A stretch of DNA of 64,000 nt, from positions 337,594-401,593 of the forward strand of contig JAWAID010000002.1 of assembly GCA_038888615.1 (NCBI GenBank), in the 5' to 3' direction. Position 1 is the stretch's first letter. Each line of letters starts with the position of its first letter. Origin of the DNA: Candidatus Korarchaeum sp. (GTDB lineage Archaea; Korarchaeota; Korarchaeia; Korarchaeales; Korarchaeaceae). Below, piece by piece: positions 1 to 64,000 of the stretch. The notes below the pieces were generated by a model. That model saw only the letters and a program-made list of their open reading frames with translations. It searched no databases and was not told where the DNA came from. Made by a program: the position numbers and the translations under genes.

Positions 1-473
1 TATCTAGGTATTACGTCGACGAGCAAACTTGCCCCCCTCATCTCCCTCAACGCGCCATTCCTTCTCACCAGCTCCTGGATTGAGCCCACTTCGAGTACCT
101 GTATCGTTATCTCCCAATCCCCCTCTCCCTTCCGAAGCAACTCGTATGAACTTTTGGCCTTATTGTAAAATTTTGGATTTTTATTAATATTTTCAGCAAT
201 TTTATTGAATTTTTCTTCCTCAACTACGACCTTCAGTGAGGAGACCCTGACATCCCTCCACTCACAGCTCCTGGGATCCGAGACGGAAAGGGCAATCAGA
301 GGAGGGAAGGTCCTTAACCTCAGGAGGCTCTCGAAGGTATCTCTATCTCCACCTCCTCCGATTAGCTGTTCTCTCAGTAAGTCGTTCAAGCGTTTGTAGA
401 AACGATTGAGATCGGGCCTATCGGACTCCTCCCCAAGTGCCGAGAGGAGAACTCCCTCGAGGTCCTTCCTCAA
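1..473 (-). CDS. Unrecognised protein, N-terminal part only
   Basis: An open frame on the minus strand runs from a TTG codon at 473 off the left edge of the window, giving about 157 residues without a stop. No ATG lies in frame near the 5' end, and an in-frame TAG sits 15 nt upstream, so TTG is the only reasonable early start. A TATA-like run at 502-510 on the minus strand would place transcription start close to this TTG. The protein is hydrophilic, with a Lys/Asn-rich stretch in the middle and a hydrophobic strand (SLLVDVIPR) at the visible end. I recognise no family. It is divergent to the CARF operon starting at 643, so it may belong to the same system. Confidence that it is coding is good; function is unknown. 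Confidence 0.6.
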   Translation of the reverse strand, partial: MRKDLEGVLLSALGEESDRPDLNRFYKRLNDLLREQLIGGGGDRDTFESLLRLRTFPPLIALSVSDPRSCEWRDVRVSSLKVVVEEEKFNKIAENINKNPKFYNKAKSSYELLRKGEGDWEITIQVLEVGSIQELVRRNGALREMRGASLLVDVIPR

Positions 474-642
474 ACTACCACAATGCTAGATACCCTTAAC
501 TATTTAAAAAGATTCGTGGTTACATTTTATCAAAATAGTACCCCAAAATAATGTTTAATTCCTTAATAGCTGAGGGAATGCCGTCAGATATTATTTAGTT
601 CCCTCACTAACTTTAAAAAGTAGTGCAGGTAATTGAAGAATT
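474..642. promoter_or_regulatory. Divergent promoter region with hyphenated dyad
   Basis: This AT-rich gap separates the leftward gene starting at 473 from the rightward CARF operon. For the right operon, TTTAAAAA at 612-619 lies about 25 nt upstream of the ATG at 643, so the mRNA is probably leaderless. For the left gene a TATA-like run is at 502-510. An inverted repeat, TGAGGGAA at 571-578 and TTCCCTCA at 599-606, lies just upstream of the right-hand TATA box and could be a regulator site. This is read from sequence only. Confidence 0.55.
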
Positions 643-1185
643 ATGCCATCCGTTGGTGAATTGTGGAAAGAAGTCTTCTGCTCGTATACAAAGGACCTCT
701 CGAGGATAAGGGAGTGGGCTGATTCCGTTTTCAAGAGTCCAGATGAGTCACTCGAGATCGCAAGGAAACTCACTAGGGCCTACGGTAGGTTCCCTGATGC
801 CATAACCTTGGGATTCAGTCCCCAGGTCCTAGTCGGAGCTCTGGCCTTAAGGGACAATATCATAGCTGTGACGAGCCCCGAGGTCTGGAGGGGCGAGGGC
901 CAGGGGGCCCTGTCCAAGGCCCTCCTCGACGCCTTCTCCGATAGGGTGAGGGTGGAGTTAGCACCCTTCGCCCCCTCGTCCGCCACCCCTCCGGACGAGG
1001 TAATAAGGGGGTTGAGAGAGGTCTTCGGAAAGCTAAAAGAGGAGGGGGTTAAGCTTCTCGATATATCAGGAGGGACCCAACTCGTCCCCATAGCGGCCAT
1101 CCTAGCTGGATTCAGGTCCTTCTCATACGCTTACCCGGATGGGAATTTCCTCTCTTTCTACGAATTCGAGATCGGGGGACCTTAG
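643..1185 (+). CDS. CARF-domain-like protein
   Basis: A 180-residue protein with the hallmarks of a CARF (CRISPR-associated Rossmann fold) ligand-binding domain. Residues about 53-70 form a first strand, loop and helix (AITLGFSP), a second strand follows at 73-78, and the conserved-looking turn DISGGT at 140-145 is followed by a small-residue helix. That turn matches the D-I-S/T-G-G pattern of CARF proteins that bind cyclic oligoadenylates made by type III CRISPR complexes. There is no fused nuclease, HEPN or HTH domain, and the first 45 residues are helical. It is first in a three-gene operon and probably leaderless. A CRISPR array lies 4.3 kb downstream. The fold is inferred from motif reading; ligand and role are not known. 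Confidence 0.6.
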   Translation: MPSVGELWKEVFCSYTKDLSRIREWADSVFKSPDESLEIARKLTRAYGRFPDAITLGFSPQVLVGALALRDNIIAVTSPEVWRGEGQGALSKALLDAFSDRVRVELAPFAPSSATPPDEVIRGLREVFGKLKEEGVKLLDISGGTQLVPIAAILAGFRSFSYAYPDGNFLSFYEFEIGGP

Positions 1186-1186
1186 G

Positions 1187-2176
1187 ATGGAGAGCTCGAG
1201 GAAGGTCTTTAAGTCAGTGAGCCTCTTCGATCCCGATATAGCTTACGCTCTATCTGATGCCATGGCTGAGTATGATTACCTCGTAGCGGATCGTGAGGAG
1301 AGCTTTCTGGTAGAGGATGTGAGCAGTGCAGATGAGTGGAAGAAGTGGCTGAGGAACATCTTCCTCAGCATATCCCTTCCTCAGATGCTTTTCTCAGCAG
1401 AGGAGGGAGTGAAGGGAGAGTTGAGGAAGCACATAAGGCCTTTAGAGAGGGAACTTCCAAATGAGAGCAAGCCTCATGATGAATGCGAAACTCTCTATAA
1501 GTTATGCCCGGAGTTCATGAATATGTGGTTCTTCTCAAACATGATTCTCTCCCCTAAGTTCTCCAAGGAGTATCTGAAAGAGCTGGAGGAGTCGCTATGT
1601 CACACCGAGGAACTCTCAAATATTTTAAATAAAAGGAGAGAAAAGATAAAAAATTTGATAGAAAATTCAGATAACTTTTTGATACTTCCCCAATTCGGTG
1701 TGGGAACCCATAGGATCTCTCAGATCGCGAAGTTCGTGAAAAACATCGTAAATTATAGGAAAAAAGATGTGAAAATCCTCCTAGGACTGAACAAACAGTT
1801 GATGGCTAGGCATGGGTGTGAGATAGGAGAGCTCAGGGAGGAACTGAAGAAGCTCGAGGTGAATGTGGAGGATGTTATGTTAGACCCAGATGATGAGAAG
1901 AATGTTGATGAGAAATTGAGATCCGGGAGTACTGTTGCGTTCCTTCTCCAGGATTACTCGAAGGAATTGGTTAAGAAATTGATAGAAATGGGCCTCGCAA
2001 TCTTGGTGATCCCAGAGGTCAGCTACCGGTGCGATGGGGGAGGGGGGAGGAAGGTGAGAGCAGTAGCCGGGTACCTGTCAGAGTACTCCGGTGAGGAGCT
2101 TCTGGAGGCGCTCTCCCTCAAAGCAGGGGTGGTGGAAGGATGGAGTGGGTCGCAGGAGTCGAAGGAGACGGACTGA
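1187..2176 (+). CDS. Hypothetical protein of CARF-linked operon
   Basis: A 329-residue protein started at ATG 1187, two bases after the stop of the CARF gene and 8 nt after a GGGG run; the frame is open further upstream but that would lie inside the previous gene. The N-terminal half is mostly helical and charged. From about residue 160 the pattern becomes alternating strand and helix: ILPQFGVGTH at 166-175, KILLGL at 196-201, STVAFLLQDY at 248-257 and LAILVIPEV at 270-278. This would suit a second Rossmann-like domain, but I do not recognise the family. No RX4-6H (HEPN) nuclease motif was found. Its tight packing with the CARF gene suggests a shared function. Confidence 0.6.
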   Translation: MESSRKVFKSVSLFDPDIAYALSDAMAEYDYLVADREESFLVEDVSSADEWKKWLRNIFLSISLPQMLFSAEEGVKGELRKHIRPLERELPNESKPHDECETLYKLCPEFMNMWFFSNMILSPKFSKEYLKELEESLCHTEELSNILNKRREKIKNLIENSDNFLILPQFGVGTHRISQIAKFVKNIVNYRKKDVKILLGLNKQLMARHGCEIGELREELKKLEVNVEDVMLDPDDEKNVDEKLRSGSTVAFLLQDYSKELVKKLIEMGLAILVIPEVSYRCDGGGGRKVRAVAGYLSEYSGEELLEALSLKAGVVEGWSGSQESKETD

Positions 2177-3297
2177 AAGCTTACTCAGGCTACATCATGC
2201 CCGAGTTTCCGAAGGTATTCCTTCTCTCATGGAGAGGAGAACCTAGTCCCCGTGAGCGCGAGTTCCTCTCAGTGTTGCTGAACGTTATGTCCGGATTCAC
2301 CCTGTTCACTGAACCAGGGAGCCTATCTTATGCGGATTCTGTGAGGATCCTTCAGTACATATCTAACTCCTACGTAACCCCGTTCAGGTTCATCCTAGGT
2401 ACGGTGAGGAGGGAGGAAAAAGAGCATACAAGGCCGGACGTCATCGGGCAGATCCACAGAAAGCTTAAGATACCACTTGCTATACTTGAGGAACCCACAT
2501 CCGTAAAATACTGTTTTAAGATTGAGGAATGCGAAAGGGATACCGGGATCTTAGCCATCGCTTTTTCCTCCCTCTTCTCCTCACCGATAAGGATGGGAGG
2601 GGAGATAAGACAGGTGATATCCCAGCTCCTGCTCTCGCTACTCAGCGAAGTTAAGGGCGAGATGCTATCGATGCTAATTGAGGACACTTACGGGTGGTAC
2701 GCTAGACACGTAAAGGCCGCTGGAGAAGCCCTAGCCTCGGAGCTCAGATATCTTGCGGTTTCTTTGGAGGAGAGGAATATTAAGGAGCAACTGAAGAGAA
2801 TCAGCGAGGTATTGGGGAGGGACTCTCTTTCTGAGAGGGTTAAGGGGTTCATAGATGTTTTCGGTGAGAGGGAGTTCTTAATAGGGAGGCTTCAGCAGAT
2901 ACTTCAGCTGCTTCAGTCAATTGGGAAGACATGCATCGATGAGTTCGATCACGTGCTCACTGTAGCAACGGGACAATGGGGGATAGCCCAGGCGCTTCTC
3001 CTCTCCGAGATGACGGGGGCTAAGAGGATAACATGCCTTTACACGCAGAATTCCCTCTGGGCCAGGCTCTTCGAGGAGTACTGCAGGAAGGAGCTGGAGC
3101 TCACTTGTAACTGCTACCCTGAGATAAAATACTTGCCGATCTCCGCTACTGATGCCGTGATGATAGAGAGAACGATGCACAATGTCCTGAAAAGTATTGA
3201 TGAGAGAACGCTAGTAGTGGCTCAGGGACCTGCCTCGATATCCATCCCCCTCTATGTGAGTGGGAGGAAGAGTAAGTTGAGCTCTGTCATCATCTAG
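2140..3297 (+). CDS. Hypothetical protein with possible C-terminal CARF-like domain
   Basis: A 385-residue protein whose ATG at 2140 is preceded by GGTGGTGG and overlaps the previous gene by 37 nt, so translation is probably coupled. An alternative ATG lies at 2197, after the previous stop. Residues 25-180 are mixed alpha/beta, 185-265 look helical, and the end returns to a Rossmann-like pattern: strand HVLTVATGQ at 271-279, helix, strand KRITCLYTQ at 295-303, strand EIKYLPISATD at 328-338, helix, and strand TLVVAQGPAS at 357-366. The QGPAS turn sits where the DISGGT turn sits in the first gene, hence the CARF-like suggestion. Cysteines cluster at 315-325. No nuclease motif was seen. Function unknown. 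Confidence 0.6.
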   Translation: MEWVAGVEGDGLKAYSGYIMPEFPKVFLLSWRGEPSPREREFLSVLLNVMSGFTLFTEPGSLSYADSVRILQYISNSYVTPFRFILGTVRREEKEHTRPDVIGQIHRKLKIPLAILEEPTSVKYCFKIEECERDTGILAIAFSSLFSSPIRMGGEIRQVISQLLLSLLSEVKGEMLSMLIEDTYGWYARHVKAAGEALASELRYLAVSLEERNIKEQLKRISEVLGRDSLSERVKGFIDVFGEREFLIGRLQQILQLLQSIGKTCIDEFDHVLTVATGQWGIAQALLLSEMTGAKRITCLYTQNSLWARLFEEYCRKELELTCNCYPEIKYLPISATDAVMIERTMHNVLKSIDERTLVVAQGPASISIPLYVSGRKSKLSSVII

Positions 3298-3728
3298 TTG
3301 GTGGCGGATCCACATGGAGCCTCACGGGTCCCCCATAACATGAATAATCCTTCACATGCTAAGAGCCGTTGAGATTGTGAAATAGGGGACACTAACGGGT
3401 TCATAAGGGAGTAAAATTGCTCGATAAGGTGGATTCCCTACCCCTTGAGGTCGTTGCATCGATCTTGCAGGGGTCCTACCGTCATATGCACCTTGAATGG
3501 TGGAATGGGACGGGGATCAGTGAAGTATGAGAGGAAAGGAGCTGTACGAACATACTGCTAAGGGACCTTTTAGCAGCTTTTAAGCGATAAAGACCCTACC
3601 GATCCAAGACTTGAGCATGAAGGACTCTTACGCGGATAATGCTCAGTTATGTGAGTATTTATTCTGACTCATTATCACGTTCCTCAAGCCCTATGAATTT
3701 CAAGGCGCTTCCATGAAGCGCGATTAAT
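3298..3728. other. Non-coding stretch, no gene recognised
   Basis: All frames are broken and I could not match any translated piece to a known family. A hairpin is visible at about 3558-3580, where CTGCTAA faces TTAGCAG across an 8-nt loop. The stretch grades into the degraded genes that follow. Confidence 0.5.
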
Positions 3729-3915
3729 ATGGAGGGAAGCCTACTTGAGGTGAGGAGGATTCTGAGGGAACACATGGGGGCTAAGAAGAGATGCGAGTTA
3801 AGGAAGTCGGTATCCTCAGCTCCTACGTGGAGGGTGAGAGCAAGGAGTCGAGCGACCTGGATATCCCGTGGAGTTCAAGGATTATGGTGATCTTCACCCT
3901 CATCTACCGTCACAT
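3729..3915 (+). pseudogene. MNT-type nucleotidyltransferase remnant
   Basis: Three frames together read like the start of a minimal nucleotidyltransferase. The ATG at 3729 opens a helix (VRRILREHMG); after a frameshift near 3791 the sequence reads VGILSSYVEGESKESSDLDI, the GSx10DxD catalytic signature of the family with its first glycine replaced by Ser-type residues; a further shift near 3868 gives VEFKDYGDLH. Nothing of the C-terminal half follows, because transposase-like sequence takes over near 3940. With two frameshifts and truncation, this is a dead gene. Intact relatives usually pair with a HEPN protein, as the pair at 51.9-52.8 kb in this window does. Confidence 0.6.
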
Positions 3916-3939
3916 CACATCTACACGGCTTGTCAGGAA

Positions 3940-4850
3940 GCCTCCGTGGGGGAAAAGGGCTCCCTTAGGCTGAAGAAGAGGGAATTGACTGGTGAAGGTC
4001 CGGAGGTTAGGAAGGTTTCGATTTGGCCGGACGGCTACTTATGGAAGGTTAGTGGTTTAGCCAGCGTCAGGATCGTTACTCACAGGGGGTGATCCGCGTG
4101 GGTATCGAGCGGCACAAGCTGTTCTAGAGGTACCTTAACGGATGTTGGAAGGTATCCTATGAGCTAGGGTTCAAGCTTGACAGGAAAAACAGGAGGATGG
4201 TTTTCTACCTCGTCTTCGAGAGATGGAACGGTATCAGCCTAACGACCATGTTGCAGCAGACGCCAATGAAAACAACATAGCACTTCCTATCGATTGAGGT
4301 CTACTTGTTGGAGACAGATACGGAGAAGCTCGTCCTCGGATACTGTTACCGCAGGAAGCGCTTTCAAGGGAAATACGACGGGGCCCACGGGGTTAGTCGA
4401 GAGCTGAGAAAAAGGTGTTGGGAGGACTCAAAGAGCGGGAGAAGAACAATATCAGGTGGAAGGTAGCGGACATAGTGTTAGGGAAGCCGTTAAACGCGGG
4501 CATACTGTTGCTGGTTGGGAAGAGCGCCGCTAGGAAAACTGTGGAGAGGATGGGAAACGACTAGCTAAGGCATAGAATATACCAGACATCGTTCAAGGGT
4601 GTTCAGAGGGCTATTGGGGAGAAAGTGAGGAAGTACGGAGTGCCGGTAGTTTACGTGGATCCAAGAACACCTCGAAGCTATGCCCGATACATGGAGCGGA
4701 AATCAAGTACAGCTCAAGGTTAGGGATTATGCACAGCTGGCGGAGAGGTGCTGCATAGGGGTGCAGCGGTTGCTTCAACCTACTGCTCAAGGCTTCAGGA
4801 GGTGATGGAGCGGTGATCTCAGACTTCGTGAGGATTGAGAGGATACACGG
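3940..4850 (+). pseudogene. TnpB-type (IS605 OrfB) transposase remnant
   Basis: Pieces of a TnpB protein can be read in several frames. Near 3960-4090 a segment contains LKKRELTGEG and LWKVSG, typical of the N-terminal domain. Around 4260-4500 the frames give pieces such as ENNIALPI and VYLLETDTEKLVLGY. Around 4640-4700 VVYVDP is followed, after one shift, by NTSKLCPIHG, the final RuvC strand and first zinc-ligand region of TnpB. In-frame stops and shifts (for example at 4120 and 4560) show that it is inactive. No TnpA gene or clear terminal hairpins were recognised. A short frame at 4813-5037 lies at its 3' end and may be part of the remnant. It sits between the CARF operon and the CRISPR array. 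Confidence 0.65.
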
Positions 4851-5220
4851 GTTCTCTTGTAAGCCCTTCGGTAACTGCTGTAGGGATAGGGCTGTTATGC
4901 TCTACGAGGAAGGCGTTAGAAGGCTTGAGATCTCTGGTCTCCCCGAGTTTTATGAGAAAGCTAGTGAGTTGGAACGCTATCTCACCAGGGCTCCTTACAG
5001 GATGGAGTTGAAGGAGGACGGGTCTGCTTCTTCCTGAGCCTCGATAATGGGTGCTCCGTTTACGAACTGAGCCCGATACCTGTAGGAGGTACCACTCATA
5101 GTGGGTGAGGGCTTTGTCCTGGTCTCGTGATGCCCCGGGGTGATCTGGGAGGTCAAGGGAGATCCGGAGCCATTCAGAAAGCCTTCGGAGAGAATAGCGA
5201 AGCACATAGCGAAACTTATG

Positions 5221-5436
5221 GTTGGATAAGCTTACGTCCTCTTTACCTTTATGTTCTGCTATATGAGAACCTTTACCCTCTGCTGATTAATGAGTAGTAC
5301 ACTTAACTTAAGTCATTAGATTAACGATTCGCTGCTATTTATATAGTGGGGCGCAGATCGCGTAGCAGCGAAGGGGTGTCAAAAATATTACCCTTCCCGT
5401 AAACTATTTATAGTGAAGCGGGGAATCGTAGCATCG
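5221..5436 (+). promoter_or_regulatory. CRISPR leader with two TATA-like motifs
   Basis: This AT-rich stretch runs directly into the first repeat, and the far end of the array holds the degenerate repeat, so this is the leader side. CTATTTATAGTG at 5404-5415 would start transcription near the first repeat at 5437. A very similar block, CTATTTATATAGTG at 5335-5348, lies about one repeat-plus-spacer unit upstream, and the sequence after each (GATCG..GTAGCA and GAATCG..GTAGCA) is also alike, so the leader holds an imperfect internal duplication. Confidence 0.6.
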
Positions 5437-7103
5437 GAATCCCGAAGAGGGAGTTGAAAGATATGAGTTACTCGGGGGTGAGTAGTTTATAAACTATTGT
5501 GTAGAATCCCGAAGAGGGAGTTGAAAGAATTTTCATAATGAGTGTCCATATAAGTCGCCCACTCGTCAAGAATCCCGAAGAGGGAGTTGAAAGCATCTGC
5601 ACCCGCTAGAAACACGAACTCTTCTCTGTAGAATCCCGAAGAGGGAGTTGAAAGCTGTATTTATTCGCACCACCTTCAGCAGGGCTATGGGCTCCTCGAA
5701 TCCCGAAGAGGGAGTTGAAAGCAAACTTCTTCATGACGGGTTTACTCATAACGACCACCTCGAATCCCGAAGAGGGAGTTGAAAGGGGGAAGTCAGAGAG
5801 GCCGTGGCGGGCGAGAAATTGCTCGAATCCCGAAGAGGGAGTTGAAAGTAAAACCCACACATAAATAAATAAAATTCCCCTTATTCCCGAATCCCGAAGA
5901 GGGAGTTGAAAGTCCATACCGCCTTACTCGTCCCTCATTTTGGAGGTGAAGAATCCCGAAGAGGGAGTTGAAAGTATAGTTGGGTATATAATTAATGCAA
6001 CATTGTCGCGCGAGAATCCCGAAGAGGGAGTTGAAAGTTCATCTACTTTGGTTCTGAGAAGCGCAACGAATTTGGGAATCCCGAAGAGGGAGTTGAAAGC
6101 AACCTGTTTCTTCCGTACTTCTTTCCCAAAAACTCCTGGAATCCCGAAGAGGGAGTTGAAAGTATCTACAGCGTCTACCTCATGGCTAAGATATATGCGG
6201 TAGAATCCCGAAGAGGGAGTTGAAAGTTCTTAGTCTAACCACTTTTTTGTTTTAGAACCTAGGAATCCCGAAGAGGGAGTTGAAAGTGTACTCTCCAGTA
6301 GTCGTCTTCACGAAAGCGGGTAACGAATCCCGAAGAGGGAGTTGAAAGACGAAAATGTCATCGGGCCCTTCCTTGAGCTTTATCTGAATCCCGAAGAGGG
6401 AGTTGAAAGTAGGCTACTTTCTTTACGTTCGGGCATGCTTTTGTAAGAATCCCGAAGAGGGAGTTGAAAGGTGAATTTATTGATACCGAAAGCTCCTCCT
6501 TCGGGTAAAAGAATCCCGAAGAGGGAGTTGAAAGGCAGCCTTACGAGGATCTGAAATACAAGCACAACATCGCCGAATCCCGAAGAGGGAGTTGAAAGTT
6601 TACAAAATACGCAAAAACATATAAAAACCCCGAAAGAATTTTTAGAATCCCGAAGAGAGAGTTGAAAGTGCGAGATATTTGACTGATAGATTGAGGGGGC
6701 TTGGGCTGAATCCCGAAGAGGGAGTTGAAAGACCAACCACCCCCCAAAAATTAAATTTTTTTATTATTTAGAATCCCGAAGAGGGAGTTGAAAGCACTCA
6801 CATCAGGATCATGGGAATCGAAGAAACATGCGAATCCCGAAGAGGGAGTTGAAAGTTTTTTCGTCATTTTCCTGTCTTTGCCCACTTCTCAGAATCCCGA
6901 AGAGGGAGTTGAAAGCTAACTTTTGTAATAATAACAATAAAGCTCTCTCGTTCAGAATCCCGAAGAGGGAGTTGAAAGATCGTAGTGTGAGTGCCAGGGA
7001 AGACGGTAAGAAGCCAGAATCCCGAAGAGGGAGTTGAAAGGAAACATAGGCTGAGGCTTCTGGTCTACTTGGGTCATGGGAATCCCTAGGAGGAAGTTGA
7101 AGG
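5437..7103 (+). CRISPR. CRISPR array, 27 repeats and 26 spacers
   Basis: The 24-nt repeat begins GAATCCCG and ends GTTGAAAG. Exact copies start at 5437, 5504, 5570, 5631, 5698, 5762 and so on to 7017. Spacers are 36-46 nt, mostly 37-40. An inner TCCC/GGGA pair could form a 4-bp stem. Repeat 20 at 6645-6668 has one G-to-A change in the GGG run, and the last repeat at 7080-7103 has four mismatches, which marks it as the trailer end. The GTTGAAAG 3' end and the upstream AT-rich leader both support transcription on the plus strand. No cas gene is recognised within the window, so the processing and interference proteins must be elsewhere. Short frames across the array are artefacts. Confidence 0.98.
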
Positions 7104-7180
7104 TAGAAAGCATGTAGTTGAGAATTAATAAATAATTGAATTGGAAATTCAGATTATTGCTTGAAGTCCCAAAAGTTTCT

Positions 7181-7585
7181 TCACGGATCACAGAGTTTCC
7201 TCAGGAAGAGGTTGACCTCTTTTCCATAAGATGAGGGCTTGCCTCCTCTACTAAGGGACGCAATATAGGTATCGGTCATCATGAGGGCCCCTGATAGGGC
7301 TCTGGCTTTTAAATAAAGTCCCGGCTCCACATAGTGATTTTTAAACTCCTCTTGTAATTCTATGGTCCGATTTCTAAGATCATCCTTATTTTTAGGCCAG
7401 CTAATATTTATCTGTCCCATCGCAACGGACTCATAAGACAACTCGTTCACGATCTCCAGAATTATCTTTAGACCATAATCCTCTAGAGATCCTAATTGTA
7501 GAGGTTCTCCCTCAGAGGTTCCGTTAAGTAGACCTGAATCCTTTTCCGCGTTCTCCACATCATACTCCTTCGGTAAGCACTTCAA
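7181..7585 (-). CDS. Hypothetical protein downstream of CRISPR array
   Basis: A 134-residue protein starting at TTG 7585, with a TATA-like GTAAATAC run near 7597-7608 on the minus strand that would fit a nearly leaderless mRNA. The middle (residues 35-60) looks like a helix and strand, and residues 70-110 are helical with an EEFKNHYVEPGLYLKA segment. I see no signal peptide, membrane segment or known motif. It reads toward the CRISPR trailer and stands alone. Its base use, with ATT and AAT codons, is more AT-rich than its neighbours, which would suit acquired DNA. I do not recognise the family. Confidence 0.5.
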   Translation of the reverse strand: MKCLPKEYDVENAEKDSGLLNGTSEGEPLQLGSLEDYGLKIILEIVNELSYESVAMGQINISWPKNKDDLRNRTIELQEEFKNHYVEPGLYLKARALSGALMMTDTYIASLSRGGKPSSYGKEVNLFLRKLCDP

Positions 7586-7914
7586 GTAACATGATCGATG
7601 TGTAAGTATTTACGCGTACTTCCAGGGATAAGGTAAGTTGCAGGAATGTCCTTAAGCGACCCAACAGATCCCCAGGCATTGATGAGAAAGCATCGTGAGA
7701 ACTCTCGGGTTAACGGTGTTTAACCTTTTAAGTGGCCCTGGATATGCCGCGGGGATTAGGAAGTCACCGGCAAGAGTGGAGGACTTCAGGAAGATCTAGA
7801 GCGGCTACGAGGAGTTCCCGCGTATCGGTTTTGAAGCTAAAGCTATCGGGAGCCCAGCTCGGGCACTACTAATAAAAGATTTTTAAGGAAGGGTGCTCCT
7901 TCCCCCGACCCTAA
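7586..7914. other. Intergenic region with promoter of the DUF401 operon
   Basis: Most of this stretch shows no gene. A weak coding-like trace can be read on the plus strand at about 7740-7890 (pieces such as YAAGIRKSPARVEDF and GFEAKAIGSPARALLI separated by a stop), possibly a decayed gene I cannot identify. A TATA box (TTTTTAAGG, about 7879-7887) lies 25-30 nt upstream of the ATG at 7915 and is the likely promoter of the next operon. Confidence 0.4.
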
Positions 7915-9126
7915 ATGGTCGATCCGGTACTCAGCTTCGCCGTAGCGGTAGCTTTGCTGATAGGCTTGCTCATGATGAGACAGGAGGTTCACGTAGCCGT
8001 AGTGGTCTCAACGCTAGCCTTTGGCCTCTTAACACTGGGTCCCTCGCTTCCCGAGTCCACTTTCAAGGGAACATTCTCCAGGAGCACACTCTCGCTGGTC
8101 ACGGCTTTCTCATCAGCCCTCTTCATATCGTACATACTCAAGGTGAACGGTCTCTTCGATAGGATAACGGATTTCGCTGTCAGCATAGGCCCCAGGTTCG
8201 CTTCGCTTTTCATACCAGTGCTGATAGGCTTGATACCGATGCCGGGAGGGGCGTTAGTATCGGCGATGATGATGAAGAAGCACTACATGGAGAGGCAGAA
8301 GCTGGACAGCGACTTCGCCACCTTCGTCAACTACTGGTTCAGGCACGTCACTATTCCCGTCTGGCCAATCTTCCAATCCATAATAATAGCGTCGGTGATA
8401 CTCCAGACCTCAGTGGTCAGGGTAGTCGAGGCCACTTACCCAGCGGCCATAGGCTCAACCCTGGCCGGCTTGCTAATCTTCCTCACCGGGATGAGGAGGG
8501 CCAACAACTCTTTGGAGAGGACAGGAGTAAGTTACAGGTCTCTAGCTTACTTCTGGCCATTCATCACGATAATATTCCTCATATTCCTGGTGAAGCTCCC
8601 CGTGGATATCTCCCTGCTCCTCACGGCCATAGTGGTCATCGCTTACGCTAGGCCGAAGCTTAAGGACGTCAAGGAGGGGCTGAAGTTCGCTTTCTCAGTG
8701 AAGATACTGGCTGTAGTGCTAGCGGTTACCATGTTCACGCAGTACGTGTACGATAGCAGAGCCGCTGAGGCCCTGTACGACTTCATGCTCTCGAGGAGGA
8801 TACCTCCCCTCCTCCTCTGCTTCCTGATAACCTTCGTGATAGGCGTCACCACGGCTGGTGAGTACGTCTACACGGGGACGGCTCTACCGCTGTTGAGCGT
8901 GATAATAGGGACCTCATCCAACATAAGGGACTTATATCTCCTCACTAGCTACGCTGGTGGTTATTTCGGCGTTATGCTCTCACCTGTGCACCTCTGCCTG
9001 GTTTTGACGCTCGAGTACTACGGATCGAGGTACTCGGGGGTTTACAGGTACCTCCTGCCAGCCACCCTGCTCAGCCTGGTGATCACCTTCCTGGTGGCGA
9101 TCCCCCTGAGTGGTGAGCTCGCTTGA
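7915..9126 (+). CDS. DUF401 family membrane permease
   Basis: A 403-residue integral membrane protein with about ten hydrophobic segments. The family signature is visible at about residues 100-115, where LIGLIPMPGGALVSA forms a re-entrant-looking loop, followed by NYWFRHVTIPVWP. These features match the DUF401 (AF0261-type) family, distantly related to ion-transporter superfamily permeases of the CitMHS/Gnt type. The substrate is unknown. The ATG at 7915 lies close behind a TATA box. Its stop codon overlaps the TTG start of the DUF354 gene, so the two are co-translated, and the permease may supply or export a molecule used by that protein. Confidence 0.8.
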   Translation: MVDPVLSFAVAVALLIGLLMMRQEVHVAVVVSTLAFGLLTLGPSLPESTFKGTFSRSTLSLVTAFSSALFISYILKVNGLFDRITDFAVSIGPRFASLFIPVLIGLIPMPGGALVSAMMMKKHYMERQKLDSDFATFVNYWFRHVTIPVWPIFQSIIIASVILQTSVVRVVEATYPAAIGSTLAGLLIFLTGMRRANNSLERTGVSYRSLAYFWPFITIIFLIFLVKLPVDISLLLTAIVVIAYARPKLKDVKEGLKFAFSVKILAVVLAVTMFTQYVYDSRAAEALYDFMLSRRIPPLLLCFLITFVIGVTTAGEYVYTGTALPLLSVIIGTSSNIRDLYLLTSYAGGYFGVMLSPVHLCLVLTLEYYGSRYSGVYRYLLPATLLSLVITFLVAIPLSGELA

Positions 9127-10124
9127 GGAAGGTCTGGATAGATATCGTGAACGAAGCCAACGCTAGGTTCTGGAGGAGGTTCCTAAGCAAGTACGGGGGT
9201 CCGGTCCTCCTGACCGCTAGGAGGAAGGGCTCCCTATTGGAGCTCCTCAGCGCGATGTTACCGAACGTCGAGGTGATTCCCGTGGGGGAGTGGGGAGCCG
9301 GCGATCACGAGAAGCTCCTGAGGTTCGCTGAGAGGGTCAAGGGCCTGACCTCGATCCTGGAGGGCGAGGATGTCGGCTCAGCCATATCTAAGGGATCCGT
9401 CGAGCAGGCTAGGGTTGCTTTCGGATTGAGGATACCTTACATCGCTATGAACGATAACGATTTGGCCCCTCATGTTGTCACGAAGCTCACCTTTCCCTTA
9501 GCGAGCGTCTCGATAGTTCCTGAGTGCTTCTCAGGTCCTACCTACGGCGAAACCGTGAGGTTCAGGGGGGTGTTCGAGGTGGCGCACGTCCTCGATTACA
9601 TGGAGCGCGGCGAGTTCGCGGGCTCAGACCTGGGTTTGGATGAGGGTAGCTACCTGATCCTCAGGGATCCTCCTGCGGCTTCCCACTACCTCAGGGAGGG
9701 GTTTCCCGTCGAGGGGGTCATCAGGAAGATCGCTGAGCTGGGGGTACCCACGGTCAGGATCACGAGGGATGGGTTCGTCGAGCTCCCCTCGGGGGAGAGG
9801 ATGAGGGCTGCTCTCGATGGTATATCGATCATCTCGAAATCTGCTGGAGTGATCTCGGGTGGCGGGACGATGGTGAGGGAAGCCGCTTTACTAGGCGTGC
9901 CATCGATATCCCTCTTCCCCAGGGAGGAGCCATGCGTCAGCAGAGTCCTGATGGAAGCGGGGTTGATGCTCAAAGCTGAGCCGAAGGACTTAGTGGAAGT
10001 TTACAGGAAGATGAGGAGGGATTGGGAATCCGGCTCCCTGAAGGAGAGGGCCCTTGAGTTCCTGAAGACGTGCGAGGACCCAGTTGATGTAGCTATCGAT
10101 GCCCTGAGGAGGTTCTCGGACTAA
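9123..10124 (+). CDS. DUF354 family glycosyltransferase-like protein
   Basis: A 333-residue cytoplasmic protein with the DUF354 pattern: an N-terminal KVWIDIVNEAN strand-loop, a central MNDNDLAPH segment near residue 113-122, and a C-terminal half with SGGGTMVREAALLGVP at about 243-258, which resembles the nucleotide-sugar binding turn of GT-B glycosyltransferases. DUF354 proteins are related to UDP-GlcNAc 2-epimerase/MurG folds; the actual reaction here is not known. TTG at 9123 is chosen because it overlaps the upstream stop (TTGA) and follows GGTGAGC. The 3' end overlaps the convergent beta-lactamase-fold gene by 4 nt. Confidence 0.8.
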   Translation: MRKVWIDIVNEANARFWRRFLSKYGGPVLLTARRKGSLLELLSAMLPNVEVIPVGEWGAGDHEKLLRFAERVKGLTSILEGEDVGSAISKGSVEQARVAFGLRIPYIAMNDNDLAPHVVTKLTFPLASVSIVPECFSGPTYGETVRFRGVFEVAHVLDYMERGEFAGSDLGLDEGSYLILRDPPAASHYLREGFPVEGVIRKIAELGVPTVRITRDGFVELPSGERMRAALDGISIISKSAGVISGGGTMVREAALLGVPSISLFPREEPCVSRVLMEAGLMLKAEPKDLVEVYRKMRRDWESGSLKERALEFLKTCEDPVDVAIDALRRFSD

Positions 10125-10987
10125 TCGTTCAACCTCCAAACGATGCCCCTCTCGCTCACCTCGGCCTCGACTAAGCTGCTCTCGTAGAGCCTCGAGAGGA
10201 GGGACCTCAGCGTCACAGCACCCAGTATCAGGGAGCCCGGCGTGAGCTCGGCCCCTCCCTCAGCCAGCAACCTGAAGGTGAGTTCCTCCACAGTCAGTCC
10301 CCTGGCCCTCAGGGTCGACATGACCCTCCCCCTGAGCGACTCCAAGGTCCCTATGTTCACCTCTATCAGCTCAGAGGCCCTCCTCCCCTCTAAGATCGGG
10401 CCATGCGATGGAACCACCTTCTCGAAGTCCCTGGCCCTATCCCTCAGCCACTCAAGAGTGCTCAAAGCAGCCTCAAAGTCCAGGAAGTAAGGTATGACAA
10501 CCCTCTTGAGGAGCCTATCGCCGAAGAAAGAGTCGGCAGCGTATAGGACACCTTGATCGCTCAAGTAACCCACTTGACCGAACGTGTGGCCCGGTAAACC
10601 GATCGCCTCCAGACAATCCAACTTGAAGGGGAGCCTGAATGGATTGTCGACGTGAACTGAAACAGCCTCAACGTGAAATATGAGGTTCCAAGGAGCGTAA
10701 CCACCGAAAGTAGTGGCTTCCCTCACCTCGGGTGATTCTATGAACGGTAGCTCTTGAATGGGGGCGTACGTCCCTAGGGCGCTCCTCAACCCTCTAGCCG
10801 CTAGCACGTGATCGGAGTGGGAGTGAGTCAGCAGTACGGCCTCTATACTCCCCTGCTCCTCTATCTGGGCTCTCCTCCCCTCAGGACAGCCGGGATCTAT
10901 GATGTAGAAACCCGAGGGGGATCTTATGAACAGCGTGGCGGGGCTTCCGGGGAGTACGAAGGTCCCGTTTCCCAGACCCTTAAGCAT
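10121..10987 (-). CDS. Metallo-beta-lactamase fold hydrolase with C-terminal winged helix
   Basis: A 288-residue metallohydrolase. The metal-binding signature HSHSDH is at residues 55-60, with further ligands H134 (GLPGHT), D152 (AADSFF) and H195 (VPSHGP), so the dinuclear zinc site looks complete. Residues about 205-285 form an additional small helical/winged domain (LTVEELTFRLL to the C-terminal strand), as in LACTB2-type proteins. Substrate unknown; relatives act on thioesters, nucleic acids or glyoxalase-type substrates. It begins 22 nt after the stop of the GT2 gene and is probably last in that leftward operon. Confidence 0.85.
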   Translation of the reverse strand: MLKGLGNGTFVLPGSPATLFIRSPSGFYIIDPGCPEGRRAQIEEQGSIEAVLLTHSHSDHVLAARGLRSALGTYAPIQELPFIESPEVREATTFGGYAPWNLIFHVEAVSVHVDNPFRLPFKLDCLEAIGLPGHTFGQVGYLSDQGVLYAADSFFGDRLLKRVVIPYFLDFEAALSTLEWLRDRARDFEKVVPSHGPILEGRRASELIEVNIGTLESLRGRVMSTLRARGLTVEELTFRLLAEGGAELTPGSLILGAVTLRSLLSRLYESSLVEAEVSERGIVWRLND

Positions 10988-11009
10988 GAGCTCGACCTCC
11001 CGGTAGCTC

Positions 11010-12497
11010 TTAAAACCTTACCTCCTGGGCTATCCTCTCCTCAATCCCCTTCCTCTCTATGAACGTCCAGCCGAAGCTTCTCCCCCTCAGCCTGGCGTGG
11101 AGCACGTCTAGGAAGCACTTCAGCATCAACGCCTCATGGAACTGCTTATAGCCTATAGCGAACAGGGGAATTACAGCGAGCGATACGTCCTTCTCCTCAG
11201 CTATCTGCAGCGATATGAGCGTGATCAAGATCTGAAGGGTTGAGAACAATATCACTTGAACTATCAGGGGGAGTACCAGTCCTCTGAGGATAGCTAAGGC
11301 TATGGAGATAATGGATAGGAAGTCTATGAACGGGATTATTAGGTTATTCATGATTATTAGAGGGAAATCGAGTGCTTTAAGGTGACCGAAGCCCGAGGAA
11401 TACCTGTAAACATCCTTATGCTTGAATAGGACCTCGAAAGCCCCTCTGTACCACCTCAACCTCTGCTTATAGAGGCTCCTAAGTCTCTCAGGTACCTCCG
11501 TGAATGCCACAGCGTATGAGCTCGCCTGAACTACCTTACCCGCTTTCAGAGCTTTTACCGTCACGTCGAAGTCCTCAGTAAGTGTATCAGCATCATAAAA
11601 CCCTGTGATCTCTAAAATATCCCTCCTGAAAGCTCCTAAGGCTCCTGATATTATGGGGACAGCTCCCAATACGCTCAAGCCCTTCCTGAAGAGGTGGAAG
11701 GTCGCTATGTACTCCACCGCCTGGAGCTTGGTGAGTAAGTTCACCCTGTTCCTCACCATCACGTTCCCAGCCACCGCTGAGACGTTAGGATCCTGAAGCT
11801 TCCTGACCAGCTCCCCTATTGCCTCCCTGGTGATCAGCGTATCAGCGTCTATGAAGACCACTACCTCACCTCTTGCGAACCTCAAGCCGAAGTTCAGGGC
11901 TCTGGCTTTCCCCATACCCCCCACTTCCTTCCTCAACACCTTGACCCTCGGGCCTTGGTACTTCGAAGCCACTTCGAAGGTCCTGTCCGTCGAAGCGTCA
12001 TCCACCACTATGACCTCCTTCGGCTCATAATCTGACTCAAGAACGGACCTTATCGTGTGCCCTATTACCTTCTCCTCGTTCCTAGCCGGTATTATCACGC
12101 TCACGAGAGGCCTGTAGATGAGGGGCTGTTTCCTCTCCCTCTCCTCCAGGTTCCTGTAGTATATGGCTAGTGGGACCAGCAGCAAGTAGTGCCAAGTTAT
12201 CATGGTCAGCCCGAACGCTAGGAGGCTGTAGAGCAACCTCTCGAAGATGCTATACACGTCGTAGGAGATTATGAGGGAGAGGATTAGTGGCACGCCGATG
12301 ATGAGGAGGGGAAGGAAGTCCTCCCCTACGTACCTAGGTCTCTCAGACCTCCTGAAAGCCATAGCGTGAAAGGTGAAGTAGGAGGATATCGCGATCGCTG
12401 TTAAGAACGCCATTAAGGAGAGTTTACCTCCTATCGCAATGGGTATCAGTATTAGGTTGAGGTACATCAGCGAGAGGGTTACGTAAATGCCCTTCAC
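11010..12497 (-). CDS. Membrane GT2 family processive-type glycosyltransferase
   Basis: A 495-residue enzyme with four N-terminal membrane segments (to about residue 115), a cytosolic GT-A domain, and two or three C-terminal membrane segments. Catalytic motifs are all visible: VVDDAS (D166, D167), DAD at 217-219, TEDFD at 307-311 and QRLRW at 345-349, the Q..RW motif of cellulose/hyaluronan synthase-like enzymes. It should polymerise or transfer sugars from a nucleotide sugar across the membrane. Its start overlaps the stop of the TackOD1-like gene by 4 nt, linking polysaccharide synthesis with that putative regulator. The sugar and product cannot be told from sequence. Confidence 0.88.
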   Translation of the reverse strand: MKGIYVTLSLMYLNLILIPIAIGGKLSLMAFLTAIAISSYFTFHAMAFRRSERPRYVGEDFLPLLIIGVPLILSLIISYDVYSIFERLLYSLLAFGLTMITWHYLLLVPLAIYYRNLEERERKQPLIYRPLVSVIIPARNEEKVIGHTIRSVLESDYEPKEVIVVDDASTDRTFEVASKYQGPRVKVLRKEVGGMGKARALNFGLRFARGEVVVFIDADTLITREAIGELVRKLQDPNVSAVAGNVMVRNRVNLLTKLQAVEYIATFHLFRKGLSVLGAVPIISGALGAFRRDILEITGFYDADTLTEDFDVTVKALKAGKVVQASSYAVAFTEVPERLRSLYKQRLRWYRGAFEVLFKHKDVYRYSSGFGHLKALDFPLIIMNNLIIPFIDFLSIISIALAILRGLVLPLIVQVILFSTLQILITLISLQIAEEKDVSLAVIPLFAIGYKQFHEALMLKCFLDVLHARLRGRSFGWTFIERKGIEERIAQEVRF

Positions 12498-13441
12498 GAT
12501 TCCCCTCCTCCGAGCGACTTCAGCACTTCCTCAGCCACCTCATCGAAGTCCCCAAGCTTCAACAACCTCACCCCGAGGCGTGATGCTAACGAGCGGACGG
12601 CCTCCTCCACCTCCCCCCTATGGATGACTATCACGTCCCTGGCGCTCACTCCATAGGCTTTAGCGAATACAGCTAGGAGCCTCTCCCGATCTAAGTCCTC
12701 AACGACCTCTATAACGGTAAATTCCGATCCAGGTTTCCTAATCACGATGCTGAACTCCAGCTCGACCTCCGAGGATCCTCTAACCTTAGCGTAAGGCCCC
12801 TCGACCTCGTAACCGTGAGCTTTGCTCCTAATGGCATCGTGGAGCTTCAGGACGGGGTCCTCCCTCCTAATGCCCTCAGGCACCACGACGTACCTGTACA
12901 CCTCCTTGGGTCTCAGTTCGACCTCCCTGTTCTCGTAACCGCATTTCAGACATTCGTGAGTTAAAGAGGGGACTGAGAAGACCTCACCGCATTCCCCACA
13001 CCTGTACACGTCAGCCACCCTCAATGAGTCTATTCCCAGGCCCTTCAGTTCCCTCCTGCACTTGGGACAAGAGAGCCTCCCCCTCTGATCCAGGAACTCC
13101 GATTCTAGGCCCACGTAACTGCAGGTCAAGTGCTCTATCGCAACGCTCCTGTGGAAGTCGAGCGATCCGCAATAGGGGCACTTGGCCCTGACTAGGAAGA
13201 CCTCCGAACCGCACTTGGAGCATGAGGCTACCCTATCGTGGACCTCCTTCCTCAGGACGCCTATCTCAACTAGCTCCCTTATGAGCTCCATGGCATCATC
13301 GCACTTGATCCCGAGTTCCTCGAGGGCGCTGCAGTACTCGTAGCCCAGGGCCGGGTCGTACCTGGGGGCTATCCGATCGACCTCACCCTTGAGTATGAGG
13401 TCAACGAGCCTCAAAGCTTCGGATCGGAGGAGGCCATTCAT
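12494..13441 (-). CDS. TackOD1-like multi-zinc-ribbon protein
   Basis: A 315-residue protein. After a short helical N-terminus come paired cysteines: CSKCGS and CPYCGS (about 74-96), HLTC near 108-111, CPKC near 125-128, then CGECG and CLKCGY before 170. This spacing matches the TackOD1 domain described in TACK archaea as a signalling output module. Residues 180-300 form an alpha/beta domain ending in an archaeal PylS-like strand-helix pattern. Transcription probably starts at its own ATG: the TATA box ATTTATATTA at 13463-13472 is 25 nt upstream. A paralogue lies just upstream at 13491-14465, and GT2 overlaps downstream. Confidence 0.65.
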   Translation of the reverse strand: MNGLLRSEALRLVDLILKGEVDRIAPRYDPALGYEYCSALEELGIKCDDAMELIRELVEIGVLRKEVHDRVASCSKCGSEVFLVRAKCPYCGSLDFHRSVAIEHLTCSYVGLESEFLDQRGRLSCPKCRRELKGLGIDSLRVADVYRCGECGEVFSVPSLTHECLKCGYENREVELRPKEVYRYVVVPEGIRREDPVLKLHDAIRSKAHGYEVEGPYAKVRGSSEVELEFSIVIRKPGSEFTVIEVVEDLDRERLLAVFAKAYGVSARDVIVIHRGEVEEAVRSLASRLGVRLLKLGDFDEVAEEVLKSLGGGES

Positions 13442-13490
13442 TCAACTCAACTTTAGGGGGCAATAATATAAATGCGGAGCCCGCTCGGAT

Positions 13491-14465
13491 CTACTGGCTG
13501 AGGAATTGAGCTGACACCCCTCCCCTCGCTCTTAAGGGTTTCCCATCTAAACCGCTAAGTATCTTAGAAGCGGCCTCCTCAGGACTGGAGGCCTCTATTA
13601 AGTTTATGTTGAAGCTCCTAGCTATTACCTTAGCTCCTTCACTCGCTTTAGGTACGGCGATGAGAGTGGCTTCGGTTGAGTGAGAATCCACCATCTTCCC
13701 GAAGAGCGAGAGCACTTTATCCTCCGACACCGGACTCTCGCTCTGAACTAAATCGATCAGGTGCTCGCCCTCACCTCTGATGGACATCGAGAACCTGTGG
13801 ACTATGCCTGAGAGCCCGAGCACCTCCCTGGGGCTGATTACATCGACCCCCCTCTCCCTCAGGATCCTAACTACCTCCTCCAGCAACGGCCTCATAGCCA
13901 ATAGCTTCTCCCTCACCACCTCGTACTTGTAGATGGGCTTCAGAACGAGCTCCCTCTCATTCGACCTCGTTCCACAATCGGCGCATTCAAACGATAGCTT
14001 CGGTGAGAGGGAGATCTTACCGCAGTCCTCACAGAGTATGACGCCGCTCAGCCTATTGTAATCAACCCCTATGGCCCTAAGCATCCTCCCGCACTTAGGG
14101 CACCTCAGCGATTCCCCCACTGTGAAGTCCTCAGCTGGCGCCACGAAGCCGCAGGGTAGGTGAGTTACGGCTTCAACCCTCCTGATCTTGGTTGAATCGC
14201 AGACCGGGCACTTGAACCTCGGCATCAGCTTGAAGGAACCGCAGTTCGGGCATGAGGGTAAGCTCCCCACTTTGGACTTCCTCAGGACTCCCCTCTCAGC
14301 CAGCGACTCCAGAATCTCATTCAAGTTCGGGCATTCCTCTCTCGTTAAGTTCAGGGAGCTGTAGAAACTAGGACCTTCCTCATAAGATACCACCGGCTCA
14401 AGCTCCTCGATCCCCGCTTCCGTGAGCGACGATATCACCACATCCTCGGAGCATCCCTCTCCCAT
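13491..14465 (-). CDS. TackOD1-like multi-zinc-ribbon protein, paralogue
   Basis: A 324-residue paralogue of the neighbouring 12494-13441 product with the same order of elements: CPNCGS, CPVCDS, then HLPCGF, CPKCGR, CEDCGK and CADCG between about residues 70 and 170, followed by an alpha/beta C-terminal part with RFSMSIRGEGEHL corresponding to ELEFSIVIR in the sister. The N-terminal 55 residues differ. The domain matches TackOD1-type zinc-binding output modules; ligand and partner are unknown. A TATA-like run at about 14501-14512 precedes the ATG at 14465. Presence of two copies in one operon with a glycosyltransferase suggests paired or heteromeric regulators. Confidence 0.65.
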   Translation of the reverse strand: MGEGCSEDVVISSLTEAGIEELEPVVSYEEGPSFYSSLNLTREECPNLNEILESLAERGVLRKSKVGSLPSCPNCGSFKLMPRFKCPVCDSTKIRRVEAVTHLPCGFVAPAEDFTVGESLRCPKCGRMLRAIGVDYNRLSGVILCEDCGKISLSPKLSFECADCGTRSNERELVLKPIYKYEVVREKLLAMRPLLEEVVRILRERGVDVISPREVLGLSGIVHRFSMSIRGEGEHLIDLVQSESPVSEDKVLSLFGKMVDSHSTEATLIAVPKASEGAKVIARSFNINLIEASSPEEAASKILSGLDGKPLRARGGVSAQFLSQ

Positions 14466-14530
14466 GACCTACAGAAATTCCTAGCTGAACCTTACTAATA
14501 AAAATTACTACAGTGTTCTAGTGAGGTACG

Positions 14531-15352
14531 CTAAGCTATAGCCACTAGGATGCCCGCCACCACTAAGGCCCCGCCCAGGGCAGAGGCCCTGTCCAACTTG
14601 CTCCCGCTGAAGCTGGAGAGTATGAGGGAGACTACGGGTCCTAAAGCTGTCGTTAGGGAGGCTATAGCTACTCCTAACTCCCTTACAGCGTAGAAGTAAA
14701 GTGGGAGCGCTATGCCCACGCCCACGGATCCTCCCAGAGCGGCTTTCCCAAACCCCTTGACCTTGAGCGAGGGCGCTGAGGGGATTAGATAGGCTATAGT
14801 CACGATAGCCGAGTTCCAAGTGGTTAGGGTGAGCTCGCTCACGTAGTTAAGGGCTAACTTGGCTGCTATAGGTCCTAGGGTCCATCCGAGGGAGGCCATG
14901 AGGCTAAGAGCGACCCCCCTAGCGGCCCACCTCCCCCCTCCCCTTGAGATGAGCCAGATGCCGGCGAGGGCTAAAGCGGCTCCCAGCAGCACCTCTAATG
15001 AGAACGGCTCCCCTATCATGAGGCTAGGTAGTAGGGCAGACCATATTAGGTAGGTGAAGCCCACGGGAGTAGCTCTGCCAGGACCTATCAACGCTATGGA
15101 CTTCAGGAAGAGGTAATCGGCCATCCCGGTCCCCAGGGCCGTGTTGAGCACTACGTACGGCAGGGCTGAGGGAGGGGGTATCCTGAGATCCCCCATTAGG
15201 GAAGATATTATGAGGAGTATTGATAGAGCTCCTAAGGACTTCCAGAAGTTGGCTTTAGCTGATCCTCCCTCTCTAGATGCCTCAGCGTAGAGAATGGGGG
15301 TGATCCCCCAGACGCAGCCTGAGAACACGGCCGCAGCTACCGCCAGTTCCAA
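14531..15352 (-). CDS. EamA (DMT superfamily) transporter
   Basis: A 273-residue protein made of two EamA repeats with about ten membrane segments: the first repeat starts at VFSGCVWGITPILY, the second at ALSLMASLGWTLGPIAAKLA (about residue 146). Each repeat ends in GAAL/GGAL-type helices, as in drug/metabolite exporters. The TTG at 15352 is the only start near the 5' end; it follows GGGGATC and lies 25-30 nt from the AT-rich block at 15375-15388, so a nearly leaderless mRNA is likely. It is divergent to HMG-CoA reductase. Substrate unknown. Confidence 0.82.
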   Translation of the reverse strand: MELAVAAAVFSGCVWGITPILYAEASREGGSAKANFWKSLGALSILLIISSLMGDLRIPPPSALPYVVLNTALGTGMADYLFLKSIALIGPGRATPVGFTYLIWSALLPSLMIGEPFSLEVLLGAALALAGIWLISRGGGRWAARGVALSLMASLGWTLGPIAAKLALNYVSELTLTTWNSAIVTIAYLIPSAPSLKVKGFGKAALGGSVGVGIALPLYFYAVRELGVAIASLTTALGPVVSLILSSFSGSKLDRASALGGALVVAGILVAIA

Positions 15353-15404
15353 GCGATCCCCGAACTGAGGTCAACGTTAATTTAATATCATGGGTGCTTA
15401 TCCT
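15353..15404. promoter_or_regulatory. Shared bidirectional TATA region
   Basis: The 52-nt gap between the EamA start (15352) and the HMG-CoA reductase start (15405) has a single AT block, TTAATTTAATAT at 15377-15388. Read rightward it places transcription near 15405; read leftward near 15355. One block may therefore serve both genes. Confidence 0.5.
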
Positions 15405-16676
15405 ATGCGCACCTCCAGGATATCCGGGTTCTACAACCTCCCGGTGGAGGAGAGGCTCAAGATAGTCAAGGATTTTGCGAACTTGACCGATGAGGAAGTT
15501 GAAGTAGTTAAGAATGGGAAGCTGGCTATTGAGATCGCTGATCACATGATAGAGAACGTTATAGGATTATACTCACTTCCCTTCGCCGTTGCCACGAACT
15601 TCCTGATAAACGGGAAGGATTACCTAGTTCCAATGGTGATAGAGGAGCCAAGCGTAGTTGCTGCAGCCAGCAATGCAGCTAAGATGGCCAGGGAGTCAGG
15701 GGGATTTCACGCGACCGCTACCGACTCAATAATGATATCCCAGATACAGGTGGTGAGGGTGCCCAACGTGGAGGAGGCTAAGAGGGCGATATTATCTGAG
15801 AAGGAGAAGCTTCTAGCCTCAGCGAACGAGATGGACCCTCTGTTAACTAAGCTAGGTGGAGGGGCCAGGGATCTGGAGGTGAGGGTCGTTGAGACGGATG
15901 CCGGACCGATGCTGATAGTGCACCTCCTCGTGGACACGCTAGACGCGATGGGGGCCAACACGGTCAACACGATGGCCGAGGGACTGGCCCCGACGGTGGA
16001 GAGGCTGACGGGGGGCAGGGTCTACCTGAGGATACTATCGAACCTGGCCGATAGGAGGCTGGCCAGGGCCAAGGCCAAGTTCTCGAAGGCCGCGATAGGA
16101 GGGGAGGATGTCGTTGAGGGTATAATGTGGGCCTACAGGTTCGCTAAGTACGATCCCTACAGGGCCGCTACCCATAACAAGGGGATAATGAACGGCATAA
16201 TAGCTGTGGCCCTAGCTACAGGGCAGGACACGAGGGCCCTCGAGGCAGGAGCCCATAGCTACGCCGCTAGAGGCGGTAGCTATACTACGCTCACCGACTA
16301 CTGGGTGGATGAGAACGGGGACCTCTGGGGTAGTATCGAGCTTCCCATGGCTGTTGGAACTGTCGGAGGAGTAGTTAGAGTTCATCCAATGGCTAAGATA
16401 GCCCTAAAGATACTTGGAGTTGAGAAAGCTAGGGAGCTAGCCATGGTCATGGCTTCAGTTGGCTTAGCTCAGAACTTCGCCGCTCTGAGAGCTCTGGCCA
16501 CGGAGGGCATACAGGCGGGGCACATGAGACTGCACGCCAGGAACATAGCTATGTCAGCGGGGGCCACGCCCAGCGAGGTGGATGAGGTCGTGGAGAGGAT
16601 GCTCAGGGAGAGGAGGATACACGTGGAGAGGGCCAAACAGATACTGGAGGAGATGAGGAGTGGGAAGAAAGCTTGA
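15405..16676 (+). CDS. mvaA: Hydroxymethylglutaryl-CoA reductase, class II type
   Basis: HMG-CoA reductase forms or uses mevalonate, the precursor of archaeal isoprenoid lipids. The sequence is of the class II kind: SRISGFYNLP at the N-terminus, ENVIGLYSLPFAVAT, the catalytic Lys in HNKGIMNGI, the Asp in GQDTRALEAGAH, and the catalytic His in GHMRLHARN near the C-terminus, so all four catalytic residues appear present. ATG 15405 (423 residues) is preferred over ATG 15390 because the TATA block at 15377-15388 is only 25 nt upstream, implying a leaderless mRNA; the upstream ATG would lie in the promoter. The 3' end overlaps the enolase-superfamily gene by 17 nt. Confidence 0.93.
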   Translation: MRTSRISGFYNLPVEERLKIVKDFANLTDEEVEVVKNGKLAIEIADHMIENVIGLYSLPFAVATNFLINGKDYLVPMVIEEPSVVAAASNAAKMARESGGFHATATDSIMISQIQVVRVPNVEEAKRAILSEKEKLLASANEMDPLLTKLGGGARDLEVRVVETDAGPMLIVHLLVDTLDAMGANTVNTMAEGLAPTVERLTGGRVYLRILSNLADRRLARAKAKFSKAAIGGEDVVEGIMWAYRFAKYDPYRAATHNKGIMNGIIAVALATGQDTRALEAGAHSYAARGGSYTTLTDYWVDENGDLWGSIELPMAVGTVGGVVRVHPMAKIALKILGVEKARELAMVMASVGLAQNFAALRALATEGIQAGHMRLHARNIAMSAGATPSEVDEVVERMLRERRIHVERAKQILEEMRSGKKA

Positions 16677-17757
16677 TCTCTTCCTGGTTGAGATGAAGCT
16701 CGTCTCAGCGTTCGAGATAAGCTCCGGAGTGACCGAGAGGAGGCAAGGGGTCTTAGTTAGGTTGGAGGAGGACGGTTTAGTCGGCTGGGGGGAGGCTCCA
16801 GCGGATTCTCAGCCCTTTTACTCTTACGAAACATCTGAGACAGCTTTTTACGTGCTTAAGGAGTTCCTAGCTAAGCCCTTAATCGAAGCCAGTGATCCTG
16901 AGGACTTCCTAAGGAGGGTTCAGAACGTAAGAGGGCATCAGATGGCTAAAGCAGGGGCTGAGATGGCCCTATGGGACTTAGAAGCTAAGAGAAGGGGTTT
17001 ACCACTTTGGAAGTTGCTGGGAGGTGTTAGGGAGGAGATCGAGAGCGGGGTGAGCGTGGGAATTCAGAGGGACTTGAGCGAGCTCCTCAGGGTGGTGTCT
17101 TCCTTCTTGGACGATGGGTACAGGAGGGTGAAGCTCAAGATAAAGCCAGGATGGGATTTGGAGGTCCTGAGAGCTGTTAGGAGTGAGTACCCTGATTTAA
17201 TGCTTCAAGTAGACGCTAATGCTGCTTACAAGCTCCAGGACTGGCCCACGCTCAGGAAGCTGGATGATTACGGATTGGTCATGATCGAGCAGCCCCTGGA
17301 CTTTGACGACCTGCTCGATCACTCGATCCTGGCTAGGATGATGAGGACTCCCATATGCTTGGACGAGTCGATAAAGAAGCCCGAGGACGCTTACAAGGCC
17401 TACAGACTGGGTAGCTGCTCCGTTATAAACGTGAAGCCAGCTAGAGTGGGGGGGTTGAGCAACGCCAAGCTGATACACGATTTCTGCAGTAGCGTCGGCA
17501 TGCCGATATGGATAGGGGGCATGCTGGAGACCGGGGTGGGGAGGGGGCACCTGGTGGCCGCCGCCACGCTGCCCAACGTGAGGTTCCCGAACGACATATC
17601 CGCTAGCAGGAGGTACTATGAGGAGGACATAGTCGAGCCCCCTTGGGAGCTGACCGCTAGGGGTACGATGAGAGCCCCCGGTTCCCCGGGCATAGGTGTT
17701 GAGGTGCTCGAGGAGAGGGTGAGGAAGCGCTCCCTGAGGCACTTCTCACTGGCGTGA
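16660..17757 (+). CDS. Enolase-superfamily enzyme, OSBS/N-acylamino acid racemase type
   Basis: A 365-residue muconate-lactonizing-type enolase-superfamily member. The barrel residues are complete: KLKIKPG (K160, K162), D185 in QVDANAAY, E210 in IEQPL, D235 in LDESI and K259 in NVKPARVGG. The GLPLWKLLGG and VSVGI segments are typical of o-succinylbenzoate synthase / N-acylamino acid racemases. No other menaquinone gene is present here, so racemase or epimerase activity is as likely as OSBS. GTG at 16660 is chosen because it follows a GAGGAGATGAGG ribosome site and overlaps the HMG-CoA reductase 3' end; ATG 16693 is an alternative. Co-translation with HMG-CoA reductase is odd and unexplained. 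Confidence 0.83.
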   Translation: MGRKLDLFLVEMKLVSAFEISSGVTERRQGVLVRLEEDGLVGWGEAPADSQPFYSYETSETAFYVLKEFLAKPLIEASDPEDFLRRVQNVRGHQMAKAGAEMALWDLEAKRRGLPLWKLLGGVREEIESGVSVGIQRDLSELLRVVSSFLDDGYRRVKLKIKPGWDLEVLRAVRSEYPDLMLQVDANAAYKLQDWPTLRKLDDYGLVMIEQPLDFDDLLDHSILARMMRTPICLDESIKKPEDAYKAYRLGSCSVINVKPARVGGLSNAKLIHDFCSSVGMPIWIGGMLETGVGRGHLVAAATLPNVRFPNDISASRRYYEEDIVEPPWELTARGTMRAPGSPGIGVEVLEERVRKRSLRHFSLA

Positions 17758-18092
17758 TTTGGGAGCGCTGAGGCGAGGATGATCAATTAACCCCTCGGGG
17801 GAACGATCTTCGGATACGTTCAGTCGGATCTGAGAGCTGAAGGATGGCGTTGAGATGGCTCCAACCGATACCTCATAGGACCGTTTTGAGGAAGCTCAGT
17901 TGGAGACCCAGTATAGATTCGAAGACCGACTGAGCGCGTGAGCTAATGAGCCCTCCAATGACCTCTGAGGTGAGTGATCTCGGCTGTGCTCGAGAGCTCC
18001 CCAGCGGAGTTGCTGGTAGTCCCACATGGTCCGCGCTCGATTACAGAGTTTTTCATAGCTCACCAAGGAGTTTGAAAGAAGTTAACATAATG
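17758..18092. other. Intergenic region, no gene recognised
   Basis: No convincing coding frame, tRNA or conserved RNA was found. A small hairpin is possible near 18000-18020 (CCAGC facing GCTGG). The right end leads into the promoter of the subtilase gene. Confidence 0.5.
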
Positions 18093-18147
18093 CTTATATT
18101 GAAACGGATACCGTTCGCGAACGGCCCCCAACGCTGGGGGTGAGAAC
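18093..18147 (+). promoter_or_regulatory. Subtilase promoter with palindrome and SD hairpin
   Basis: A TATA box CTTATATT at 18093-18100 predicts transcription start near 18120-18125. A perfect 14-bp palindrome, CCGTTCGCGAACGG, occupies 18111-18124, over the expected start site. Immediately after it CCCCCA (18125-18130) and TGGGGG (18135-18140) form a 6-bp stem with a 4-nt loop. The Shine-Dalgarno run GGGGGTGA (18136-18143) is partly inside that stem, with ATG at 18148. The palindrome could be an operator and the hairpin could limit ribosome access. Confidence 0.6.
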
Positions 18148-21100
18148 ATGAGGGCTGCATATGCCGCGCTTCTCATACTCCTGCTCGCGTTACCCTCCCT
18201 GGCAGTGGCAGCCTTCCCTCAGAAGCCGCAGCTACCCTCCAAGGAGGAGAAACCGAGCATCCCATCTAGGGTGACGAGGGGATGGGCCTACGTGAACCTG
18301 CTGAGTAAGAAGGACGCGTTAAAGCACTACTTACAGGGTTTGGAGTACAGGGTGAAGGCTCTGCAGAAGCTCGGGATGAAGGGGGACGAGATACCGGTTA
18401 GAGTGATCGTGAGGAGCGAGGAGGATTACAGGAACAAGGTGAAGCCCCTCGGGAAGGCTGGGAAGGAGCTGATCCTATCTAGAGAGGAGCTACCGAAGGA
18501 GATGAGGAACCTATCGAGTGAGAGAGCGGTATCGGTCACGATGATGCTATCGGTAGACGATCTGAGCAAGTTGGAGGAGCTTTACAGGGCTAACGTGGTC
18601 CTGGATTACGTGGTGAAGTTACCCATGGAGGTTCCTGACGTTAAGAAGCTCCACAGCAAGGTGCCTGAGGAGGACAAGGGGAAGGAGCTAGATATGATAG
18701 CCGTGAGGGAGATAATAAGGGCTAGCGTCGTCGAGCAGCAGCTCGGCATAACTGGCGACGGAGTCAGGGTGGCCGTGGTGGATACAGGAGTGGATTACAG
18801 CCACCCGGACCTGAGGGAAGCGTTGGAGTACGTCAGTTGGACGGAGGGTGGTTTCACCTACATAGAGCCTCTGGTGTTAGATGCGGATGAGAGCGAAGTG
18901 CTGACCGACTTCTACACCGGAGGAGCGGTAGGAGGATACCTGGAGATCCCCCAGGGCACTTTCAGTGGCGTGATAATAAGCGATTCCTACGTACCCGTGG
19001 ACATAAGCGGTGAGTACTTCGTCGGAGGCATACCGTCTGTCAGCGGAAACTACAAGCTGGGAGCCACTTACGATCTGGTTTACGGTGTTTACAAGGTGCT
19101 CTTAACCGACAGTAGCTCAGCAGGGTTCTACGACACCGTTATAATCGACTGGGACGGGGACAACGACTTCACAGATGAGCACTCAGCTAACTTGGTCTAC
19201 ACCTACAGTGGCGACAGGATAACCTACTACGATGCGAACGGTAACGGCGAGTACGATGATAAGGATGTGACGCTCGGTGTGATAGGCGGCTTCTTCTTCG
19301 ACCTCGGGTACTGGTTCGGTGGTGGCTTCCTGAACGGATGGGATCCTGATGGCAACTACCTCTCGTTCTTCTACGACTTTTACGGTCACGGGACGAGCTG
19401 CGCTGGAGCTATAGCTGGCAGAGGTATGTTTACATTTCCTGGAGTGGCGCCAGCTGCTAAGATAGTGGGCATCAAGTCGCTCTTCTTCGGAAACACAGAG
19501 TTGGGCATGCTCTGGGCCGCTGGCTTCGACGTAAGCCTACAGGGGGAGGTCTACTACAACCCGAGCGGAGCGGGCGTCGTGGATGGCGTCAGGGCTCACA
19601 TAATAAGCAACAGCTGGGGAGTTAGCTTCCACTACTACGACTGGTTCGGCTTCGGTTATGACTATATGAGCATGCTTGAGAACGCTTTGACCGTGCCAGG
19701 CTACCTGGATCCGAGCTTCCCGGGCGTGACGGTGGTCCACGCTGCGGGTAACGGAGGGGCCGGCTACGGTACTGTGACGGCTCCCGGAGCGGCCTCCGGC
19801 GTCATAACGGTAGGCGCTTCGACAAACTTCGTCTCGCTGGGGATGATCAATTTCCCCACTTACGGTACGCACTACGATCAGGTGATCTACTTCAGCGCGA
19901 GAGGGCCCACGCTAACGGGCGAGGTGAAGCCCGACGTGGTTAACGTAGGGGCCTGGGCCATAACGGTAGCTCCTCTATTCGGAAATGGCTGGACTATATT
20001 CGGAGGGACTAGCTTAGCCACTCCACTGACCGCCGGAGTCCTAGCGCTGGTGAAGGAGGCTAATAGAGATATAACGGATCCCAGGATGATGAAGACCATA
20101 CTGATGAGCACGGCGACTAACTTGAACTACAACGCCCTGGTGCAGGGAGCCGGAAGGGTCGATGCCTACGCAGCCACCCTGCTGGCTCTGAGGATGAAGG
20201 GAGAGGGCTCGGGCATCGCCGAGAAGACCTTCTACGTGAGCACGGGCTACACGTCAGCTAGGGAGCGTGAGGTCCTGGCGAGGGCTTGGAAGCTGAACTT
20301 CGATGATGACTCATACCCATGGGAAATAAGCAACGTCAACTTCTGGCTGCTAGTGTGGTACTACGTACATCTCACCCCATCATCTCCTGAGATACCGATC
20401 GGCCTCAATGACCCCACCGGAGGGTTGTTCCTGGGTAGGGTTACCCCAGGAGCCACTATAACATTCGACTTTAAGATAGAGAGCCCTGAGAACAATCCCT
20501 CCTCGAGCTACAGCATAAGGGCGTTGAGGTTCTCCCACCAAGCCACGACGAGCTTCACCCTCAAGTCCATACCCAGCTATGCGAGGGCTTACTACGTACT
20601 TGGGCCCGCTGCAAACTTCGCTACCACGCAGTTGATGAGGGTGAGCGCTGTCATGTCCTATGCAAGCTTCGATCCCGAGGACGACTATGTTTCCGATGGC
20701 TACTTCTACCTCTACGTCTTCGATTGGGTGGACGCTAACGGGAACAAGCAGATCGAGTACGGAGAGCTCCAGCGTATGAACTACGCTGTCAACACCGGAA
20801 CTACCAACGAGGTGCTTGTCTCTGATCCCGGAACAGTAGCTAGACCCGGATCGTATCTCGTCGTCGGAGTACTCAACCGCTTCCCGAGGAACATAGATCT
20901 GAGCGTCAGGGTATCTAGGTTCGCCCTAGCCACTGACACCGCGGCTACCTTCACGCCGGCCTCAGGGAGTCTCAACGAAGGGGAAAGCGTCACCGTGACG
21001 GGGAGGCTGAAGGCTAGCACCATCAACGGGGTGAACGAGGGCCTGATAGAGGTTAACTTCGGCGACTTCACGAAGGTCATACCCTACAGCTACGTCGTCT

Positions 21101-22002
21101 ACTCACCACTCACCGCTTCGGTCACCTTAACGCCCGGAGCTAGCGAGACCAGGCTGTACGATCCGGGAGCTGTGAGAGGTCTCTTCGACTGGGATTGGCG
21201 TTACGAAGCCGGAGATTGGAGGGTTTACTACGTCAGCGTGAGTGATCCCAAGGCTACAGCATTAGAGGTTACCTTCAGATGGCAGAAACCCAAGAGTAAC
21301 CTCTACGTGATGGTCCTAGGGCCGGATGGACAGTTCGCCGGCTACAACTTCGGGCAGGGAGTGGGGCAGCACTGGTGGATAGGCGGCGGTGTCTTCGTGT
21401 GGGAGAACGTGGGCAGCGTCAACGATAAGGTGGCTAAGAACTTCGCCGCCGTGGATTACGTAATGTGGGGTGGAGAGTACGCTAACAAGATAGAGCTCAA
21501 TGGGCCCGGGGTGTACACAATCTACGTGCACAACGTGCTCTACGACAACTACCCGAGCACCTTCGAGCCGATAGTCGGGCAGGTCAGGCTGATGAAGAGC
21601 ACCAAGGTGCTGCCCGGACAGATGCTAGCTATGGTAGGTAAGCCCGCTAGCTTCTACACGTCCTTGGTCCTCACACCGTACAAGACGGCCCCGCCCATGC
21701 CTGGATGGAGCAGCTACGAGATTTACGCATACGCTGAATTTCCAATAGAGGTCACTCCGGATACCGTAACCTCCACGAGCTCCGTGAGCGTGGTGAACAC
21801 TTACCCACCGATGATGATCTATTCCTCTGGTTGGGCGATATCCCCGAGTTTAGCGGCCGTGTTGTTCGAATGCTCGTTACCTCAGCTCCAGGTGAACTAT
21901 AGGTACTACAACGAGTTCAACATAGACGTTTACGGTTACTACTGGCCGTTCTACGATTGGACTAAGGTCGTGGCTTACTATAAGATCTCACCGGGAGAGT
22001 AG
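18148..22002 (+). CDS. Large secreted subtilisin-like serine protease (S8 family)
   Basis: A 1284-residue extracellular protease. Residues 1-22 form a signal peptide ending near AVAAF. A propeptide-like region spans about 40-190. The catalytic triad is readable: D212 in AVVDTGVDYSHPDL, H414 in YGHGTSCAG and S622 in GGTSLATP, with the oxyanion-hole Asn near 535 (AAGNGG). The gap of about 200 residues between Asp and His is far longer than in simple subtilisins and contains Asp/Tyr/Gly-rich segments that could bind calcium. After the catalytic domain (about 690) come some 600 residues of beta-rich sequence, probably several Ig-like or jelly-roll domains, and no C-terminal membrane anchor is obvious. 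It is monocistronic. Role: extracellular protein or peptide degradation, or S-layer-associated turnover. Confidence 0.93.
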   Translation: MRAAYAALLILLLALPSLAVAAFPQKPQLPSKEEKPSIPSRVTRGWAYVNLLSKKDALKHYLQGLEYRVKALQKLGMKGDEIPVRVIVRSEEDYRNKVKPLGKAGKELILSREELPKEMRNLSSERAVSVTMMLSVDDLSKLEELYRANVVLDYVVKLPMEVPDVKKLHSKVPEEDKGKELDMIAVREIIRASVVEQQLGITGDGVRVAVVDTGVDYSHPDLREALEYVSWTEGGFTYIEPLVLDADESEVLTDFYTGGAVGGYLEIPQGTFSGVIISDSYVPVDISGEYFVGGIPSVSGNYKLGATYDLVYGVYKVLLTDSSSAGFYDTVIIDWDGDNDFTDEHSANLVYTYSGDRITYYDANGNGEYDDKDVTLGVIGGFFFDLGYWFGGGFLNGWDPDGNYLSFFYDFYGHGTSCAGAIAGRGMFTFPGVAPAAKIVGIKSLFFGNTELGMLWAAGFDVSLQGEVYYNPSGAGVVDGVRAHIISNSWGVSFHYYDWFGFGYDYMSMLENALTVPGYLDPSFPGVTVVHAAGNGGAGYGTVTAPGAASGVITVGASTNFVSLGMINFPTYGTHYDQVIYFSARGPTLTGEVKPDVVNVGAWAITVAPLFGNGWTIFGGTSLATPLTAGVLALVKEANRDITDPRMMKTILMSTATNLNYNALVQGAGRVDAYAATLLALRMKGEGSGIAEKTFYVSTGYTSAREREVLARAWKLNFDDDSYPWEISNVNFWLLVWYYVHLTPSSPEIPIGLNDPTGGLFLGRVTPGATITFDFKIESPENNPSSSYSIRALRFSHQATTSFTLKSIPSYARAYYVLGPAANFATTQLMRVSAVMSYASFDPEDDYVSDGYFYLYVFDWVDANGNKQIEYGELQRMNYAVNTGTTNEVLVSDPGTVARPGSYLVVGVLNRFPRNIDLSVRVSRFALATDTAATFTPASGSLNEGESVTVTGRLKASTINGVNEGLIEVNFGDFTKVIPYSYVVYSPLTASVTLTPGASETRLYDPGAVRGLFDWDWRYEAGDWRVYYVSVSDPKATALEVTFRWQKPKSNLYVMVLGPDGQFAGYNFGQGVGQHWWIGGGVFVWENVGSVNDKVAKNFAAVDYVMWGGEYANKIELNGPGVYTIYVHNVLYDNYPSTFEPIVGQVRLMKSTKVLPGQMLAMVGKPASFYTSLVLTPYKTAPPMPGWSSYEIYAYAEFPIEVTPDTVTSTSSVSVVNTYPPMMIYSSGWAISPSLAAVLFECSLPQLQVNYRYYNEFNIDVYGYYWPFYDWTKVVAYYKISPGE

Positions 22003-22013
22003 CGCTCACCCTC

Positions 22014-22025
22014 TCTCCTTTTTTA
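22014..22025 (+). terminator. T-run terminator after subtilase
   Basis: A CTCC-T6-A run follows the subtilase stop by about 16 nt. Archaeal termination commonly uses such T-tracts on the non-template strand. There is no strong hairpin. Confidence 0.35.
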
Positions 22026-22049
22026 TCCTCCAGCTTCCCTTATCACCCC

Positions 22050-22565
22050 AGTAGGTCGAGCGGTCCCGAGCTGATCATGTCCGCTGCCGTAGCTGCCACC
22101 ATTGTTGCCATGAACCTCCCTAACCCCCCTATCCCGTTCATTCCCAGCAGCCCCCTCAACCTCCTCGAGTTGACGAGTATGAGGTAGACGGGAGGCCGCT
22201 ACTAGCATGAGGGATGAAGCTTACCCGTACTCCCTCGAGTACTTGCTGGAGAGGAGGAGTATGGTCGTCATCCAGGACCATTGAGGAGCGGGTAGCTAGG
22301 GGGCACTACGGCCAGCTCTTCCTCCTCAACGATCTTCGTCCTAGGCATCCCCTGGAGCATGTCACGGCTAGGACGAGCAGTATAGCCCCTCCTCCCAGCC
22401 TAAGCCCCCTCACGGTTATCCCCAACGTCCCCAATACCAATCGCCAGCCACTGAGAACCATCATCGCGAATATCGTGATCGAGTGACCCTTATCATCCCC
22501 CTCAGCTCCCCCTATCCTCGGTCAGGGAGGGGAACATAGGTACGCTCATGGGATAGTATGGCGAA
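22050..22565 (-). pseudogene. MarC (UPF0056) family membrane protein remnant
   Basis: Reading the minus strand in several frames gives consecutive pieces of a MarC-type protein: near 22510-22560 PMSVPMFPSLTED, near 22370-22480 LGTLGITVRGLRLGGGAILLVLAV, then in another frame DMLQGMPRTKIVEEEELAVVPLATP-like sequence with PLLNGPG, and near 22055-22190 LILVNSRRLRGLLGMNGIGGL and a final helix MVAATAADMI. Stops and shifts separate them, and the part between the first and second pieces is too short for the family, so there is also an internal deletion. It is certainly non-functional as a full-length protein. The adjacent radical SAM gene is intact. Confidence 0.6.
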
Positions 22566-22601
22566 TATTGAGTGGCTGCTACCTCAGCTTCATAGCTACC
22601 C

Positions 22602-23648
22602 TCAGCTTCGGTACCTCGCCGCTATCTTACCCCTCACGGGGATCCCCCTACCGCAGCTCGGGCATCTCCAGGAGCCTCCATCGTGCGTTAATCTCACGAA
22701 GGTGAGCCTGTTGAACTGCCTCCTCATTAGGAGCTTCCCACAGGAGGGGCAGTAGGTGCTCTCGAGCTCAGGGCTGAAGAGGTTTCCCACGTACACGAAG
22801 CTCAGCCCCTCCTCCATGGCCCTCCTCCTGAGCTCGAGTAGGAGGCTGACGCCAGTCTGGGGCTCCCTCCACCTGTTCGCGGGAAAGTAGCGGTTGATGT
22901 GCAGCGGTACCTCGGGGTCCAAGTAACTGATGTGCTTATCCAGGATCCAATCGAAGCAGCCCTCAGTATCGTTAGCCCCGGTGACCACAAGATACACCAT
23001 CTCGACGTGACCCCCTGCTCCCAGCACTTCCCTCGCATTCCTGAATATCACCTCATGATTCACGTGGGGCAGCAGCCTCTTAGCCGCCATCTCGGGGCAC
23101 CCCTTTATGTCGATACTCCAGCCATCGACACCAGCCCTAATAAGCTCCCTCAGGGCTTCTAGGGTGAAGTAACCGTTTGTCACTACCATAGAGTAGAGCC
23201 CGTCCCTCGAGGCCAGCTCCGAAGCATCTAACACGAAGTCGAAGTTCGTAGCTGGTTCATTTAGACTCGCTGATATACCATAATCCCCTCTCACCTTAGC
23301 TAGGGCCACTAACTCGGAGGGTGAGAACTCTCGAGCCCTCTCAGGAGGCCAGGAGAAGCTTATCTCGTGGTTCTGACACCAGGGGCAGTAGAAGTTGCAC
23401 CCGTAGTTCGAGTAGGTTAAAGCGGTGCTCCCCGGCCAGTAGTGGAAGAGGGGCTTTATCTCGATTGGCCTGCTCTCCAGGTAGCTCAGCTTACCGTAGC
23501 CCGTGTGATAGAGCTTACCCCCGACGTTAGCGTAGTTCCCGCAGGAACCCTTCCTCCCCTCATCGAGGAGGCAACCCCTCTCGCAGACCAGGCACCTGAC
23601 CTTATCATCCTCCTCCCTCCAGAGCCTCGCTTCCCTGAGCCCCCTCAT
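22602..23648 (-). CDS. Radical SAM protein, AmmeMemoRadiSam-type
   Basis: A 348-residue radical SAM enzyme. The cluster motif CNFYCPWC (C84, C88, C91) binds the 4Fe-4S cluster, and an N-terminal set CLVCERGC...GSCG (about 19-36) is typical of the pyruvate-formate-lyase-activating-like family linked to AMMECR1/Memo genes. The C-terminus has two CPSCG pairs forming a zinc ribbon. The substrate of this family is unknown. The frame is open to 23732, but ATG 23648 is chosen: it follows CAGGAG and overlaps the previous stop as ATGA, so translation is coupled to the winged-helix gene. AMMECR1 and Memo genes are not present nearby. Confidence 0.8.
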   Translation of the reverse strand: MRGLREARLWREEDDKVRCLVCERGCLLDEGRKGSCGNYANVGGKLYHTGYGKLSYLESRPIEIKPLFHYWPGSTALTYSNYGCNFYCPWCQNHEISFSWPPERAREFSPSELVALAKVRGDYGISASLNEPATNFDFVLDASELASRDGLYSMVVTNGYFTLEALRELIRAGVDGWSIDIKGCPEMAAKRLLPHVNHEVIFRNAREVLGAGGHVEMVYLVVTGANDTEGCFDWILDKHISYLDPEVPLHINRYFPANRWREPQTGVSLLLELRRRAMEEGLSFVYVGNLFSPELESTYCPSCGKLLMRRQFNRLTFVRLTHDGGSWRCPSCGRGIPVRGKIAARYRS

Positions 23649-24535
23649 CTCCTGAGCCTCACCACGGTCACGTTGCCCCTCCTCTCCAGCGAGACGAGCC
23701 CCTCCCTCTCGAGCCTCCTCAACCTCCTCCATACGGTCGCCCTAGGCAGGTTCAGAGCTTTAGTGAGATCAGCTTGAGTTATCTCACCTCCCCTCTCCCT
23801 CAACTCCCTCAATATCGACTCCTCTATCTGATCCCCCTTCGGAAAGCTCTTGGGACTAGCTCTCCTACTGAGTAGAAGTAGCGCTGGGATCATGAGGATG
23901 ATGGGGATCAGGTAGATGATGTACTGTGTGTTCACAGGGCTCTCCTGGGTTGTAGTGCTCTGATTGAGGCTCCTCATCTCCCCCAGTTCGGTTGAAGACG
24001 CGCTGACCTCACTCGTTGAGGTCAACGTCGGTCTAGGCTGAAGGACGGATGTCTCGAACTTATAGGAGATCCACAGGCTTCCCGTTTGGAATTTGAGCTT
24101 TATCCAGTCTCCCTCCGATCCTATCTCCTCGGGAACCGTTGAAATCCCTATTATAGTCGCATCGGATGGTACGAGGACGTGGGTCACTTGGGAGGGGAGC
24201 GATATCGACGCGTTCCAGATGATGCCCCGCTTCGATGTCAGGGAAGGGGTCTGGTAGTTCACCTCCACCTCCGCTAAGCCCAAGGTATCTACGTAGAGCG
24301 AGCTACCCCTCAGCGTGTGGTTGAGGAGGAGCCCGTTACTGCTCACGATCAGGTTATGAGGCTCCCCCTGTAGCTTGAGTTCGTACCGCGCCGTCTCGAT
24401 CCCCGAGACGAGTAAGGTCACCTCGGCCCAGCCGTCGGGGAATATCACCACGAATGCCTCCGTGATGGGAGTTGAGCTCACTCCCGCTAACGGGAGGATG
24501 AGGAGGAGCAGTAGTGCGAGCGATGACCTCATCAT
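23645..24535 (-). CDS. Membrane-anchored winged-helix regulator
   Basis: A 296-residue protein with an N-terminal signal peptide (LLLLLILPLAGVSS), an extracytoplasmic beta-rich domain (about 25-190), one membrane segment (YIIYLIPIILMIPALLLL, about 205-222), and a cytoplasmic C-terminal winged helix: ITQADLTKALNLPRATVWRRL is the HTH and GNVTVVRLRR the wing. This arrangement, known in many archaea, would pass an external signal to DNA directly. It lies between a secreted coiled-coil/sequon-rich protein and the radical SAM enzyme, whose start it overlaps. Target genes are unknown, possibly this operon. Confidence 0.78.
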   Translation of the reverse strand: MMRSSLALLLLLILPLAGVSSTPITEAFVVIFPDGWAEVTLLVSGIETARYELKLQGEPHNLIVSSNGLLLNHTLRGSSLYVDTLGLAEVEVNYQTPSLTSKRGIIWNASISLPSQVTHVLVPSDATIIGISTVPEEIGSEGDWIKLKFQTGSLWISYKFETSVLQPRPTLTSTSEVSASSTELGEMRSLNQSTTTQESPVNTQYIIYLIPIILMIPALLLLSRRASPKSFPKGDQIEESILRELRERGGEITQADLTKALNLPRATVWRRLRRLEREGLVSLERRGNVTVVRLRR

Positions 24536-24578
24536 CGCGCCTTCAACCTAGGGAAATAAAAAGGTGAGCAGTAGTGGA

Positions 24579-25577
24579 TCATCCCTTCTTCCCCTTACCA
24601 GGGGACTCCGGCTTCCCCTTATCCTCCTTCTTCTCCTTCCCCGGAGGTACCTCAGGCTTACCTACTCCTGGCTTCCCCTTATCCTCCCAAGCTCCCTTCT
24701 TCTCCAGCCCTGGGGGTATCAGGTGATCCGGCTTAGCTGTCTCGTTCCTGATACGCGCCCTTATCTCCTCCAGTTTCTTCGTCTTGATAGCGTTCGAGGA
24801 GCTCATCTTCAGTAGCTTCACTATCTGAGCCATTATTTTATTCGCTTCAGCCATCAGCTGAGCTGCAGCGTTAGCGTTCCCTGCTAGGGCTTGAGCCCTC
24901 GCTTCCTCTAAGAGCTGAGCTGCTTGATCCGAGAGGTCCTTGGCGACGCTCACGTTTAAACTAGCGTTCTCCGCTCTGGCTATGATAGCGTTGAGCCTCG
25001 CTAACCTCACCTCATGCCTGAGTATAGCTACCAACAGGCCGGGTGCGACTTTAGAAACATTAACGGTGGCGTTAACGGTAGCATTCACAGTAGCATTGAC
25101 TGTAGCGTTAGTGGTCACGTTAGTGTTCATAGAGGCATTAACTGTAGCGTTGGTGACGCTGACCGCTTCAACTACGCGGGATCCGAAGCACTGCCCCACC
25201 GTTATCCAAGCTCTTCCGAGAGTGTTCAAAGCCTTAAGAGCGAGTTTTGCAGCTTCCTTATAGTTCCCTGCTGATAGAAAGCTCTTTGCCTGCTCTATGT
25301 AACTATCCGCGATCTCCAGGATACCAGATATCTCCTCCTGCGAGCAGCTGGAGGCTGTCGTGCTCGTCTCGGCCGTACTGTCCTCCGCTGTCGTATTCGT
25401 CGTCACATTAGCTTCCGCGGTCTCCAGACCCCCGATTATCGCCAGGAGTTCGCTCCTCGATTTCTCATAGAGCTCTATCAAGTAGGAAGCTGAGTAAGAG
25501 TCCATGGCTACTGATGAGAGCGGCCCCACGATTAGTAGGGCGAGCAGAGGTACCGCGAGGACATTACCCGCGCGCAT
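24579..25577 (-). CDS. Secreted protein with NAT sequon repeats
   Basis: A 332-residue exported protein: signal peptide at 1-24, a helical region (about 75-130), then a stretch near 140-170 built of NAT/NVT units (TNATVNATVNATVN-like), each an N-glycosylation sequon, followed by a long Ala/Leu/Glu-rich helical domain (180-260) and a Lys/Gly/Pro-rich tail with repeated GKGKPE/PGKEKK units. It probably forms a heavily glycosylated extended linker between helical domains. No catalytic motif is visible. The start overlaps the end of the next upstream gene by 14 nt. Most likely a surface or matrix component; function unknown. Confidence 0.65.
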   Translation of the reverse strand: MRAGNVLAVPLLALLIVGPLSSVAMDSYSASYLIELYEKSRSELLAIIGGLETAEANVTTNTTAEDSTAETSTTASSCSQEEISGILEIADSYIEQAKSFLSAGNYKEAAKLALKALNTLGRAWITVGQCFGSRVVEAVSVTNATVNASMNTNVTTNATVNATVNATVNATVNVSKVAPGLLVAILRHEVRLARLNAIIARAENASLNVSVAKDLSDQAAQLLEEARAQALAGNANAAAQLMAEANKIMAQIVKLLKMSSSNAIKTKKLEEIRARIRNETAKPDHLIPPGLEKKGAWEDKGKPGVGKPEVPPGKEKKEDKGKPESPGKGKKG

Positions 25578-26505
25578 ATCGGGTCGAGCTACTACGCCCC
25601 CTGAGGTTATAAGGATACTCAGCGCTCAGCGAGCGCTCGAGCTCCTCCACCAATGACGTCAACTCCCTCAGCAACTTCTCCCTCTCGGAAACCAACCTCG
25701 CGATGTACCTCAAACCCGCTTCGCTCACCCTTCCCTCCAACTCAACTGACTCCCTCCTCATGACCCCTATCTCCCCCCTTATCCTCCTCACATCCTCCCT
25801 CAGGTCGTTGATGACGGCCAACATTAGATCCTCAGCTTTCCTAACAGCTCTAGCATGCTTCTCATATCTCTCACCGTCTTCATAAGTCCCCCAAGACCTC
25901 CTCTCGTTTATGAGCTCAACTACCTCCTTATCGTACTCCCTCCAACCCTTAACGGATCTGATCCTCCTCAACCTCCTCGCGAGGGGATGCTCCGGCCTCA
26001 GCCTCCTCCTAAGGGCTCTGTAGATCCCGTAGATAATCCCGGCCTCAACCGAGATGACTAGAGCTGTAGCTAAAGCTGAGCTCAGAGGCAACCCGAGGGA
26101 CACCCTTACCTCCGTTGAGCTCTCACCGGCTGTGCTCCTAACCTTCAGGAACACCGAGAACTCCCCTGAGTAAGCTACGCTGGGTACCTCGAAGACCCTG
26201 CTCATTTCCCTCTCCTCCCCGGGCATCAGCCTCATGGGCTCCTCCAAGGGCATCTCGTAAACGCCCACTTGAACCCCCAAGGGCAGGAGGGGGAAGTGCT
26301 GCACTACCCTGAGCTCGAAGCCGGTCACGTTGACCTCACTACCGCCCTCGTTCCTCACCACTATCTTGACCTGAACCCTGTCCCCCGGCTTCGCGACGAG
26401 CTCAGTCGGATCGACGCGGACCGATATAGGCTGAGCCGAGCTCAAGCAGATCGGTAAGAGGAGCAGGAGAATTAAGATGGACCTCAGCCTCAAGGTGGCA
26501 CTCAC
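25564..26505 (-). CDS. Membrane-anchored protein with CARDB-like and coiled-coil domains
   Basis: A 313-residue protein. Residues 1-25 are a signal peptide (LLLLLPICLSSA); 28-135 form a beta-sandwich like the CARDB/NEW3 type (PGDRVQVKIVVRNEGGSEVNVT); one membrane segment is at about 144-165; and an Arg/Glu-rich cytoplasmic part (about 210-300) is helical and probably coiled coil. It could bridge the outside of the cell and cytoplasmic partners. It overlaps the CDF transporter gene start by 4 nt and the sequon-rich gene by 14 nt, so it belongs to the same leftward operon. No enzyme motif seen. Confidence 0.65.
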   Translation of the reverse strand: MSATLRLRSILILLLLLPICLSSAQPISVRVDPTELVAKPGDRVQVKIVVRNEGGSEVNVTGFELRVVQHFPLLPLGVQVGVYEMPLEEPMRLMPGEEREMSRVFEVPSVAYSGEFSVFLKVRSTAGESSTEVRVSLGLPLSSALATALVISVEAGIIYGIYRALRRRLRPEHPLARRLRRIRSVKGWREYDKEVVELINERRSWGTYEDGERYEKHARAVRKAEDLMLAVINDLREDVRRIRGEIGVMRRESVELEGRVSEAGLRYIARLVSEREKLLRELTSLVEELERSLSAEYPYNLRGRSSSTRYARG

Positions 26506-27809
26506 TCCGTGGAGAAGTGGACCGTTACGTTAGCGCTGGGCACTACCTCCCTTATCGTCAGCTCCAACTCATGGGTGAGTGCATGGGCGGCCCTCAGCTC
26601 AGTGCTCCTAGGAACTAGAACCCTCAGGGTGATGTTCCAAGGAGGACCCGTCACCTCCAATGACTCAAGCTTATTCTCAGTGCCCTTAAGCATGCTCTCA
26701 ACTTTCCCCATGAGAAGGTCCCTCATCTCCTCCTTGCTCAACCTCAATGCAGGTATATCGGCGGGGTCTACATGAGCTACGGCCTCAGTAACCCCTGGTA
26801 TCTCCATTATCCTCCTCTCCAGCTCATCAGCTACCTGATGAGCTCTCCAGACCTCCGTATCCGGTTTAACGACGGCGTGAAGCGATACCCTCTTCCCTCC
26901 CTCGGAATTTGAGACGCTTATGGCGTGCACATCGATGACCCCCTCCACCTCCTTAGATAGTCTCGCGACGCGCTCCTCGAGCGTCTCCCCCTCTACCACC
27001 TCCAGGACGAGGTCGACATCCATACCGAGCCTCTCCCTCAGTACCTCAGCTATCCTTCCCCTCAGGTCCTCAGGTGCCCCCCTCACCCTCACATCAGCGA
27101 ATAGGAATCTTCCCACGGTCCTAGCCCTAACTCTCTCGACCTCCATCACCTCCGGTATTGAGAGGCAAGCCCTCCTCACCTCCTCAATGAGCTTAGGATC
27201 CACCCTGTCCGTCAGATCGTAAATGGCTTCCTTGGATATCTTAAGGGCAGACCTGAGGAAGAGGATCGATATGAGGATCGCAATCAAGGGATCGAGCACT
27301 TTAACCCCCATCCTGACGAACATCAAGCCCAATATCACCGCGAGCGAGGTGAGCATATCGCTGGAGAAGTGGAGAGCGTCTGACTCCAGGGCCCTGCTCC
27401 CTGTAATCTCTGCAGCCCTCCTCAGAGCCCTTGACCTCTCGAAGTCTATGAGCATAGATACAAGCATCACTCCGATCGGCAGCATGCTTACCTCTATCTC
27501 AGGAGGATTCATCATCCTCTTAATAGCCTCATCCATGACCCAGATCATCGTTAACATGAGGAGCAGCGCGCCAGCAAGTCCCCCGATGCTATCGACCTTC
27601 CTGTGGCCGTAGGGGTGCGTGGCATCCGGGGGTCTCATCGAGAACCTGACCGTTAGGAAGGTTACCAGCGTCGTTAAGCTGTCCAGAGCGGAGTGGAGGA
27701 ACTCGGCTAGCACGCTGAGACTACCTGTCACAAGCCCAGCGTATAGCTTCATCGCGGATAGGACTAAGGATGCTGAGAGCGAGCTGAGCGTTATCCTGTT
27801 TACGTCCAT
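26502..27809 (-). CDS. Cation diffusion facilitator (CDF) metal exporter
   Basis: A 435-residue CDF transporter, which moves divalent metals such as zinc, iron or manganese out of the cell in exchange for protons. Six membrane segments occupy about residues 10-210. The metal-site pattern HSALDS (H39, D43) is visible in helix II and HFSSDM in helix V, and the loop DATHPYGHRK is typical. The cytoplasmic C-terminal part is unusually long (about 225 residues) and seems to hold two copies of the ferredoxin-like CDF dimerisation domain, about 215-300 and 300-435. It is first in the leftward operon with the secreted proteins. Confidence 0.88.
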   Translation of the reverse strand: MDVNRITLSSLSASLVLSAMKLYAGLVTGSLSVLAEFLHSALDSLTTLVTFLTVRFSMRPPDATHPYGHRKVDSIGGLAGALLLMLTMIWVMDEAIKRMMNPPEIEVSMLPIGVMLVSMLIDFERSRALRRAAEITGSRALESDALHFSSDMLTSLAVILGLMFVRMGVKVLDPLIAILISILFLRSALKISKEAIYDLTDRVDPKLIEEVRRACLSIPEVMEVERVRARTVGRFLFADVRVRGAPEDLRGRIAEVLRERLGMDVDLVLEVVEGETLEERVARLSKEVEGVIDVHAISVSNSEGGKRVSLHAVVKPDTEVWRAHQVADELERRIMEIPGVTEAVAHVDPADIPALRLSKEEMRDLLMGKVESMLKGTENKLESLEVTGPPWNITLRVLVPRSTELRAAHALTHELELTIREVVPSANVTVHFSTE

Positions 27810-27847
27810 CGCGTCACGAGCTACCCGAAGGATTTAAGGGTTGGGCC

Positions 27848-28624
27848 TCAGGAACCCCTCAGTTGGAGCAGGACTCCAGATATGGCCATGGCTACTCCTG
27901 AGCCGGCGAAGAGGAGCTGGATCAGATAGAGCGTGCTAGCTGCGTAAGAGGGGTTGAGCTTCACTAGGAGTCCTCTCATCACCTCAGCTGATGCGGGAGT
28001 GAGTGTCAACAGGAGGGAGATCGCTAGGAAGACTAGACCGGGGAGCGCCAGTGAGACGAGCCACGACGGCTTGCCCTCAACTGTCCTCGGGAGCTTGGCC
28101 CTCACAGCCCTCAGGATGGGAGGTACTAGGAGTATCACGAACGGGTACTCCGTTATGAAGAACCAGAGGGCGAGCGATGTCCCCAGCAGGAGGAGATCGT
28201 ATGTGGTGAGGTTCGGGGGGAGCATCCCGAGGAGGCTTATGACGAACGCGTAGAGGTAGGCTACCGTAGCGCAGCCCAGAGCTAGTGAGAGCTGGGAGGC
28301 TAGGGAAAACCTCGTCCAGTTGAATTCCCTCCTGAGCATTCTTCCGAGGACGTAGAAACCCAAGAAGTTCCCAGGTACAGCGGCAAGTAGACTGGGGAGG
28401 TAAATGCTTCCATGCTTCGCTGAGTCGGCTATCAGCGTACCCATAGCGGCCCCCACCCCCCCTACCTCGGGCCCGTAGATTATGGAGAAGAGAGCTGGGA
28501 TCACTACAGCTGGCCTGAACTGTCCCCTTCCGAACGGAGACACGATGTAGGAGGTGGAGAAGGAGCCTATAGCGTAAAGGGCGGCGCACAGACCGGTGGC
28601 GGAGACCCTCTGACCTAGGCTCAT
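27848..28624 (-). CDS. Membrane protein, ECF-type substrate-binding component-like
   Basis: A 258-residue protein with about six or seven membrane helices. The N-terminal segment GLCAALYAIGS and the following SPFGRGQFRPAVVIPAL...IYGPEVGGVGAAMGTLIAD fit the pattern of ECF transporter S components (loop-rich first helices, GP..G...G.....D). The substrate cannot be told. ATG 28624 is chosen because a TATA box (TTTTTAAG on the minus strand, 28653-28660) predicts transcription start near 28630; the ATG at 28651 would be inside the promoter. No ECF ATPase or T component is nearby, so it may share a central one or act alone. Confidence 0.55.
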   Translation of the reverse strand: MSLGQRVSATGLCAALYAIGSFSTSYIVSPFGRGQFRPAVVIPALFSIIYGPEVGGVGAAMGTLIADSAKHGSIYLPSLLAAVPGNFLGFYVLGRMLRREFNWTRFSLASQLSLALGCATVAYLYAFVISLLGMLPPNLTTYDLLLLGTSLALWFFITEYPFVILLVPPILRAVRAKLPRTVEGKPSWLVSLALPGLVFLAISLLLTLTPASAEVMRGLLVKLNPSYAASTLYLIQLLFAGSGVAMAISGVLLQLRGS

Positions 28625-28689
28625 GACCACCCCGCGTAACCGGGCCAACATCTTAAAAACTTATGTAAAAATGTGGAAAAGCTTATAAT

Positions 28690-28717
28690 ATTATATAAAT
28701 GAATACATAGGGTAATT
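28690..28717 (+). promoter_or_regulatory. TATA box of the phosphate regulator gene
   Basis: TTATATAAAT at 28690-28699 lies about 25 nt upstream of the ATG at 28718, which predicts a leaderless mRNA. The leftward TATA box of the ECF-like gene is at 28653-28660, so the two divergent promoters are about 35 nt apart. Confidence 0.55.
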
Positions 28718-29626
28718 ATGAAGGACCTGGGCTATAGATCGCTCCTCCTGATAGGGGGGAGCTCCTACGCAATCACCTTACCGAAGGAGTGGGTGAGGGA
28801 GCGGAAGGTATCCTCAAAGACCAAGGCCAAGCTGTTTGAGGGTCCCTCAGGGGAGCTCGTGATCTACCTCGGGGAGGGTGAGGGGAGCTCCAGAGCCAGG
28901 GTGGAGCTGAGGGGCAGGGAGGGGGTTTGGGAGATAGTGGCGGCTTACCTAGAGGGATACGACGAGGTGGAGGTAGTGAGGGGGAGGATGACTAGGAAGG
29001 ATGTCGAGACCCTCAGGAGCACTCTATCCAAGCTCCTTGGGATGGAGATCCTTGAGGAAGGATCTGGGAGGATTTTAGCGAGGTGCCTAATCGATTACTC
29101 CTCAGCTAACCCGATGGATCTGCTCTCGAGGATGAGGGGCATCATAATAGGCATGCTCTCCGATCTGAGAACCGCTTGCCTGGAGAGGGATGAGGAGACC
29201 CTATCGCTAGTAGCTGAGAGGGACGACGACGTTGACAGGCTCTACTTCGCTCTAGTCAGGCAGGTGAGGAAGGCCATGAGGAGCCCTGAGATAATGGGAA
29301 GGCTAGGCCTAGAGCCGATAGAACTCCTCGATATGAGGATAGCAGCTATGATACTTGAGCTCATAGCTGATAGTGTAGCGGAGCTATCTCACTGTGACCG
29401 CTTAGATCCTTTCGCTGATACGCTCGAGGAGGCTCAAAAGCTCTTCTCCTCAGCGTTCAACTCATTCGAACAGAGGGACTTCAGGACCGCCTTGGAGGTG
29501 AGGGGCATCATCGAGAGGAGGGTCAAAGATGTGGCTAGCAGATCCGACGGTAGGCTGGTAGTACCCCTTATAAATCTACTCATCAGGATAGGGGACCTCT
29601 GCGACCTGGTGAGCCCCAGGTTCTAG
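28718..29626 (+). CDS. AbrB-PhoU fusion, phosphate uptake regulator
   Basis: A 302-residue regulator. Residues 1-45 form a SpoVT/AbrB-type swapped-hairpin domain (SLLLIGGSSYAITLPKEWV), and the rest is two PhoU three-helix units (from about 115 and 210) with acidic patches such as ERDDDVD that bind metal in PhoU proteins. This fusion is common in archaea beside phosphate ABC transporters, where it is thought to sense phosphate transport and control gene expression. No pst genes lie in the window. The mRNA is probably leaderless. Confidence 0.83.
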   Translation: MKDLGYRSLLLIGGSSYAITLPKEWVRERKVSSKTKAKLFEGPSGELVIYLGEGEGSSRARVELRGREGVWEIVAAYLEGYDEVEVVRGRMTRKDVETLRSTLSKLLGMEILEEGSGRILARCLIDYSSANPMDLLSRMRGIIIGMLSDLRTACLERDEETLSLVAERDDDVDRLYFALVRQVRKAMRSPEIMGRLGLEPIELLDMRIAAMILELIADSVAELSHCDRLDPFADTLEEAQKLFSSAFNSFEQRDFRTALEVRGIIERRVKDVASRSDGRLVVPLINLLIRIGDLCDLVSPRF

Positions 29627-29663
29627 TTTTTGAATGAGCAGTACCTGAGGTTGAGGTGATCAT

Positions 29664-30182
29664 ATGGAGAGGTGCCTGGACCTCCTCCTGACCAGGAGGA
29701 GCGTGAGGAAGTTCGAGGGAAGGGAAGTGAGCGAGGACGTCATTAGGGAGGTACTGGATGTCGCTAGGTACGCCCCGAGCGCCAGGAACTCCCAGCCCTG
29801 GGAGTTCGTGGTGATCAAGGACAGGAAGCTGATCTATGAACTTGGGAGGGTTCATAAGTACGCTTCTCCACTCCTAAACGCTCCACTAGCTATAGTAGTG
29901 CTTTGCGACCCTAAGGCATCCCCCACATCTTACTTGGTGGACTGCGCGAACGCTACACTTTACCTCATGCTCGCAGCTCACGCCCTAGGGCTGGGAAGCG
30001 TTTGGATACAGAGCCTCAGGGACGCCGAGAGGATCAACGGCCTGATAGGGGCCCCCGCCGATAGGGTGCCGGTGGCCGTGTTAGCGCTCGGGTACCCCGC
30101 TGAGAGCCCCTCCCCACCCAGTAGGAAGGAGTTAAGCGAGATAGTGCACTTGAACAAGTATGGTTCGAGGTGGGAAGGATGA
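29664..30182 (+). CDS. Nitroreductase family protein
   Basis: A 172-residue FMN-dependent oxidoreductase of the nitroreductase type. The N-terminal RRSVRKFEGREVS binds FMN phosphate, ARYAPSARNSQPWEF is the usual second signature (about 35-49), and LGLGSVWIQSL plus a terminal ALGYPAESP segment complete the family pattern. The physiological acceptor is unknown. GAGGTGATC, a near-perfect Shine-Dalgarno site, precedes ATG 29664. The gene overlaps the following flavin reductase-like gene, and the pair may work together in flavin chemistry. Confidence 0.87.
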   Translation: MERCLDLLLTRRSVRKFEGREVSEDVIREVLDVARYAPSARNSQPWEFVVIKDRKLIYELGRVHKYASPLLNAPLAIVVLCDPKASPTSYLVDCANATLYLMLAAHALGLGSVWIQSLRDAERINGLIGAPADRVPVAVLALGYPAESPSPPSRKELSEIVHLNKYGSRWEG

Positions 30183-30739
30183 GGAGCCTCCCCCTGAGCT
30201 TCTTCCACAACATATCCTATCCCAGGAACGCCGTACTCGTTACCAGCGAGGACTTTGAGGGGAAAGCTAACGCTATGGCAGCCGCTTGGCACTCCCCCCT
30301 CAGCGTCAGACCCCCTCTCTACGGAGTGGCTATAAGCCCTAAGAGAGCTACTTACGAGTTCATCAGGAGGAGCAAGCGTTTTGGGATCAACTTCCTCCCC
30401 TTCGATATGCTAGATTCGCTCCACACTTGCGGGAGGGTTTCCTTCAGGGAAGCCGGAGAGGGGAAGCTCAGGAGGGCTAAGCTAACCCCCATCAGAGGGG
30501 AGTTCGGGGCTTACGTTATCGAGGAGGCCTACGCTTCCCTCGAGTGCTACTTGGTTAAGGTGGTGGAGGTGGGCGATCACGACTGGTTCATAGGGGAGGT
30601 GAAGTCCGTCCTACTGAGGGGGGAGCTCAGGGGTAGCATCCTGGATCTGGAAGGGGTGAGGCCAACGCTCTACATGGGGGAGGACCACTACGCCACGGCT
30701 GACCCGAGTAGCCTGAGGAGAGGGGTCGTTATCGAGTGA
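30179..30739 (+). CDS. Flavin reductase-like FMN-binding protein
   Basis: A 186-residue split-barrel flavoprotein. Family features are YPRNAVLVTSED near the N-terminus, AMAAAWHSPLSVRPPLYGVAIS, and SKRFGINFLP with a Cys in LHTCGRVS, as in flavin reductase/high-molecular-weight rubredoxin-like proteins of anaerobic archaea. ATG 30179 overlaps the nitroreductase stop (ATGA) and follows GGTGGGAAGG; a GTG at 30170 is in frame but less likely. It may donate or accept electrons in reduced-flavin reactions such as oxygen defence; the partner is unproved. Confidence 0.83.
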   Translation: MRSLPLSFFHNISYPRNAVLVTSEDFEGKANAMAAAWHSPLSVRPPLYGVAISPKRATYEFIRRSKRFGINFLPFDMLDSLHTCGRVSFREAGEGKLRRAKLTPIRGEFGAYVIEEAYASLECYLVKVVEVGDHDWFIGEVKSVLLRGELRGSILDLEGVRPTLYMGEDHYATADPSSLRRGVVIE

Positions 30740-30740
30740 G

Positions 30741-31775
30741 CTAGGGGCTTCGAAGCGAGTCTACGAGTCCCCTCCAGAACTCGTACTCCTGCTTCGCCCT
30801 TGGAAGCTCTGACCTCGAGGTTAGGTAGGAGTCCCAGCGCTCAGCGTACCTCAGGAGCTCCGAGTCGCCCGACCAACTCCCGAGGAAGTAGAGTAGCCTT
30901 ATGTGCAGCCTATGGTAATCTTCGGTAGCTCTCCCATGCTTGGGGGAGTAAAGGGACCAGTTGTTCCTCTCGTAGTATGGGAGTATCCTCCTCAGGGTCT
31001 CCAGTCCCTCGCTCAAAGCTTTCCTGCTCACCTCGTCCCCGATCAAGCCATCGTATATGGCTAGGCCCTTCAGCGAGAGCATGAACCCGTTGAGCACCAG
31101 GTCATCGGGCGCGTTCGAGTACTCCAAGTAGAAGGGTCCGTAAGCTGTCTCCAACACGAAACCCCCGTCCTCATGGCGTATCAGGAAGCTGTTGACTAGG
31201 GATTTAGCCGCCTCATAGTACCTAGCGTCATTGAACTTCCTGTAAGCGATGGCGTAATAGCCAGCCGCTATCCCCTGACTGAAGGAGGAGTTCCAGGGTA
31301 TCGAGGCCCTCTCCCAAGCGAAGTAGAAGTTGAAGAAGGAGGCATTTCCCTTCCACTCCAAGTAACGGAGCATCCAATCCATTATGCGCTTGAACTCTTC
31401 CCAGTTCCTTCTGTAGAAGAGGGACTCCGTAGCGAGGTTCATGGCGTTTATAGCGTGCACGTTGAACCCCTGCTTAGTTATGTAAACCAGGGGGACCTGA
31501 ACACCCTCCGGAGCGAACCTCTCGAATAGCTCAGGTTTCCTGCAGAGCCTCATGTACTCCAGATCGGCCTTCAGGGAATCTAAGAGTTGCTTCATAGCAG
31601 CATCGCTCCCTCTCACTTTCTCGAACCTCCTCAAGGTGTTCTCGATATCGCTCATCAGGAGATCGCACCTCTCAGCTGAAGTCGAGCTCCCGCTGGAGGT
31701 ACCATCACTCAAGAGGTGTAGCGTTACCGCGACCGCTACTATGGAGAGGGAAATCAGGAGGAGCCTGCGTCCCAT
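30741..31775 (-). CDS. D-glucuronyl C5-epimerase C-terminal domain-like protein
   Basis: A 344-residue protein with one N-terminal membrane anchor or uncleaved signal (LLLISLSIVAVAVTLHLL), so the catalytic domain faces outside. From about residue 105 the alpha/alpha-toroid pattern of the heparosan glucuronyl C5-epimerase C-terminal domain is clear: FNVHAINAMNL, SFSQGIAAGYYAIAYR, GGFVLETAYGPFYLEY, VLNGFMLSLKGLAIY and a final DYHRLHIRLLY. It may epimerise or bind uronic acids of a surface polysaccharide. ATG 31775 is chosen because the TATA box TTTTTATT (31797-31804, minus) predicts start at this ATG; the frame stays open to 31811. Confidence 0.72.
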   Translation of the reverse strand: MGRRLLLISLSIVAVAVTLHLLSDGTSSGSSTSAERCDLLMSDIENTLRRFEKVRGSDAAMKQLLDSLKADLEYMRLCRKPELFERFAPEGVQVPLVYITKQGFNVHAINAMNLATESLFYRRNWEEFKRIMDWMLRYLEWKGNASFFNFYFAWERASIPWNSSFSQGIAAGYYAIAYRKFNDARYYEAAKSLVNSFLIRHEDGGFVLETAYGPFYLEYSNAPDDLVLNGFMLSLKGLAIYDGLIGDEVSRKALSEGLETLRRILPYYERNNWSLYSPKHGRATEDYHRLHIRLLYFLGSWSGDSELLRYAERWDSYLTSRSELPRAKQEYEFWRGLVDSLRSP

Positions 31776-31796
31776 CGCGCCCCGGTCCCGCTCCTG

Positions 31797-31852
31797 AATA
31801 AAAAGGGCCATCGCGGAACACTTATAAACTAGTACACTGAATATACCAGTAT
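31797..31852. promoter_or_regulatory. Divergent promoters and dyad operator candidate
   Basis: For the leftward epimerase-like gene, a TATA box lies at 31797-31804. For the rightward winged-helix gene, CTTATAAAC at 31821-31829 is about 25 nt upstream of ATG 31853. A dyad TACACTG (31833-31839) and CAGTATA (31847-31853), with a 7-nt spacer, covers the expected start site of the winged-helix gene and could be its own operator. Confidence 0.45.
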
Positions 31853-32251
31853 ATGTTCAGACCGGTTCATGGCCTGCTGCTGGACGCCGTGCTAGCTCAT
31901 CCCGAGGGCATCTCGGTCAACGCTCTAGCCAACTTAGTGAGGGGGAGGGCCGCCAGGTCCGTAGTACTCAAGGAGGTGAGGAGGTTGGCTGAGATGGGAC
32001 TCGTGAGGATATCTGATGATGAGAAGCATAAGCAGAGGAGGTTAATAAGACCTAATAGGGAACTAGCTGAACTCTCAGAGAGATTGAGGGAGCTGAGGTC
32101 TTCTAATCTTGAGGACGCCGCGAGTAACATCCCTAGGATGCTGCTGCTCCTGAGGGAGGTCAAGAGGAGCTCAAGGAGCAAGCATGTAGTTGATTACTTG
32201 AAGTACAGGATGAGGGAGGAGTTCTCACGCGTTATGGAGGTGGTAGTTTGA
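31853..32251 (+). CDS. Winged-helix transcriptional regulator
   Basis: A 132-residue DNA-binding protein. Residues 5-60 form a winged helix (LLDAVLAHPEGISVNALANLV, then a recognition helix SVVLKEVRRLAEMGLV and a wing RISDDEKHKQRRLIRPN); residues 65-130 are helical and may dimerise. This resembles MarR/ArsR-type archaeal regulators. The mRNA is probably leaderless, and a dyad lies over the predicted start site, which would suit autorepression. It heads a small operon with a 43-residue protein and a radical SAM enzyme and may control them. Confidence 0.78.
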   Translation: MFRPVHGLLLDAVLAHPEGISVNALANLVRGRAARSVVLKEVRRLAEMGLVRISDDEKHKQRRLIRPNRELAELSERLRELRSSNLEDAASNIPRMLLLLREVKRSSRSKHVVDYLKYRMREEFSRVMEVVV

Positions 32252-32379
32252 GCGATAAGATCATAATCAAGACTGATAGCCTTAAGGAGGCTATTGAGCT
32301 ATTCATAGAGCTCCAGAGGAAGCACCCAATGAGGTCGGTGGAGGTGTACGTCCGTGGAAGTGATAGTGACGAGCGATAG
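32248..32379 (+). CDS. Small hypothetical protein, 43 residues
   Basis: A short gene between the winged-helix regulator and the radical SAM gene. TTG 32248 overlaps the regulator's stop as TTGA and sits 8 nt after GGAGGTGG, a strong ribosome site; the stop is TAG at 32377. The predicted product has a strand-helix-strand pattern, SDKIIIKTDSLKEAIELFI then a second strand SVEVYVRG, and ends acidic. It overlaps the next gene by 26 nt. Overlaps on both sides with good spacing make it likely real. No family recognised; possibly a partner of the radical SAM enzyme. Confidence 0.6.
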   Translation: MSDKIIIKTDSLKEAIELFIELQRKHPMRSVEVYVRGSDSDER

Positions 32380-33847
32380 AACGATGATCTCTAACCACCA
32401 CGGGAAGGAGTTCCTGGGATTCATGACGACATCTCCCCCGCTCTTCCTACCTGAGAGCCTCTGGATGAGGTTAGCAGCGCCTAAGATGAGGGTGAATGAG
32501 AAGGGGGAGCCGTGGCAAGCTCCTTACGGCTTGAGGAAAGTGGAAGCTGCTCTACTGGATGCCGGTATAGATGCCGCAGTGGTAGACCCGGATCACCTAC
32601 TGAAGCACCCTGAGGCTAGAGTGGTGGCGATAGGCCATCACGACTTCTTCGCTCTCGGCCCACCGAGCAGCGAGTGGTGGGTCCTCACGAAGAGGGAGCC
32701 CTTGAACGCTAAGAGCTTCAGGAGATTCATGGAGAGCAAAGCTATGGATTACTTCAGGAGGAAGGGAGCTAAGATAATTGTGGGTGGTCCTGCAGCTTGG
32801 CAATGGCTTTACAAACCTGAGCTGATCGAGAGATGGTGCGTATCGACCGTCATAGATGGGGAAGCTGAGAAGGTGATAGTTGACATCGTCAGGAGGGCTC
32901 TCGATGGGGAGGAGCTCCCTAAGTTCGTGCAGGTGGGTGTGGATGAGGTCCCCTCCCTTGGGGAGATCCCGCTGATAAGGAAGCCGTCCGTCAACGGTTT
33001 GATAGAGATCTCGAGGGGCTGCCCTAGGAAGTGCAGGTTCTGCTCGGTGACCCTGAGACCGCTCAGGCACTACACCCTGGAGATGGTATCGAGGGAGATG
33101 GACGTCAACATGCGCTCCGGTGTGAGGAGCGTCATACTGCACTCAGATGACGTGCTCCTCTACGGTTCTGACAGTATCTACCCTAATGAAAGGGCTTTGA
33201 TGAAGCTGCATGAGCTGGTGAAGAGCAAAGGTGCCTTTCCAGTGGGCTGGAGTCACTTCAGCCTCTCAGCCGTGAAGTACGCGGAGGATGAGTACAAGCT
33301 GATCAGTAGGATAAGCAGCATGCTCGGGGATTACTACAAGGGAGTTGAAGTTGGAATAGAGACGGGAAGCCCTAGACTAGCCGAGAGGATGATGCCGGCT
33401 AAAGCGCTACCTTACGATGTTAGGAACTGGAGGGAAATCGTTGTAGATGCCTTCTCCATAATGCATGAAGCCAAGATCGTGCCCGCAGCTACGCTAATAA
33501 CGGGACTGCCCGATGAGAGGCCCGAGGATACAATAGCCTCCATAGAGCTAGTTGAGGATCTTAAGGAATTCAGGAGCCTGATAGTACCGATGTACTTCGT
33601 CCCGATGGGTCTATTGAAGGGGGAAAATTGGTACAAAAGGGAACCGACTGAGGAGCAGCTCGAACTAATGAAAGCGTGCTTGAGGCACGATCTGAGGTGG
33701 GTTGAGGACGTAGCTAGGTGGTACATGAGGGATCTCAACCCACTGGCTAGGTACCTGCTCTCGCTCTTCATATCCTCCATAAGAGCAGCAGTCAGGGGGT
33801 TCTTAGAGCCTCCCCAAATCGAGGTGCGCTCTCAAGCACCGGGTTGA
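32354..33847 (+). CDS. Radical SAM protein with B12-binding-like N-terminus
   Basis: A 497-residue enzyme. Residues about 1-200 look like a Rossmann B12-binding type domain with GAKIIVGGPAAWQW (138-151) and VIDGEAE (167-173), as in B12-radical SAM proteins, although the DxHxxG ligand motif is not obvious. The radical SAM core begins ISRGCPRKCRFC, giving cluster cysteines C223, C227 and C230, and continues with VEVGIETGS and TLITGLPDE. The C-terminus (about 410-497) is helical. Such proteins methylate or rearrange varied substrates; this one is unassigned. GTG 32354 follows GGTGGAGGTG. Its end overlaps the convergent MscS gene by 16 nt. Confidence 0.82.
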   Translation: MEVIVTSDRTMISNHHGKEFLGFMTTSPPLFLPESLWMRLAAPKMRVNEKGEPWQAPYGLRKVEAALLDAGIDAAVVDPDHLLKHPEARVVAIGHHDFFALGPPSSEWWVLTKREPLNAKSFRRFMESKAMDYFRRKGAKIIVGGPAAWQWLYKPELIERWCVSTVIDGEAEKVIVDIVRRALDGEELPKFVQVGVDEVPSLGEIPLIRKPSVNGLIEISRGCPRKCRFCSVTLRPLRHYTLEMVSREMDVNMRSGVRSVILHSDDVLLYGSDSIYPNERALMKLHELVKSKGAFPVGWSHFSLSAVKYAEDEYKLISRISSMLGDYYKGVEVGIETGSPRLAERMMPAKALPYDVRNWREIVVDAFSIMHEAKIVPAATLITGLPDERPEDTIASIELVEDLKEFRSLIVPMYFVPMGLLKGENWYKREPTEEQLELMKACLRHDLRWVEDVARWYMRDLNPLARYLLSLFISSIRAAVRGFLEPPQIEVRSQAPG

Positions 33848-34446
33848 CCCTCCCTGACCGCATGCTTGTACACCTTCGATCCCATGAGCATGTTGTTCGG
33901 TATCATCACGACACTACCGTCATCCTTCTCGATCACGGTGAACATGGTGGTCACGTCCCTGATGACTCCCGTCTCACCGGCCACGGTAACCCTGTCCCCT
34001 ATCGAGACGGGCCTGGAGATGAGGACTATGAACCCGGCTACCGCCTGTCCTATCACCTGTTGGCTCGCTTGCCCCACGATTATCCCCAGGAACCCCCCCA
34101 GGGCTACGCCAGCGGCACCACCCGCTACACCGCCAGCTATGCCTGATATGAGGGAAGCCACCCCCGCTATCCTCACTAAGCTCCTGATCGCTGCGGATGT
34201 CCCCTCATCGTATCGGATCCTAGCTGACCAATAGGAGAACTCTGAAAGCGATTTAACAGCCATATAACCTATTAGAAGCGTTATTCCCACTGCTATATAT
34301 GTATAATAGCCCTCTATTACCTTCCCCACGTCCGGTAGCAACGAGGGTATCGTGACGAAGATCATCGAATGAGCTAGGATGTATATGAAGATCCAGGAGA
34401 TCAAGGAGAGCAAGCTACTCCTCAGGCTACCCTTGCTACTCATCAA
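33832..34446 (-). CDS. MscS-type mechanosensitive channel, short form
   Basis: A 204-residue membrane protein. Three hydrophobic helices (about 12-33, 46-66 and 90-135) end in the pore-lining TM3 with a Gly/Ala-rich pattern (GVAGGAAGVALGGFLGIIVG), followed by the beta domain GDRVTVAGETGVIRDVT and VVMIPNNMLMG. It stops soon after, lacking the alpha/beta cage domain of the longer bacterial MscS (about 286 residues). It probably protects against osmotic downshock. It is convergent with the radical SAM gene, overlapping by 16 nt. Confidence 0.85.
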   Translation of the reverse strand: MMSSKGSLRSSLLSLISWIFIYILAHSMIFVTIPSLLPDVGKVIEGYYTYIAVGITLLIGYMAVKSLSEFSYWSARIRYDEGTSAAIRSLVRIAGVASLISGIAGGVAGGAAGVALGGFLGIIVGQASQQVIGQAVAGFIVLISRPVSIGDRVTVAGETGVIRDVTTMFTVIEKDDGSVVMIPNNMLMGSKVYKHAVREGQPGA

Positions 34447-34494
34447 ACCACCCTAATGACTGTATGAGAGCTTTACTAACTAGTTAAATTAATC

Positions 34495-34866
34495 TCAGCT
34501 CCCCTCGGAGAACCTCCACTCCGCTATCTTCGTGAAGATGCTCAGCACCCCCGCTATCCTGTAGTTCAAGCTGTCAGGTGAGTCAGCGTAATCAACCCAG
34601 CTCTCCTTAAGTAATTTCTTCAGCTCATCCATCATCTCGCTGCTCCTGAAGTTGGAGCTCAGGGAGTAACCCGTGTTCACCACCCTCCCCTTATCATCGA
34701 TGCTGTAAACCAAGGTGACTAAGAGGTAGTTCTCACCCTCGGAGACCTTAACATCCGCTGTGTAGTTCTCCTCCCATCTCACCTTACTCTTAGGCGTTAG
34801 TATGAAGCCCCGCCCTGAGGACCACTTGTAGAGTAGGTCGAGCCTGTAGGCCTTCAAGGGATCCAC
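34495..34866 (-). CDS. Hypothetical protein, paralogue 1 of a tandem pair
   Basis: A 123-residue soluble alpha/beta protein. N-terminal helix and strand YRLDLLYKWSSGRGFIL, then strands around NYLLVTLVYSIDD and a helix EMMDELKKLLKESW. No signal peptide or known motif. Its central 198 nt (34574-34771) match those of the neighbour at 35020-35388 with one difference, while the ends differ, which points to recent gene conversion. Family unknown. Confidence 0.6.
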   Translation of the reverse strand: MDPLKAYRLDLLYKWSSGRGFILTPKSKVRWEENYTADVKVSEGENYLLVTLVYSIDDKGRVVNTGYSLSSNFRSSEMMDELKKLLKESWVDYADSPDSLNYRIAGVLSIFTKIAEWRFSEGS

Positions 34867-35019
34867 CTAGGGGACACGTGAATGGATAGATAAAAAGCTT
34901 AAGGAGTTAATAAGTAAGGCGATAACAGTTAACTAATTAGATTTTTAACTGGGCGCTCTGAATCAGGAGAATCGCTATTCTCACTACCAAGCACGCTTGA
35001 TCTGGAGATCCTGCTCCGA

Positions 35020-35388
35020 TCAGGCTTCGGAGAACCTCAACTCGGTTAATCCCGCGAAGTGCTTCAGTATCCCCATTATACGGAAGTTGAGACCGGCGGG
35101 AGACTCAGGTGAGTCAGCGTAATCGACCCAGCTCTCCTTAAGTAATTTCTTCAGCTCATCCATCATCTCGCTGCTCCTGAAGTTGGAGCTCAGGGAGTAA
35201 CCCGTGTTCACCACCCTCCCCTTATCATCGATGCTGTAAACCAAGGTGACTAAGAGGTAGTTCTCACCCTCGGAGACCTTAACATCCGCTGTGTAGTTCT
35301 CCCTCCACCTAATTTTCCCCCTGGGAGTTAGTATGAAGCCCCGCCCTGAGGACCACTTGTAGAGTAGGTCGAGCCTGTAGGGGATCAT
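35020..35388 (-). CDS. Hypothetical protein, paralogue 2 of a tandem pair
   Basis: A 122-residue paralogue of the 34495-34866 product. The shared core (KVSEGENYLLVTL to KESWVDYADSP) is identical in protein and almost identical in DNA; the C-terminus differs (ILKHFAGLTELRF against VLSIFTKIAEWRF). The two genes are 153 nt apart in the same direction and each has its own AT-rich upstream region. Neither carries a recognisable motif. Strong conservation of the core, whether by selection or conversion, suggests an active protein. Family unknown. Confidence 0.6.
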   Translation of the reverse strand: MIPYRLDLLYKWSSGRGFILTPRGKIRWRENYTADVKVSEGENYLLVTLVYSIDDKGRVVNTGYSLSSNFRSSEMMDELKKLLKESWVDYADSPESPAGLNFRIMGILKHFAGLTELRFSEA

Positions 35389-35439
35389 CGGGGTGATACG
35401 GCAATACCCAGATAAAAATTAACCTGCTGGTTCTATTAG

Positions 35440-36303
35440 TTAAAGTGATTTATCGTGTATCCCCTTTAGCTTCGGTAGTTTATCCTCTGAAACGAAGGGC
35501 ATCCTCGCTCTCGACACGAGTACAGGGGACCTCATCGCCTCTAGATACCTCAACGCTATCCTCTTCCCAAAATCAGTCAGGATGAAGACTGGTATATGCA
35601 CGCCCAACTGCATCAGGGCCCTCCTCCCGACCCTCTCGATGACGAGCCTGGATGCGCTGGCGCAAACCACATCAGCGAGCTCAACGTACTTAACGTCCTC
35701 CTCGGAGACCAGCGTATTGCATGTTGAGAATATAGCTAGCCTCACCCCATGTTGCTCCTCCAACTCCCTCAGCCTCTCTATCTCCCTCGCCATGGGACCT
35801 ATGACCGTAACAGCTATCCTCCTGAATCCCCTCTCTATTGCTCTCTTCACCCCAGCCACCTGATCTATTTCGCCCTCGAGAGCCTCCCCTCCCCTATCCC
35901 TTATCCTCTCGATCACCTCGGGTATTGGCGCTGTCCTGAGCAACCCATTCATCCTGGCCCCTATCCCCTGGACCAGGCCTGGGTTCGATGTTATCACGGT
36001 GCCAGCCCCATCGCACACCACAACGGCGCAGTCCAGCAATTCCCCCATCACGGAGCTTATCATCTCTGAGCTCCCGAAGGGAACTGCTATATCGCTCTCA
36101 AGGGACCTGTGAGGGCAGAAGAAACCGAACTCCTTGATCTTAGCCTCAACGATCCTCTTGACCGCGTCCCTATCTATTTCCTCGATACCGTAGGTTGCCC
36201 TAACGTAAGGGCATCTGGAGACCGCGGGATCCGTCAGGACCCTGACATCGCATCCCTCCACGATAACTCTAGCTCCTCTGCACAGCAGCTCGTGCATAAC
36301 CAT
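35440..36303 (-). CDS. DUF2099 protein (methanogenesis marker 8 homologue)
   Basis: A 287-residue protein of the DUF2099 family. Typical pieces are CPYVRATYG near the N-terminus, FFCPHRSLESD, CAVVVCDGAGTVITSNPGLVQGIGARMNGL (positions about 90-120), and TVIGPMAREIERLR. In methanogens this family is called methanogenesis marker protein 8 and its function is unknown; homologues also occur in archaea that do not make methane, so by itself it does not show methanogenesis. Several conserved cysteines suggest metal or cofactor binding. A TATA-like run near 36322-36334 predicts start close to ATG 36303. Confidence 0.75.
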   Translation of the reverse strand: MVMHELLCRGARVIVEGCDVRVLTDPAVSRCPYVRATYGIEEIDRDAVKRIVEAKIKEFGFFCPHRSLESDIAVPFGSSEMISSVMGELLDCAVVVCDGAGTVITSNPGLVQGIGARMNGLLRTAPIPEVIERIRDRGGEALEGEIDQVAGVKRAIERGFRRIAVTVIGPMAREIERLRELEEQHGVRLAIFSTCNTLVSEEDVKYVELADVVCASASRLVIERVGRRALMQLGVHIPVFILTDFGKRIALRYLEAMRSPVLVSRARMPFVSEDKLPKLKGIHDKSL

Positions 36304-36337
36304 CCCACAGCGGACCTTCCGGAGGATAAAAATACCT

Positions 36338-36922
36338 CTACCACCATAAGTAGGTCGCGGTGAGGGATATCAACGGGGGTGTTACGAGGGTTAGGATGAG
36401 TCCCGATACGAAGGACCTCATGCCTCCCTCACTACCGCACGCATCGGTGACGAAGGGAAGGAAGGTATCCATGGAAGCTGCCCCCCCGCAGGCTATTAGG
36501 GCGTCGCACCCGAGCTTGCTGGCTATCGTCCTGTGGAGTGCTAAAGCTATCATCTCCCTCAAAAGGTTGGAGAGGAAGGCGATTGCCCCCAATCTCGCTC
36601 CTAATAAGCTTGTTACCAGAGGACCAGCCAGGGTGTACCATCCGAATCCAGCGGCCACGCTCAAGCTCGCTTTAAGCGGTAGTCCCACTATGGGTGAGGC
36701 AGCCGCTGCAGCCATCAGAGTTCCGGCTACCGTTATCAGAGGGATCTCCAAATACTTCCAGCCGATAACAACCCTCTCGGAGCCTATAGAGTTTCCCACG
36801 AGGAAGAGGAGGAAGTATATTAGGAGCGATACCATCGCGTCAGCGGAGGGAAGCTTCAAGACCGAACCTATGATCATTCCCGAGAGCAGCAAGGCCGCTG
36901 GGAGCAAGGAAGAGAGCATCAC
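36338..36922 (-). CDS. LysO-type exporter, C-terminal half
   Basis: A 194-residue membrane protein matching the C-terminal half of LysO (DUF340), the lysine exporter. Conserved pieces are FLLFLVGNSIGS, AAGFGWYTLAGPLVTSLLGARLGAIAFLSNLLREMIAL and GGAASMDTFLPFV. The N-terminal half is encoded separately by the gene just upstream at 36919-37155, whose stop overlaps this start as ATGA. The two products together have the length of an ordinary LysO. Substrate is presumed lysine or a related basic compound. Confidence 0.8.
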   Translation of the reverse strand: MMLSSLLPAALLLSGMIIGSVLKLPSADAMVSLLIYFLLFLVGNSIGSERVVIGWKYLEIPLITVAGTLMAAAAASPIVGLPLKASLSVAAGFGWYTLAGPLVTSLLGARLGAIAFLSNLLREMIALALHRTIASKLGCDALIACGGAASMDTFLPFVTDACGSEGGMRSFVSGLILTLVTPPLISLTATYLWW

Positions 36923-37155
36923 CTTAACCTCCCGGATATTCGAAGGGCTAAGATGCTTCCTGCTAACGCGAAGAGCGTTATAGCGAGCGATTGGAGGAAC
37001 ACCTCCGGGAGCGAGTTGATGCCCAAGCTGCCCACCTCGAGACCTATGAGGAAGATCAAAGCGTAAGCCAGAGGTCGGAGTAGTCGATGGACCCTCAGCT
37101 TGAGGAGTTTAGCCACTAGGAACCCCGATGTCAGGCAGAGCAGGACCTCTAACAT
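36919..37155 (-). CDS. LysO-type exporter, N-terminal half
   Basis: A 78-residue membrane protein with three helices, the middle one reading ALIFLIGLEVGSLG, the counterpart of FLLFLVGNSIGS in the partner. ATG 37155 is chosen because a TATA-like run (AAATTTTTATTT, minus, about 37178-37189) lies 25 nt upstream; the frame is open to 37371 but the extra part is hydrophilic and unlike the family. The stop overlaps the start of the C-terminal half, so the two are co-translated and presumably form one exporter. The split looks natural rather than a recent frameshift because both ends are well formed. Confidence 0.7.
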   Translation of the reverse strand: MLEVLLCLTSGFLVAKLLKLRVHRLLRPLAYALIFLIGLEVGSLGINSLPEVFLQSLAITLFALAGSILALRISGRLR

Positions 37156-37602
37156 AGTGGCGTCATTCGGCAGCCTCAAATAAAAATTTCGGGTAAGCTC
37201 AGTCTGAGCTGAGGATAGCTCATACTGAGACATAGGGTTCTGAGCTAAGTATGGATAAGTAACCATGCTTAGCCCTTGGGACTCATCAGCCTCCCGATCA
37301 TCGGCCTCCGTCAGGGCGAACCCGCTCCGATCCCTCATCAGCTCTGAAGAGCTCGGGGAAAGTCCCTCCATCTGAATGCAGCGTTAAGCTGCCTATCAAC
37401 CCGCATAGCTCCTTTCGGGGCATTGACCATCCTACATCCGGAGGTAGGGTCACATGTACCCCATCTTCTTATCAGTCTTATTAAAAAATATCCCATCTAC
37501 CTCCGTATTTCTATACTTAGACCTACCTTAGGAACTGCTGATGACGGCAAGTTATGACTTAGAACGTAAGGGTTTTTCAGCTGGACTTCTTCGCAGCTCA
37601 GG

Positions 37603-38037
37603 ATGGTCATGGAATACAAGGACCTGGAGGTGAGGGTCTCGGGGATCAGGCTATCCCCCACCAAGACCAAGGTCTCCTGTGGGGGCTTCGACCTGATGAT
37701 AGATAAGCTGGGCGGGGATGCTCCTAGCCCCTTAGACCTAACTCTAGCCTCCCTCATAGGATGCCTCAACATCACGGCTACTCTAGTGGCTCAAGAAATG
37801 GGGATCGAGGTGAGTGAGGCTTCCTTCGAGGCGACGGGCATCTTCAACCCATCCGTCTTCTACGGTAAGGAGGGCCCCAGGGCTGGCTACAAGGAGGTTA
37901 GGGTAGTTATGCGTCTCAAAACGAACGCGGATGAGGAGAAACTCAAGGAGTTCATCAGGAGGGTGGAGGAGAGGTGCCCTGTGAGCGATAACCTCTCCAA
38001 CACGACCCTCATGAGGCTTGCAGTCGAGAGGGCGTGA
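37603..38037 (+). CDS. OsmC family protein
   Basis: A 144-residue OsmC-type thiol peroxidase-like protein. The two redox cysteines are visible in LIGCLNITAT (Cys about 50) and RCPVSDNLSN (Cys about 125), with the usual GGDAPSPLDLTLAS segment before the first. These proteins reduce organic hydroperoxides or handle persulfides; the substrate here is unknown. ATG 37603 has a second in-frame ATG two codons later. It overlaps the aldo/keto reductase start region by 20 nt, so co-expression is likely. Confidence 0.87.
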   Translation: MVMEYKDLEVRVSGIRLSPTKTKVSCGGFDLMIDKLGGDAPSPLDLTLASLIGCLNITATLVAQEMGIEVSEASFEATGIFNPSVFYGKEGPRAGYKEVRVVMRLKTNADEEKLKEFIRRVEERCPVSDNLSNTTLMRLAVERA

Positions 38038-38848
38038 TGCTCCCTTGAACCCCTTCCCCATAGATTTCGATGACAGGAAGGAGCTTGGGAGGACTGGAGA
38101 AAGGGTATCAGCTATAGGCATAGGAACTTGGGGAATCAGAAACAAAAGGAACGCTAGAGATGCCCTAATGAGGGCCTTGGAGCTTGGACTTGATCAGATA
38201 GACACCGCCGAGATGTACTCCACTGAGGGGTTAGTAGGCGAGGTGGTGAGGTCCTTCGGGAGGGAAAACTGCTTCATCACGACGAAGCTCCTTCCTAAGC
38301 ACTTCATCAGCAGGGAGGAGGTTATCAGAGCTGCTGAGCGCAGTTTGAGGAGACTCGGTCTGAGATACGCTGATCTCATACTGATACACTGGCCCAACGA
38401 TCGAGTCAGCGTGGGGGAGCAGGTGAGGCACCTGGAGGGGGTGGCTGAGAGGGGCCTCTGCAGGTACATAGGGGTGAGCAACTTCGGTGCGAGGGAGCTC
38501 GAGGAGGCTATCGCTTCAACAAGCAAGCATGAGGTGGTGGTGAACCAGGTGAAGTACAGCGTGCTTGACAGGAGCATAGAGAGGGACCTGCTGCCCCTCT
38601 GCATCGAGCGAGGGGTGACCATACAGGCTTATACTCCCCTAGAGGGAGGAAGGGTAAGCGAGGTCCCTGCCCTAAGGGAGATAGGCGAGAGGTACGGGAG
38701 GACTGCCGTTCAAGTCGCTCTGAACTTCCTGATCTCAAGGCCCAGAGTCACGGCGATCACGAAGAGCGAGAGGGTGAGCAGGGTCGAGGAGTTCAAAGGT
38801 GCCATGGGCTGGAGGCTGAGCGAGGAGGACCTAGCTGGGATAATATAA
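38018..38848 (+). CDS. Aldo/keto reductase
   Basis: A 276-residue NADPH-dependent reductase with the AKR barrel pattern: GIGTWGIRN, DQIDTAEMYS (catalytic Asp and Tyr), TTKLLP (catalytic Lys region), LILIHWPND (catalytic His), YIGVSNFG and VNQVKYS. All four tetrad residues are present. It reduces aldehydes or ketones; the substrate is unknown. The ATG at 38018 overlaps the OsmC gene; TTG 38045 is an alternative start giving a more typical N-terminus. Confidence 0.87.
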   Translation: MQSRGRDAPLNPFPIDFDDRKELGRTGERVSAIGIGTWGIRNKRNARDALMRALELGLDQIDTAEMYSTEGLVGEVVRSFGRENCFITTKLLPKHFISREEVIRAAERSLRRLGLRYADLILIHWPNDRVSVGEQVRHLEGVAERGLCRYIGVSNFGARELEEAIASTSKHEVVVNQVKYSVLDRSIERDLLPLCIERGVTIQAYTPLEGGRVSEVPALREIGERYGRTAVQVALNFLISRPRVTAITKSERVSRVEEFKGAMGWRLSEEDLAGII

Positions 38849-38875
38849 CTTTACTTTTAGCCCAGATCCCTGAGC

Positions 38876-38977
38876 ATCGACGAGTCAATAACTAAGCGTT
38901 GGAAGTTAGATGAGATAAATGAAGCATTTGAGAGTCTCGAACGGGGAGAAGTCATCAGATCACTAATCATCCCTTGA
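38876..38977 (+). pseudogene. C-terminal fragment of a zinc alcohol dehydrogenase
   Basis: A short reading of 33 residues ending in TGA at 38975-38977 contains KLDEINEAFESLERGEVIRS and then LIIP, the very conserved C-terminal helix and end of zinc-dependent medium-chain alcohol dehydrogenases. Nothing of the rest of the protein precedes it; the aldo/keto reductase ends 28 nt upstream. It is therefore a leftover of a gene lost by deletion. Confidence 0.6.
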
Positions 38978-38998
38978 TTTTTTCCTTCCAAGTAGTAT

Positions 38999-39610
38999 TT
39001 AAGGCCTCAATCTCCTCAGGAAGTCCCGGAGGTCCTCCCTGGAGTTCAGGTTGAGGAGAGATTCAAGCTCGGGATCCACCTCCCTGAGCACCTCAACGGG
39101 AACGAGGAGCGCATCGCTCATGCATTCGATGGCGCATCTGACCCTTAGATCTCCCTTCCTCCAGCAATCTCGCAACCCCCTAAGAAGTTCCTCGGTCCTG
39201 TAAACCGCTTGGAGGGGCTCCATCTTCCCATCGGGCCAGACGGGCACGGCCCCGCTCCTCCCCCTAGCTAATCCATAGAGGATCCTCATGACCTCTGGTT
39301 TGACCAGGGGAGAGTCGCAGGTCATTATCGCAACGTACTCAGTCCCGACCTTCCTTAAGGAGCTCATCAAACCTACTATCGGAGCTTTCAATTCCAGCGA
39401 GTCAACTACGATCTCAGCGTAAGGGAAGATCCTCGCCAAATCGATCAGGTCCCGCTTAAACGATATGATCACCTTCTTAGAGAGAAGCATCGCCCTCTCC
39501 AAGACATATGAGATGAGAGGTCTACCTTCAACCTCGTAGAGGGCTTTATTGCATCCGAACCTCTCGCTGTAACCACCGGCGAGTATCAGTACCGTTAGCT
39601 GATCATCCAT
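38999..39610 (-). CDS. mobA: MobA-like molybdenum cofactor guanylyltransferase
   Basis: A 203-residue nucleotidyltransferase. The signature LILAGGYSERFGCNKAL (about 6-22) is the GTP-binding loop of MobA, and MTCDSPLVKPEV near residue 100 holds the metal-binding Asp. It should link GMP to molybdopterin, or CMP in MocA-like relatives, to finish the cofactor of Mo/W enzymes. ATG 39610 gives the usual short N-terminus before LILAGG and follows GGGAGAG; ATG 39634 is in frame. No other Moco gene is close by. Confidence 0.8.
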   Translation of the reverse strand: MDDQLTVLILAGGYSERFGCNKALYEVEGRPLISYVLERAMLLSKKVIISFKRDLIDLARIFPYAEIVVDSLELKAPIVGLMSSLRKVGTEYVAIMTCDSPLVKPEVMRILYGLARGRSGAVPVWPDGKMEPLQAVYRTEELLRGLRDCWRKGDLRVRCAIECMSDALLVPVEVLREVDPELESLLNLNSREDLRDFLRRLRP

Positions 39611-39752
39611 GAGCTCTCCCGTCGTCAGCATCACCCTAGCTTGCTTTAGGGTTCACGGGTTAAAATGGAGATCCCGTTTCGGGGCGACGACCGGTGGTTA
39701 TCGCCGGACTCGGAAACTTTATCTTCCGGTCGATTAGCGTAGTTGGGTGCGT

Positions 39753-41111
39753 ATGGCCTTAGGAATACCGATGACGATGCCCGAGTTCAGACCGAAGCAC
39801 AGGGTCACCATGTCACTTATAATCGTTAACTCCTTGATATACGCTTTTACATCCTATAGGAACCTCTTCCTCGGCGTGAGCGACTACTGGGTCACGATAG
39901 GCGGTTTCTCACCCTCCCTACTCCCTCGCCCGGATCAGTGGTACAGGCTCCTCACCTCCATGTTCCTCCATGCCGACATCCTCCACATATTCTTCAACAT
40001 GTACTTCCTCTTCTTCGCCGGCAGGGCCGTCGAAGAAGCCCTGGGATCCCTCAGGTTCGCTGCGCTCTACTTCCTGTCTGGCTTGGCAGCCTCCGTGTTT
40101 CACGCAGCTTACTCCTTCATAGGTGGCTTGACCTCATACGCGGTGCCAGCTATAGGCGCCTCCGGTGCCATAAGCGGGGTGCTGGGAGCTTACCTCATGT
40201 TCTACCCGGGCACCTCCCTGGTGATCTGCGTGCCGGTCTTCCTCCTCCCCTTCTGCTTCCCCATGAGGGCTTCCCTCTACATAGTCCTCTGGTTCGCGAT
40301 GCAGGTCATTTACGGTTACGCTAGGGTCGCTGGCGGTGTCGCGGTCTTCGCTCACGCCGGGGGATTCCTAGCGGGAATAGCTCTGCTTTCCTTACTAGCT
40401 AACAGGAGGAGGATACACCTACTTAGGGTGATAACTCACGCCACACGCGTACCCTTCCTCATGCTCCCATCCGCGTACCCCAAAGGGTTGAGTCCCCTCT
40501 CCAAAACGGTGCTGAGCGTACTGACGGTGATGCTCGTATTGGGAGGGGCTTACACGGTCATCGCAGCGCCCACAATAGGTAACATCGCGGTGTCCACCAT
40601 CCAGTACACGCTGGACGGGACCCCTTATGTGGATTATGCGGCCTTCAAGCCTCCTGATTTCGAGTCCTACAGGAGCACTATGGCCCTGCAGGAGACTAGG
40701 GTTCTTTTAAACAGACTGAATGCAGCTAAACTCCTCTACGATGCTGGTAAGGCTATGAAGACGGTGGAAATCAGGGATCAACGGGTGAGGACGGAGCATA
40801 CGATCACCTTGGGAGGTGGGACTCAAAAGGTATCCGTGGATAACTTAATCGAGTACTTCAGGGGTACCTACGATGCCAAGGGTCTTCTAGTCAAGGCTGA
40901 GGGGAAGGTCATCACGAGGGTGATCTACTTAACGGGGGTTAACTATTACCTAAGTGACCCGGTGAGGTATGAGTTCAGCATTAGCTCGATCAACGTGAAC
41001 GTTGGGGTCATCTCCAGGTACACGGGCCTGATCTCCCTCATGATAGCAGTCGCAGCTCAACTGACCTTCACCAAAAAGGACTGGGAACTATCCATAGTCG
41101 CCGAGGAGTGA
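39753..41111 (+). CDS. Rhomboid family intramembrane serine protease with extra C-terminal domain
   Basis: A 452-residue membrane protease. The rhomboid core (about 18-230) has HIFFNMYFLFFAG, the catalytic serine in GASGAISG (S137) and histidine in AHAGGFLAG (H201). After the sixth or seventh helix comes an extra membrane helix (about 252-275), an extracytoplasmic domain of about 130 residues, and a last helix near 425-445, so this is a longer form than simple rhomboids. It cleaves membrane proteins within the bilayer; substrates are unknown. ATG 39753 follows a TATA-like CTTTATCT by about 30 nt; GTG 39747 is possible. Confidence 0.87.
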   Translation: MALGIPMTMPEFRPKHRVTMSLIIVNSLIYAFTSYRNLFLGVSDYWVTIGGFSPSLLPRPDQWYRLLTSMFLHADILHIFFNMYFLFFAGRAVEEALGSLRFAALYFLSGLAASVFHAAYSFIGGLTSYAVPAIGASGAISGVLGAYLMFYPGTSLVICVPVFLLPFCFPMRASLYIVLWFAMQVIYGYARVAGGVAVFAHAGGFLAGIALLSLLANRRRIHLLRVITHATRVPFLMLPSAYPKGLSPLSKTVLSVLTVMLVLGGAYTVIAAPTIGNIAVSTIQYTLDGTPYVDYAAFKPPDFESYRSTMALQETRVLLNRLNAAKLLYDAGKAMKTVEIRDQRVRTEHTITLGGGTQKVSVDNLIEYFRGTYDAKGLLVKAEGKVITRVIYLTGVNYYLSDPVRYEFSISSINVNVGVISRYTGLISLMIAVAAQLTFTKKDWELSIVAEE

Positions 41112-41330
41112 GTTACCATTCTGTATCTTTTTTGATTAAAGATTCTAATGAACAGTTCTACCTCGCCCCTGCTCTAGCCTGACTCGCGTCCATCCCGTGA
41201 AAAATTTATAGATAGGTTCACGGATCATTATGTCAATAATTTTTAGTTTATTGTTTTTACTTTTCTGCCAATGACCCCCATTTAGGGTAAAGTTTATAAG
41301 TAAAGACACGCTTGGGGAAGGGGTCTATCC
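41112..41330 (+). promoter_or_regulatory. Promoter region of the amino acid ABC operon
   Basis: An AT-rich gap with no gene. GTTTATAAG at 41291-41299 lies about 30-38 nt upstream of ATG 41331 and is the best TATA box; a second TATA-like run (AATTTATAG) is near 41204-41212. GGGGAAGGGG precedes the ATG as a possible ribosome site. Confidence 0.45.
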
Positions 41331-42674
41331 ATGGCCCTGAGTAAGGGAGCCCTTTTGGGAATCCTGATCCTCGTGATAGTGGTCATAGTGGGAGCTGCTC
41401 TCCTCATGATACCACCCGCACCGACCCCAACGACCACGCCGACAGCGACGACCCCAGCGGTCACCACGCCAACCGTAACCACACCGGCGGTATCCGAGGT
41501 GAAGATAGGGGTCGTGCTGCCCCTATCCGGAAGGCATGCTGAAACGGGAGCCGATCTCAAGAGAGGGGTTGAGTTCGCTCTCGAGAAGATAAACGCCGCT
41601 GGAGGCATAAAGAACCTGGGGGGTGCTAAGCTGGTCGTAGTCTGGGGCGATAGCGCTGGCGATTCCGCTACAGGCGCTGCCGAAGCAGAGAGGCTCATCA
41701 AGGAGGAGAAGGTCGTGGCTCTGATGGGAGCTTACCAAAGCTCCGTTACCAAGACGGCTAGCGAGGTGGCTGAGTCCTACAAGGTGCCGTTCCTGAATCC
41801 GGACTCTACTTCACCTGTCCTGACCGAGAGAGGATATACATGGTTCTTCAGGACCACAGCTCACGATGGAACTTTTGCGGAGCAGCACGTTGAATTCATA
41901 AACTACCTGAACAGCACCTACGGGGGTCTGAAGACTGTAGCGATAATAAACGAGGACACCGAGTGGGGTGCATCTACAGCTAAAGTTTGGAAGGAGCTCT
42001 TCTCAGCAGCTGGCTATAGGATAGTGGCTGAAGTCAGCTATCATGCGGCTACGGTGACCTCACTTGACAGCGAGGTCGAGAGGTTGAAGGCCGCTAATCC
42101 CGATGTCTTACTCATCGCCGCTTATGCCAATGACGGGATACTCTTAGTCAGGACGATGAAAGCCAAGAACTTCGCTCCAAAGGTTGCGCTGGCACAGGAC
42201 GCCGGTTTCATAGATCCAGCTTACGTCCAGCAGATAGGGAAGGACGGCTACTACTTCATGAGCAGGGAGGTCTTCAACTGGGATCTCCTCGAGAAGATAC
42301 CCGAACTGAAGAAGGTGAACGATGAGTACCGCGCGAAGTACGGGGTGAACCTCAACGGGAACTCAGCTAGGGACTACACAGGAGTTTGGGTGCTCTACTG
42401 GGCCATAGAGGAGGCTGCGAAGGTAGCAAGCCCCACCGACCTGGAGGCGTTCAGGAAGGCCATACGCGATGCTCTAGCTAAGATGGACGTACCTCCTGAG
42501 AGGATAATAATGCCCTGGGGTGGGATAAAGTTCGATAGCAAGGGGCAGAACATCCTAGCTAGAGGGATAGTGGTCCAGATGAGCCCCACTGACGGCAAGT
42601 ACCACACAGTTTACCCGAGGGAAGTTGCCACGGTGGACATAATATTCCCGTTCCCGTCCTGGGAGAAGAGGTAA
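41331..42674 (+). CDS. livK: Branched-chain amino acid-type ABC transporter substrate-binding protein
   Basis: A 447-residue extracellular binding protein. Residues 8-29 are a membrane anchor or signal (ILILVIVVIVGAALLM), followed by a Thr/Pro-rich linker (about 30-52) probably O-glycosylated, and then the periplasmic-binding-protein fold starting KIGVVLPLSGRHAETG. SVTKTASEVAESYKVPFLNPDS is a typical family segment. It captures an amino acid or amide and delivers it to the permeases encoded directly downstream. The name livK is by position; the exact substrate (branched-chain amino acid, D-amino acid or amide) is unknown. Confidence 0.88.
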   Translation: MALSKGALLGILILVIVVIVGAALLMIPPAPTPTTTPTATTPAVTTPTVTTPAVSEVKIGVVLPLSGRHAETGADLKRGVEFALEKINAAGGIKNLGGAKLVVVWGDSAGDSATGAAEAERLIKEEKVVALMGAYQSSVTKTASEVAESYKVPFLNPDSTSPVLTERGYTWFFRTTAHDGTFAEQHVEFINYLNSTYGGLKTVAIINEDTEWGASTAKVWKELFSAAGYRIVAEVSYHAATVTSLDSEVERLKAANPDVLLIAAYANDGILLVRTMKAKNFAPKVALAQDAGFIDPAYVQQIGKDGYYFMSREVFNWDLLEKIPELKKVNDEYRAKYGVNLNGNSARDYTGVWVLYWAIEEAAKVASPTDLEAFRKAIRDALAKMDVPPERIIMPWGGIKFDSKGQNILARGIVVQMSPTDGKYHTVYPREVATVDIIFPFPSWEKR

Positions 42675-42723
42675 AATTTTCACAATATCTTCATTTTTTG
42701 TAAAGAAGCTGGGGTGATTTCTC

Positions 42724-43590
42724 ATGGTGGACCTGAACTCACTCATCGGAGCGGTTGTCTCCGGCCTCATGATAGGAAGCATATACGCCCTCATAGCCGT
42801 AGGTCTCGCCCTTATCTGGGGGGTGATGAACGTCATAAACTTCGCTCAAGCCGATTACATGGCCTTAGGTGCTTTCCTAGGCTTCGTCATCCTGGAAGCT
42901 TTAGGAGTAGACCCCCTGATATCGCTATCTCTCATATTCGCGACGGTCTTCCTGGTCGGGATCCTCACTCAAGTAGTGGCTATAGAGCCCGTCCTCGAAG
43001 CTCCCGTCCTGAGCCAGATAACGGTCACGTTCTCCCTGCTCCTCATCATAAGGTACGGCTTGGAGGTGGTCATGGGCCCCTACACCAGGATAGTCGAGGT
43101 GCCTTATAGGGACATGTTCATAAGGGTTGGGGGTGTGTCCTTCTCGCTACCTCAGCTCATAGCCTTAATCGTCTCACTCGCAGTGGCTTTCGCCCTCTAC
43201 TTGTTCATGAGCAGGACCTTCCTGGGGGCAGCTCTTAGGGCTACCGCTCAAGATATGCTCGCAGCGCAACTGCACGGGATAAACATAAAGCAGATGTACA
43301 GGCTCGCCTTCGGCATAGGAGTGGGTATATCAGCCATAGGAGGCGTCCTCCTCTCGCTCTTCTACCCGATCTACCCCGAGATGGGGGCCTTCTTCACCAT
43401 GATAGCCTTCATATGCGTCGTCCTGGGTGGTTTCGGGAGCATATTCGGGGCCTACTTAGGGGGCATCATCATAGGGCTGCTCGAGACCGTCAGCGCACTG
43501 TTCATCTCCCCCTCCCTAAAGACGCTAGCTGCATTCATCGTCTTCATCCTCATAATCCTGTTCAAGCCCAAGGGTCTCTTCGGGAGATGA
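42724..43590 (+). CDS. livH: Branched-chain amino acid-type ABC permease LivH
   Basis: A 288-residue membrane permease with about eight helices. Family features are LIGAVVSGLMIGSIYALIAVGLALIWGVMNVINFAQ at the N-terminus and ATAQDMLAAQLHGINIK near residue 175, the EAA-like loop that contacts the ATPase, then VVLGGFGSIFGAYLGGIIIG. It forms the transmembrane pathway with LivM, encoded 4 nt downstream. ATG 42724 follows GGGGTGATTTCTC. Confidence 0.92.
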   Translation: MVDLNSLIGAVVSGLMIGSIYALIAVGLALIWGVMNVINFAQADYMALGAFLGFVILEALGVDPLISLSLIFATVFLVGILTQVVAIEPVLEAPVLSQITVTFSLLLIIRYGLEVVMGPYTRIVEVPYRDMFIRVGGVSFSLPQLIALIVSLAVAFALYLFMSRTFLGAALRATAQDMLAAQLHGINIKQMYRLAFGIGVGISAIGGVLLSLFYPIYPEMGAFFTMIAFICVVLGGFGSIFGAYLGGIIIGLLETVSALFISPSLKTLAAFIVFILIILFKPKGLFGR

Positions 43591-43594
43591 GATC

Positions 43595-44584
43595 ATGAAG
43601 CTGAGCAGAGCTTTGGTGTACTCCGTCTTGATCGCCCTACTGTTACTGCTTCCGGCCGTCTTCATGGTGCTAGATCTGGGATTCGCCGCAGCTGCGCTTT
43701 ACTTCTGCGTTCAGTACTCGATAATGGCCATGGCTTGGAACTTCCTAGCAGGATACGCGGGTCAGGTGAGCTTCGGACATGCCGTCTTCTTCGGGGTGGG
43801 GGCTTACACCACGATGATACTCCTCCTCTTCTACGAGGTCACCCCCTGGGTGGGGATACCAATAGGTGGCGTCATGGCAGCTCTCCTAGGCTTAGGGTTG
43901 AGCTTCCTCTTCAGGTTGAGGAGCCACTGGTTCTCACTGGCTACTCTAGCTTTAGTAACCATATTCCTCCTTCTCTTCCAGGAGTTCGCTCCAGGAAGGG
44001 CTGCTGGGCTTCAAGTCCCCATAGTACCGCCTGAGAAGGAGTTCTACTACCTGAGGTACGCCGGAGCTTACTACTACATCTACCTCGCCCTGGCCTACCT
44101 CGGGGTGGAGGTGCTCCTGATGAACTACTTGGTCAAGAGGGACGTGGGCTACTATCTACAGGCCATAAGGGAGGACGAGGAGACCGCCATGTCCCTGGGC
44201 ATTAACCCCTTCAAGTACAAGGTATTGGCTATGCTCGTCAGCTCGTTCTTCATGGGGATCGCTGGAGGCCTATACACCGTCAGGTTCAGGTTCGTCGACC
44301 CCTACTGCGTCTTCGACATACTTCTGATATCCATATACCCGGTCATAGCCTCCCTGCTGGGTGGGATGTACACCTTCTGGGGGCCCGTCGTCGGTTCGTT
44401 CGTCTTCGTGCCGATATTCGAGTACGTCAGATCTAACATAGTCACGGCTTTCCCGAGGTACTTCGGTCTTCACTTCCTCGTAGCGGGCATAATACTCTTC
44501 CTCATATCCCTGAGGGTGCCTCGAGGCATAGTGGGTTGGCTCGAGGCCAAGGGATACGTTAGGCGTCCCAGGTACGGGGGGTGA
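43595..44584 (+). CDS. livM: Branched-chain amino acid-type ABC permease LivM
   Basis: A 329-residue permease with about nine helices and the LivM pattern AMAWNFLAGYAGQVSFGHAVFFGVGAY (about 47-73) and AIREDEETAMSLGINPFKYK (about 190-209), the cytoplasmic coupling loop. It pairs with LivH. ATG 43595 follows the LivH stop after 4 nt, with GGGAGATGAGATC as ribosome site, and its stop overlaps the LivG start (GTGA). Confidence 0.92.
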   Translation: MKLSRALVYSVLIALLLLLPAVFMVLDLGFAAAALYFCVQYSIMAMAWNFLAGYAGQVSFGHAVFFGVGAYTTMILLLFYEVTPWVGIPIGGVMAALLGLGLSFLFRLRSHWFSLATLALVTIFLLLFQEFAPGRAAGLQVPIVPPEKEFYYLRYAGAYYYIYLALAYLGVEVLLMNYLVKRDVGYYLQAIREDEETAMSLGINPFKYKVLAMLVSSFFMGIAGGLYTVRFRFVDPYCVFDILLISIYPVIASLLGGMYTFWGPVVGSFVFVPIFEYVRSNIVTAFPRYFGLHFLVAGIILFLISLRVPRGIVGWLEAKGYVRRPRYGG

Positions 44585-45303
44585 GCGTCTTGCTGAAGGT
44601 CGAGGGGGTCACTAAGAGGTTCGGGGGCTTGGTCGCCTTAAGGGAGGTGAGCATGGAGGTCAAGGAGGGTGAGATAGTCGGTCTCATAGGCCCCAACGGT
44701 GCTGGCAAGACCACCCTCCTCAACGTGATAACGGGTTTCCTCAAGCCCGAGGCGGGTAGGGTCCTCTTCGAGGGAAGGGACATAACGGGGTGGCCTCCCT
44801 ATAGGATAACCTCACTGGGCGTAGCTAGGACTTTCCAGATAGTCAAGCCCCTCTCGAACTTAACGGTGTTTGAGAACGTCCTCACGGGAGCATTCATGAG
44901 GCATAGGCAGAGGGAGGAGGCCTTGGAGAGATCTAAGGGAGCTCTGGAAATCGTAGGATTATCTGGAAAGTCCGACCTATTAGCTGGTTCGTTGAATGTT
45001 GTTGAGAAGAAGAGGCTGGAGTTAGCGAGGGCCCTGGTCCTCGAGCCCAAGCTCCTGCTGCTGGACGAGGTAGCTTCCGGCCTGAACCCGGTGGAGATAG
45101 AAGACATGATCTCGCTCCTCAAGGAGCTCAACGCTAAGGGGGTGACGATGGTGGTCATAGAGCATGTAATGAAGTTCATAATGGGTTTGGTCGATAGACT
45201 GGTGGTCCTCCATTACGGTGAGAAGATCGCTGATGGCCCTAAGGAGGAGGTGGCCAACGACCCCAAGGTGATAGAGGCCTACCTGGGTGGTGTCAAGGCT
45301 TAG
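44581..45303 (+). CDS. livG: Branched-chain amino acid-type ABC ATPase LivG
   Basis: A 240-residue ATP-binding subunit. Walker A GPNGAGKTT (about 37-45), Walker B LLLLDEVASGL (about 155-165), H-loop VIEHVM and the family-specific C-terminal HYGEKIADG...YLG are all visible. The ABC signature, usually LSxGQ or LPYG in this family, is unusual: the helix before Walker B reads LNVVEKKRLELARAL with no glycine. GTG 44581 overlaps the LivM stop. It energises the LivHM permease together with LivF. Confidence 0.9.
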   Translation: MSVLLKVEGVTKRFGGLVALREVSMEVKEGEIVGLIGPNGAGKTTLLNVITGFLKPEAGRVLFEGRDITGWPPYRITSLGVARTFQIVKPLSNLTVFENVLTGAFMRHRQREEALERSKGALEIVGLSGKSDLLAGSLNVVEKKRLELARALVLEPKLLLLDEVASGLNPVEIEDMISLLKELNAKGVTMVVIEHVMKFIMGLVDRLVVLHYGEKIADGPKEEVANDPKVIEAYLGGVKA

Positions 45304-45312
45304 GGTGATATC

Positions 45313-46023
45313 ATGGCGCTCCTAGATGTTAGGGACCTTGAGGTCGCTTATGGGGAGACCCAGGTGCTCTGGGGAGTATCCCTGAGCGTTGAAGAGGGGG
45401 AGATAACGTGCCTAGTGGGAAGCAACGGCGCTGGCAAGACAACCACGCTCAGGGCTATCTCAGGCGTAGTGCCCCTGAGAGCTGGATCCATCTCCTTCGC
45501 TGGTGAGGAGATAACTCGCATGGAACCCCACAAGAGGGTAGAGCTGGGGATAGCCCACATACCCGAAGGAAGGAGGCTCTTCCCCGATATGAAGGTGATA
45601 GAGAACCTCAAGGCTGCAGCTTACACTAGGAAGGCTAGGGAGAAGTATCACGATTCCCTCGAGTTCGTCTTTAACCTCTTCCCAAGGCTGAAGGAGAGGA
45701 AGGACCAGCTGGCCAGGACGCTGAGCGGTGGAGAGCAACAGATGCTAGCAATAGCTAGGGGCTTGATGCTGAGACCTAAGGTGCTGATGATAGATGAGAT
45801 GAGCTTGGGCTTAGCTCCCAAGGTCGTGGTAGAGCTCTTCAGACTCATAAGGGATCTGAAGGACCAGGGATATACAGTGCTCTTGGTCGAGCAGAACGTG
45901 AGGCAAGCCCTACTCTTCAGCGATAGGGCTTACGTCCTGGAGACGGGGAGGATCGTGAAATCCGGCAGAAGCAGAGAGCTCATCGAGGATCCTGACGTGA
46001 AGAGGGCTTATCTTGGCCTCTGA
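45313..46023 (+). CDS. livF: Branched-chain amino acid-type ABC ATPase LivF
   Basis: A 236-residue ATP-binding subunit. Walker A GSNGAGKTT (about 36-44), signature LSGGEQQMLAIARGL (about 137-151), Walker B VLMIDEMSLGL and H/Q-loop LVEQNVRQAL complete the site. ATG 45313 follows the ribosome site GGTGATATC. It is the last gene of the importer operon; a T-run directly behind the stop may end the transcript. Confidence 0.93.
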   Translation: MALLDVRDLEVAYGETQVLWGVSLSVEEGEITCLVGSNGAGKTTTLRAISGVVPLRAGSISFAGEEITRMEPHKRVELGIAHIPEGRRLFPDMKVIENLKAAAYTRKAREKYHDSLEFVFNLFPRLKERKDQLARTLSGGEQQMLAIARGLMLRPKVLMIDEMSLGLAPKVVVELFRLIRDLKDQGYTVLLVEQNVRQALLFSDRAYVLETGRIVKSGRSRELIEDPDVKRAYLGL

Positions 46024-46031
46024 TCTTTTTT
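46022..46031 (+). terminator. T-run terminator after livF
   Basis: A T6 tract follows the livF stop codon directly, and a new TATA-like element (AAATTTATTAG, about 46039-46048) starts the next gene, so the operon probably ends here. Confidence 0.4.
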
Positions 46032-46072
46032 CACTGAAAATTTATTAGGGGAAGTCCGCGGAGCATGAGGTG

Positions 46073-46774
46073 ATGGTCTTGAGGTTGGGCATCCTGATCC
46101 CCTCCTCAAACACGACGATGGAGGTGGAGTTCAGGGAGATGCTACCCAAGGACTTCTCGGTGCACGCCGCAAGGATGAGGCTGAGGGAGGTCACGGTAGA
46201 GGGTCTGGAGGAGATGGAGAGGGAAGCTGAGTACGAGGCCCTTAAGCTGAGGGACGCCGGTGTTGATGTGATAGGCTACGGATGTACGAGCGGGAGCTTG
46301 ATAAAGGGGCCGGGGCATGATGAGGAGCTGGAGAGGAGGATAGAGGAGGTCTCGGGAAGGCCAGCTGTGGCCACATCAGGCGCCGTCCTCAGGGCACTGA
46401 GGGCGTTGAACGCGAGAAGGGTAGCCGTTGCCACGCCCTACATAGATGAGATAAACGAGAGGGAGGTATACTTCTTGGAGAGGAACGGCTTCGAAGTCGT
46501 GGATCTGAAGGCTCTGAGGCTCAGGGACAACCTGGAGATAGGTAAGGTGAGCGCGGAGAGGTTGATATCCCTGGTGGAGGGACTCGATAGGAGCAGGGCT
46601 GACTGCGTTTTCATAAGCTGCACGAACCTACCGACCATCGGGGCCATAGATTATCTGGAGAGGAGACTCGGTAAACCCGTCTTCTCCAGCAACACAGCGA
46701 CCCTCTGGGCCATGCTCAGGAGAGCCGGATCTGATATCAGGATCGATGGATACGGCAGGTTGTTGTTAATCTAA
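46073..46774 (+). CDS. Maleate isomerase / Asp-Glu racemase superfamily protein
   Basis: A 233-residue enzyme. The two catalytic cysteines are seen in YGCTSGS (about residue 75) and ISCTNLPT (about 185), and the N-terminus LGILIPSSNTTMEVEF is typical of maleate cis-trans isomerases and arylmalonate decarboxylases, related to Asp/Glu racemases. The reaction is an isomerisation or racemisation through a Cys pair; the substrate is not clear. ATG 46073 is 25-30 nt behind a TATA-like run; GTG 46070 and TTG 46079 are alternatives. It sits between an amino acid importer and amino-acid-type dehydrogenase. Confidence 0.82.
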   Translation: MVLRLGILIPSSNTTMEVEFREMLPKDFSVHAARMRLREVTVEGLEEMEREAEYEALKLRDAGVDVIGYGCTSGSLIKGPGHDEELERRIEEVSGRPAVATSGAVLRALRALNARRVAVATPYIDEINEREVYFLERNGFEVVDLKALRLRDNLEIGKVSAERLISLVEGLDRSRADCVFISCTNLPTIGAIDYLERRLGKPVFSSNTATLWAMLRRAGSDIRIDGYGRLLLI

Positions 46775-46801
46775 ATTTGTGTAAATCTTTTTTACATAAA
46801 C

Positions 46802-46838
46802 TTTTTTAAATTCCCCCCCGGAGGGGGACGGTGTTGCC
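46802..46838 (+). promoter_or_regulatory. Promoter with GC palindrome
   Basis: TATA-like TTTTTTAAAT at 46802-46811 predicts start near 46832, 7 nt before ATG 46839. Between them, at about 46812-46828, TCCCCC and GGGGGA face each other across a short spacer. This could be a regulator site overlapping the promoter or, if transcription starts earlier, a hairpin. Confidence 0.4.
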
Positions 46839-47867
46839 ATGAGCGAGGTAAGGGTCGTCATGGTGGGCCTGGGCCCGATAGGGCAAGCCATAGCGAAGGG
46901 CATACTGAAGAAGAGGGGATTCTCCATAGTGGGGGCCGTCGACGTAGCTCCTGAGCTCGTGGGAAAGGACCTGGGTGAGGTGCTCGGATTAGATAGGAAG
47001 CTCGGGGTTACCGTGGTACCTGACCTGGACAAGCTGTTGGATGAGGTGAGAGCCGATGTGGCGGTGATAGCGACGAAATCCTACCTCCCTGACGTCTACC
47101 CGCAGATAGAGGCTTGTGTGAAGCACTGCGTCAACGTCGTCTCCACGTGCGAGGAGCTCTCCTACCCCTACTACAGGTACCCGGAGCTATCCGCTAGGAT
47201 AGATTCCCTGGCTAAGCAGTACGGGGTCACCGTGCTGGGGACCGGGATCAACCCAGGGTACCTGATGGACGCCCTACCGATAATGCTCACGGGAGCCTGC
47301 ACTGAGGTCGAGAGCGTGAGGGTGATAAGGATGATGGACTCCAAGAAGAGGAGGATACCCTATCAGAGGAAGATAGGCACGGGCCTCTCCCCTGAGGAGT
47401 TCAGGAGGATGATAGAGGAGAAGAAGATAACGGGGCACGTAGGCCTGACCGAGTCAATAGCCATGATAGCAGCTGCTCTAGGCTGGAAGCTTGATGAGAT
47501 AAAGGAGTTCCCACCCGAGCCCGTGATCGCTGACAGGGAAGTCACCACCACTTACACCACGGTTAAGCCTGGGCAGGTCGCGGGCCTGAAGAGCATAGCT
47601 CACGGAATCAAGGACGGTAAGCCCGTCATAATCCTGGAGTTCATATCCCACGCGCTGGTGGAGGAGGAGCACGATACCGTAATAATAGAGGGCACACCTA
47701 GGATCGAGGAGAAGAAGATAGGAGGCGTTCACGGTGATATAGGGACCGTAGCCGTAGTGATAAACATGATACCTAAGGTGATAAAGGCCGCTCCTGGTTT
47801 AGTGACGATGAAGGACCTGCCCATCCCATCGGCCGTAGTCGAGGACGTTAGGGTCTACCTCGCCTGA
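46839..47867 (+). CDS. 2,4-diaminopentanoate dehydrogenase-like protein
   Basis: A 342-residue NAD(P)-dependent dehydrogenase. The N-terminal Rossmann domain has GLGPIGQAIAKG (about 10-21) and IATKSYL; the second domain carries STCEELSYPYY, LGTGINPGYLMDALP (about 130-144) and a long C-terminal part with HGIKDGKPVIILEFISHALVEEEHD. This resembles 2,4-diaminopentanoate dehydrogenase of clostridial ornithine fermentation and dihydrodipicolinate-reductase-like enzymes. The natural substrate here is uncertain; the neighbouring racemase-type genes make an amino acid or imine likely. Confidence 0.8.
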   Translation: MSEVRVVMVGLGPIGQAIAKGILKKRGFSIVGAVDVAPELVGKDLGEVLGLDRKLGVTVVPDLDKLLDEVRADVAVIATKSYLPDVYPQIEACVKHCVNVVSTCEELSYPYYRYPELSARIDSLAKQYGVTVLGTGINPGYLMDALPIMLTGACTEVESVRVIRMMDSKKRRIPYQRKIGTGLSPEEFRRMIEEKKITGHVGLTESIAMIAAALGWKLDEIKEFPPEPVIADREVTTTYTTVKPGQVAGLKSIAHGIKDGKPVIILEFISHALVEEEHDTVIIEGTPRIEEKKIGGVHGDIGTVAVVINMIPKVIKAAPGLVTMKDLPIPSAVVEDVRVYLA

Positions 47868-48839
47868 TCACCTCCCTATGAACCCTTCTAGCATTTTTAT
47901 CATCGCTACGTGAACCTTCATAGGTAGCTTGTCCACAGAGAGCTCGTTCTTCCCAGTAACTCCATCCACAGCCCCAGCCTCAACTACGGCCCTCAACATG
48001 AGCTCCTCCTCCTCAGGAGTGTGCAAGGCCTCCCTCCTCCCTGTGAGCAGGGTTAATGCCGCTGAGAGCCCATATCCTCCCCAGTTGCTCACAGCTGAAC
48101 AGATAAGCGCATCAACCTTCGAAGATGCTGCTATAAGCTTACCGTTGGGGACTTGGTCCTCTACTGCCTTCCTTATGTTCCCCATGCCCACCTCGTTTCC
48201 CCCGTCCCCTATTCCCACCGTTAGGATCCCTGAGCTCACTGCCCTCTCGAAGAGGGGCTCTACCTTCATGTGGAGGTCAGTGACGTCGAAGCCCCTCATC
48301 GTGTAGTACCTGCCATCGGCTGCCCTACCGACTTTCTCTATCGCGAGCACCATAGAGGGACCCAGCTCCGATATCAACTCACCGGCCTCCGCGTCGGCTT
48401 CCACGAGATCGTAGGGAAAGCTCCTCAGTAGGAAAGAGTTCTGCGAGCTCAAGAGCTCCTCGTAACTTCCGGCCTCCCTCATCCCCAACGAGGAGAGGGC
48501 TGCCCTCATCACGTGCGCGGATTCCCTCTCTATCATGACGATGGGCCTCGCTCCAAGAGCCTCACTCAGGGCCCTGGCGATGGAAGCCGCTCCCAATGGC
48601 CCGTCAGTCTCCTGAACCCGGCTGGGGAGGACCCTGAACCCCGTGACCACCACTACCCTATCCCCCTTACTCACCCCGCTGATTATCCTCTCAGCCGCGT
48701 CGAGCACCAGGGGTTTGTTAGTGAGTCCCCTGGCGGCGTCGTAGAGCCCGTATATAACACCCCTGCCGCTCATATCGACTGTTATCAGTCTGTCTATGCC
48801 CTCGCATATGTGCTCAGGGCTCGAGCTCATACGCTCCAT
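47868..48839 (-). CDS. D-glutamate cyclase-like protein (DUF4392)
   Basis: A 323-residue protein of the D-glutamate cyclase C-terminal family. Visible signatures are VVVVTGFRV, ETDGPLGAASIARALSEAL (about 75-95) and VGIGDGGNEVGMGNIR (about 230-245). In eukaryotes the related enzyme turns D-glutamate into 5-oxo-D-proline. ATG 48839 is chosen because AGTTATATTT (48851-48860, minus) lies about 25 nt upstream; ATG 48830 is nearly as good and the frame is open to 48884. It is convergent with the dehydrogenase gene, with their stops touching. Confidence 0.78.
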   Translation of the reverse strand: MERMSSSPEHICEGIDRLITVDMSGRGVIYGLYDAARGLTNKPLVLDAAERIISGVSKGDRVVVVTGFRVLPSRVQETDGPLGAASIARALSEALGARPIVMIERESAHVMRAALSSLGMREAGSYEELLSSQNSFLLRSFPYDLVEADAEAGELISELGPSMVLAIEKVGRAADGRYYTMRGFDVTDLHMKVEPLFERAVSSGILTVGIGDGGNEVGMGNIRKAVEDQVPNGKLIAASSKVDALICSAVSNWGGYGLSAALTLLTGRREALHTPEEEELMLRAVVEAGAVDGVTGKNELSVDKLPMKVHVAMIKMLEGFIGR

Positions 48840-48897
48840 CGATCTGGGGAAAATATAACTCTTCTTGCAAAGATCTTGACGCATCTATTCAATAAGC

Positions 48898-49560
48898 TCA
48901 AATCCTTACCACTTCGTAGGAGTAGCCCATCGTCCTCCCGAGGACGGGATCCGTTAGCGAGAAGCTGTACCTCCTTCCGAACCTCAAGGTACCGTCTATC
49001 CAACTTACGGATCCTGAGAAGATGATAGCGTTAACATCAGCGATCCCGGAGAGATGGAGTAGTTCCTCAGGTGGGAGGAGTGAGGATAACTTAGCCTCCT
49101 GAGATGGGACCCCATCTACGGACATCCTGAGTATCAGGTCATCCCAATGATCCCTAACTTCCTCGTACCTCCAGACGAGAGGAGGGATCACCTTAGGGTA
49201 GAGCTGCTTCGAGAGGTGGACGCTGAGCCTCTCGACCTCCCTATCCGTGTGATCGCTACCCACTGTGACGTACTTCGGCTCCCCTCTCTCCACCAGAAGC
49301 ACGTACTCGACCTCACCACTCGTCCCATCCCCTATCACCTGCACGCGGACGCTCGAGTCCAGTAGGTTGCAGCTGACGGGGAAGAACGAGGGTACCCTCT
49401 CGGGTTCAGCTACACCCAGTTTCTTGAGCTCCTCTATGTGAGCTAGGACATCCTCCCTTTTCCTGCCGGTCCATCCACCGAGTAGGAGCTTATCGAACTC
49501 GAATGAGATCGGGAGGACATCCCCCTCTCGGGAGCATAGGAGCAGCTCGATCCTCCTCAC
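48898..49560 (-). CDS. DUF2848 family protein
   Basis: A 220-residue protein with clear DUF2848 features: LLLGGWTGRKREDVLAHIEEL, FFPVSCNLL, GDGTSGEVEYVLL, YVTVGSDHTDREVE and SKQLYPKVIPPLVW. The fold is related to fumarylacetoacetate-hydrolase-like proteins and the function is unknown; DUF2848 genes are often near organic-acid and amino-acid catabolism. GTG 49560 starts the gene and a TATA-like CGTTATAAG lies about 25 nt upstream on the minus strand. Confidence 0.85.
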   Translation of the reverse strand: MRRIELLLCSREGDVLPISFEFDKLLLGGWTGRKREDVLAHIEELKKLGVAEPERVPSFFPVSCNLLDSSVRVQVIGDGTSGEVEYVLLVERGEPKYVTVGSDHTDREVERLSVHLSKQLYPKVIPPLVWRYEEVRDHWDDLILRMSVDGVPSQEAKLSSLLPPEELLHLSGIADVNAIIFSGSVSWIDGTLRFGRRYSFSLTDPVLGRTMGYSYEVVRI

Positions 49561-49617
49561 AAGCCGCCTAACTGCGTTAACTTATAACGTTATGCTTTCC
49601 ATCGAACGGGGAGCGCT
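49561..49617. promoter_or_regulatory. Shared divergent promoter of DUF2848 and LarA-type genes
   Basis: The 57-nt gap holds ACTTATAACGTTATGC at about 49580-49595. It offers a TATA box in both directions: CTTATAAC rightward toward ATG 49618 and CGTTATAAG leftward toward GTG 49560, so the two genes probably share control. Confidence 0.5.
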
Positions 49618-50847
49618 ATGAGGGTGAGTGTCCTTTACGGAAGCGAGAGGATCTGGTTCGAGCTGCCGGACGATAGGTACATCGGCTCCTTCAGCGTCAA
49701 GGAGCCCGGGGGGATCGACGAGGCGACCGTAGTAGAGCGTTCATTGGAGAATCCAATAGGGCCTAAGCTTGAGGATCTCGATGCTAGGAAAGTGCTCATC
49801 TCCGTTAACGATGCAACAAGGTTAATACCTACCCCTAGGCTGCTTGATCACATCTTAAGACGCGTCAGAGCTGAGCTCAGGATAATGGTGGCAACGGGCT
49901 CCCACAGGGCGCCGACGGAGGAGGAGTACAGGGACTCGATACTAGGGCATCACTACGACTCGCTCAGGAGGATGACCGTAGCTCATGATGCTAAGAGGAG
50001 CGACTTCGTCGATCTAGGTACTACCAGCAGAGGCACACCCATACTGGTGAATAGGGAGTTATTTGAGCACGACTTGGTGATCACTCTGAGCTCCGTTGAG
50101 CCTCACTACTTCGCCGGTTACAGTGGGGGGAGGAAGATGATAGCTCCCGGACTCTGCATGTACGAGACGATCGAGAGGAATCACAAGCTAGCCCTGCTCC
50201 CTGAGGCAGCCTTGGGGAAGCTTGAAGGAAACCCCGTGCACGAGGACCTGGAGGAGATAGCCAAAGCTGTGGCTAAAGAAGTCAGGATCTTCTCGGTCAA
50301 TACGGCGATAAGCGGTGAGGGTCGCGTGTGGGCAGCCGAGTCCGGTGACCTCTTCGATTCCTTCTACGCCATAATAAGGAGGGTTGAGGAGAACTACTCA
50401 GTGAGCTTACCGGAGGAACCTGAGGTCGTAGTAGCGGTTGCGCCAAAGCAGATGGGGATAGACCTCTATCAAGCTCAGAAGGCCATCGAGGCGGCTAAGC
50501 TGGTCACGAGGAAGGGGGGCGTAATAATACTTGTAGCGCCCTGTTGGGACGGCATAGGCCCTAGGAACTTCTACGACCTGCTCACGAGCGGCCCTATTGA
50601 GGAGGTGAGGAGGAAGATCTGGGAAGGGTATAAGCTGGGTTACCATAAGGCTGCTAAGCTCATAGAAGCCCTGGAGAACTACAGGATACTAGCTGTCACG
50701 GGCCTGGAAGATGATGTGCTCAGGAGGATAGGGATAGAGCCCTTCAGGAGCGTTCAGGAAGCGGTGGATGAGGCCCTCTCCTCGGTGAAGGGAGGCGTTG
50801 CTGTACTACCCGAAGCCAGTGTGTGCGTACCTAGGGTCTCCAGATGA
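49618..50847 (+). CDS. LarA-type nickel-dependent lactate racemase family protein
   Basis: A 409-residue enzyme. H96 (ATGSHRAP), H163 and K173 (EPHYFAGYSGGRKM) and H189 (ERNHKLA) have the same spacing as H108, H174, K184 and H200 of the Lactobacillus plantarum lactate racemase; there the Lys binds the nickel-pincer nucleotide and the second and last His act around nickel. NDATR near residue 66 also fits. The family racemises or epimerises 2-hydroxyacids. The cofactor-making genes larB, larC and larE are not in the window. Substrate is uncertain; lactate or another hydroxy acid. Confidence 0.85.
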   Translation: MRVSVLYGSERIWFELPDDRYIGSFSVKEPGGIDEATVVERSLENPIGPKLEDLDARKVLISVNDATRLIPTPRLLDHILRRVRAELRIMVATGSHRAPTEEEYRDSILGHHYDSLRRMTVAHDAKRSDFVDLGTTSRGTPILVNRELFEHDLVITLSSVEPHYFAGYSGGRKMIAPGLCMYETIERNHKLALLPEAALGKLEGNPVHEDLEEIAKAVAKEVRIFSVNTAISGEGRVWAAESGDLFDSFYAIIRRVEENYSVSLPEEPEVVVAVAPKQMGIDLYQAQKAIEAAKLVTRKGGVIILVAPCWDGIGPRNFYDLLTSGPIEEVRRKIWEGYKLGYHKAAKLIEALENYRILAVTGLEDDVLRRIGIEPFRSVQEAVDEALSSVKGGVAVLPEASVCVPRVSR

Positions 50848-50850
50848 GGG

Positions 50851-51774
50851 CTAGTGAGCGAGCGAGGGCGTGAGGAAGTGGAGCCAGATGTTGAGGTAGA
50901 TAGGGGCTGCTAAGGATGAGATTGTGATGAACTGAGGTATTACATCCCTTTGGAAATCGTACGCATTACTGAAGACGCCTAGGAGCACTGCCGCCGGCAT
51001 GGCGCTCATCAGTACGAGTACGCTCAACTCCATAGGGCTGAGACCGACCAGCGAGCCCAGTAGTAGGGAGATCGCGGGGGAGAGGAACGCCCTCAGGGCC
51101 AGCAGTACCCCCTGCTTCGGGAGGGAGGTGGATGCTGAGGCGGATAGAGACGCTCCTACCGAGATCAGAGCTAGTGGTGATGCCGTATTCCCTAAGGACT
51201 CCAGGACTGAAGCTAGTTGGCTCGGGATCCTGAGGCCAGTTAGGTTCATGAGCACCCCAACCGCTAACGACGCTACTAAGGGGTTCCTCAGGGTCCCGAT
51301 GAACGCCCCCCCTGGTGAGCCTCTCGCCCTCAAGCTCTCGAGTAGGAGGATGCAGAGGAGTGATGAGATCACGAAGGTAACCATCCAGAGTATTACTGAA
51401 AGCTGAAGGGCCTTTGGTTCATTGAAAGTGATGCTTATGAATGGTATCCCGAAGAACCCCGTGTTACCGAAGTTGGTCGCTAGGATCATGAGGTACACCT
51501 CGCTCCTCTCCCTCCTCATCACCCTCCCAGCTAGGTAGATCAGGGAGGACAGCGTGGCCATCGAGAGGAGGCAAACCGTGAGTGTCCTCAATAGCATCCA
51601 ATCTAAGCTCAATTCCATCAGGCTTCTCAGCACTAAACTAGGCATCGCTACGTAAATCACGTAATTCGATAGTGTTCCGTCGTTTTCCCTAATTAATTTA
51701 GCTTTCTTGAGAGCGTATCCTATCCCCAGCATTATCACTAGGTAAGGCGTCGTCCCGAGGAAGATCCGTTCCAC
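50851..51774 (-). CDS. AEC family permease
   Basis: A 307-residue permease of the auxin-efflux-carrier type with about ten helices in two halves. Family segments include LSNYVIYVAMPSLVLRSL (about 35-52), LATNFGNTGFFGIPF (about 99-113) and VLMSAMPAAVLLGVFSNAYD (about 262-281). Bacterial relatives carry malate, malonate or lactate-like organic acids, so linkage to the convergent LarA-type gene fits hydroxy-acid transport. The start is GTG 51774; no strong ribosome site is seen. Stops of the two genes are 3 nt apart. Confidence 0.85.
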   Translation of the reverse strand: MERIFLGTTPYLVIMLGIGYALKKAKLIRENDGTLSNYVIYVAMPSLVLRSLMELSLDWMLLRTLTVCLLSMATLSSLIYLAGRVMRRERSEVYLMILATNFGNTGFFGIPFISITFNEPKALQLSVILWMVTFVISSLLCILLLESLRARGSPGGAFIGTLRNPLVASLAVGVLMNLTGLRIPSQLASVLESLGNTASPLALISVGASLSASASTSLPKQGVLLALRAFLSPAISLLLGSLVGLSPMELSVLVLMSAMPAAVLLGVFSNAYDFQRDVIPQFITISSLAAPIYLNIWLHFLTPSLAH

Positions 51775-51916
51775 GGGGAGTGCTGAGCATCAAAGGTAAA
51801 AGTTTTTGCATCGATGAGGGCCGGTCTCGAGGAACCTCCCTAGATCCCTATGCGGCTACCTTCCCTTCCACTAAGCGGAACGTCCTCTAGGGGCATCATT
51901 AGGAGCTAGCTTGAGG

Positions 51917-52343
51917 TCAATCCTCCCAGAACCCATTCTCCTTGAGAATCGGGATAAGTACTTCTGAGATCATGCCAACATACCCCCTCACCTCCTCCAG
52001 CACTCCCTTAGCGTATCCCTCGGAGATCGCCTTGGATGCGGGTATTCCCTCCCTCTCATATCCGTACATCGCAATCCCCCTTACAGCAGCTAGCTCGGAG
52101 ATAAGGGAGGGTAGGTGTTCAACTCTGCATCTTATTGCATCGGGGAGTTTACTTGAGGCCGAGATGAGGGCGGGGCTCACGTCATGGGCCTTAGGATACT
52201 CTATCGCTAGTGCCCTCAGGAGAGCTTTAGCTACCATCTCCAGGGATTCCTGAGACCTCCTCACGCATATCGGATAGTCCTTACGTTTGAAAGCTAGTTC
52301 CGCTTCCTCTAGACATGAGAGGCTTAAGGTAATCAGCTGCCAT
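51917..52343 (-). pseudogene. HEPN-domain protein with frameshifted N-terminus
   Basis: The frame at 51917-52264 opens with GTG and lacks the first helix of the HEPN fold. Reading upstream, LSCLEEAELAFKRKDYPICV continues the domain in the same frame but has no start codon, while the ATG at 52343 begins MAADYLK in the next frame, 11 nt after the nucleotidyltransferase stop. From 52343 the length is 427 nt, one base off a multiple of three. So a single-base indel near 52320-52325 probably breaks the gene, unless GTG is used or frameshifting occurs. The usual RX4H position reads RGIAMYGY, Tyr for His. Together with the next gene it would form a HEPN/MNT module. Confidence 0.6.
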
Positions 52344-52354
52344 CTGCAGGTTTA

Positions 52355-52807
52355 TCAGATCTCAACCACCTCACCTAGCTTCGCATCCGGTTTCAGTACC
52401 CAGTACCACCCGTTCCCCGCTTTCACCCTCATAGCACCCATCTCCTTTAACTTACTCCTCAGCTCCCTCAGGACCCTTCCCATGAACCCGTCCCTATCGA
52501 GGAGGATCAGTGAGTCATACACCATGTCGAGCAGTATAGGAGGACGCCTCTCCACCTCCCTTACAGTCATTACAACCGGTGATAAGGTCCTCGGGAAGTC
52601 CTCCGGGGGTCTTAGTGACCTCAGCACGTCAACGGATAACTTGACCCTATCCGCATCATCGGGGAGCTCCTCGACCACTATCAGCAGATCCAAGTCGCTC
52701 CCCTCCCTCGCCTCACCCCTCGCGAAGGAGCCGAACACAACTATGGATACTAGATGCTCCCCGAATTTGGCGGTGAGGGGATCGATGAGCCAGTTCCAGT
52801 GCGACAT
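52355..52807 (-). CDS. MNT-type nucleotidyltransferase
   Basis: A 150-residue minimal nucleotidyltransferase. The signature GSFARGEAREGSDLDLLIV (about 26-44) has the GS turn and both Asp residues of the DxD pair. These proteins act as antitoxins that AMPylate their HEPN partner in HEPN/MNT systems, or as tailors of unknown targets. It precedes the HEPN gene in the same direction, with 11 nt between stop and the HEPN ATG. ATG 52807 is the natural start. Confidence 0.85.
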   Translation of the reverse strand: MSHWNWLIDPLTAKFGEHLVSIVVFGSFARGEAREGSDLDLLIVVEELPDDADRVKLSVDVLRSLRPPEDFPRTLSPVVMTVREVERRPPILLDMVYDSLILLDRDGFMGRVLRELRSKLKEMGAMRVKAGNGWYWVLKPDAKLGEVVEI

Positions 52808-53161
52808 CCTCGCTATTAGAATTGAGGCTCAATAAAACCCTTATCTTGGACTCTCAACAGGGTTTAAGTGAATTCCTCCCAGCCCAATTCCCACTGAACC
52901 TTCACGGATCTCTTTAGGAACTTCGAGAACCAGTTAGAAGAACCTCTAAGCCACTAAGATCCTCCTAAACTCTTCGAATACCGTTCGAAGTTCCCCTTAA
53001 CTTTCTTCCTATCATCTTCTCCCTTCTCTCCTCCTCAGTACCTGAGCTATTAACTGCGTCTCAACCGGCATCAATTATCCTAGGACGGGAGAAATAAAAT
53101 AGCTACTCAGTGTGCTGAAAGGCCTATTTCGGGAGGGACTGCGAAGATAAAAAAGATGGGG
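52808..53161. other. Intergenic region with nested inverted repeats
   Basis: No gene is seen. GGAACTTCGA at 52917-52926 is inverted as TCGAAGTTCC at 52985-52994, and within the right side CTTCGAA (52972-52978) and TTCGAAG (52984-52990) form a perfect 7-bp hairpin with a 5-nt loop. It might be the footprint of a small mobile element or a structured transcript end. Confidence 0.45.
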
Positions 53162-53536
53162 TCAGAGCTTAAGATCCTCCTCGTTCTTCCACAGGCCATG
53201 TATGTTGCAGTAGCTGAAAGCTATGAGTTTCCCGGGCTTAGCTACCTTGAAGATGAAGTAGGTTATGGGTTCCGTGTAGACCCCGCTGGTGTTGGGCCCT
53301 TGAACTGATTCCCCGTGGGCGTTGAAGTCAGTTCTCCCTATCTCGAATGGGTAGGGATCGTTCTCTGGCCAGAAGTAGAGGGATATCCACCTTATGTGGT
53401 GCTCAGTGGTGTTGGGATGCGGTATCTCCTTGCCCACGGTGACGCGAACCGTCACCAGGTTCTCCTTCCTCTCCACAACCTCTATCACGGGAACGTGCTT
53501 CTCCGTCTTCCAGTCCTGGGTCCTGAACATCTCCAT
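53162..53536 (-). CDS. sorA: Superoxide reductase (neelaredoxin type)
   Basis: A 124-residue iron protein that reduces superoxide to hydrogen peroxide without making oxygen, typical of anaerobes. The Fe site is complete: E12-K13-H14, H40 (IPHP), H46/H47 (EHHIRW), C110 and H113 (YCNIHG), matching the spacing in Pyrococcus furiosus SOR of the same length. There is no desulforedoxin domain. ATG 53536 follows GGCGGTGG, and a TATA-like TTTAAATAAA lies upstream in the divergent region. Electron donor is probably rubredoxin, not present here. Confidence 0.93.
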   Translation of the reverse strand: MEMFRTQDWKTEKHVPVIEVVERKENLVTVRVTVGKEIPHPNTTEHHIRWISLYFWPENDPYPFEIGRTDFNAHGESVQGPNTSGVYTEPITYFIFKVAKPGKLIAFSYCNIHGLWKNEEDLKL

Positions 53537-53636
53537 GATGCCACCGCCTCAACTATAGTTTATTTAAAATAAAGTTATGGTTCTCTTTTATAACCGAATC
53601 ATGGACCTTTTTATTCGGGAGTAGGTAGCTGCTCCG

Positions 53637-55988
53637 ATGAGGACCCCTCTAGCTCTGATCGCCCTGCTCCTCCTCATACGGTTTACCCTGGTGGAAGCCT
53701 CCCCGTTGGGCATCGAGGTGGTAACGCCTCGGTGGATCGATGAGTCCTCCGAGTTCAACCTGACCATTATGGTATCAGGAGCTGAAGGTGAGCTCGCGGG
53801 CGTGAAGGTGATCGTCCTGAGGGAGGAGGCCGAATTTATCACGAGGGAATTGATCTTGCCCCTATCCGAGGGGGTCGGTAGCACCGCAATCCGAATGGGC
53901 CCTCTGGGAGGGCCCGGAGCTTACGGGATTGGCGTGAAGGTATCGGTAGCTAACTCAACTGCGTCACTTTACGAGGATCTGTACGTCGCCCCATCGATCA
54001 AGAGCGTCCTTCAACTCGTCTCCAAGCTCTCGGAGGTGGATAGGGAACTGGAGAGGGTGAGCCCTATCCTCAGGGAGAGTGCGTCCGTGGAGTCGATGAG
54101 GGAAATGCGTAAGGAGATCTTCACGGAGTTCGGGAGCCTCATAAAGCACCTCATCGTTAGGGAGAGCTCCAAGGATGCTGCGCTCTTATTCATGAGCATC
54201 TCAGAATCTATTGATACGCTGACAGGCGAGTTAGCCCGCTTCAAGGGCTATGAGGCCTTCCTATGGTCAGCTCTGTCACCGCTGGACTCCTCCCTCAAGC
54301 TTCCCCCCGAGACCAGGCTTTTCTGGATCAGGTTGATCCCGGCCTTCGCGTTCCTTCTGCTCCTCCTGATCCTCCTCCTCCCCATCTACACTACCGATTA
54401 CACCGGGATAGCGCTCTACCTGGTCGAGGAGAACGGGAAGCTGGATGATGAAGAGGAGGGCTTACTAACCAGGATCAATAGGAGAGCTGGTAAGCTATTT
54501 GAGACCCTGGAGAGGGAAGTTAAGGCCGCAGAGAGCTCTAGGAATTATTTTATGTTGATCCTCGCTAGCTTATTGGCTACAGTAGGTCTGATGACGAATA
54601 ATCTGACTGCTATAATAGGCTCCATGTTCCTATCAACTCTCATGAGCGTTATAATCGCTAGTTCGATGATCTTAGCCATCCACAGACCAGGTGAGACGAA
54701 ATCACTGGAGCTCTTCTACAGGGGGATCAAGCACGCTTTGCTCGGCATTCTGGTAGTTATAGTGTCCTCCGTACTCGTATCCCTCATCGGAAGCTCCTTC
54801 GTCCCCCTTCAGGCGACCTCGGAGCTCATAAAGAGGAGCTACCCCAACCTAGCTGATCTGATGATAGCGATATGCGCCGGCATCGCGGGAGCGGTCTCAG
54901 TAGTGCATAGGGGTGAGGTGGGCGTCCTCGTAGCTTCAGCTATAGCGATAGCCCTGGTCCCCCCGGCAGCTGCCGTAGGGATCTCAGCGGTGCTGATGGA
55001 CCCTGTTCTCTTCTCAGGGGCCCTCTTCCTTCTCACCGTCAACGTGGTAGCTTTGATCGCGACAGGCTACCTCACGGCCAAGGTTCACGTGATAATGCCC
55101 ATCCTCCAACGCATGCTGGGATCGAAGGAGTGGAGCCCCGTCCTCAGGATCGCTTCCTTCACGAGGTCATGGACCAGGGTGATCATAGGGCTTGCGGGGG
55201 GCAGTTCGCTCAAAGACTCCCTCACCGCGGTACTGAGGAGGATCTCATCTCTAGCTCTCCTCCCCATCACAGCCTTGCTTCTAGCTGTCCTCATAACCAC
55301 AGATTTCCCTACACTGATATCGTCAGCTCACTTAACGCTTCTGGATCTGATATCAAGCTTCTCCGAGCTCCTCTTCCCCTCTCTGAGAGTGCCCAAGTGG
55401 GCTCCCCTGCTGCTCAGCTCACTCATAGCAGTGCTCTCCGCATCGGCTCTGGTGACCAGGTTGAGCGGATTCAGGGAGCGTCGAAGCTACGGGAACCTGC
55501 TTGAGATAGCGCTGCTATTCACCCTGCTCTGGCTCAGCTTAGGTTACGTCCTCGGGATCCACCTACTGAGCTCCATAGCCGCTGTCTTCACGATATCCTT
55601 AGTTTCAGCGGTGGTGATCTCCCTAAGAAAGTCATTTTGGAAAGCTGGATTTGCTCTGAAGCTTTTCCTGGTCCTCACGTTCGCCGTGTTACTGGTGAAC
55701 AGCGCCTCCGTCTTCGGTGAGATGAGCGTCAGGCAGAGGCTCTACTCCAGCGGGTTCATTGAAGTATCCAGAGTGCTGATCTCCTCCTATGTCGGGGTCC
55801 TCCCTGAGGACGTTACCATCAACTTCGAGGGATCCGATAGGGTTGTAGCTACTATAAAGGTCGATCTAATGAGATTAGATGGTTTAAGGGATGTTAAAGG
55901 GATAGAGGGGATTATAGAGGATTCCCTGAAGGAGATCACCGGTAGGGAATTTAGAGTAAGTGTTGAATTCGTGGTGAAGCCACCTTAG
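53637..55988 (+). CDS. DUF389 membrane protein with secreted N-terminal domain
   Basis: A 783-residue protein. A signal peptide (1-21) is followed by an extracytoplasmic beta-sandwich domain (about 22-120), a helical region to about 220, a membrane helix (about 232-252), and a cytoplasmic segment. The DUF389 core starts near 300: SSRNYFMLILASLLATVGLMTNN and GSMFLSTLMSVIIA, then YPNLADLMIAICAGIAGAVSV and AIAIALVPPAAAVGI (about 435-450). About four more helices and a cytoplasmic alpha/beta domain complete the protein. DUF389 proteins are of unknown function; ordinary ones lack this secreted domain. It stands alone, divergent to superoxide reductase. Confidence 0.78.
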   Translation: MRTPLALIALLLLIRFTLVEASPLGIEVVTPRWIDESSEFNLTIMVSGAEGELAGVKVIVLREEAEFITRELILPLSEGVGSTAIRMGPLGGPGAYGIGVKVSVANSTASLYEDLYVAPSIKSVLQLVSKLSEVDRELERVSPILRESASVESMREMRKEIFTEFGSLIKHLIVRESSKDAALLFMSISESIDTLTGELARFKGYEAFLWSALSPLDSSLKLPPETRLFWIRLIPAFAFLLLLLILLLPIYTTDYTGIALYLVEENGKLDDEEEGLLTRINRRAGKLFETLEREVKAAESSRNYFMLILASLLATVGLMTNNLTAIIGSMFLSTLMSVIIASSMILAIHRPGETKSLELFYRGIKHALLGILVVIVSSVLVSLIGSSFVPLQATSELIKRSYPNLADLMIAICAGIAGAVSVVHRGEVGVLVASAIAIALVPPAAAVGISAVLMDPVLFSGALFLLTVNVVALIATGYLTAKVHVIMPILQRMLGSKEWSPVLRIASFTRSWTRVIIGLAGGSSLKDSLTAVLRRISSLALLPITALLLAVLITTDFPTLISSAHLTLLDLISSFSELLFPSLRVPKWAPLLLSSLIAVLSASALVTRLSGFRERRSYGNLLEIALLFTLLWLSLGYVLGIHLLSSIAAVFTISLVSAVVISLRKSFWKAGFALKLFLVLTFAVLLVNSASVFGEMSVRQRLYSSGFIEVSRVLISSYVGVLPEDVTINFEGSDRVVATIKVDLMRLDGLRDVKGIEGIIEDSLKEITGREFRVSVEFVVKPP

Positions 55989-56244
55989 GATCTTTTGAGA
56001 TTAACTGAGCTCTTAGGAGGATTTACAACTAGAAATGAGCTAAAATAGTGATGATCTAAATAGGGGAAACGGGTCCACTGAGGTTCCTCAGATGAAGAGG
56101 GAGCACCTCCTGCGATGAGCGGGATCCGAGGTAGGGAAGAGGTGCTCAAAATGAAGGTCGAGCAGGGGGAGTTCACGGGATCGCACCCAGCGGGGATTTC
56201 AAGAGACTCGGACTGAGCTAAGGAACGCTAGGTGAGTTAGATCG
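55989..56244. other. Intergenic region, weak C/D box candidate
   Basis: No gene is recognised. GTGATGA at 56048-56054 followed by CTGA at 56078-56081 could be the C and D' boxes of an archaeal methylation guide RNA, and CAGATGA at 56089-56095 a C' box, but no proper terminal D box follows at the expected place, so this is weak. Confidence 0.2.
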
Positions 56245-56778
56245 CTAGATGACGGTATGCTCGATCAGGACCTTAATCCCTATCAGGACCAGTATGAGAC
56301 CTCCTGCCCTCTCAGCGTTCCTACCTAAGGTCCTCCCAAACCTGAACCCGAGTCGGTAGCCCAGCAGGGTCAGCAGGAAGGAGGAGATGCCAGCGGTGAG
56401 GGCCGGGGCGAGCATATCAACGCCCACCAGGGAGATAGCTGTACCTACGGAGAAGGCATCTACGCTAGTTGCTACTGAAAGCGCTAGGAGCGTGACCGTC
56501 GAGCCCATCTTCGGATCCCCTCCCTTGATCATCCTGATGCTCACTAGGAGGAGGAGAGCGAACGCTATCCAGTGATCCACATCCTCTATGTAGCTGATTA
56601 CAGAAGCTCCTAGAAGCCATCCAACGCATAGCATGAGGAACTGAAAGGAGCCGAAGGATGTTGCCGATGCTAGAGCTTCCCGAGTCCCGAATCTCTTGAG
56701 ACATGCGGAGTTCGATATAGAGACAGAGAAGCAATCCGTAGCTAAGCTTACTGAGGTCAGTAGGTTCGCTGGATCCAT
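56245..56778 (-). CDS. MntP-like manganese exporter family protein
   Basis: A 177-residue membrane protein with six helices in two repeats. Each repeat has the acidic signature: ATDCFSVSIS (about 13-22) and ATSVDAFSVG (about 104-113), as in MntP (DUF204), which removes excess manganese. The intervening G..P of the family's second helix is replaced but the overall plan is kept. ATG 56778 is used. It is monocistronic. In bacteria it is riboswitch-controlled, but no such element is visible here. Confidence 0.8.
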   Translation of the reverse strand: MDPANLLTSVSLATDCFSVSISNSACLKRFGTREALASATSFGSFQFLMLCVGWLLGASVISYIEDVDHWIAFALLLLVSIRMIKGGDPKMGSTVTLLALSVATSVDAFSVGTAISLVGVDMLAPALTAGISSFLLTLLGYRLGFRFGRTLGRNAERAGGLILVLIGIKVLIEHTVI

Positions 56779-56923
56779 TCATCTCCTCGCAACGACGAAC
56801 CGGTTAAAGTTAAAAAATTTACGCGAAGTGCTCATTCAAACGGTCTGATTAGCGACTCTTCAAGCCTCCACGTACCCTCTCGCCGGAGTCTCTCCCCCCG
56901 CATCATGCAAAAAAAATGTGAGG

Positions 56924-58564
56924 TCACTCGGGAGGCAGTTCCCTCCATGCTAGATCTATATCTATGCCCTCCTTCCTGTTCCTCCACCTCCAGTATGCCC
57001 ACCAGAGGACTCCTCCTACCCAAACGAAGATGAAGGCCACTATTCCCTCTATCGTGATCGCCTCAAGCTCAGGTGCCGTGTAGTAGTAGTACTCCACGAT
57101 CCCTATGTTTATCAGGTCTATAATAGCGGCTATCGAGATCATCGGGATTCCTAATATTGCCCACCTCCTGTAGGGGGAGGTTTCCCATATAGATCTCACC
57201 TTCTTCCTGAACGGGAATACCAACGCAGCTATCGCTGTCATCAACCAGAATGAGATTCCCTCAGTCGCCGGACAGTCCAGGAATGAGAGGGGACTAGCCC
57301 CACTGAACACGTTGTAAGCTATGCCTATCTGCGAGGTCACGTAGAAGAAGATCAGGTTCTTAACTGGGGATGCCCACTTCGGGTGCACCTCGGAGAACCA
57401 CCTGGGTCCCATCCTGTCCATGCCCCAGGCCACCGCTATCCTGCTCGCGAAGACGAAGTCCAGCACGGAGTAAATGTATATGTTGAGAGCGAAGCTCAGG
57501 AACATCATGACAGCTAACGCCACGCCCAAGGGCGTTGCTGTGTCAACGAAGACCCTGAGTAGACCCATGAAGTTCGGCGGGAAGGGCATGTTGTAACCCT
57601 TGAGCCCGACGTTGTCAGCCACGGCCAGAGCGTACATGAAGTCCTTTCCGACCACGGCTGGATAGAGGAACGAGAACGAGAGAACTATTATCGCTGGACC
57701 GACTACGGAAGCCACTTGAGCTATCATTATGTTCCTCTGAGGCCTCTTTATCTCCCCTCCTATTATGTTGATCTCCACACCGTACCTAGTCCACCAGGAG
57801 TGAACCGCGACCAAACCCAGGGTACCGTAAACCAGGCCCGTAGTGGGGGCGAAGACCCTGGGATCAGCTTCCATAGCTGCCTTTATCATGCCCTCGTAGT
57901 CCAACGAGTTGTACTTGGCTGCTAGGGCGTTCCACGAAGCGATGAAGTCCGCCTGCGTGTACAGGCTTATCACGAAACCTACCACTATGAGGAAGATGAG
58001 CGATAAGGTCGCTACTATCCTCTGATGGATGAGGTAAACCCTGAGGCCGAATAACGTGAACAGAAACGCTACAGTTCTCACGAGAGTCGCTATTATGAAC
58101 ATGCCCAACGGTGAGGCGCACCACTCAGCCGCTTCTCTCATCTCAAGCATACCGAAGAGCGTCGTTAAGCCGGGATCAGCTACCCAGGGAGCTAGTATCA
58201 CCCCCCAGAGCCACCAGATGAAGTAATCGGCGAAACTGATCGCCATCCCTATGGCTGGGTGCAGTATCCTGCTGTTGTAGACGTAGCTACCCCCGCTCCT
58301 GGGCATCGAAGCTCCTAGGATACCCCAGGTGAGCGCTGCGCCGAAGACCCCCAACGAGGTGGCTATCCATATAGAGTGTATCAGATCCCCAGATGGGAAG
58401 AGCCATATCCCCCAAGCGAAAACCGTTAGGAGAGCGGTAGGAGGACCCTGATTCATGAAGCCAACGTAGAAGGCATCTAGAAGGCCTGCCTCCCTAACTA
58501 GGCCGCTCGCTCTTCTGGCGAAGACCTCCTTCGGGACTACGCCTCCGCTACCCTCGGACGGCAT
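56924..58564 (-). CDS. APC family amino acid permease
   Basis: A 546-residue permease with about twelve helices of the amino acid-polyamine-organocation type. Helix 1 reads LLDAFYVGFMNQGPP in place of the usual G-S-G-I/V-F turn, and GASMPRSGGSYVYNSRILHP (about 84-103) is the conserved region after helix 2. Extra-long loop sequence at about 180-230 is present. Substrate unknown, probably an amino acid. A TATA-like run (TTATAAAAAATA, minus) at about 58598-58609 lies upstream of ATG 58564, and GGGTAGGG serves as a ribosome site. Confidence 0.85.
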   Translation of the reverse strand: MPSEGSGGVVPKEVFARRASGLVREAGLLDAFYVGFMNQGPPTALLTVFAWGIWLFPSGDLIHSIWIATSLGVFGAALTWGILGASMPRSGGSYVYNSRILHPAIGMAISFADYFIWWLWGVILAPWVADPGLTTLFGMLEMREAAEWCASPLGMFIIATLVRTVAFLFTLFGLRVYLIHQRIVATLSLIFLIVVGFVISLYTQADFIASWNALAAKYNSLDYEGMIKAAMEADPRVFAPTTGLVYGTLGLVAVHSWWTRYGVEINIIGGEIKRPQRNIMIAQVASVVGPAIIVLSFSFLYPAVVGKDFMYALAVADNVGLKGYNMPFPPNFMGLLRVFVDTATPLGVALAVMMFLSFALNIYIYSVLDFVFASRIAVAWGMDRMGPRWFSEVHPKWASPVKNLIFFYVTSQIGIAYNVFSGASPLSFLDCPATEGISFWLMTAIAALVFPFRKKVRSIWETSPYRRWAILGIPMISIAAIIDLINIGIVEYYYYTAPELEAITIEGIVAFIFVWVGGVLWWAYWRWRNRKEGIDIDLAWRELPPE

Positions 58565-58695
58565 CGCCCTACCCCAGCGGGTCCCCCGTCGTCCTCGTAT
58601 TTTTTATAAAGATTGAGGTCCTATAACTGGAAAAAGTCCTATCATATGATCTCCCAGCTCAGCAGGATCCAAGTGAGTACCCGCCACCTCGATGC

Positions 58696-59748
58696 TCAGA
58701 GATCGAGCGTCAGCCCCCTTAAGCTATCCTCGATCAGCGCCTTCAACCTCCTGAGTACCTCGTATTGCCTCGAGCCCTCCTCGAGCGATCCCCTGATCAG
58801 CTCATCACCACCCGCAGTGAGACCCTTGATGAAGGAAGGCAAACCCTTCCTAAGGCCCGATGAGTAGCCTCCCTCCAGCACGACCACAACCCTTGCCCCT
58901 TCCGATCTGATCAGCTCCCTCAGGAGGATCCCGATGTGCCGATAGAGACTAGGGCTGAGGTTGAGGTACCCCATACCCTCCCCGAGGTGGGCATCGAAAC
59001 CAGCTGAGATCACGAAAGCTCTGGGCTTGAAGTGGGATATGAGTGGAAGCATGACCCTCTCCAAGATGAAAGCGTATTCATCATCCTTGGACTCGGGGAG
59101 GATGGGTACGTTCACCTTGGTGCCCTTAGCGGCACCTCCTCCCAGGTCCTCGGGCCAGCCCGTCCCCGGGTACTCGTAGGCATCGTGCAGGTCCACGTGC
59201 ACCACCTCGGGGTTGTACCAGAACATCTCCTGGGTCCCGTTGCCGTGGTGCAGGTCGAAGTCGAGGATCATCACGGGCCTGATGCCTCTCTCCAGGAGCC
59301 TCGCTGCTGCCACGCCAGCGTTATTGAAGAGGCAGAACCCCAGGGTTTGGCACCCCATGGCCCGTCCACTCCTGCCGGCGTGATGGCCTGGAGGCCTCGC
59401 TAGCGAGATAGCCAACTCCTCCCCCTCAGCAATGCTCTCCGCAGCATCGTAGGCACAGCAAGCGGCTTCCAAAGCTACCTCGAAGCTGTGCTCGGTCACG
59501 TAGGTATCGGGATCCAAGTAGACCTGGCCCCGCTCACACGCCCTCTTGATATGATCAACGTAAGCTCCCTCATGGACCTTGGTGAGTATGTCAGGGCCCC
59601 TCAGCTCAGGGTGCATCACGCTGAGGTCGAAGCCGGCTTCCCTCAACCCTCCTATAGCGATATCTATCCTCTCGGGTCTCTCCGGGTGATAAAGGGGAGG
59701 TGCATGGAGCTCATGCTTGGAGGGAACGATCAAGCTCAGCTCAGGCAT
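58696..59748 (-). CDS. Histone deacetylase family protein (AcuC/acetylpolyamine amidohydrolase type)
   Basis: A 350-residue zinc amidohydrolase. Catalytic and metal residues are visible: RPPGHHAG (H122, H123), DFDLHHGNGTQ (D165, H167 zinc ligands) and SAGFDAHLGEG (the third Asp), with GGYSSG near the end. In archaea such enzymes deacetylate small amines such as acetylpolyamines or perhaps proteins. A TATA box (GTTATAAGC, minus, about 59766-59774) predicts start at ATG 59748, so the mRNA is leaderless. It is not in an operon. Confidence 0.88.
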   Translation of the reverse strand: MPELSLIVPSKHELHAPPLYHPERPERIDIAIGGLREAGFDLSVMHPELRGPDILTKVHEGAYVDHIKRACERGQVYLDPDTYVTEHSFEVALEAACCAYDAAESIAEGEELAISLARPPGHHAGRSGRAMGCQTLGFCLFNNAGVAAARLLERGIRPVMILDFDLHHGNGTQEMFWYNPEVVHVDLHDAYEYPGTGWPEDLGGGAAKGTKVNVPILPESKDDEYAFILERVMLPLISHFKPRAFVISAGFDAHLGEGMGYLNLSPSLYRHIGILLRELIRSEGARVVVVLEGGYSSGLRKGLPSFIKGLTAGGDELIRGSLEEGSRQYEVLRRLKALIEDSLRGLTLDL

Positions 59749-59839
59749 GAGCCTCCCCGAGGGTTCAGCTTATAACGACTAGGGGGGATGCGTGTCATCA
59801 TGAACGAATCCAATAAATTAACCCGCTTGAAGTAGGGGT
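59749..59839. promoter_or_regulatory. Two divergent promoters
   Basis: GTTATAAGC (minus, about 59766-59774) serves the histone-deacetylase-family gene, and CAATAAATTAA (about 59810-59820) serves the DUF554 gene; each is about 25 nt from its ATG, so both mRNAs would be leaderless. Confidence 0.5.
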
Positions 59840-60514
59840 ATGCTCGGTACGCTCGTCAACGCTGCCACAGTAACCTTAGGTTCGATCCTCGGTTTGATCC
59901 TAGGTAAGAACTTCAGTGAGTCCCTGAGGGAGAAGCTGCTCCTCGTGATAGGTCTCTTCACCCTGTACTTAGCTGTCACGATGATGTTGAAAGCGGAGAG
60001 AGGGATTGGTCTCATCCTAGGTCTCCTCTTAGGTACTCTCATAGGCCACTACCTGAACTTAGAGAGGAGGCTTGAGGATCTATCCTCTAAGCTTAATAAG
60101 AGGATCCATAGGGACTCTAAGTTCGTTGATGGGATTCTTATCCCATTCCTGACTTTCTGCATTGGTCCGATGACGCTAGTCGGCTCGCTGAGGGATGGGA
60201 TGGGTGATCCGTCCATAATACTCACTAAATCCATCATGGACGGGTTCAGCTCGGTAGCATTTGCTTCAGCGTTTGGGGTCGGTGTGCTGCTCTCTGCGAT
60301 CCCGCTGCTGATCTTTCAGGGGTCCCTGAGTTTGATAGGTATGTTCTTAGGAGAGTCCCTGCCTCAAGCGGTGATATGCGACATCACGGGAGCTGGTGGT
60401 GTTATCCTCCTAGCGTTAGCCATCAGGATCCTCGGTTCAAGGAGGGTGGAGGTCTCCGATATGCTACCGAGTCTTCTGGTAGTCCCTCTCCTCTCCTCAC
60501 TGGTTCAGATGTGA
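59840..60514 (+). CDS. DUF554 family membrane protein
   Basis: A 224-residue protein with about seven helices. Family segments include TLVNAATVTLGSILGLILGK at the N-terminus, the GLLLGTLIGHYLNLE segment near 60-74, LTFCIGPMTLVGSLRDGMGDPSI (about 104-126) and DITGAGGVILLALAIRIL near the end. DUF554 proteins are of unknown function, possibly transporters. A TATA box lies about 25 nt upstream of ATG 59840. The next gene starts 69 nt downstream with its own TATA-like run. Confidence 0.87.
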   Translation: MLGTLVNAATVTLGSILGLILGKNFSESLREKLLLVIGLFTLYLAVTMMLKAERGIGLILGLLLGTLIGHYLNLERRLEDLSSKLNKRIHRDSKFVDGILIPFLTFCIGPMTLVGSLRDGMGDPSIILTKSIMDGFSSVAFASAFGVGVLLSAIPLLIFQGSLSLIGMFLGESLPQAVICDITGAGGVILLALAIRILGSRRVEVSDMLPSLLVVPLLSSLVQM

Positions 60515-60583
60515 TTTCCAATGGTAATAAGAGGCCTGCCAGACATGCTTAATTTTTAATTTCCTGAGGCCATTGATCCCGTG

Positions 60584-61423
60584 ATGGAGAGACTCCTGAG
60601 GTACCTTCTGCTAACCTTTTCGATTACCGCTGTCCTGGATCTAGCTGCCCTGAGCTCCATGGGCTACTATCCCCCAGTAGCGAGGCTCCTCCTCGCTCTT
60701 AGGATAGCTGCCCCTGCCCTGGGGGTAGTTATCATCAGCCTGGCTTACTTCGGGGAGCTTTCGGAGAGACTCCTGCACCCTTCCTTCGCTCACAGGTACT
60801 TGATCCACTCCATAATCCTGCCAATAGTCATAGTCTCCCTCGGATCCCTGATCACAGTACTGATCAATGAGAGGATATCTTTACCCTCCGTTAGCCTCTC
60901 GCAACTGAGCCTCTCGGAGCTTCCGAGCGATGAGTTAGTGAGCCTCATGCTCATGGTATCTGGATTCCTCTCGGGTATCACGATCAATGCCTTAGCTTCA
61001 TTGATCGAGGAAATAGGGTGGCGTGGTTTCATGCTCGAGGAGACGATGAGGTACGGTTTCCTCAGATCTTCCTTGGTGGTGGGATTGGCTTGGGGGGTTT
61101 GGCGTCTCCCGATCGGCTTCTTGTACACCAAGGTCTACCCCAAGCACTCGGATGCCCTGGGGTTGCTCGCCTTCCTCTCACTAACCCTGGTGATCTCACC
61201 GATCCTAGCCTGGCTCAGAGTGAGGAGTAGGAGCTTATACCCCGTCGCTCTGTTTAGCGGAGTTCTCTGGTCCTTATCCAACTCTCTTGCATTTTTCCTA
61301 AGGGTAGAGGATGAGATCCTCGGCTTCCCCTATGGCTTACCACTGCTCTCCTCATTGTTCGTGGTGATGCTATCTTTACTCAAGCTAGGAGAGAGGGGCG
61401 CGGTCGTCGCGGGAGGGCGGTAG
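60584..61423 (+). CDS. CPBP family membrane protein, altered second motif
   Basis: A 279-residue membrane protein of the CPBP (Abi/CAAX prenyl protease-like) family with about eight helices. Motif 1, EEIGWRG (E142, E143, R147), is intact. Motif 2 should have a metal-binding His in a W-H-L-P context, but here it reads VWRLP, so the His is replaced by Arg (174). It may therefore bind no metal and act as a non-peptidase, unless another His substitutes. ATG 60584 is preferred over GTG 60581; a TATA-like run (TTAATTTTTAATT) lies about 30 nt upstream. Confidence 0.75.
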   Translation: MERLLRYLLLTFSITAVLDLAALSSMGYYPPVARLLLALRIAAPALGVVIISLAYFGELSERLLHPSFAHRYLIHSIILPIVIVSLGSLITVLINERISLPSVSLSQLSLSELPSDELVSLMLMVSGFLSGITINALASLIEEIGWRGFMLEETMRYGFLRSSLVVGLAWGVWRLPIGFLYTKVYPKHSDALGLLAFLSLTLVISPILAWLRVRSRSLYPVALFSGVLWSLSNSLAFFLRVEDEILGFPYGLPLLSSLFVVMLSLLKLGERGAVVAGGR

Positions 61424-61867
61424 CTCACCGAAAATCCCGTCGCTATGATACCCCCTCATCCCCCCGTGCCGTCGCGAGGTAGAGCCGTTACTGTAAAAAT
61501 AATTTTCACATCTATCGGGGTGATCCCTAAGGAGGGGAGCCACTCAGGATGAGTTAGAATGTCGAATCTCCGAAGGAAGAGTATCAGGTGTTAAGTCATC
61601 TCCATATAGAGATAGCTTTATATGATGGAGATCACCGTCAAATGAATATAAAAATTAAGCTATCGTAGAGAATAAGCTATCTTTTTAACAGTTCATATTA
61701 ATGATATACAGAAAAATATTATTAATACATCATCATTAAAGAAATTTTATCATTAATAAATCATTGAAGATTATAATAACTACGCATACTTCACATATCT
61801 CTCTCTATCTTTAATTAATCAATAGACGTAATCAGATAAGTTTAAATTTTTATCTTTACCATTACGC
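61424..61867. other. AT-rich intergenic island, no gene recognised
   Basis: From about 61600 the base composition becomes strikingly AT-rich with short direct and inverted ATTAAT/ATTAATA and CATCATTAA/TTATCATTAAT motifs (about 61690-61770). No frame or RNA gene was recognised. GTTTAAATTTTTAT at about 61840-61853 is the likely TATA region of the following gene. Confidence 0.45.
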
Positions 61868-61882
61868 AGGGGGGTCACCCCT
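61868..61882 (+). promoter_or_regulatory. 5' hairpin abutting the start codon
   Basis: AGGGG (61868-61872) and CCCCT (61878-61882) pair across GGTCA, and the ATG follows at once at 61883. The TATA region at 61840-61853 would start the transcript close to the hairpin. The only G-rich ribosome site is inside it. Confidence 0.45.
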
Positions 61883-63289
61883 ATGGAGACCAAGAGAGTG
61901 ATTTACGGTCTGATAACGATCCTTGTGGGTCTTATCCTCTGGTTCCTACCACCACCTGCGGGAGTCGATGTCAATGGATGGCACCTCCTGGCCATATTCA
62001 TCGCGGTCATATTGGGATTGATCTTGAGGCCTTTGCCTCAAGGAGCTATCGTCATCATAGGTGTAGCCGTAACAGCGCTCACGGGTGTCTTGAAGTTAGG
62101 AGATGCTCTTTCGGGTTTCGCTGACTCTACAGTATGGCTCATCTTCACAGCTTATATGTTCGCTAGAGCTTTTCTAAAAACGAGACTGGGTGAGAGGATC
62201 GCTTACCACTTCATAAGGGCTTTAGGGAGGAGGACACTCTTCTTAGGTTACTCAATCTCGCTCACGGATCTCGTATTAGCACCTGCAATGCCCAGTAACA
62301 CAGCAAGGGCTGGAGGAGTCCTCTACCCTATAGTGAGGAGCATCTGCCGCGCTTATGACTCTGAACCGGGTCCGACAGCGAAGAAGGTAGGTAAGTTCCT
62401 CATATTCAATGAGTACCATACCACGCTAGTAACAGGCGCTATGTTCCTCACGGGAATGGCTGCCAACCCACTCCTAGCCCAGCTGGCATCGCAAACGATA
62501 AAAGTGACAGTTACATGGACTTCCTGGCTCATCGGAGCTCTAGCGCCTGGGATAATAACTTTCCTACTGGTTCCTCTCCTCATCTACCTACTGATGAGGC
62601 CTGAGGTTAAGGTGAGCGAGGAAGCGCCTAAGCTCGCTGGGGAGAAGCTCAGGGAGATGGGTCCTGCGACTAGACAGGAGAAGGTTCTAGCAGTGATATT
62701 TCTGATAGTGCTAGCCCTCTGGATATTAGGGGATAGGATGAACCTCAGTGCCACTGTCACTGCTCTAGCAGGGCTTGCCCTGATGCTGATCTTCGGAGTG
62801 CTCGGATGGGAGGACGTGTTAGGTGAGAAAGGTGGCTGGGATGCCTTGATATGGTTCGGTGGCTTGGTATCGATGGCCACGGGACTGAACAAACTTGGAG
62901 TCATAAAGTGGATAGCCGACTCATCGAAGGGCCTAGTTGCTGGCTGGGAATGGCTAGCAGCTTTCTTCGTCCTCGCTATGATCTACTACTACGTGCACTA
63001 CTTAATGGCTAGCATGACAGCACACGTTGCAGCTTTCTTCCCAGCTTTCGCTGCGGTGATGGTCAGCGTGGGAGCCCCGCCCCTCTTCGTGGCTCTCGTC
63101 CTGGGGTACCTTACTAACCTGATGGCGGCCACCACCCACTACGGAACGGGACCTGCTCCGATCTACTTCGGCTCGGGCTACTTGGACATAAAGGAGTGGT
63201 GGGGCTACGGATTCCTACTATCGGTGATATACATCCTCCTCTGGTTCGGGATAGGGCTTCCTTACTGGAAGCTCCTAGGCCTCTGGTAA
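61883..63289 (+). CDS. DASS family (SLC13-type) anion symporter
   Basis: A 468-residue transporter with about twelve helices. The family pattern is visible: LIFTAYMFARAFLKTRLGERIAYHFI (about 90-115), the SNT-type substrate motif MPSNTARAGGVLYPI (about 137-151), LIWFGGLVSMATGLNKLG (about 325-342) and a second N-T-like region LTNLMAATTHYGTGPAP (about 410-426). DASS members carry dicarboxylates, citrate, sulfate or phosphate with sodium. It stands alone, convergent with the desulfurase gene. ATG 61883 is the start. Confidence 0.87.
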   Translation: METKRVIYGLITILVGLILWFLPPPAGVDVNGWHLLAIFIAVILGLILRPLPQGAIVIIGVAVTALTGVLKLGDALSGFADSTVWLIFTAYMFARAFLKTRLGERIAYHFIRALGRRTLFLGYSISLTDLVLAPAMPSNTARAGGVLYPIVRSICRAYDSEPGPTAKKVGKFLIFNEYHTTLVTGAMFLTGMAANPLLAQLASQTIKVTVTWTSWLIGALAPGIITFLLVPLLIYLLMRPEVKVSEEAPKLAGEKLREMGPATRQEKVLAVIFLIVLALWILGDRMNLSATVTALAGLALMLIFGVLGWEDVLGEKGGWDALIWFGGLVSMATGLNKLGVIKWIADSSKGLVAGWEWLAAFFVLAMIYYYVHYLMASMTAHVAAFFPAFAAVMVSVGAPPLFVALVLGYLTNLMAATTHYGTGPAPIYFGSGYLDIKEWWGYGFLLSVIYILLWFGIGLPYWKLLGLW

Positions 63290-63302
63290 CCTCACCTTTT
63301 TT
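63290..63302 (+). terminator. T-run between convergent genes
   Basis: A CACC-T6 tract lies directly behind the DASS stop, in the 11-nt gap to the convergent desulfurase stop. It is a plausible terminator for the rightward gene. Confidence 0.35.
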
Positions 63303-64000
63303 ACGAGAGCCTAGATATACCCCTCAACTCATCGGCCAGTACCTCTACCTCCTCTTCGGTGTTGTAGAGGTAGAAGCTAGCTCTAACAGTCCCCTGAGGA
63401 GCCCCCATCCTCCTATGCAGGGGATGGGCGCAGTGTAACCCCGTCCTGACGGCGATGCCCCTGGCGTCGAGCAGAGCACCGACCATATGAGGGTCAATTC
63501 CCTTGACGTTGAAGGCCACTATACCCCCTCTCCTCCTCGCGTCCCTCGGCCCGTACAGGATCAAGCCCTCCACCTCAGATAGGAGCTTGAGGGCCCTTTC
63601 AGTCAGGTTTACCTCATGAGCCCTCACCCTCTCCATCCCCACCCTCATCAAGTACTCGGCAGCTGCAGCGAGCCCTATCCCGCCAGCGATATTCGGCGTA
63701 CCCCCCTCCTGCCTCCAGGGTAACTCCGCCCAGCTCTGACCATCCAAGGTCACGTCCTCTATCGTCCCCCCTCCGGGTTTAGCAGGCTCCATCTCGGCTA
63801 GGACCTCCCTCTTCCCGTAGAGGACCCCTGTTCCCGTTGGTCCGAGCATCTTATGTCCTGAGAAAGCGAGGAAATCAACATCCAACTTCTTGACGTCCAC
63901 GGGCATGTGAGGGACCATCTGAGCACCATCCACGAGGACCAGCGCGCCCACCTCCCTCGCCAGCTTGATGAACCCCTCGATATCGGGGATGAATCCAGTG
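63301..64000 (-). CDS. sufS: Cysteine desulfurase, SufS type, C-terminal part
   Basis: The gene runs off the right edge; 232 residues are visible, about 55-60 percent of a SufS-length protein. The PLP-binding lysine is in SGHKMLGPTG, the catalytic cysteine in RTGLHCAHPLH, and GAQMVPHMPVDV and WRQEGGTPNIAG are typical of group II desulfurases. It moves sulfur from cysteine to the Suf scaffold for iron-sulfur cluster assembly, or works as a selenocysteine lyase-type enzyme. Other suf genes would lie beyond the window. The stop at 63301 touches the convergent DASS gene. Confidence 0.9.
   Translation of the reverse strand, partial: TGFIPDIEGFIKLAREVGALVLVDGAQMVPHMPVDVKKLDVDFLAFSGHKMLGPTGTGVLYGKREVLAEMEPAKPGGGTIEDVTLDGQSWAELPWRQEGGTPNIAGGIGLAAAAEYLMRVGMERVRAHEVNLTERALKLLSEVEGLILYGPRDARRRGGIVAFNVKGIDPHMVGALLDARGIAVRTGLHCAHPLHRRMGAPQGTVRASFYLYNTEEEVEVLADELRGISRLS

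Follow-up and report, generated by a model that had tools for sequence, protein, structure and literature searches.

A branched-chain-type importer, a D-glutamate-cyclase-like protein and a LarA-type racemase in a korarchaeal genome: two separate gene units and a possible role in lactam or cyclic amide uptake

The locus and its genes

The stretch of 64,000 nucleotides analysed here (the window) comes from a Candidatus Korarchaeum genome (G000) that is assembled in two contigs and 99.85% complete. The following eleven genes, all open reading frames at the coordinates given, and one short motif are considered.

41331-42674, +, HAAT/branched-chain-type substrate-binding protein (SBP; Peripla_BP_6 4.9e-54)
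42724-43590, +, importer permease 1, LivH-like (BPD_transp_2 3.8e-34)
43595-44584, +, importer permease 2, LivM-like (UrtC/LivM models 2.5e-22/4e-22, below cut-offs)
44581-45303, +, importer ATPase 1, LivG-like (ABC_tran, BCA_ABC_TP_C)
45313-46023, +, importer ATPase 2, LivF-like (LivF 7.4e-67, below cut-off)
46070-46774, +, two-cysteine (two-Cys) Asp/Glu-racemase-superfamily protein (Pfam Amdase 2.8e-47)
46839-47867, +, Ord-like NAD(P)-dependent amine dehydrogenase (DAP_DH_C 3.8e-50)
47868-48884, -, D-glutamate-cyclase-like (DUF4392/GLUCM_C) protein (GLUCM-like_C 6.4e-87)
48898-49560, -, DUF2848 protein, weakly FAH-like (DUF2848 1.8e-55)
49582-49587, no strand, self-complementary TATA-like hexamer TTATAA (pattern scan of both strands)
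49618-50847, +, LarA-type nickel-pincer racemase (Lar_N 2.2e-44)
50851-51774, -, AEC/Mem_trans permease (Mem_trans 8.4e-27)

The host of these genes is a heat-loving archaeon. Families were assigned by Pfam and NCBIfam profile searches, NCBIfam bit scores being read against the curated equivalog cut-offs, and the Pfam matches bear out all family assignments of an earlier note on this DNA. Since the enzymes score below the equivalog cut-offs, these matches settle the families but not the exact substrates. The labels of flanking genes (rhomboid, AKR, 'nadA') are sequence readings or placeholders given without a family search, and 'nadA' is probably wrong.

All genes from the SBP to the Ord-like protein lie on the forward strand, DUF2848 and then the GLUCM protein are read in reverse, LarA is again forward and the AEC permease reverse, strand changes by which the eleven genes are not one operon. 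A pattern scan placed a TATA-like box (TTTATAAGTAA) at 41293, ahead of the SBP gene, and the TTATAA hexamer, which lies in the 57 bp that separate the divergently oriented genes for DUF2848 and LarA, is a possible, weak candidate for a shared promoter. By its profile matches, including an ABC_tran match of 4.1e-29 in Pfam, the importer is of the branched-chain/HAAT type. The closest solved structure to the SBP, 8wch, is a 'probable Leu/Ile/Val-binding protein' (3.3e-84), on which a literature search found no publication.

The two-Cys protein is placed by its matches in the AMDase/EutA/maleate-isomerase branch of the Asp/Glu-racemase superfamily, with maleate isomerases as its top solved relatives (2xec, 7.9e-43; 4fq7, 2.1e-40). 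N14, C72, Y124, N154 and C184, which we take to be the functional residues of maleate isomerase, are intact in the window protein and in six other archaeal homologs (nine aligned), so that the window protein carries the apparent maleate isomerase set of two Cys with Asn, Tyr and Asn; the homolog at a UbiD cluster (L075) lacks the second Asn. Two other identities were examined and are not borne out. Arylmalonate decarboxylase is described as having a single catalytic Cys188 and Gly at position 74 (PMC4996985), whereas the window protein has Cys at both places (C72, C184) and reaches 155 of the 225 bits of the cut-off, and the score against ectoine-utilisation EutA (TIGR02990) is 137 bits with a curated cut-off of 318.

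The Ord-like protein, whose solved relative is 7xdu (2.7e-80), scores 336 bits against 2,4-diaminopentanoate dehydrogenase (NF040740), under the curated cut-off of 400. Neither ornithine aminomutase/OrtAB nor other ornithine-fermentation genes were found among the genes adjacent to it, and an Ord gene of G017 (64% identical) has nothing pathway-like among its neighbours.

In the GLUCM protein all six acidic metal ligands are present (E92, D94, E183, D227, E231, D307), which together with the domain fits the D-glutamate cyclase (DUF4392) family; cyclase or lactam-opening activity would be a candidate function. The GLUCM proteins of G005 and G012 start near the internal Met19 of the window protein. 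A mammalian DUF4392-domain protein is reported to convert D-Glu to 5-oxo-D-Pro (PMC5339696), and the solved relative of the window protein, the GLUCM homolog TON_0340 (4dwz, 6.3e-40), to be a weak Mn phosphatase (PMC5132392).

The FAH-likeness of the DUF2848 protein is marginal: FAA_hydrolase matches it at E 0.0024 with 18.0 bits, below the gathering score of 23.9, three of six DUF2848 homologs are matched (best 7.4e-4), and HpcE (1wzo) is met at E 0.075. A single-sequence structure prediction was unusable (pLDDT 37.7), and a literature search on DUF2848 found nothing.

Two units within the locus

How far do these genes belong together? Comparison within the genus divides the eleven genes into two separate units, and this split, like the gene content, is seen directly.

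41331-49560, unit 1: importer, two-Cys protein, Ord-like dehydrogenase, D-glutamate-cyclase-like protein and DUF2848
49618-51774, unit 2: LarA with a malate-racemase signature and AEC permease

In G012 all eleven genes together with the upstream rhomboid-like gene are collinear with the window, which is more than chance; in other relatives the eleven are split up. In the closed genome G010 an 8.3-kb deletion took unit 1, left a DUF2848 stub and kept unit 2: bases 1-174 of the rhomboid-LarA junction match the G012 sequence upstream of the SBP at 79%, and bases 167-301 match G012 from about codon 27 of DUF2848 towards LarA at 94.8%. A second, different deletion is found on contig C96 of G011, where the junction runs from about codon 5 of the SBP to about codon 81 of DUF2848 and shares its first 89 bases exactly with contig C28 of the same genome, on which the importer is undeleted. 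Unit 1 leaves as a block, and LarA and AEC are kept where the other eight genes are gone, as seen in G010 and one G011 form. The earlier note had proposed a cluster uniting uptake with stereochemistry, and the collinearity in G012 and the wider conservation of importer and two-Cys protein support a conserved cluster of this kind; the eleven genes are not kept together, being scattered in most relatives though not, given G012, in all.

Compared with G012, the SBP, PermC and Ord proteins are 89-92% identical and the GLUCM and DUF2848 proteins 61-65%. Recent transfer of the importer was considered as an explanation and rejected, as synonymous divergence (pS 0.63-0.73) is about equal for all genes and in the flanks, and the difference in identity therefore reflects constraint.

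Partners of the module in other genomes

SBP orthologs with 65-75% identity occur in eight sister genomes, and in all eight the two-Cys gene follows the importer, the link in G004 and G015 being made via ATPase 2, which sits on a different contig. The conserved core thus consists of importer and two-Cys protein. Seven of the eight have HyuB no more than about 6 kb from the SBP, contig ends intervening in G006, and a genome of another family (G025) has the same importer and two-Cys association with HyuB cut by a contig end. The sister block (G001, G002, G004, G008, G009, G014, G015) resembles the window in its order, its importer orthologs (about 55-75%) and its two-Cys protein (51-55%), but carries HyuA/HyuB where the window has Ord, GLUCM and DUF2848. 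None of the eight sister genomes with the core has Ord, and DUF2848 is sited elsewhere in them. No 5-oxoprolinase or hydantoinase gene (PxpABC, HyuAB) was found among the module genes of the window; G000 has two HyuAB sets away from the module, with other transporters (HyuB at C2:188654 and C2:739748). As G012 has the full module and HyuB was not found in it, replacement of HyuAB is a correlation in one clade. The sister HyuA and HyuB are closest to caprolactamase subunits (473 and 287 bits, below the cut-off of 1000), and since caprolactamase is reported to be inactive on 5-oxoproline (PMC6061476), likeness to HyuAB need not mean 5-oxoproline.

A survey of the best 80 of 568 GLUCM loci also revealed recurrent partners, with PxpB at 28, DUF1445 at 25, PxpA at 21 and any of the three at 30 of these loci. 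Both HAAT permeases occurred at nine of the best 80, seven of these with PxpB or DUF1445, and a racemase-superfamily neighbour at seven. As control, 13 window proteins encoded outside the island were looked for at the same loci: 12 occurred at 0/80 and the aldo-keto reductase at 3/80. Outside the genus, Ord appeared once (Ignisphaera) and DUF2848 at none of the best 80 loci, and the haloarchaeal (L087), bathyarchaeal (L092) and Desulfurococcales (L098) loci have no common partner among their annotated genes. Clostridial 5-oxoprolinase clusters (L104, L118, L132, L141, L151, L153) consist of a HAAT importer, DUF4392, PxpB, DUF1445 and PxpA; they share with the window the combination of a HAAT-type importer and GLUCM/DUF4392 in one cluster, whereas the window module is without Pxp and DUF1445 and adds the two-Cys, Ord-like and DUF2848 proteins. 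UbiD-UbiX clusters (L082, L085, L086, L091, L095, L137) likewise have GLUCM beside an AMDase-branch protein, but with a UbiD/UbiX decarboxylase and a different transporter.

Possible function of the module and alternatives

What could unit 1 do? The presence of a HAAT importer, a two-Cys protein and DUF4392 in modules that otherwise have HyuAB suggests ATP-free opening of a lactam. Tentatively, and with a probability of about 0.4, unit 1 may serve to import a small lactam or cyclic amide, such as those of the 5-oxoproline or hydantoin kind, and to open its ring, with unit 2 a separate racemase and permease. We infer the substrate class, the order of the steps and the direction of each enzyme. 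The HAAT importer would take up the ring compound, the two-Cys enzyme would invert a stereocentre of it or of the opened product, and the GLUCM metalloenzyme would open the ring free of ATP, in contrast to the ATP-dependent HyuA/HyuB-type hydrolase in seven sister genomes. Deamination by the Ord-like dehydrogenase could follow, and the oxo acid could be handled last by the FAH-like DUF2848 protein; these two steps are fitted to the lactam proposal and not predicted from it. Unit 2 would comprise, apart from this, a malate-type 2-hydroxy-dicarboxylate racemase and an organic-acid permease. 5-Oxoproline itself as substrate is a guess. Pyroglutamate is reported to arise by itself in hot acid and to support growth of S. 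acidocaldarius (PMC6507225). The parts of the module are ordinary and their combination is new, and it offers testable functions for DUF4392, DUF2848 and the two-Cys racemase branch.

It could also be imagined that a C4 acid or amide is the cargo of the importer and that the two-Cys isomerase turns maleate into fumarate, which goes on to malate to be racemised by LarA. This route, which would account for the maleate isomerases at the top of the solved relatives (2xec, 4fq7), the retained N14, C72, Y124, N154 and C184 and the malate-racemase H-K signature of LarA, is nevertheless unlikely, as LarA and AEC are separable from the module and the partners of the two-Cys core are HyuAB or GLUCM and not C4-acid genes. 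C4 acids are not known to be usual cargo of HAAT importers, which was also counted against it. Rather improbable, too, is ordinary branched-chain or diamino-acid uptake, in which the SBP would bind leucine-type or diamino acids and Ord would deaminate a co-imported 2,4-diamino acid: the importer is LIV-type and the Ord-like protein is near 2,4-diaminopentanoate dehydrogenase (336 of 400 bits), but Ord is missing in all eight sister genomes that keep importer and two-Cys core, and no ornithine-fermentation genes are among those adjoining it.

The original idea of the earlier note was a single route for D/L amino and hydroxy acids in which D-amino acids of peptidoglycan debris or racemised peptides may be used; nothing observed points to such a source, and the idea has become very improbable. 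The families are all related to stereochemistry, and D-Glu is a possible substrate of a GLUCM protein (PMC5339696). However, LarA-AEC stays where unit 1 is gone (G010, one G011 form), LarA was never near the GLUCM gene at the best 80 of 568 loci in other genomes, the partners elsewhere (HyuA/HyuB, PxpABC/DUF1445) are lactam and hydantoin enzymes and point to lactams or cyclic amides, and oxidases and dehydrogenases of D-amino acids are missing from the annotated subset of window genes, as are peptidoglycan hydrolases. The preferred lactam or cyclic amide reading of unit 1 has evidence on its other side as well. In 7/7 genomes examined of family f10, two-Cys homologs (47-50% identity) lie away from any such importer, and the two-Cys protein may therefore have a broader job. 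Their annotated neighbours (L281/L284) are an ADP-dependent sugar kinase, a nitroreductase, ThiI, an integrase, an M24 peptidase and a metallo-beta-lactamase-fold protein, a nitroreductase recurs beside the homolog of G017 (L288), and these neighbourhoods argue against a lactam-only role of the family.

A LarA-type racemase without larBCE

The LarA of unit 2 is related to the malate racemase Mar2 (6d6z, 3.2e-57). By spacing and alignment to Mar2, catalytic H96 and H163 and NPN-binding R68, K173 and H189 are all present, corresponding in LarA1 to H108 and H174 and to R75, K184 and H200 (PMC11770544). The same source gives as malate racemase signature H/Q and K where LarA1 has W358/T359, and the window protein carries H343 and K344. 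Fold family, catalytic and NPN-binding residues and the H-K signature are thus shared with Mar2/LarAH6; unlike these, the window LarA reaches 314 bits against the NCBIfam LarAH6 malate racemase model (curated cut-off 500), and its host genome is without larBCE. The earlier note had suggested searching for these genes elsewhere, and a search of G000 gave no match to LarB or LarC and none to LarE over the cut-off. At the site holding lar genes in relatives, G000 is collinear (SBPx-permease-ATPase-UbiD-UbiA) and has no lar gene. An assembly gap there was considered as explanation and rejected, since this flank is intact, a gap elsewhere in the two-contig genome being conceivable.

G000 has two intact LarA paralogs, both under purifying selection. 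It is possible, with the odds somewhat against it, that both work as nickel-pincer racemases despite the lost cofactor pathway, the NPN coming from neighbours in the manner of a vitamin or by an unknown route. If so, genomes that lack larB, larC and larE and keep two LarAs under purifying selection would bear the trace of a nickel-pincer cofactor passed from one organism to another or produced by a second route, which is testable. The AEC permease adjoins LarA in G010, G011, G012 and G005.

Gene organization and module loss in relatives

The archaeal genome that holds the window (G000; 1.67 Mb, two contigs) is 99.85% complete. The earlier note had proposed a single pathway for D/L acid uptake and interconversion at 41331–51774, and an ORF check and profile searches confirm that the eleven open reading frames are real and that their family calls are correct. 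The layout is as follows.

41331–49560, module
Plus strand: substrate-binding protein (SBP), two permeases, two ATPases, two-Cys protein (AMDase branch) and Ord (amine dehydrogenase-like), a single run
Minus strand: DUF2848 and GLUCM (D-glutamate-cyclase-like, DUF4392), a pair whose end abuts Ord
57-base gap between DUF2848 and LarA, containing the self-complementary hexamer TTATAA
49618–51774, second unit
LarA (nickel-pincer racemase), pointing away from DUF2848
AEC permease, its end abutting LarA

The eleven genes form several transcription units rather than one, and there is good evidence that they split into two units, the module and the LarA-AEC pair. Gene order bears out the proposed cluster in part: in the relative G012 all eleven genes, together with the rhomboid-like gene that precedes them, stand in unchanged order, but G010 and one form of G011 retain LarA-AEC without the module. 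A short contig of G005 carries only the end of Ord, followed by GLUCM, DUF2848, LarA and part of AEC. G010 reads rhomboid, then LarA, then AEC, and the region upstream of SBP is joined to DUF2848 codons 1 to ~27, the two matches having 8 bases in common; with G012 as reference, 8.3 kb are missing. Since pS between the LarA genes of G010 and G012 is just 0.08, this loss is recent. In G011, contig C28 carries the rhomboid and importer genes up to the contig end, while C96 holds the SBP promoter and first codons, jumps to DUF2848 codon ~81 and continues into LarA and AEC; a search of this genome found no match to GLUCM or Ord. Eight genes were thus lost as a block, apparently twice and with unlike end points in G010 and G011, and LarA-AEC was retained. 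The two G011 contigs possibly represent a live deletion polymorphism, with either two strains co-assembled or both forms present in one genome, though a contig may be chimaeric. The first 89 bases of the C96 locus (L070 1–89) are identical to L186 7422–7510 on C28, and the continuations differ, the module being deleted in one and kept in the other.

Substrate of the module

Recurrent partners in relatives give fair evidence that the module handles a lactam-type substrate. SBP orthologs (65–75%) occur in eight sister genomes (G001, G002, G004, G006, G008, G009, G014, G015), and the two-Cys gene comes after the importer in all eight; for G004 and G015 this is seen on a different contig, which carries ATPase 2 together with the two-Cys gene. 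HyuB, of the lactam/hydantoin hydrolase type, lies within ~6 kb of SBP in seven of the eight; Pfam confirms HyuA and HyuB in G001 and HyuA in G002. The identical arrangement recurs in another family (G025), its HyuB end at the contig edge. The best curated matches of the sister HyuA/B are caprolactamase subunits, with scores far under the cut-off. Ord and GLUCM have no match in any of the eight, and LarA and DUF2848, where present, sit away from the importer block. G000 has two HyuAB sets of its own outside the window, adjoining dipeptide-type transporters.

In G014 (contig C64, L232 9530–20000) an Asp/Glu/hydantoin racemase, an M24/creatinase-like peptidase, the HyuA–HyuB pair and a HAAT importer stand consecutively, likely a hydantoin or lactam operon. 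In each of two distant families of archaea, a nitroreductase adjoins the two-Cys AMDase-like gene (L281 8236–9649; L288 5224–6568).

A mammalian DUF4392 protein converts D-Glu to 5-oxo-D-proline, according to an excerpt of PMC5339696, and a Thermococcus GLUCM homolog is described in part of PMC5132392 as a weak Mn phosphatase; the window GLUCM retains all six metal ligands. GLUCM neighbourhoods were surveyed in a single scan of the best 80 of 568 relatives, and the counts describe near relatives, not the whole family. Among these 80 loci, 5-oxoprolinase-type genes recur: DUF1445 is found at 25, PxpB at 28 and PxpA at 21, and 30 loci have one or more of the three. Nine loci carry both HAAT permeases, seven of them also with PxpB or DUF1445, and an AMDase-branch neighbour occurs in seven (L080, L082, L085, L086, L091, L095, L137; L075 and L095 are one plasmid); a plasmid search added a case from Salipiger. 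Ord appears in 1/80 and DUF2848, LarA and AEC in 0/80. As a control, 13 proteins encoded elsewhere in the window, beyond the island, all scored 0/80 in the same loci, save an aldo-keto reductase (3/80). Six loci (L082, L085, L086, L091, L095, L137), from alphaproteobacteria, a betaproteobacterium and a clostridial MAG, share a conserved cluster of UbiD, DUF4392, racemase-like, ABC and UbiX genes.

By its sequence DUF2848 appears distantly FAH-like: the FAA_hydrolase model matches three of six members, the window member scoring under the cut-off, and comparison with HpcE gives E 0.075. Placing the Ord-like enzyme and DUF2848 as steps of the module pathway is a guess. The families are ordinary and their combination is new.

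LarA and the missing cofactor genes

All catalytic and NPN-binding residues are intact in the window LarA and 20 other aligned genus LarAs. The four specificity positions of the window type are Y, F, H and K, the last two being a malate-racemase signature in an excerpt of PMC11770544.

The cofactor genes larBCE, which the earlier note would have sought elsewhere, are absent from G000 by model search at the cut-offs used: genome-wide there was no LarC candidate, no LarB match and no LarE over cut-off (best 38 bits). Identical models exceed cut-off for LarC in 7, LarB in 6 and LarE in 9 of 16 genus genomes. The genes flanking larBCE in G010 and G012 are collinear in G000, where the lar genes are missing. 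G011 (96% complete) likewise has two LarAs and no LarB, LarC or LarE over cut-off; G005 (63%) and G013 (70%) agree with this pattern but are incomplete. G002, G003 and G004 are without LarA and without LarB, LarC or LarE over cut-off. Among G000, G005 and G011, LarA dN/dS is 0.06–0.10 for each of the two paralogs, and against the larBCE-bearing G010 and G012 it is 0.10–0.13; these ratios are rough, since most pairs come close to saturation at synonymous sites. The LarA genes are therefore under constraint. The reverse case, larBCE without larA, is put at ~15% of genomes in part of PMC11796402. A literature search found no statement on LarA without larBCE in excerpts including PMC11770544, PMC7583248, PMC9283937 and PMC11796402, and such a report may exist. 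This cofactor gap is the part that a specialist would want tested.

The second LarA of G000 (G000:C1:225442) has H, V, A and N at the specificity positions, and a D-threonate-kinase-like gene and a PdxA-family gene precede it (L011 7404–10693 = G000:C1:223403–226692); from these residues and neighbours, it may therefore be a tetronate C2-epimerase.

In L192 7748–10263 (G026) and L193 7291–9831 (G027), a LarA homolog with its second catalytic His replaced by Cys is divergent from an Ord homolog (63–64%), and in L192 AFOR, POR-like and aminotransferase genes lie alongside. Elsewhere in the window, 30741–31811 encodes a protein with a D-glucuronyl C5-epimerase C-terminal domain, here in an archaeal host.
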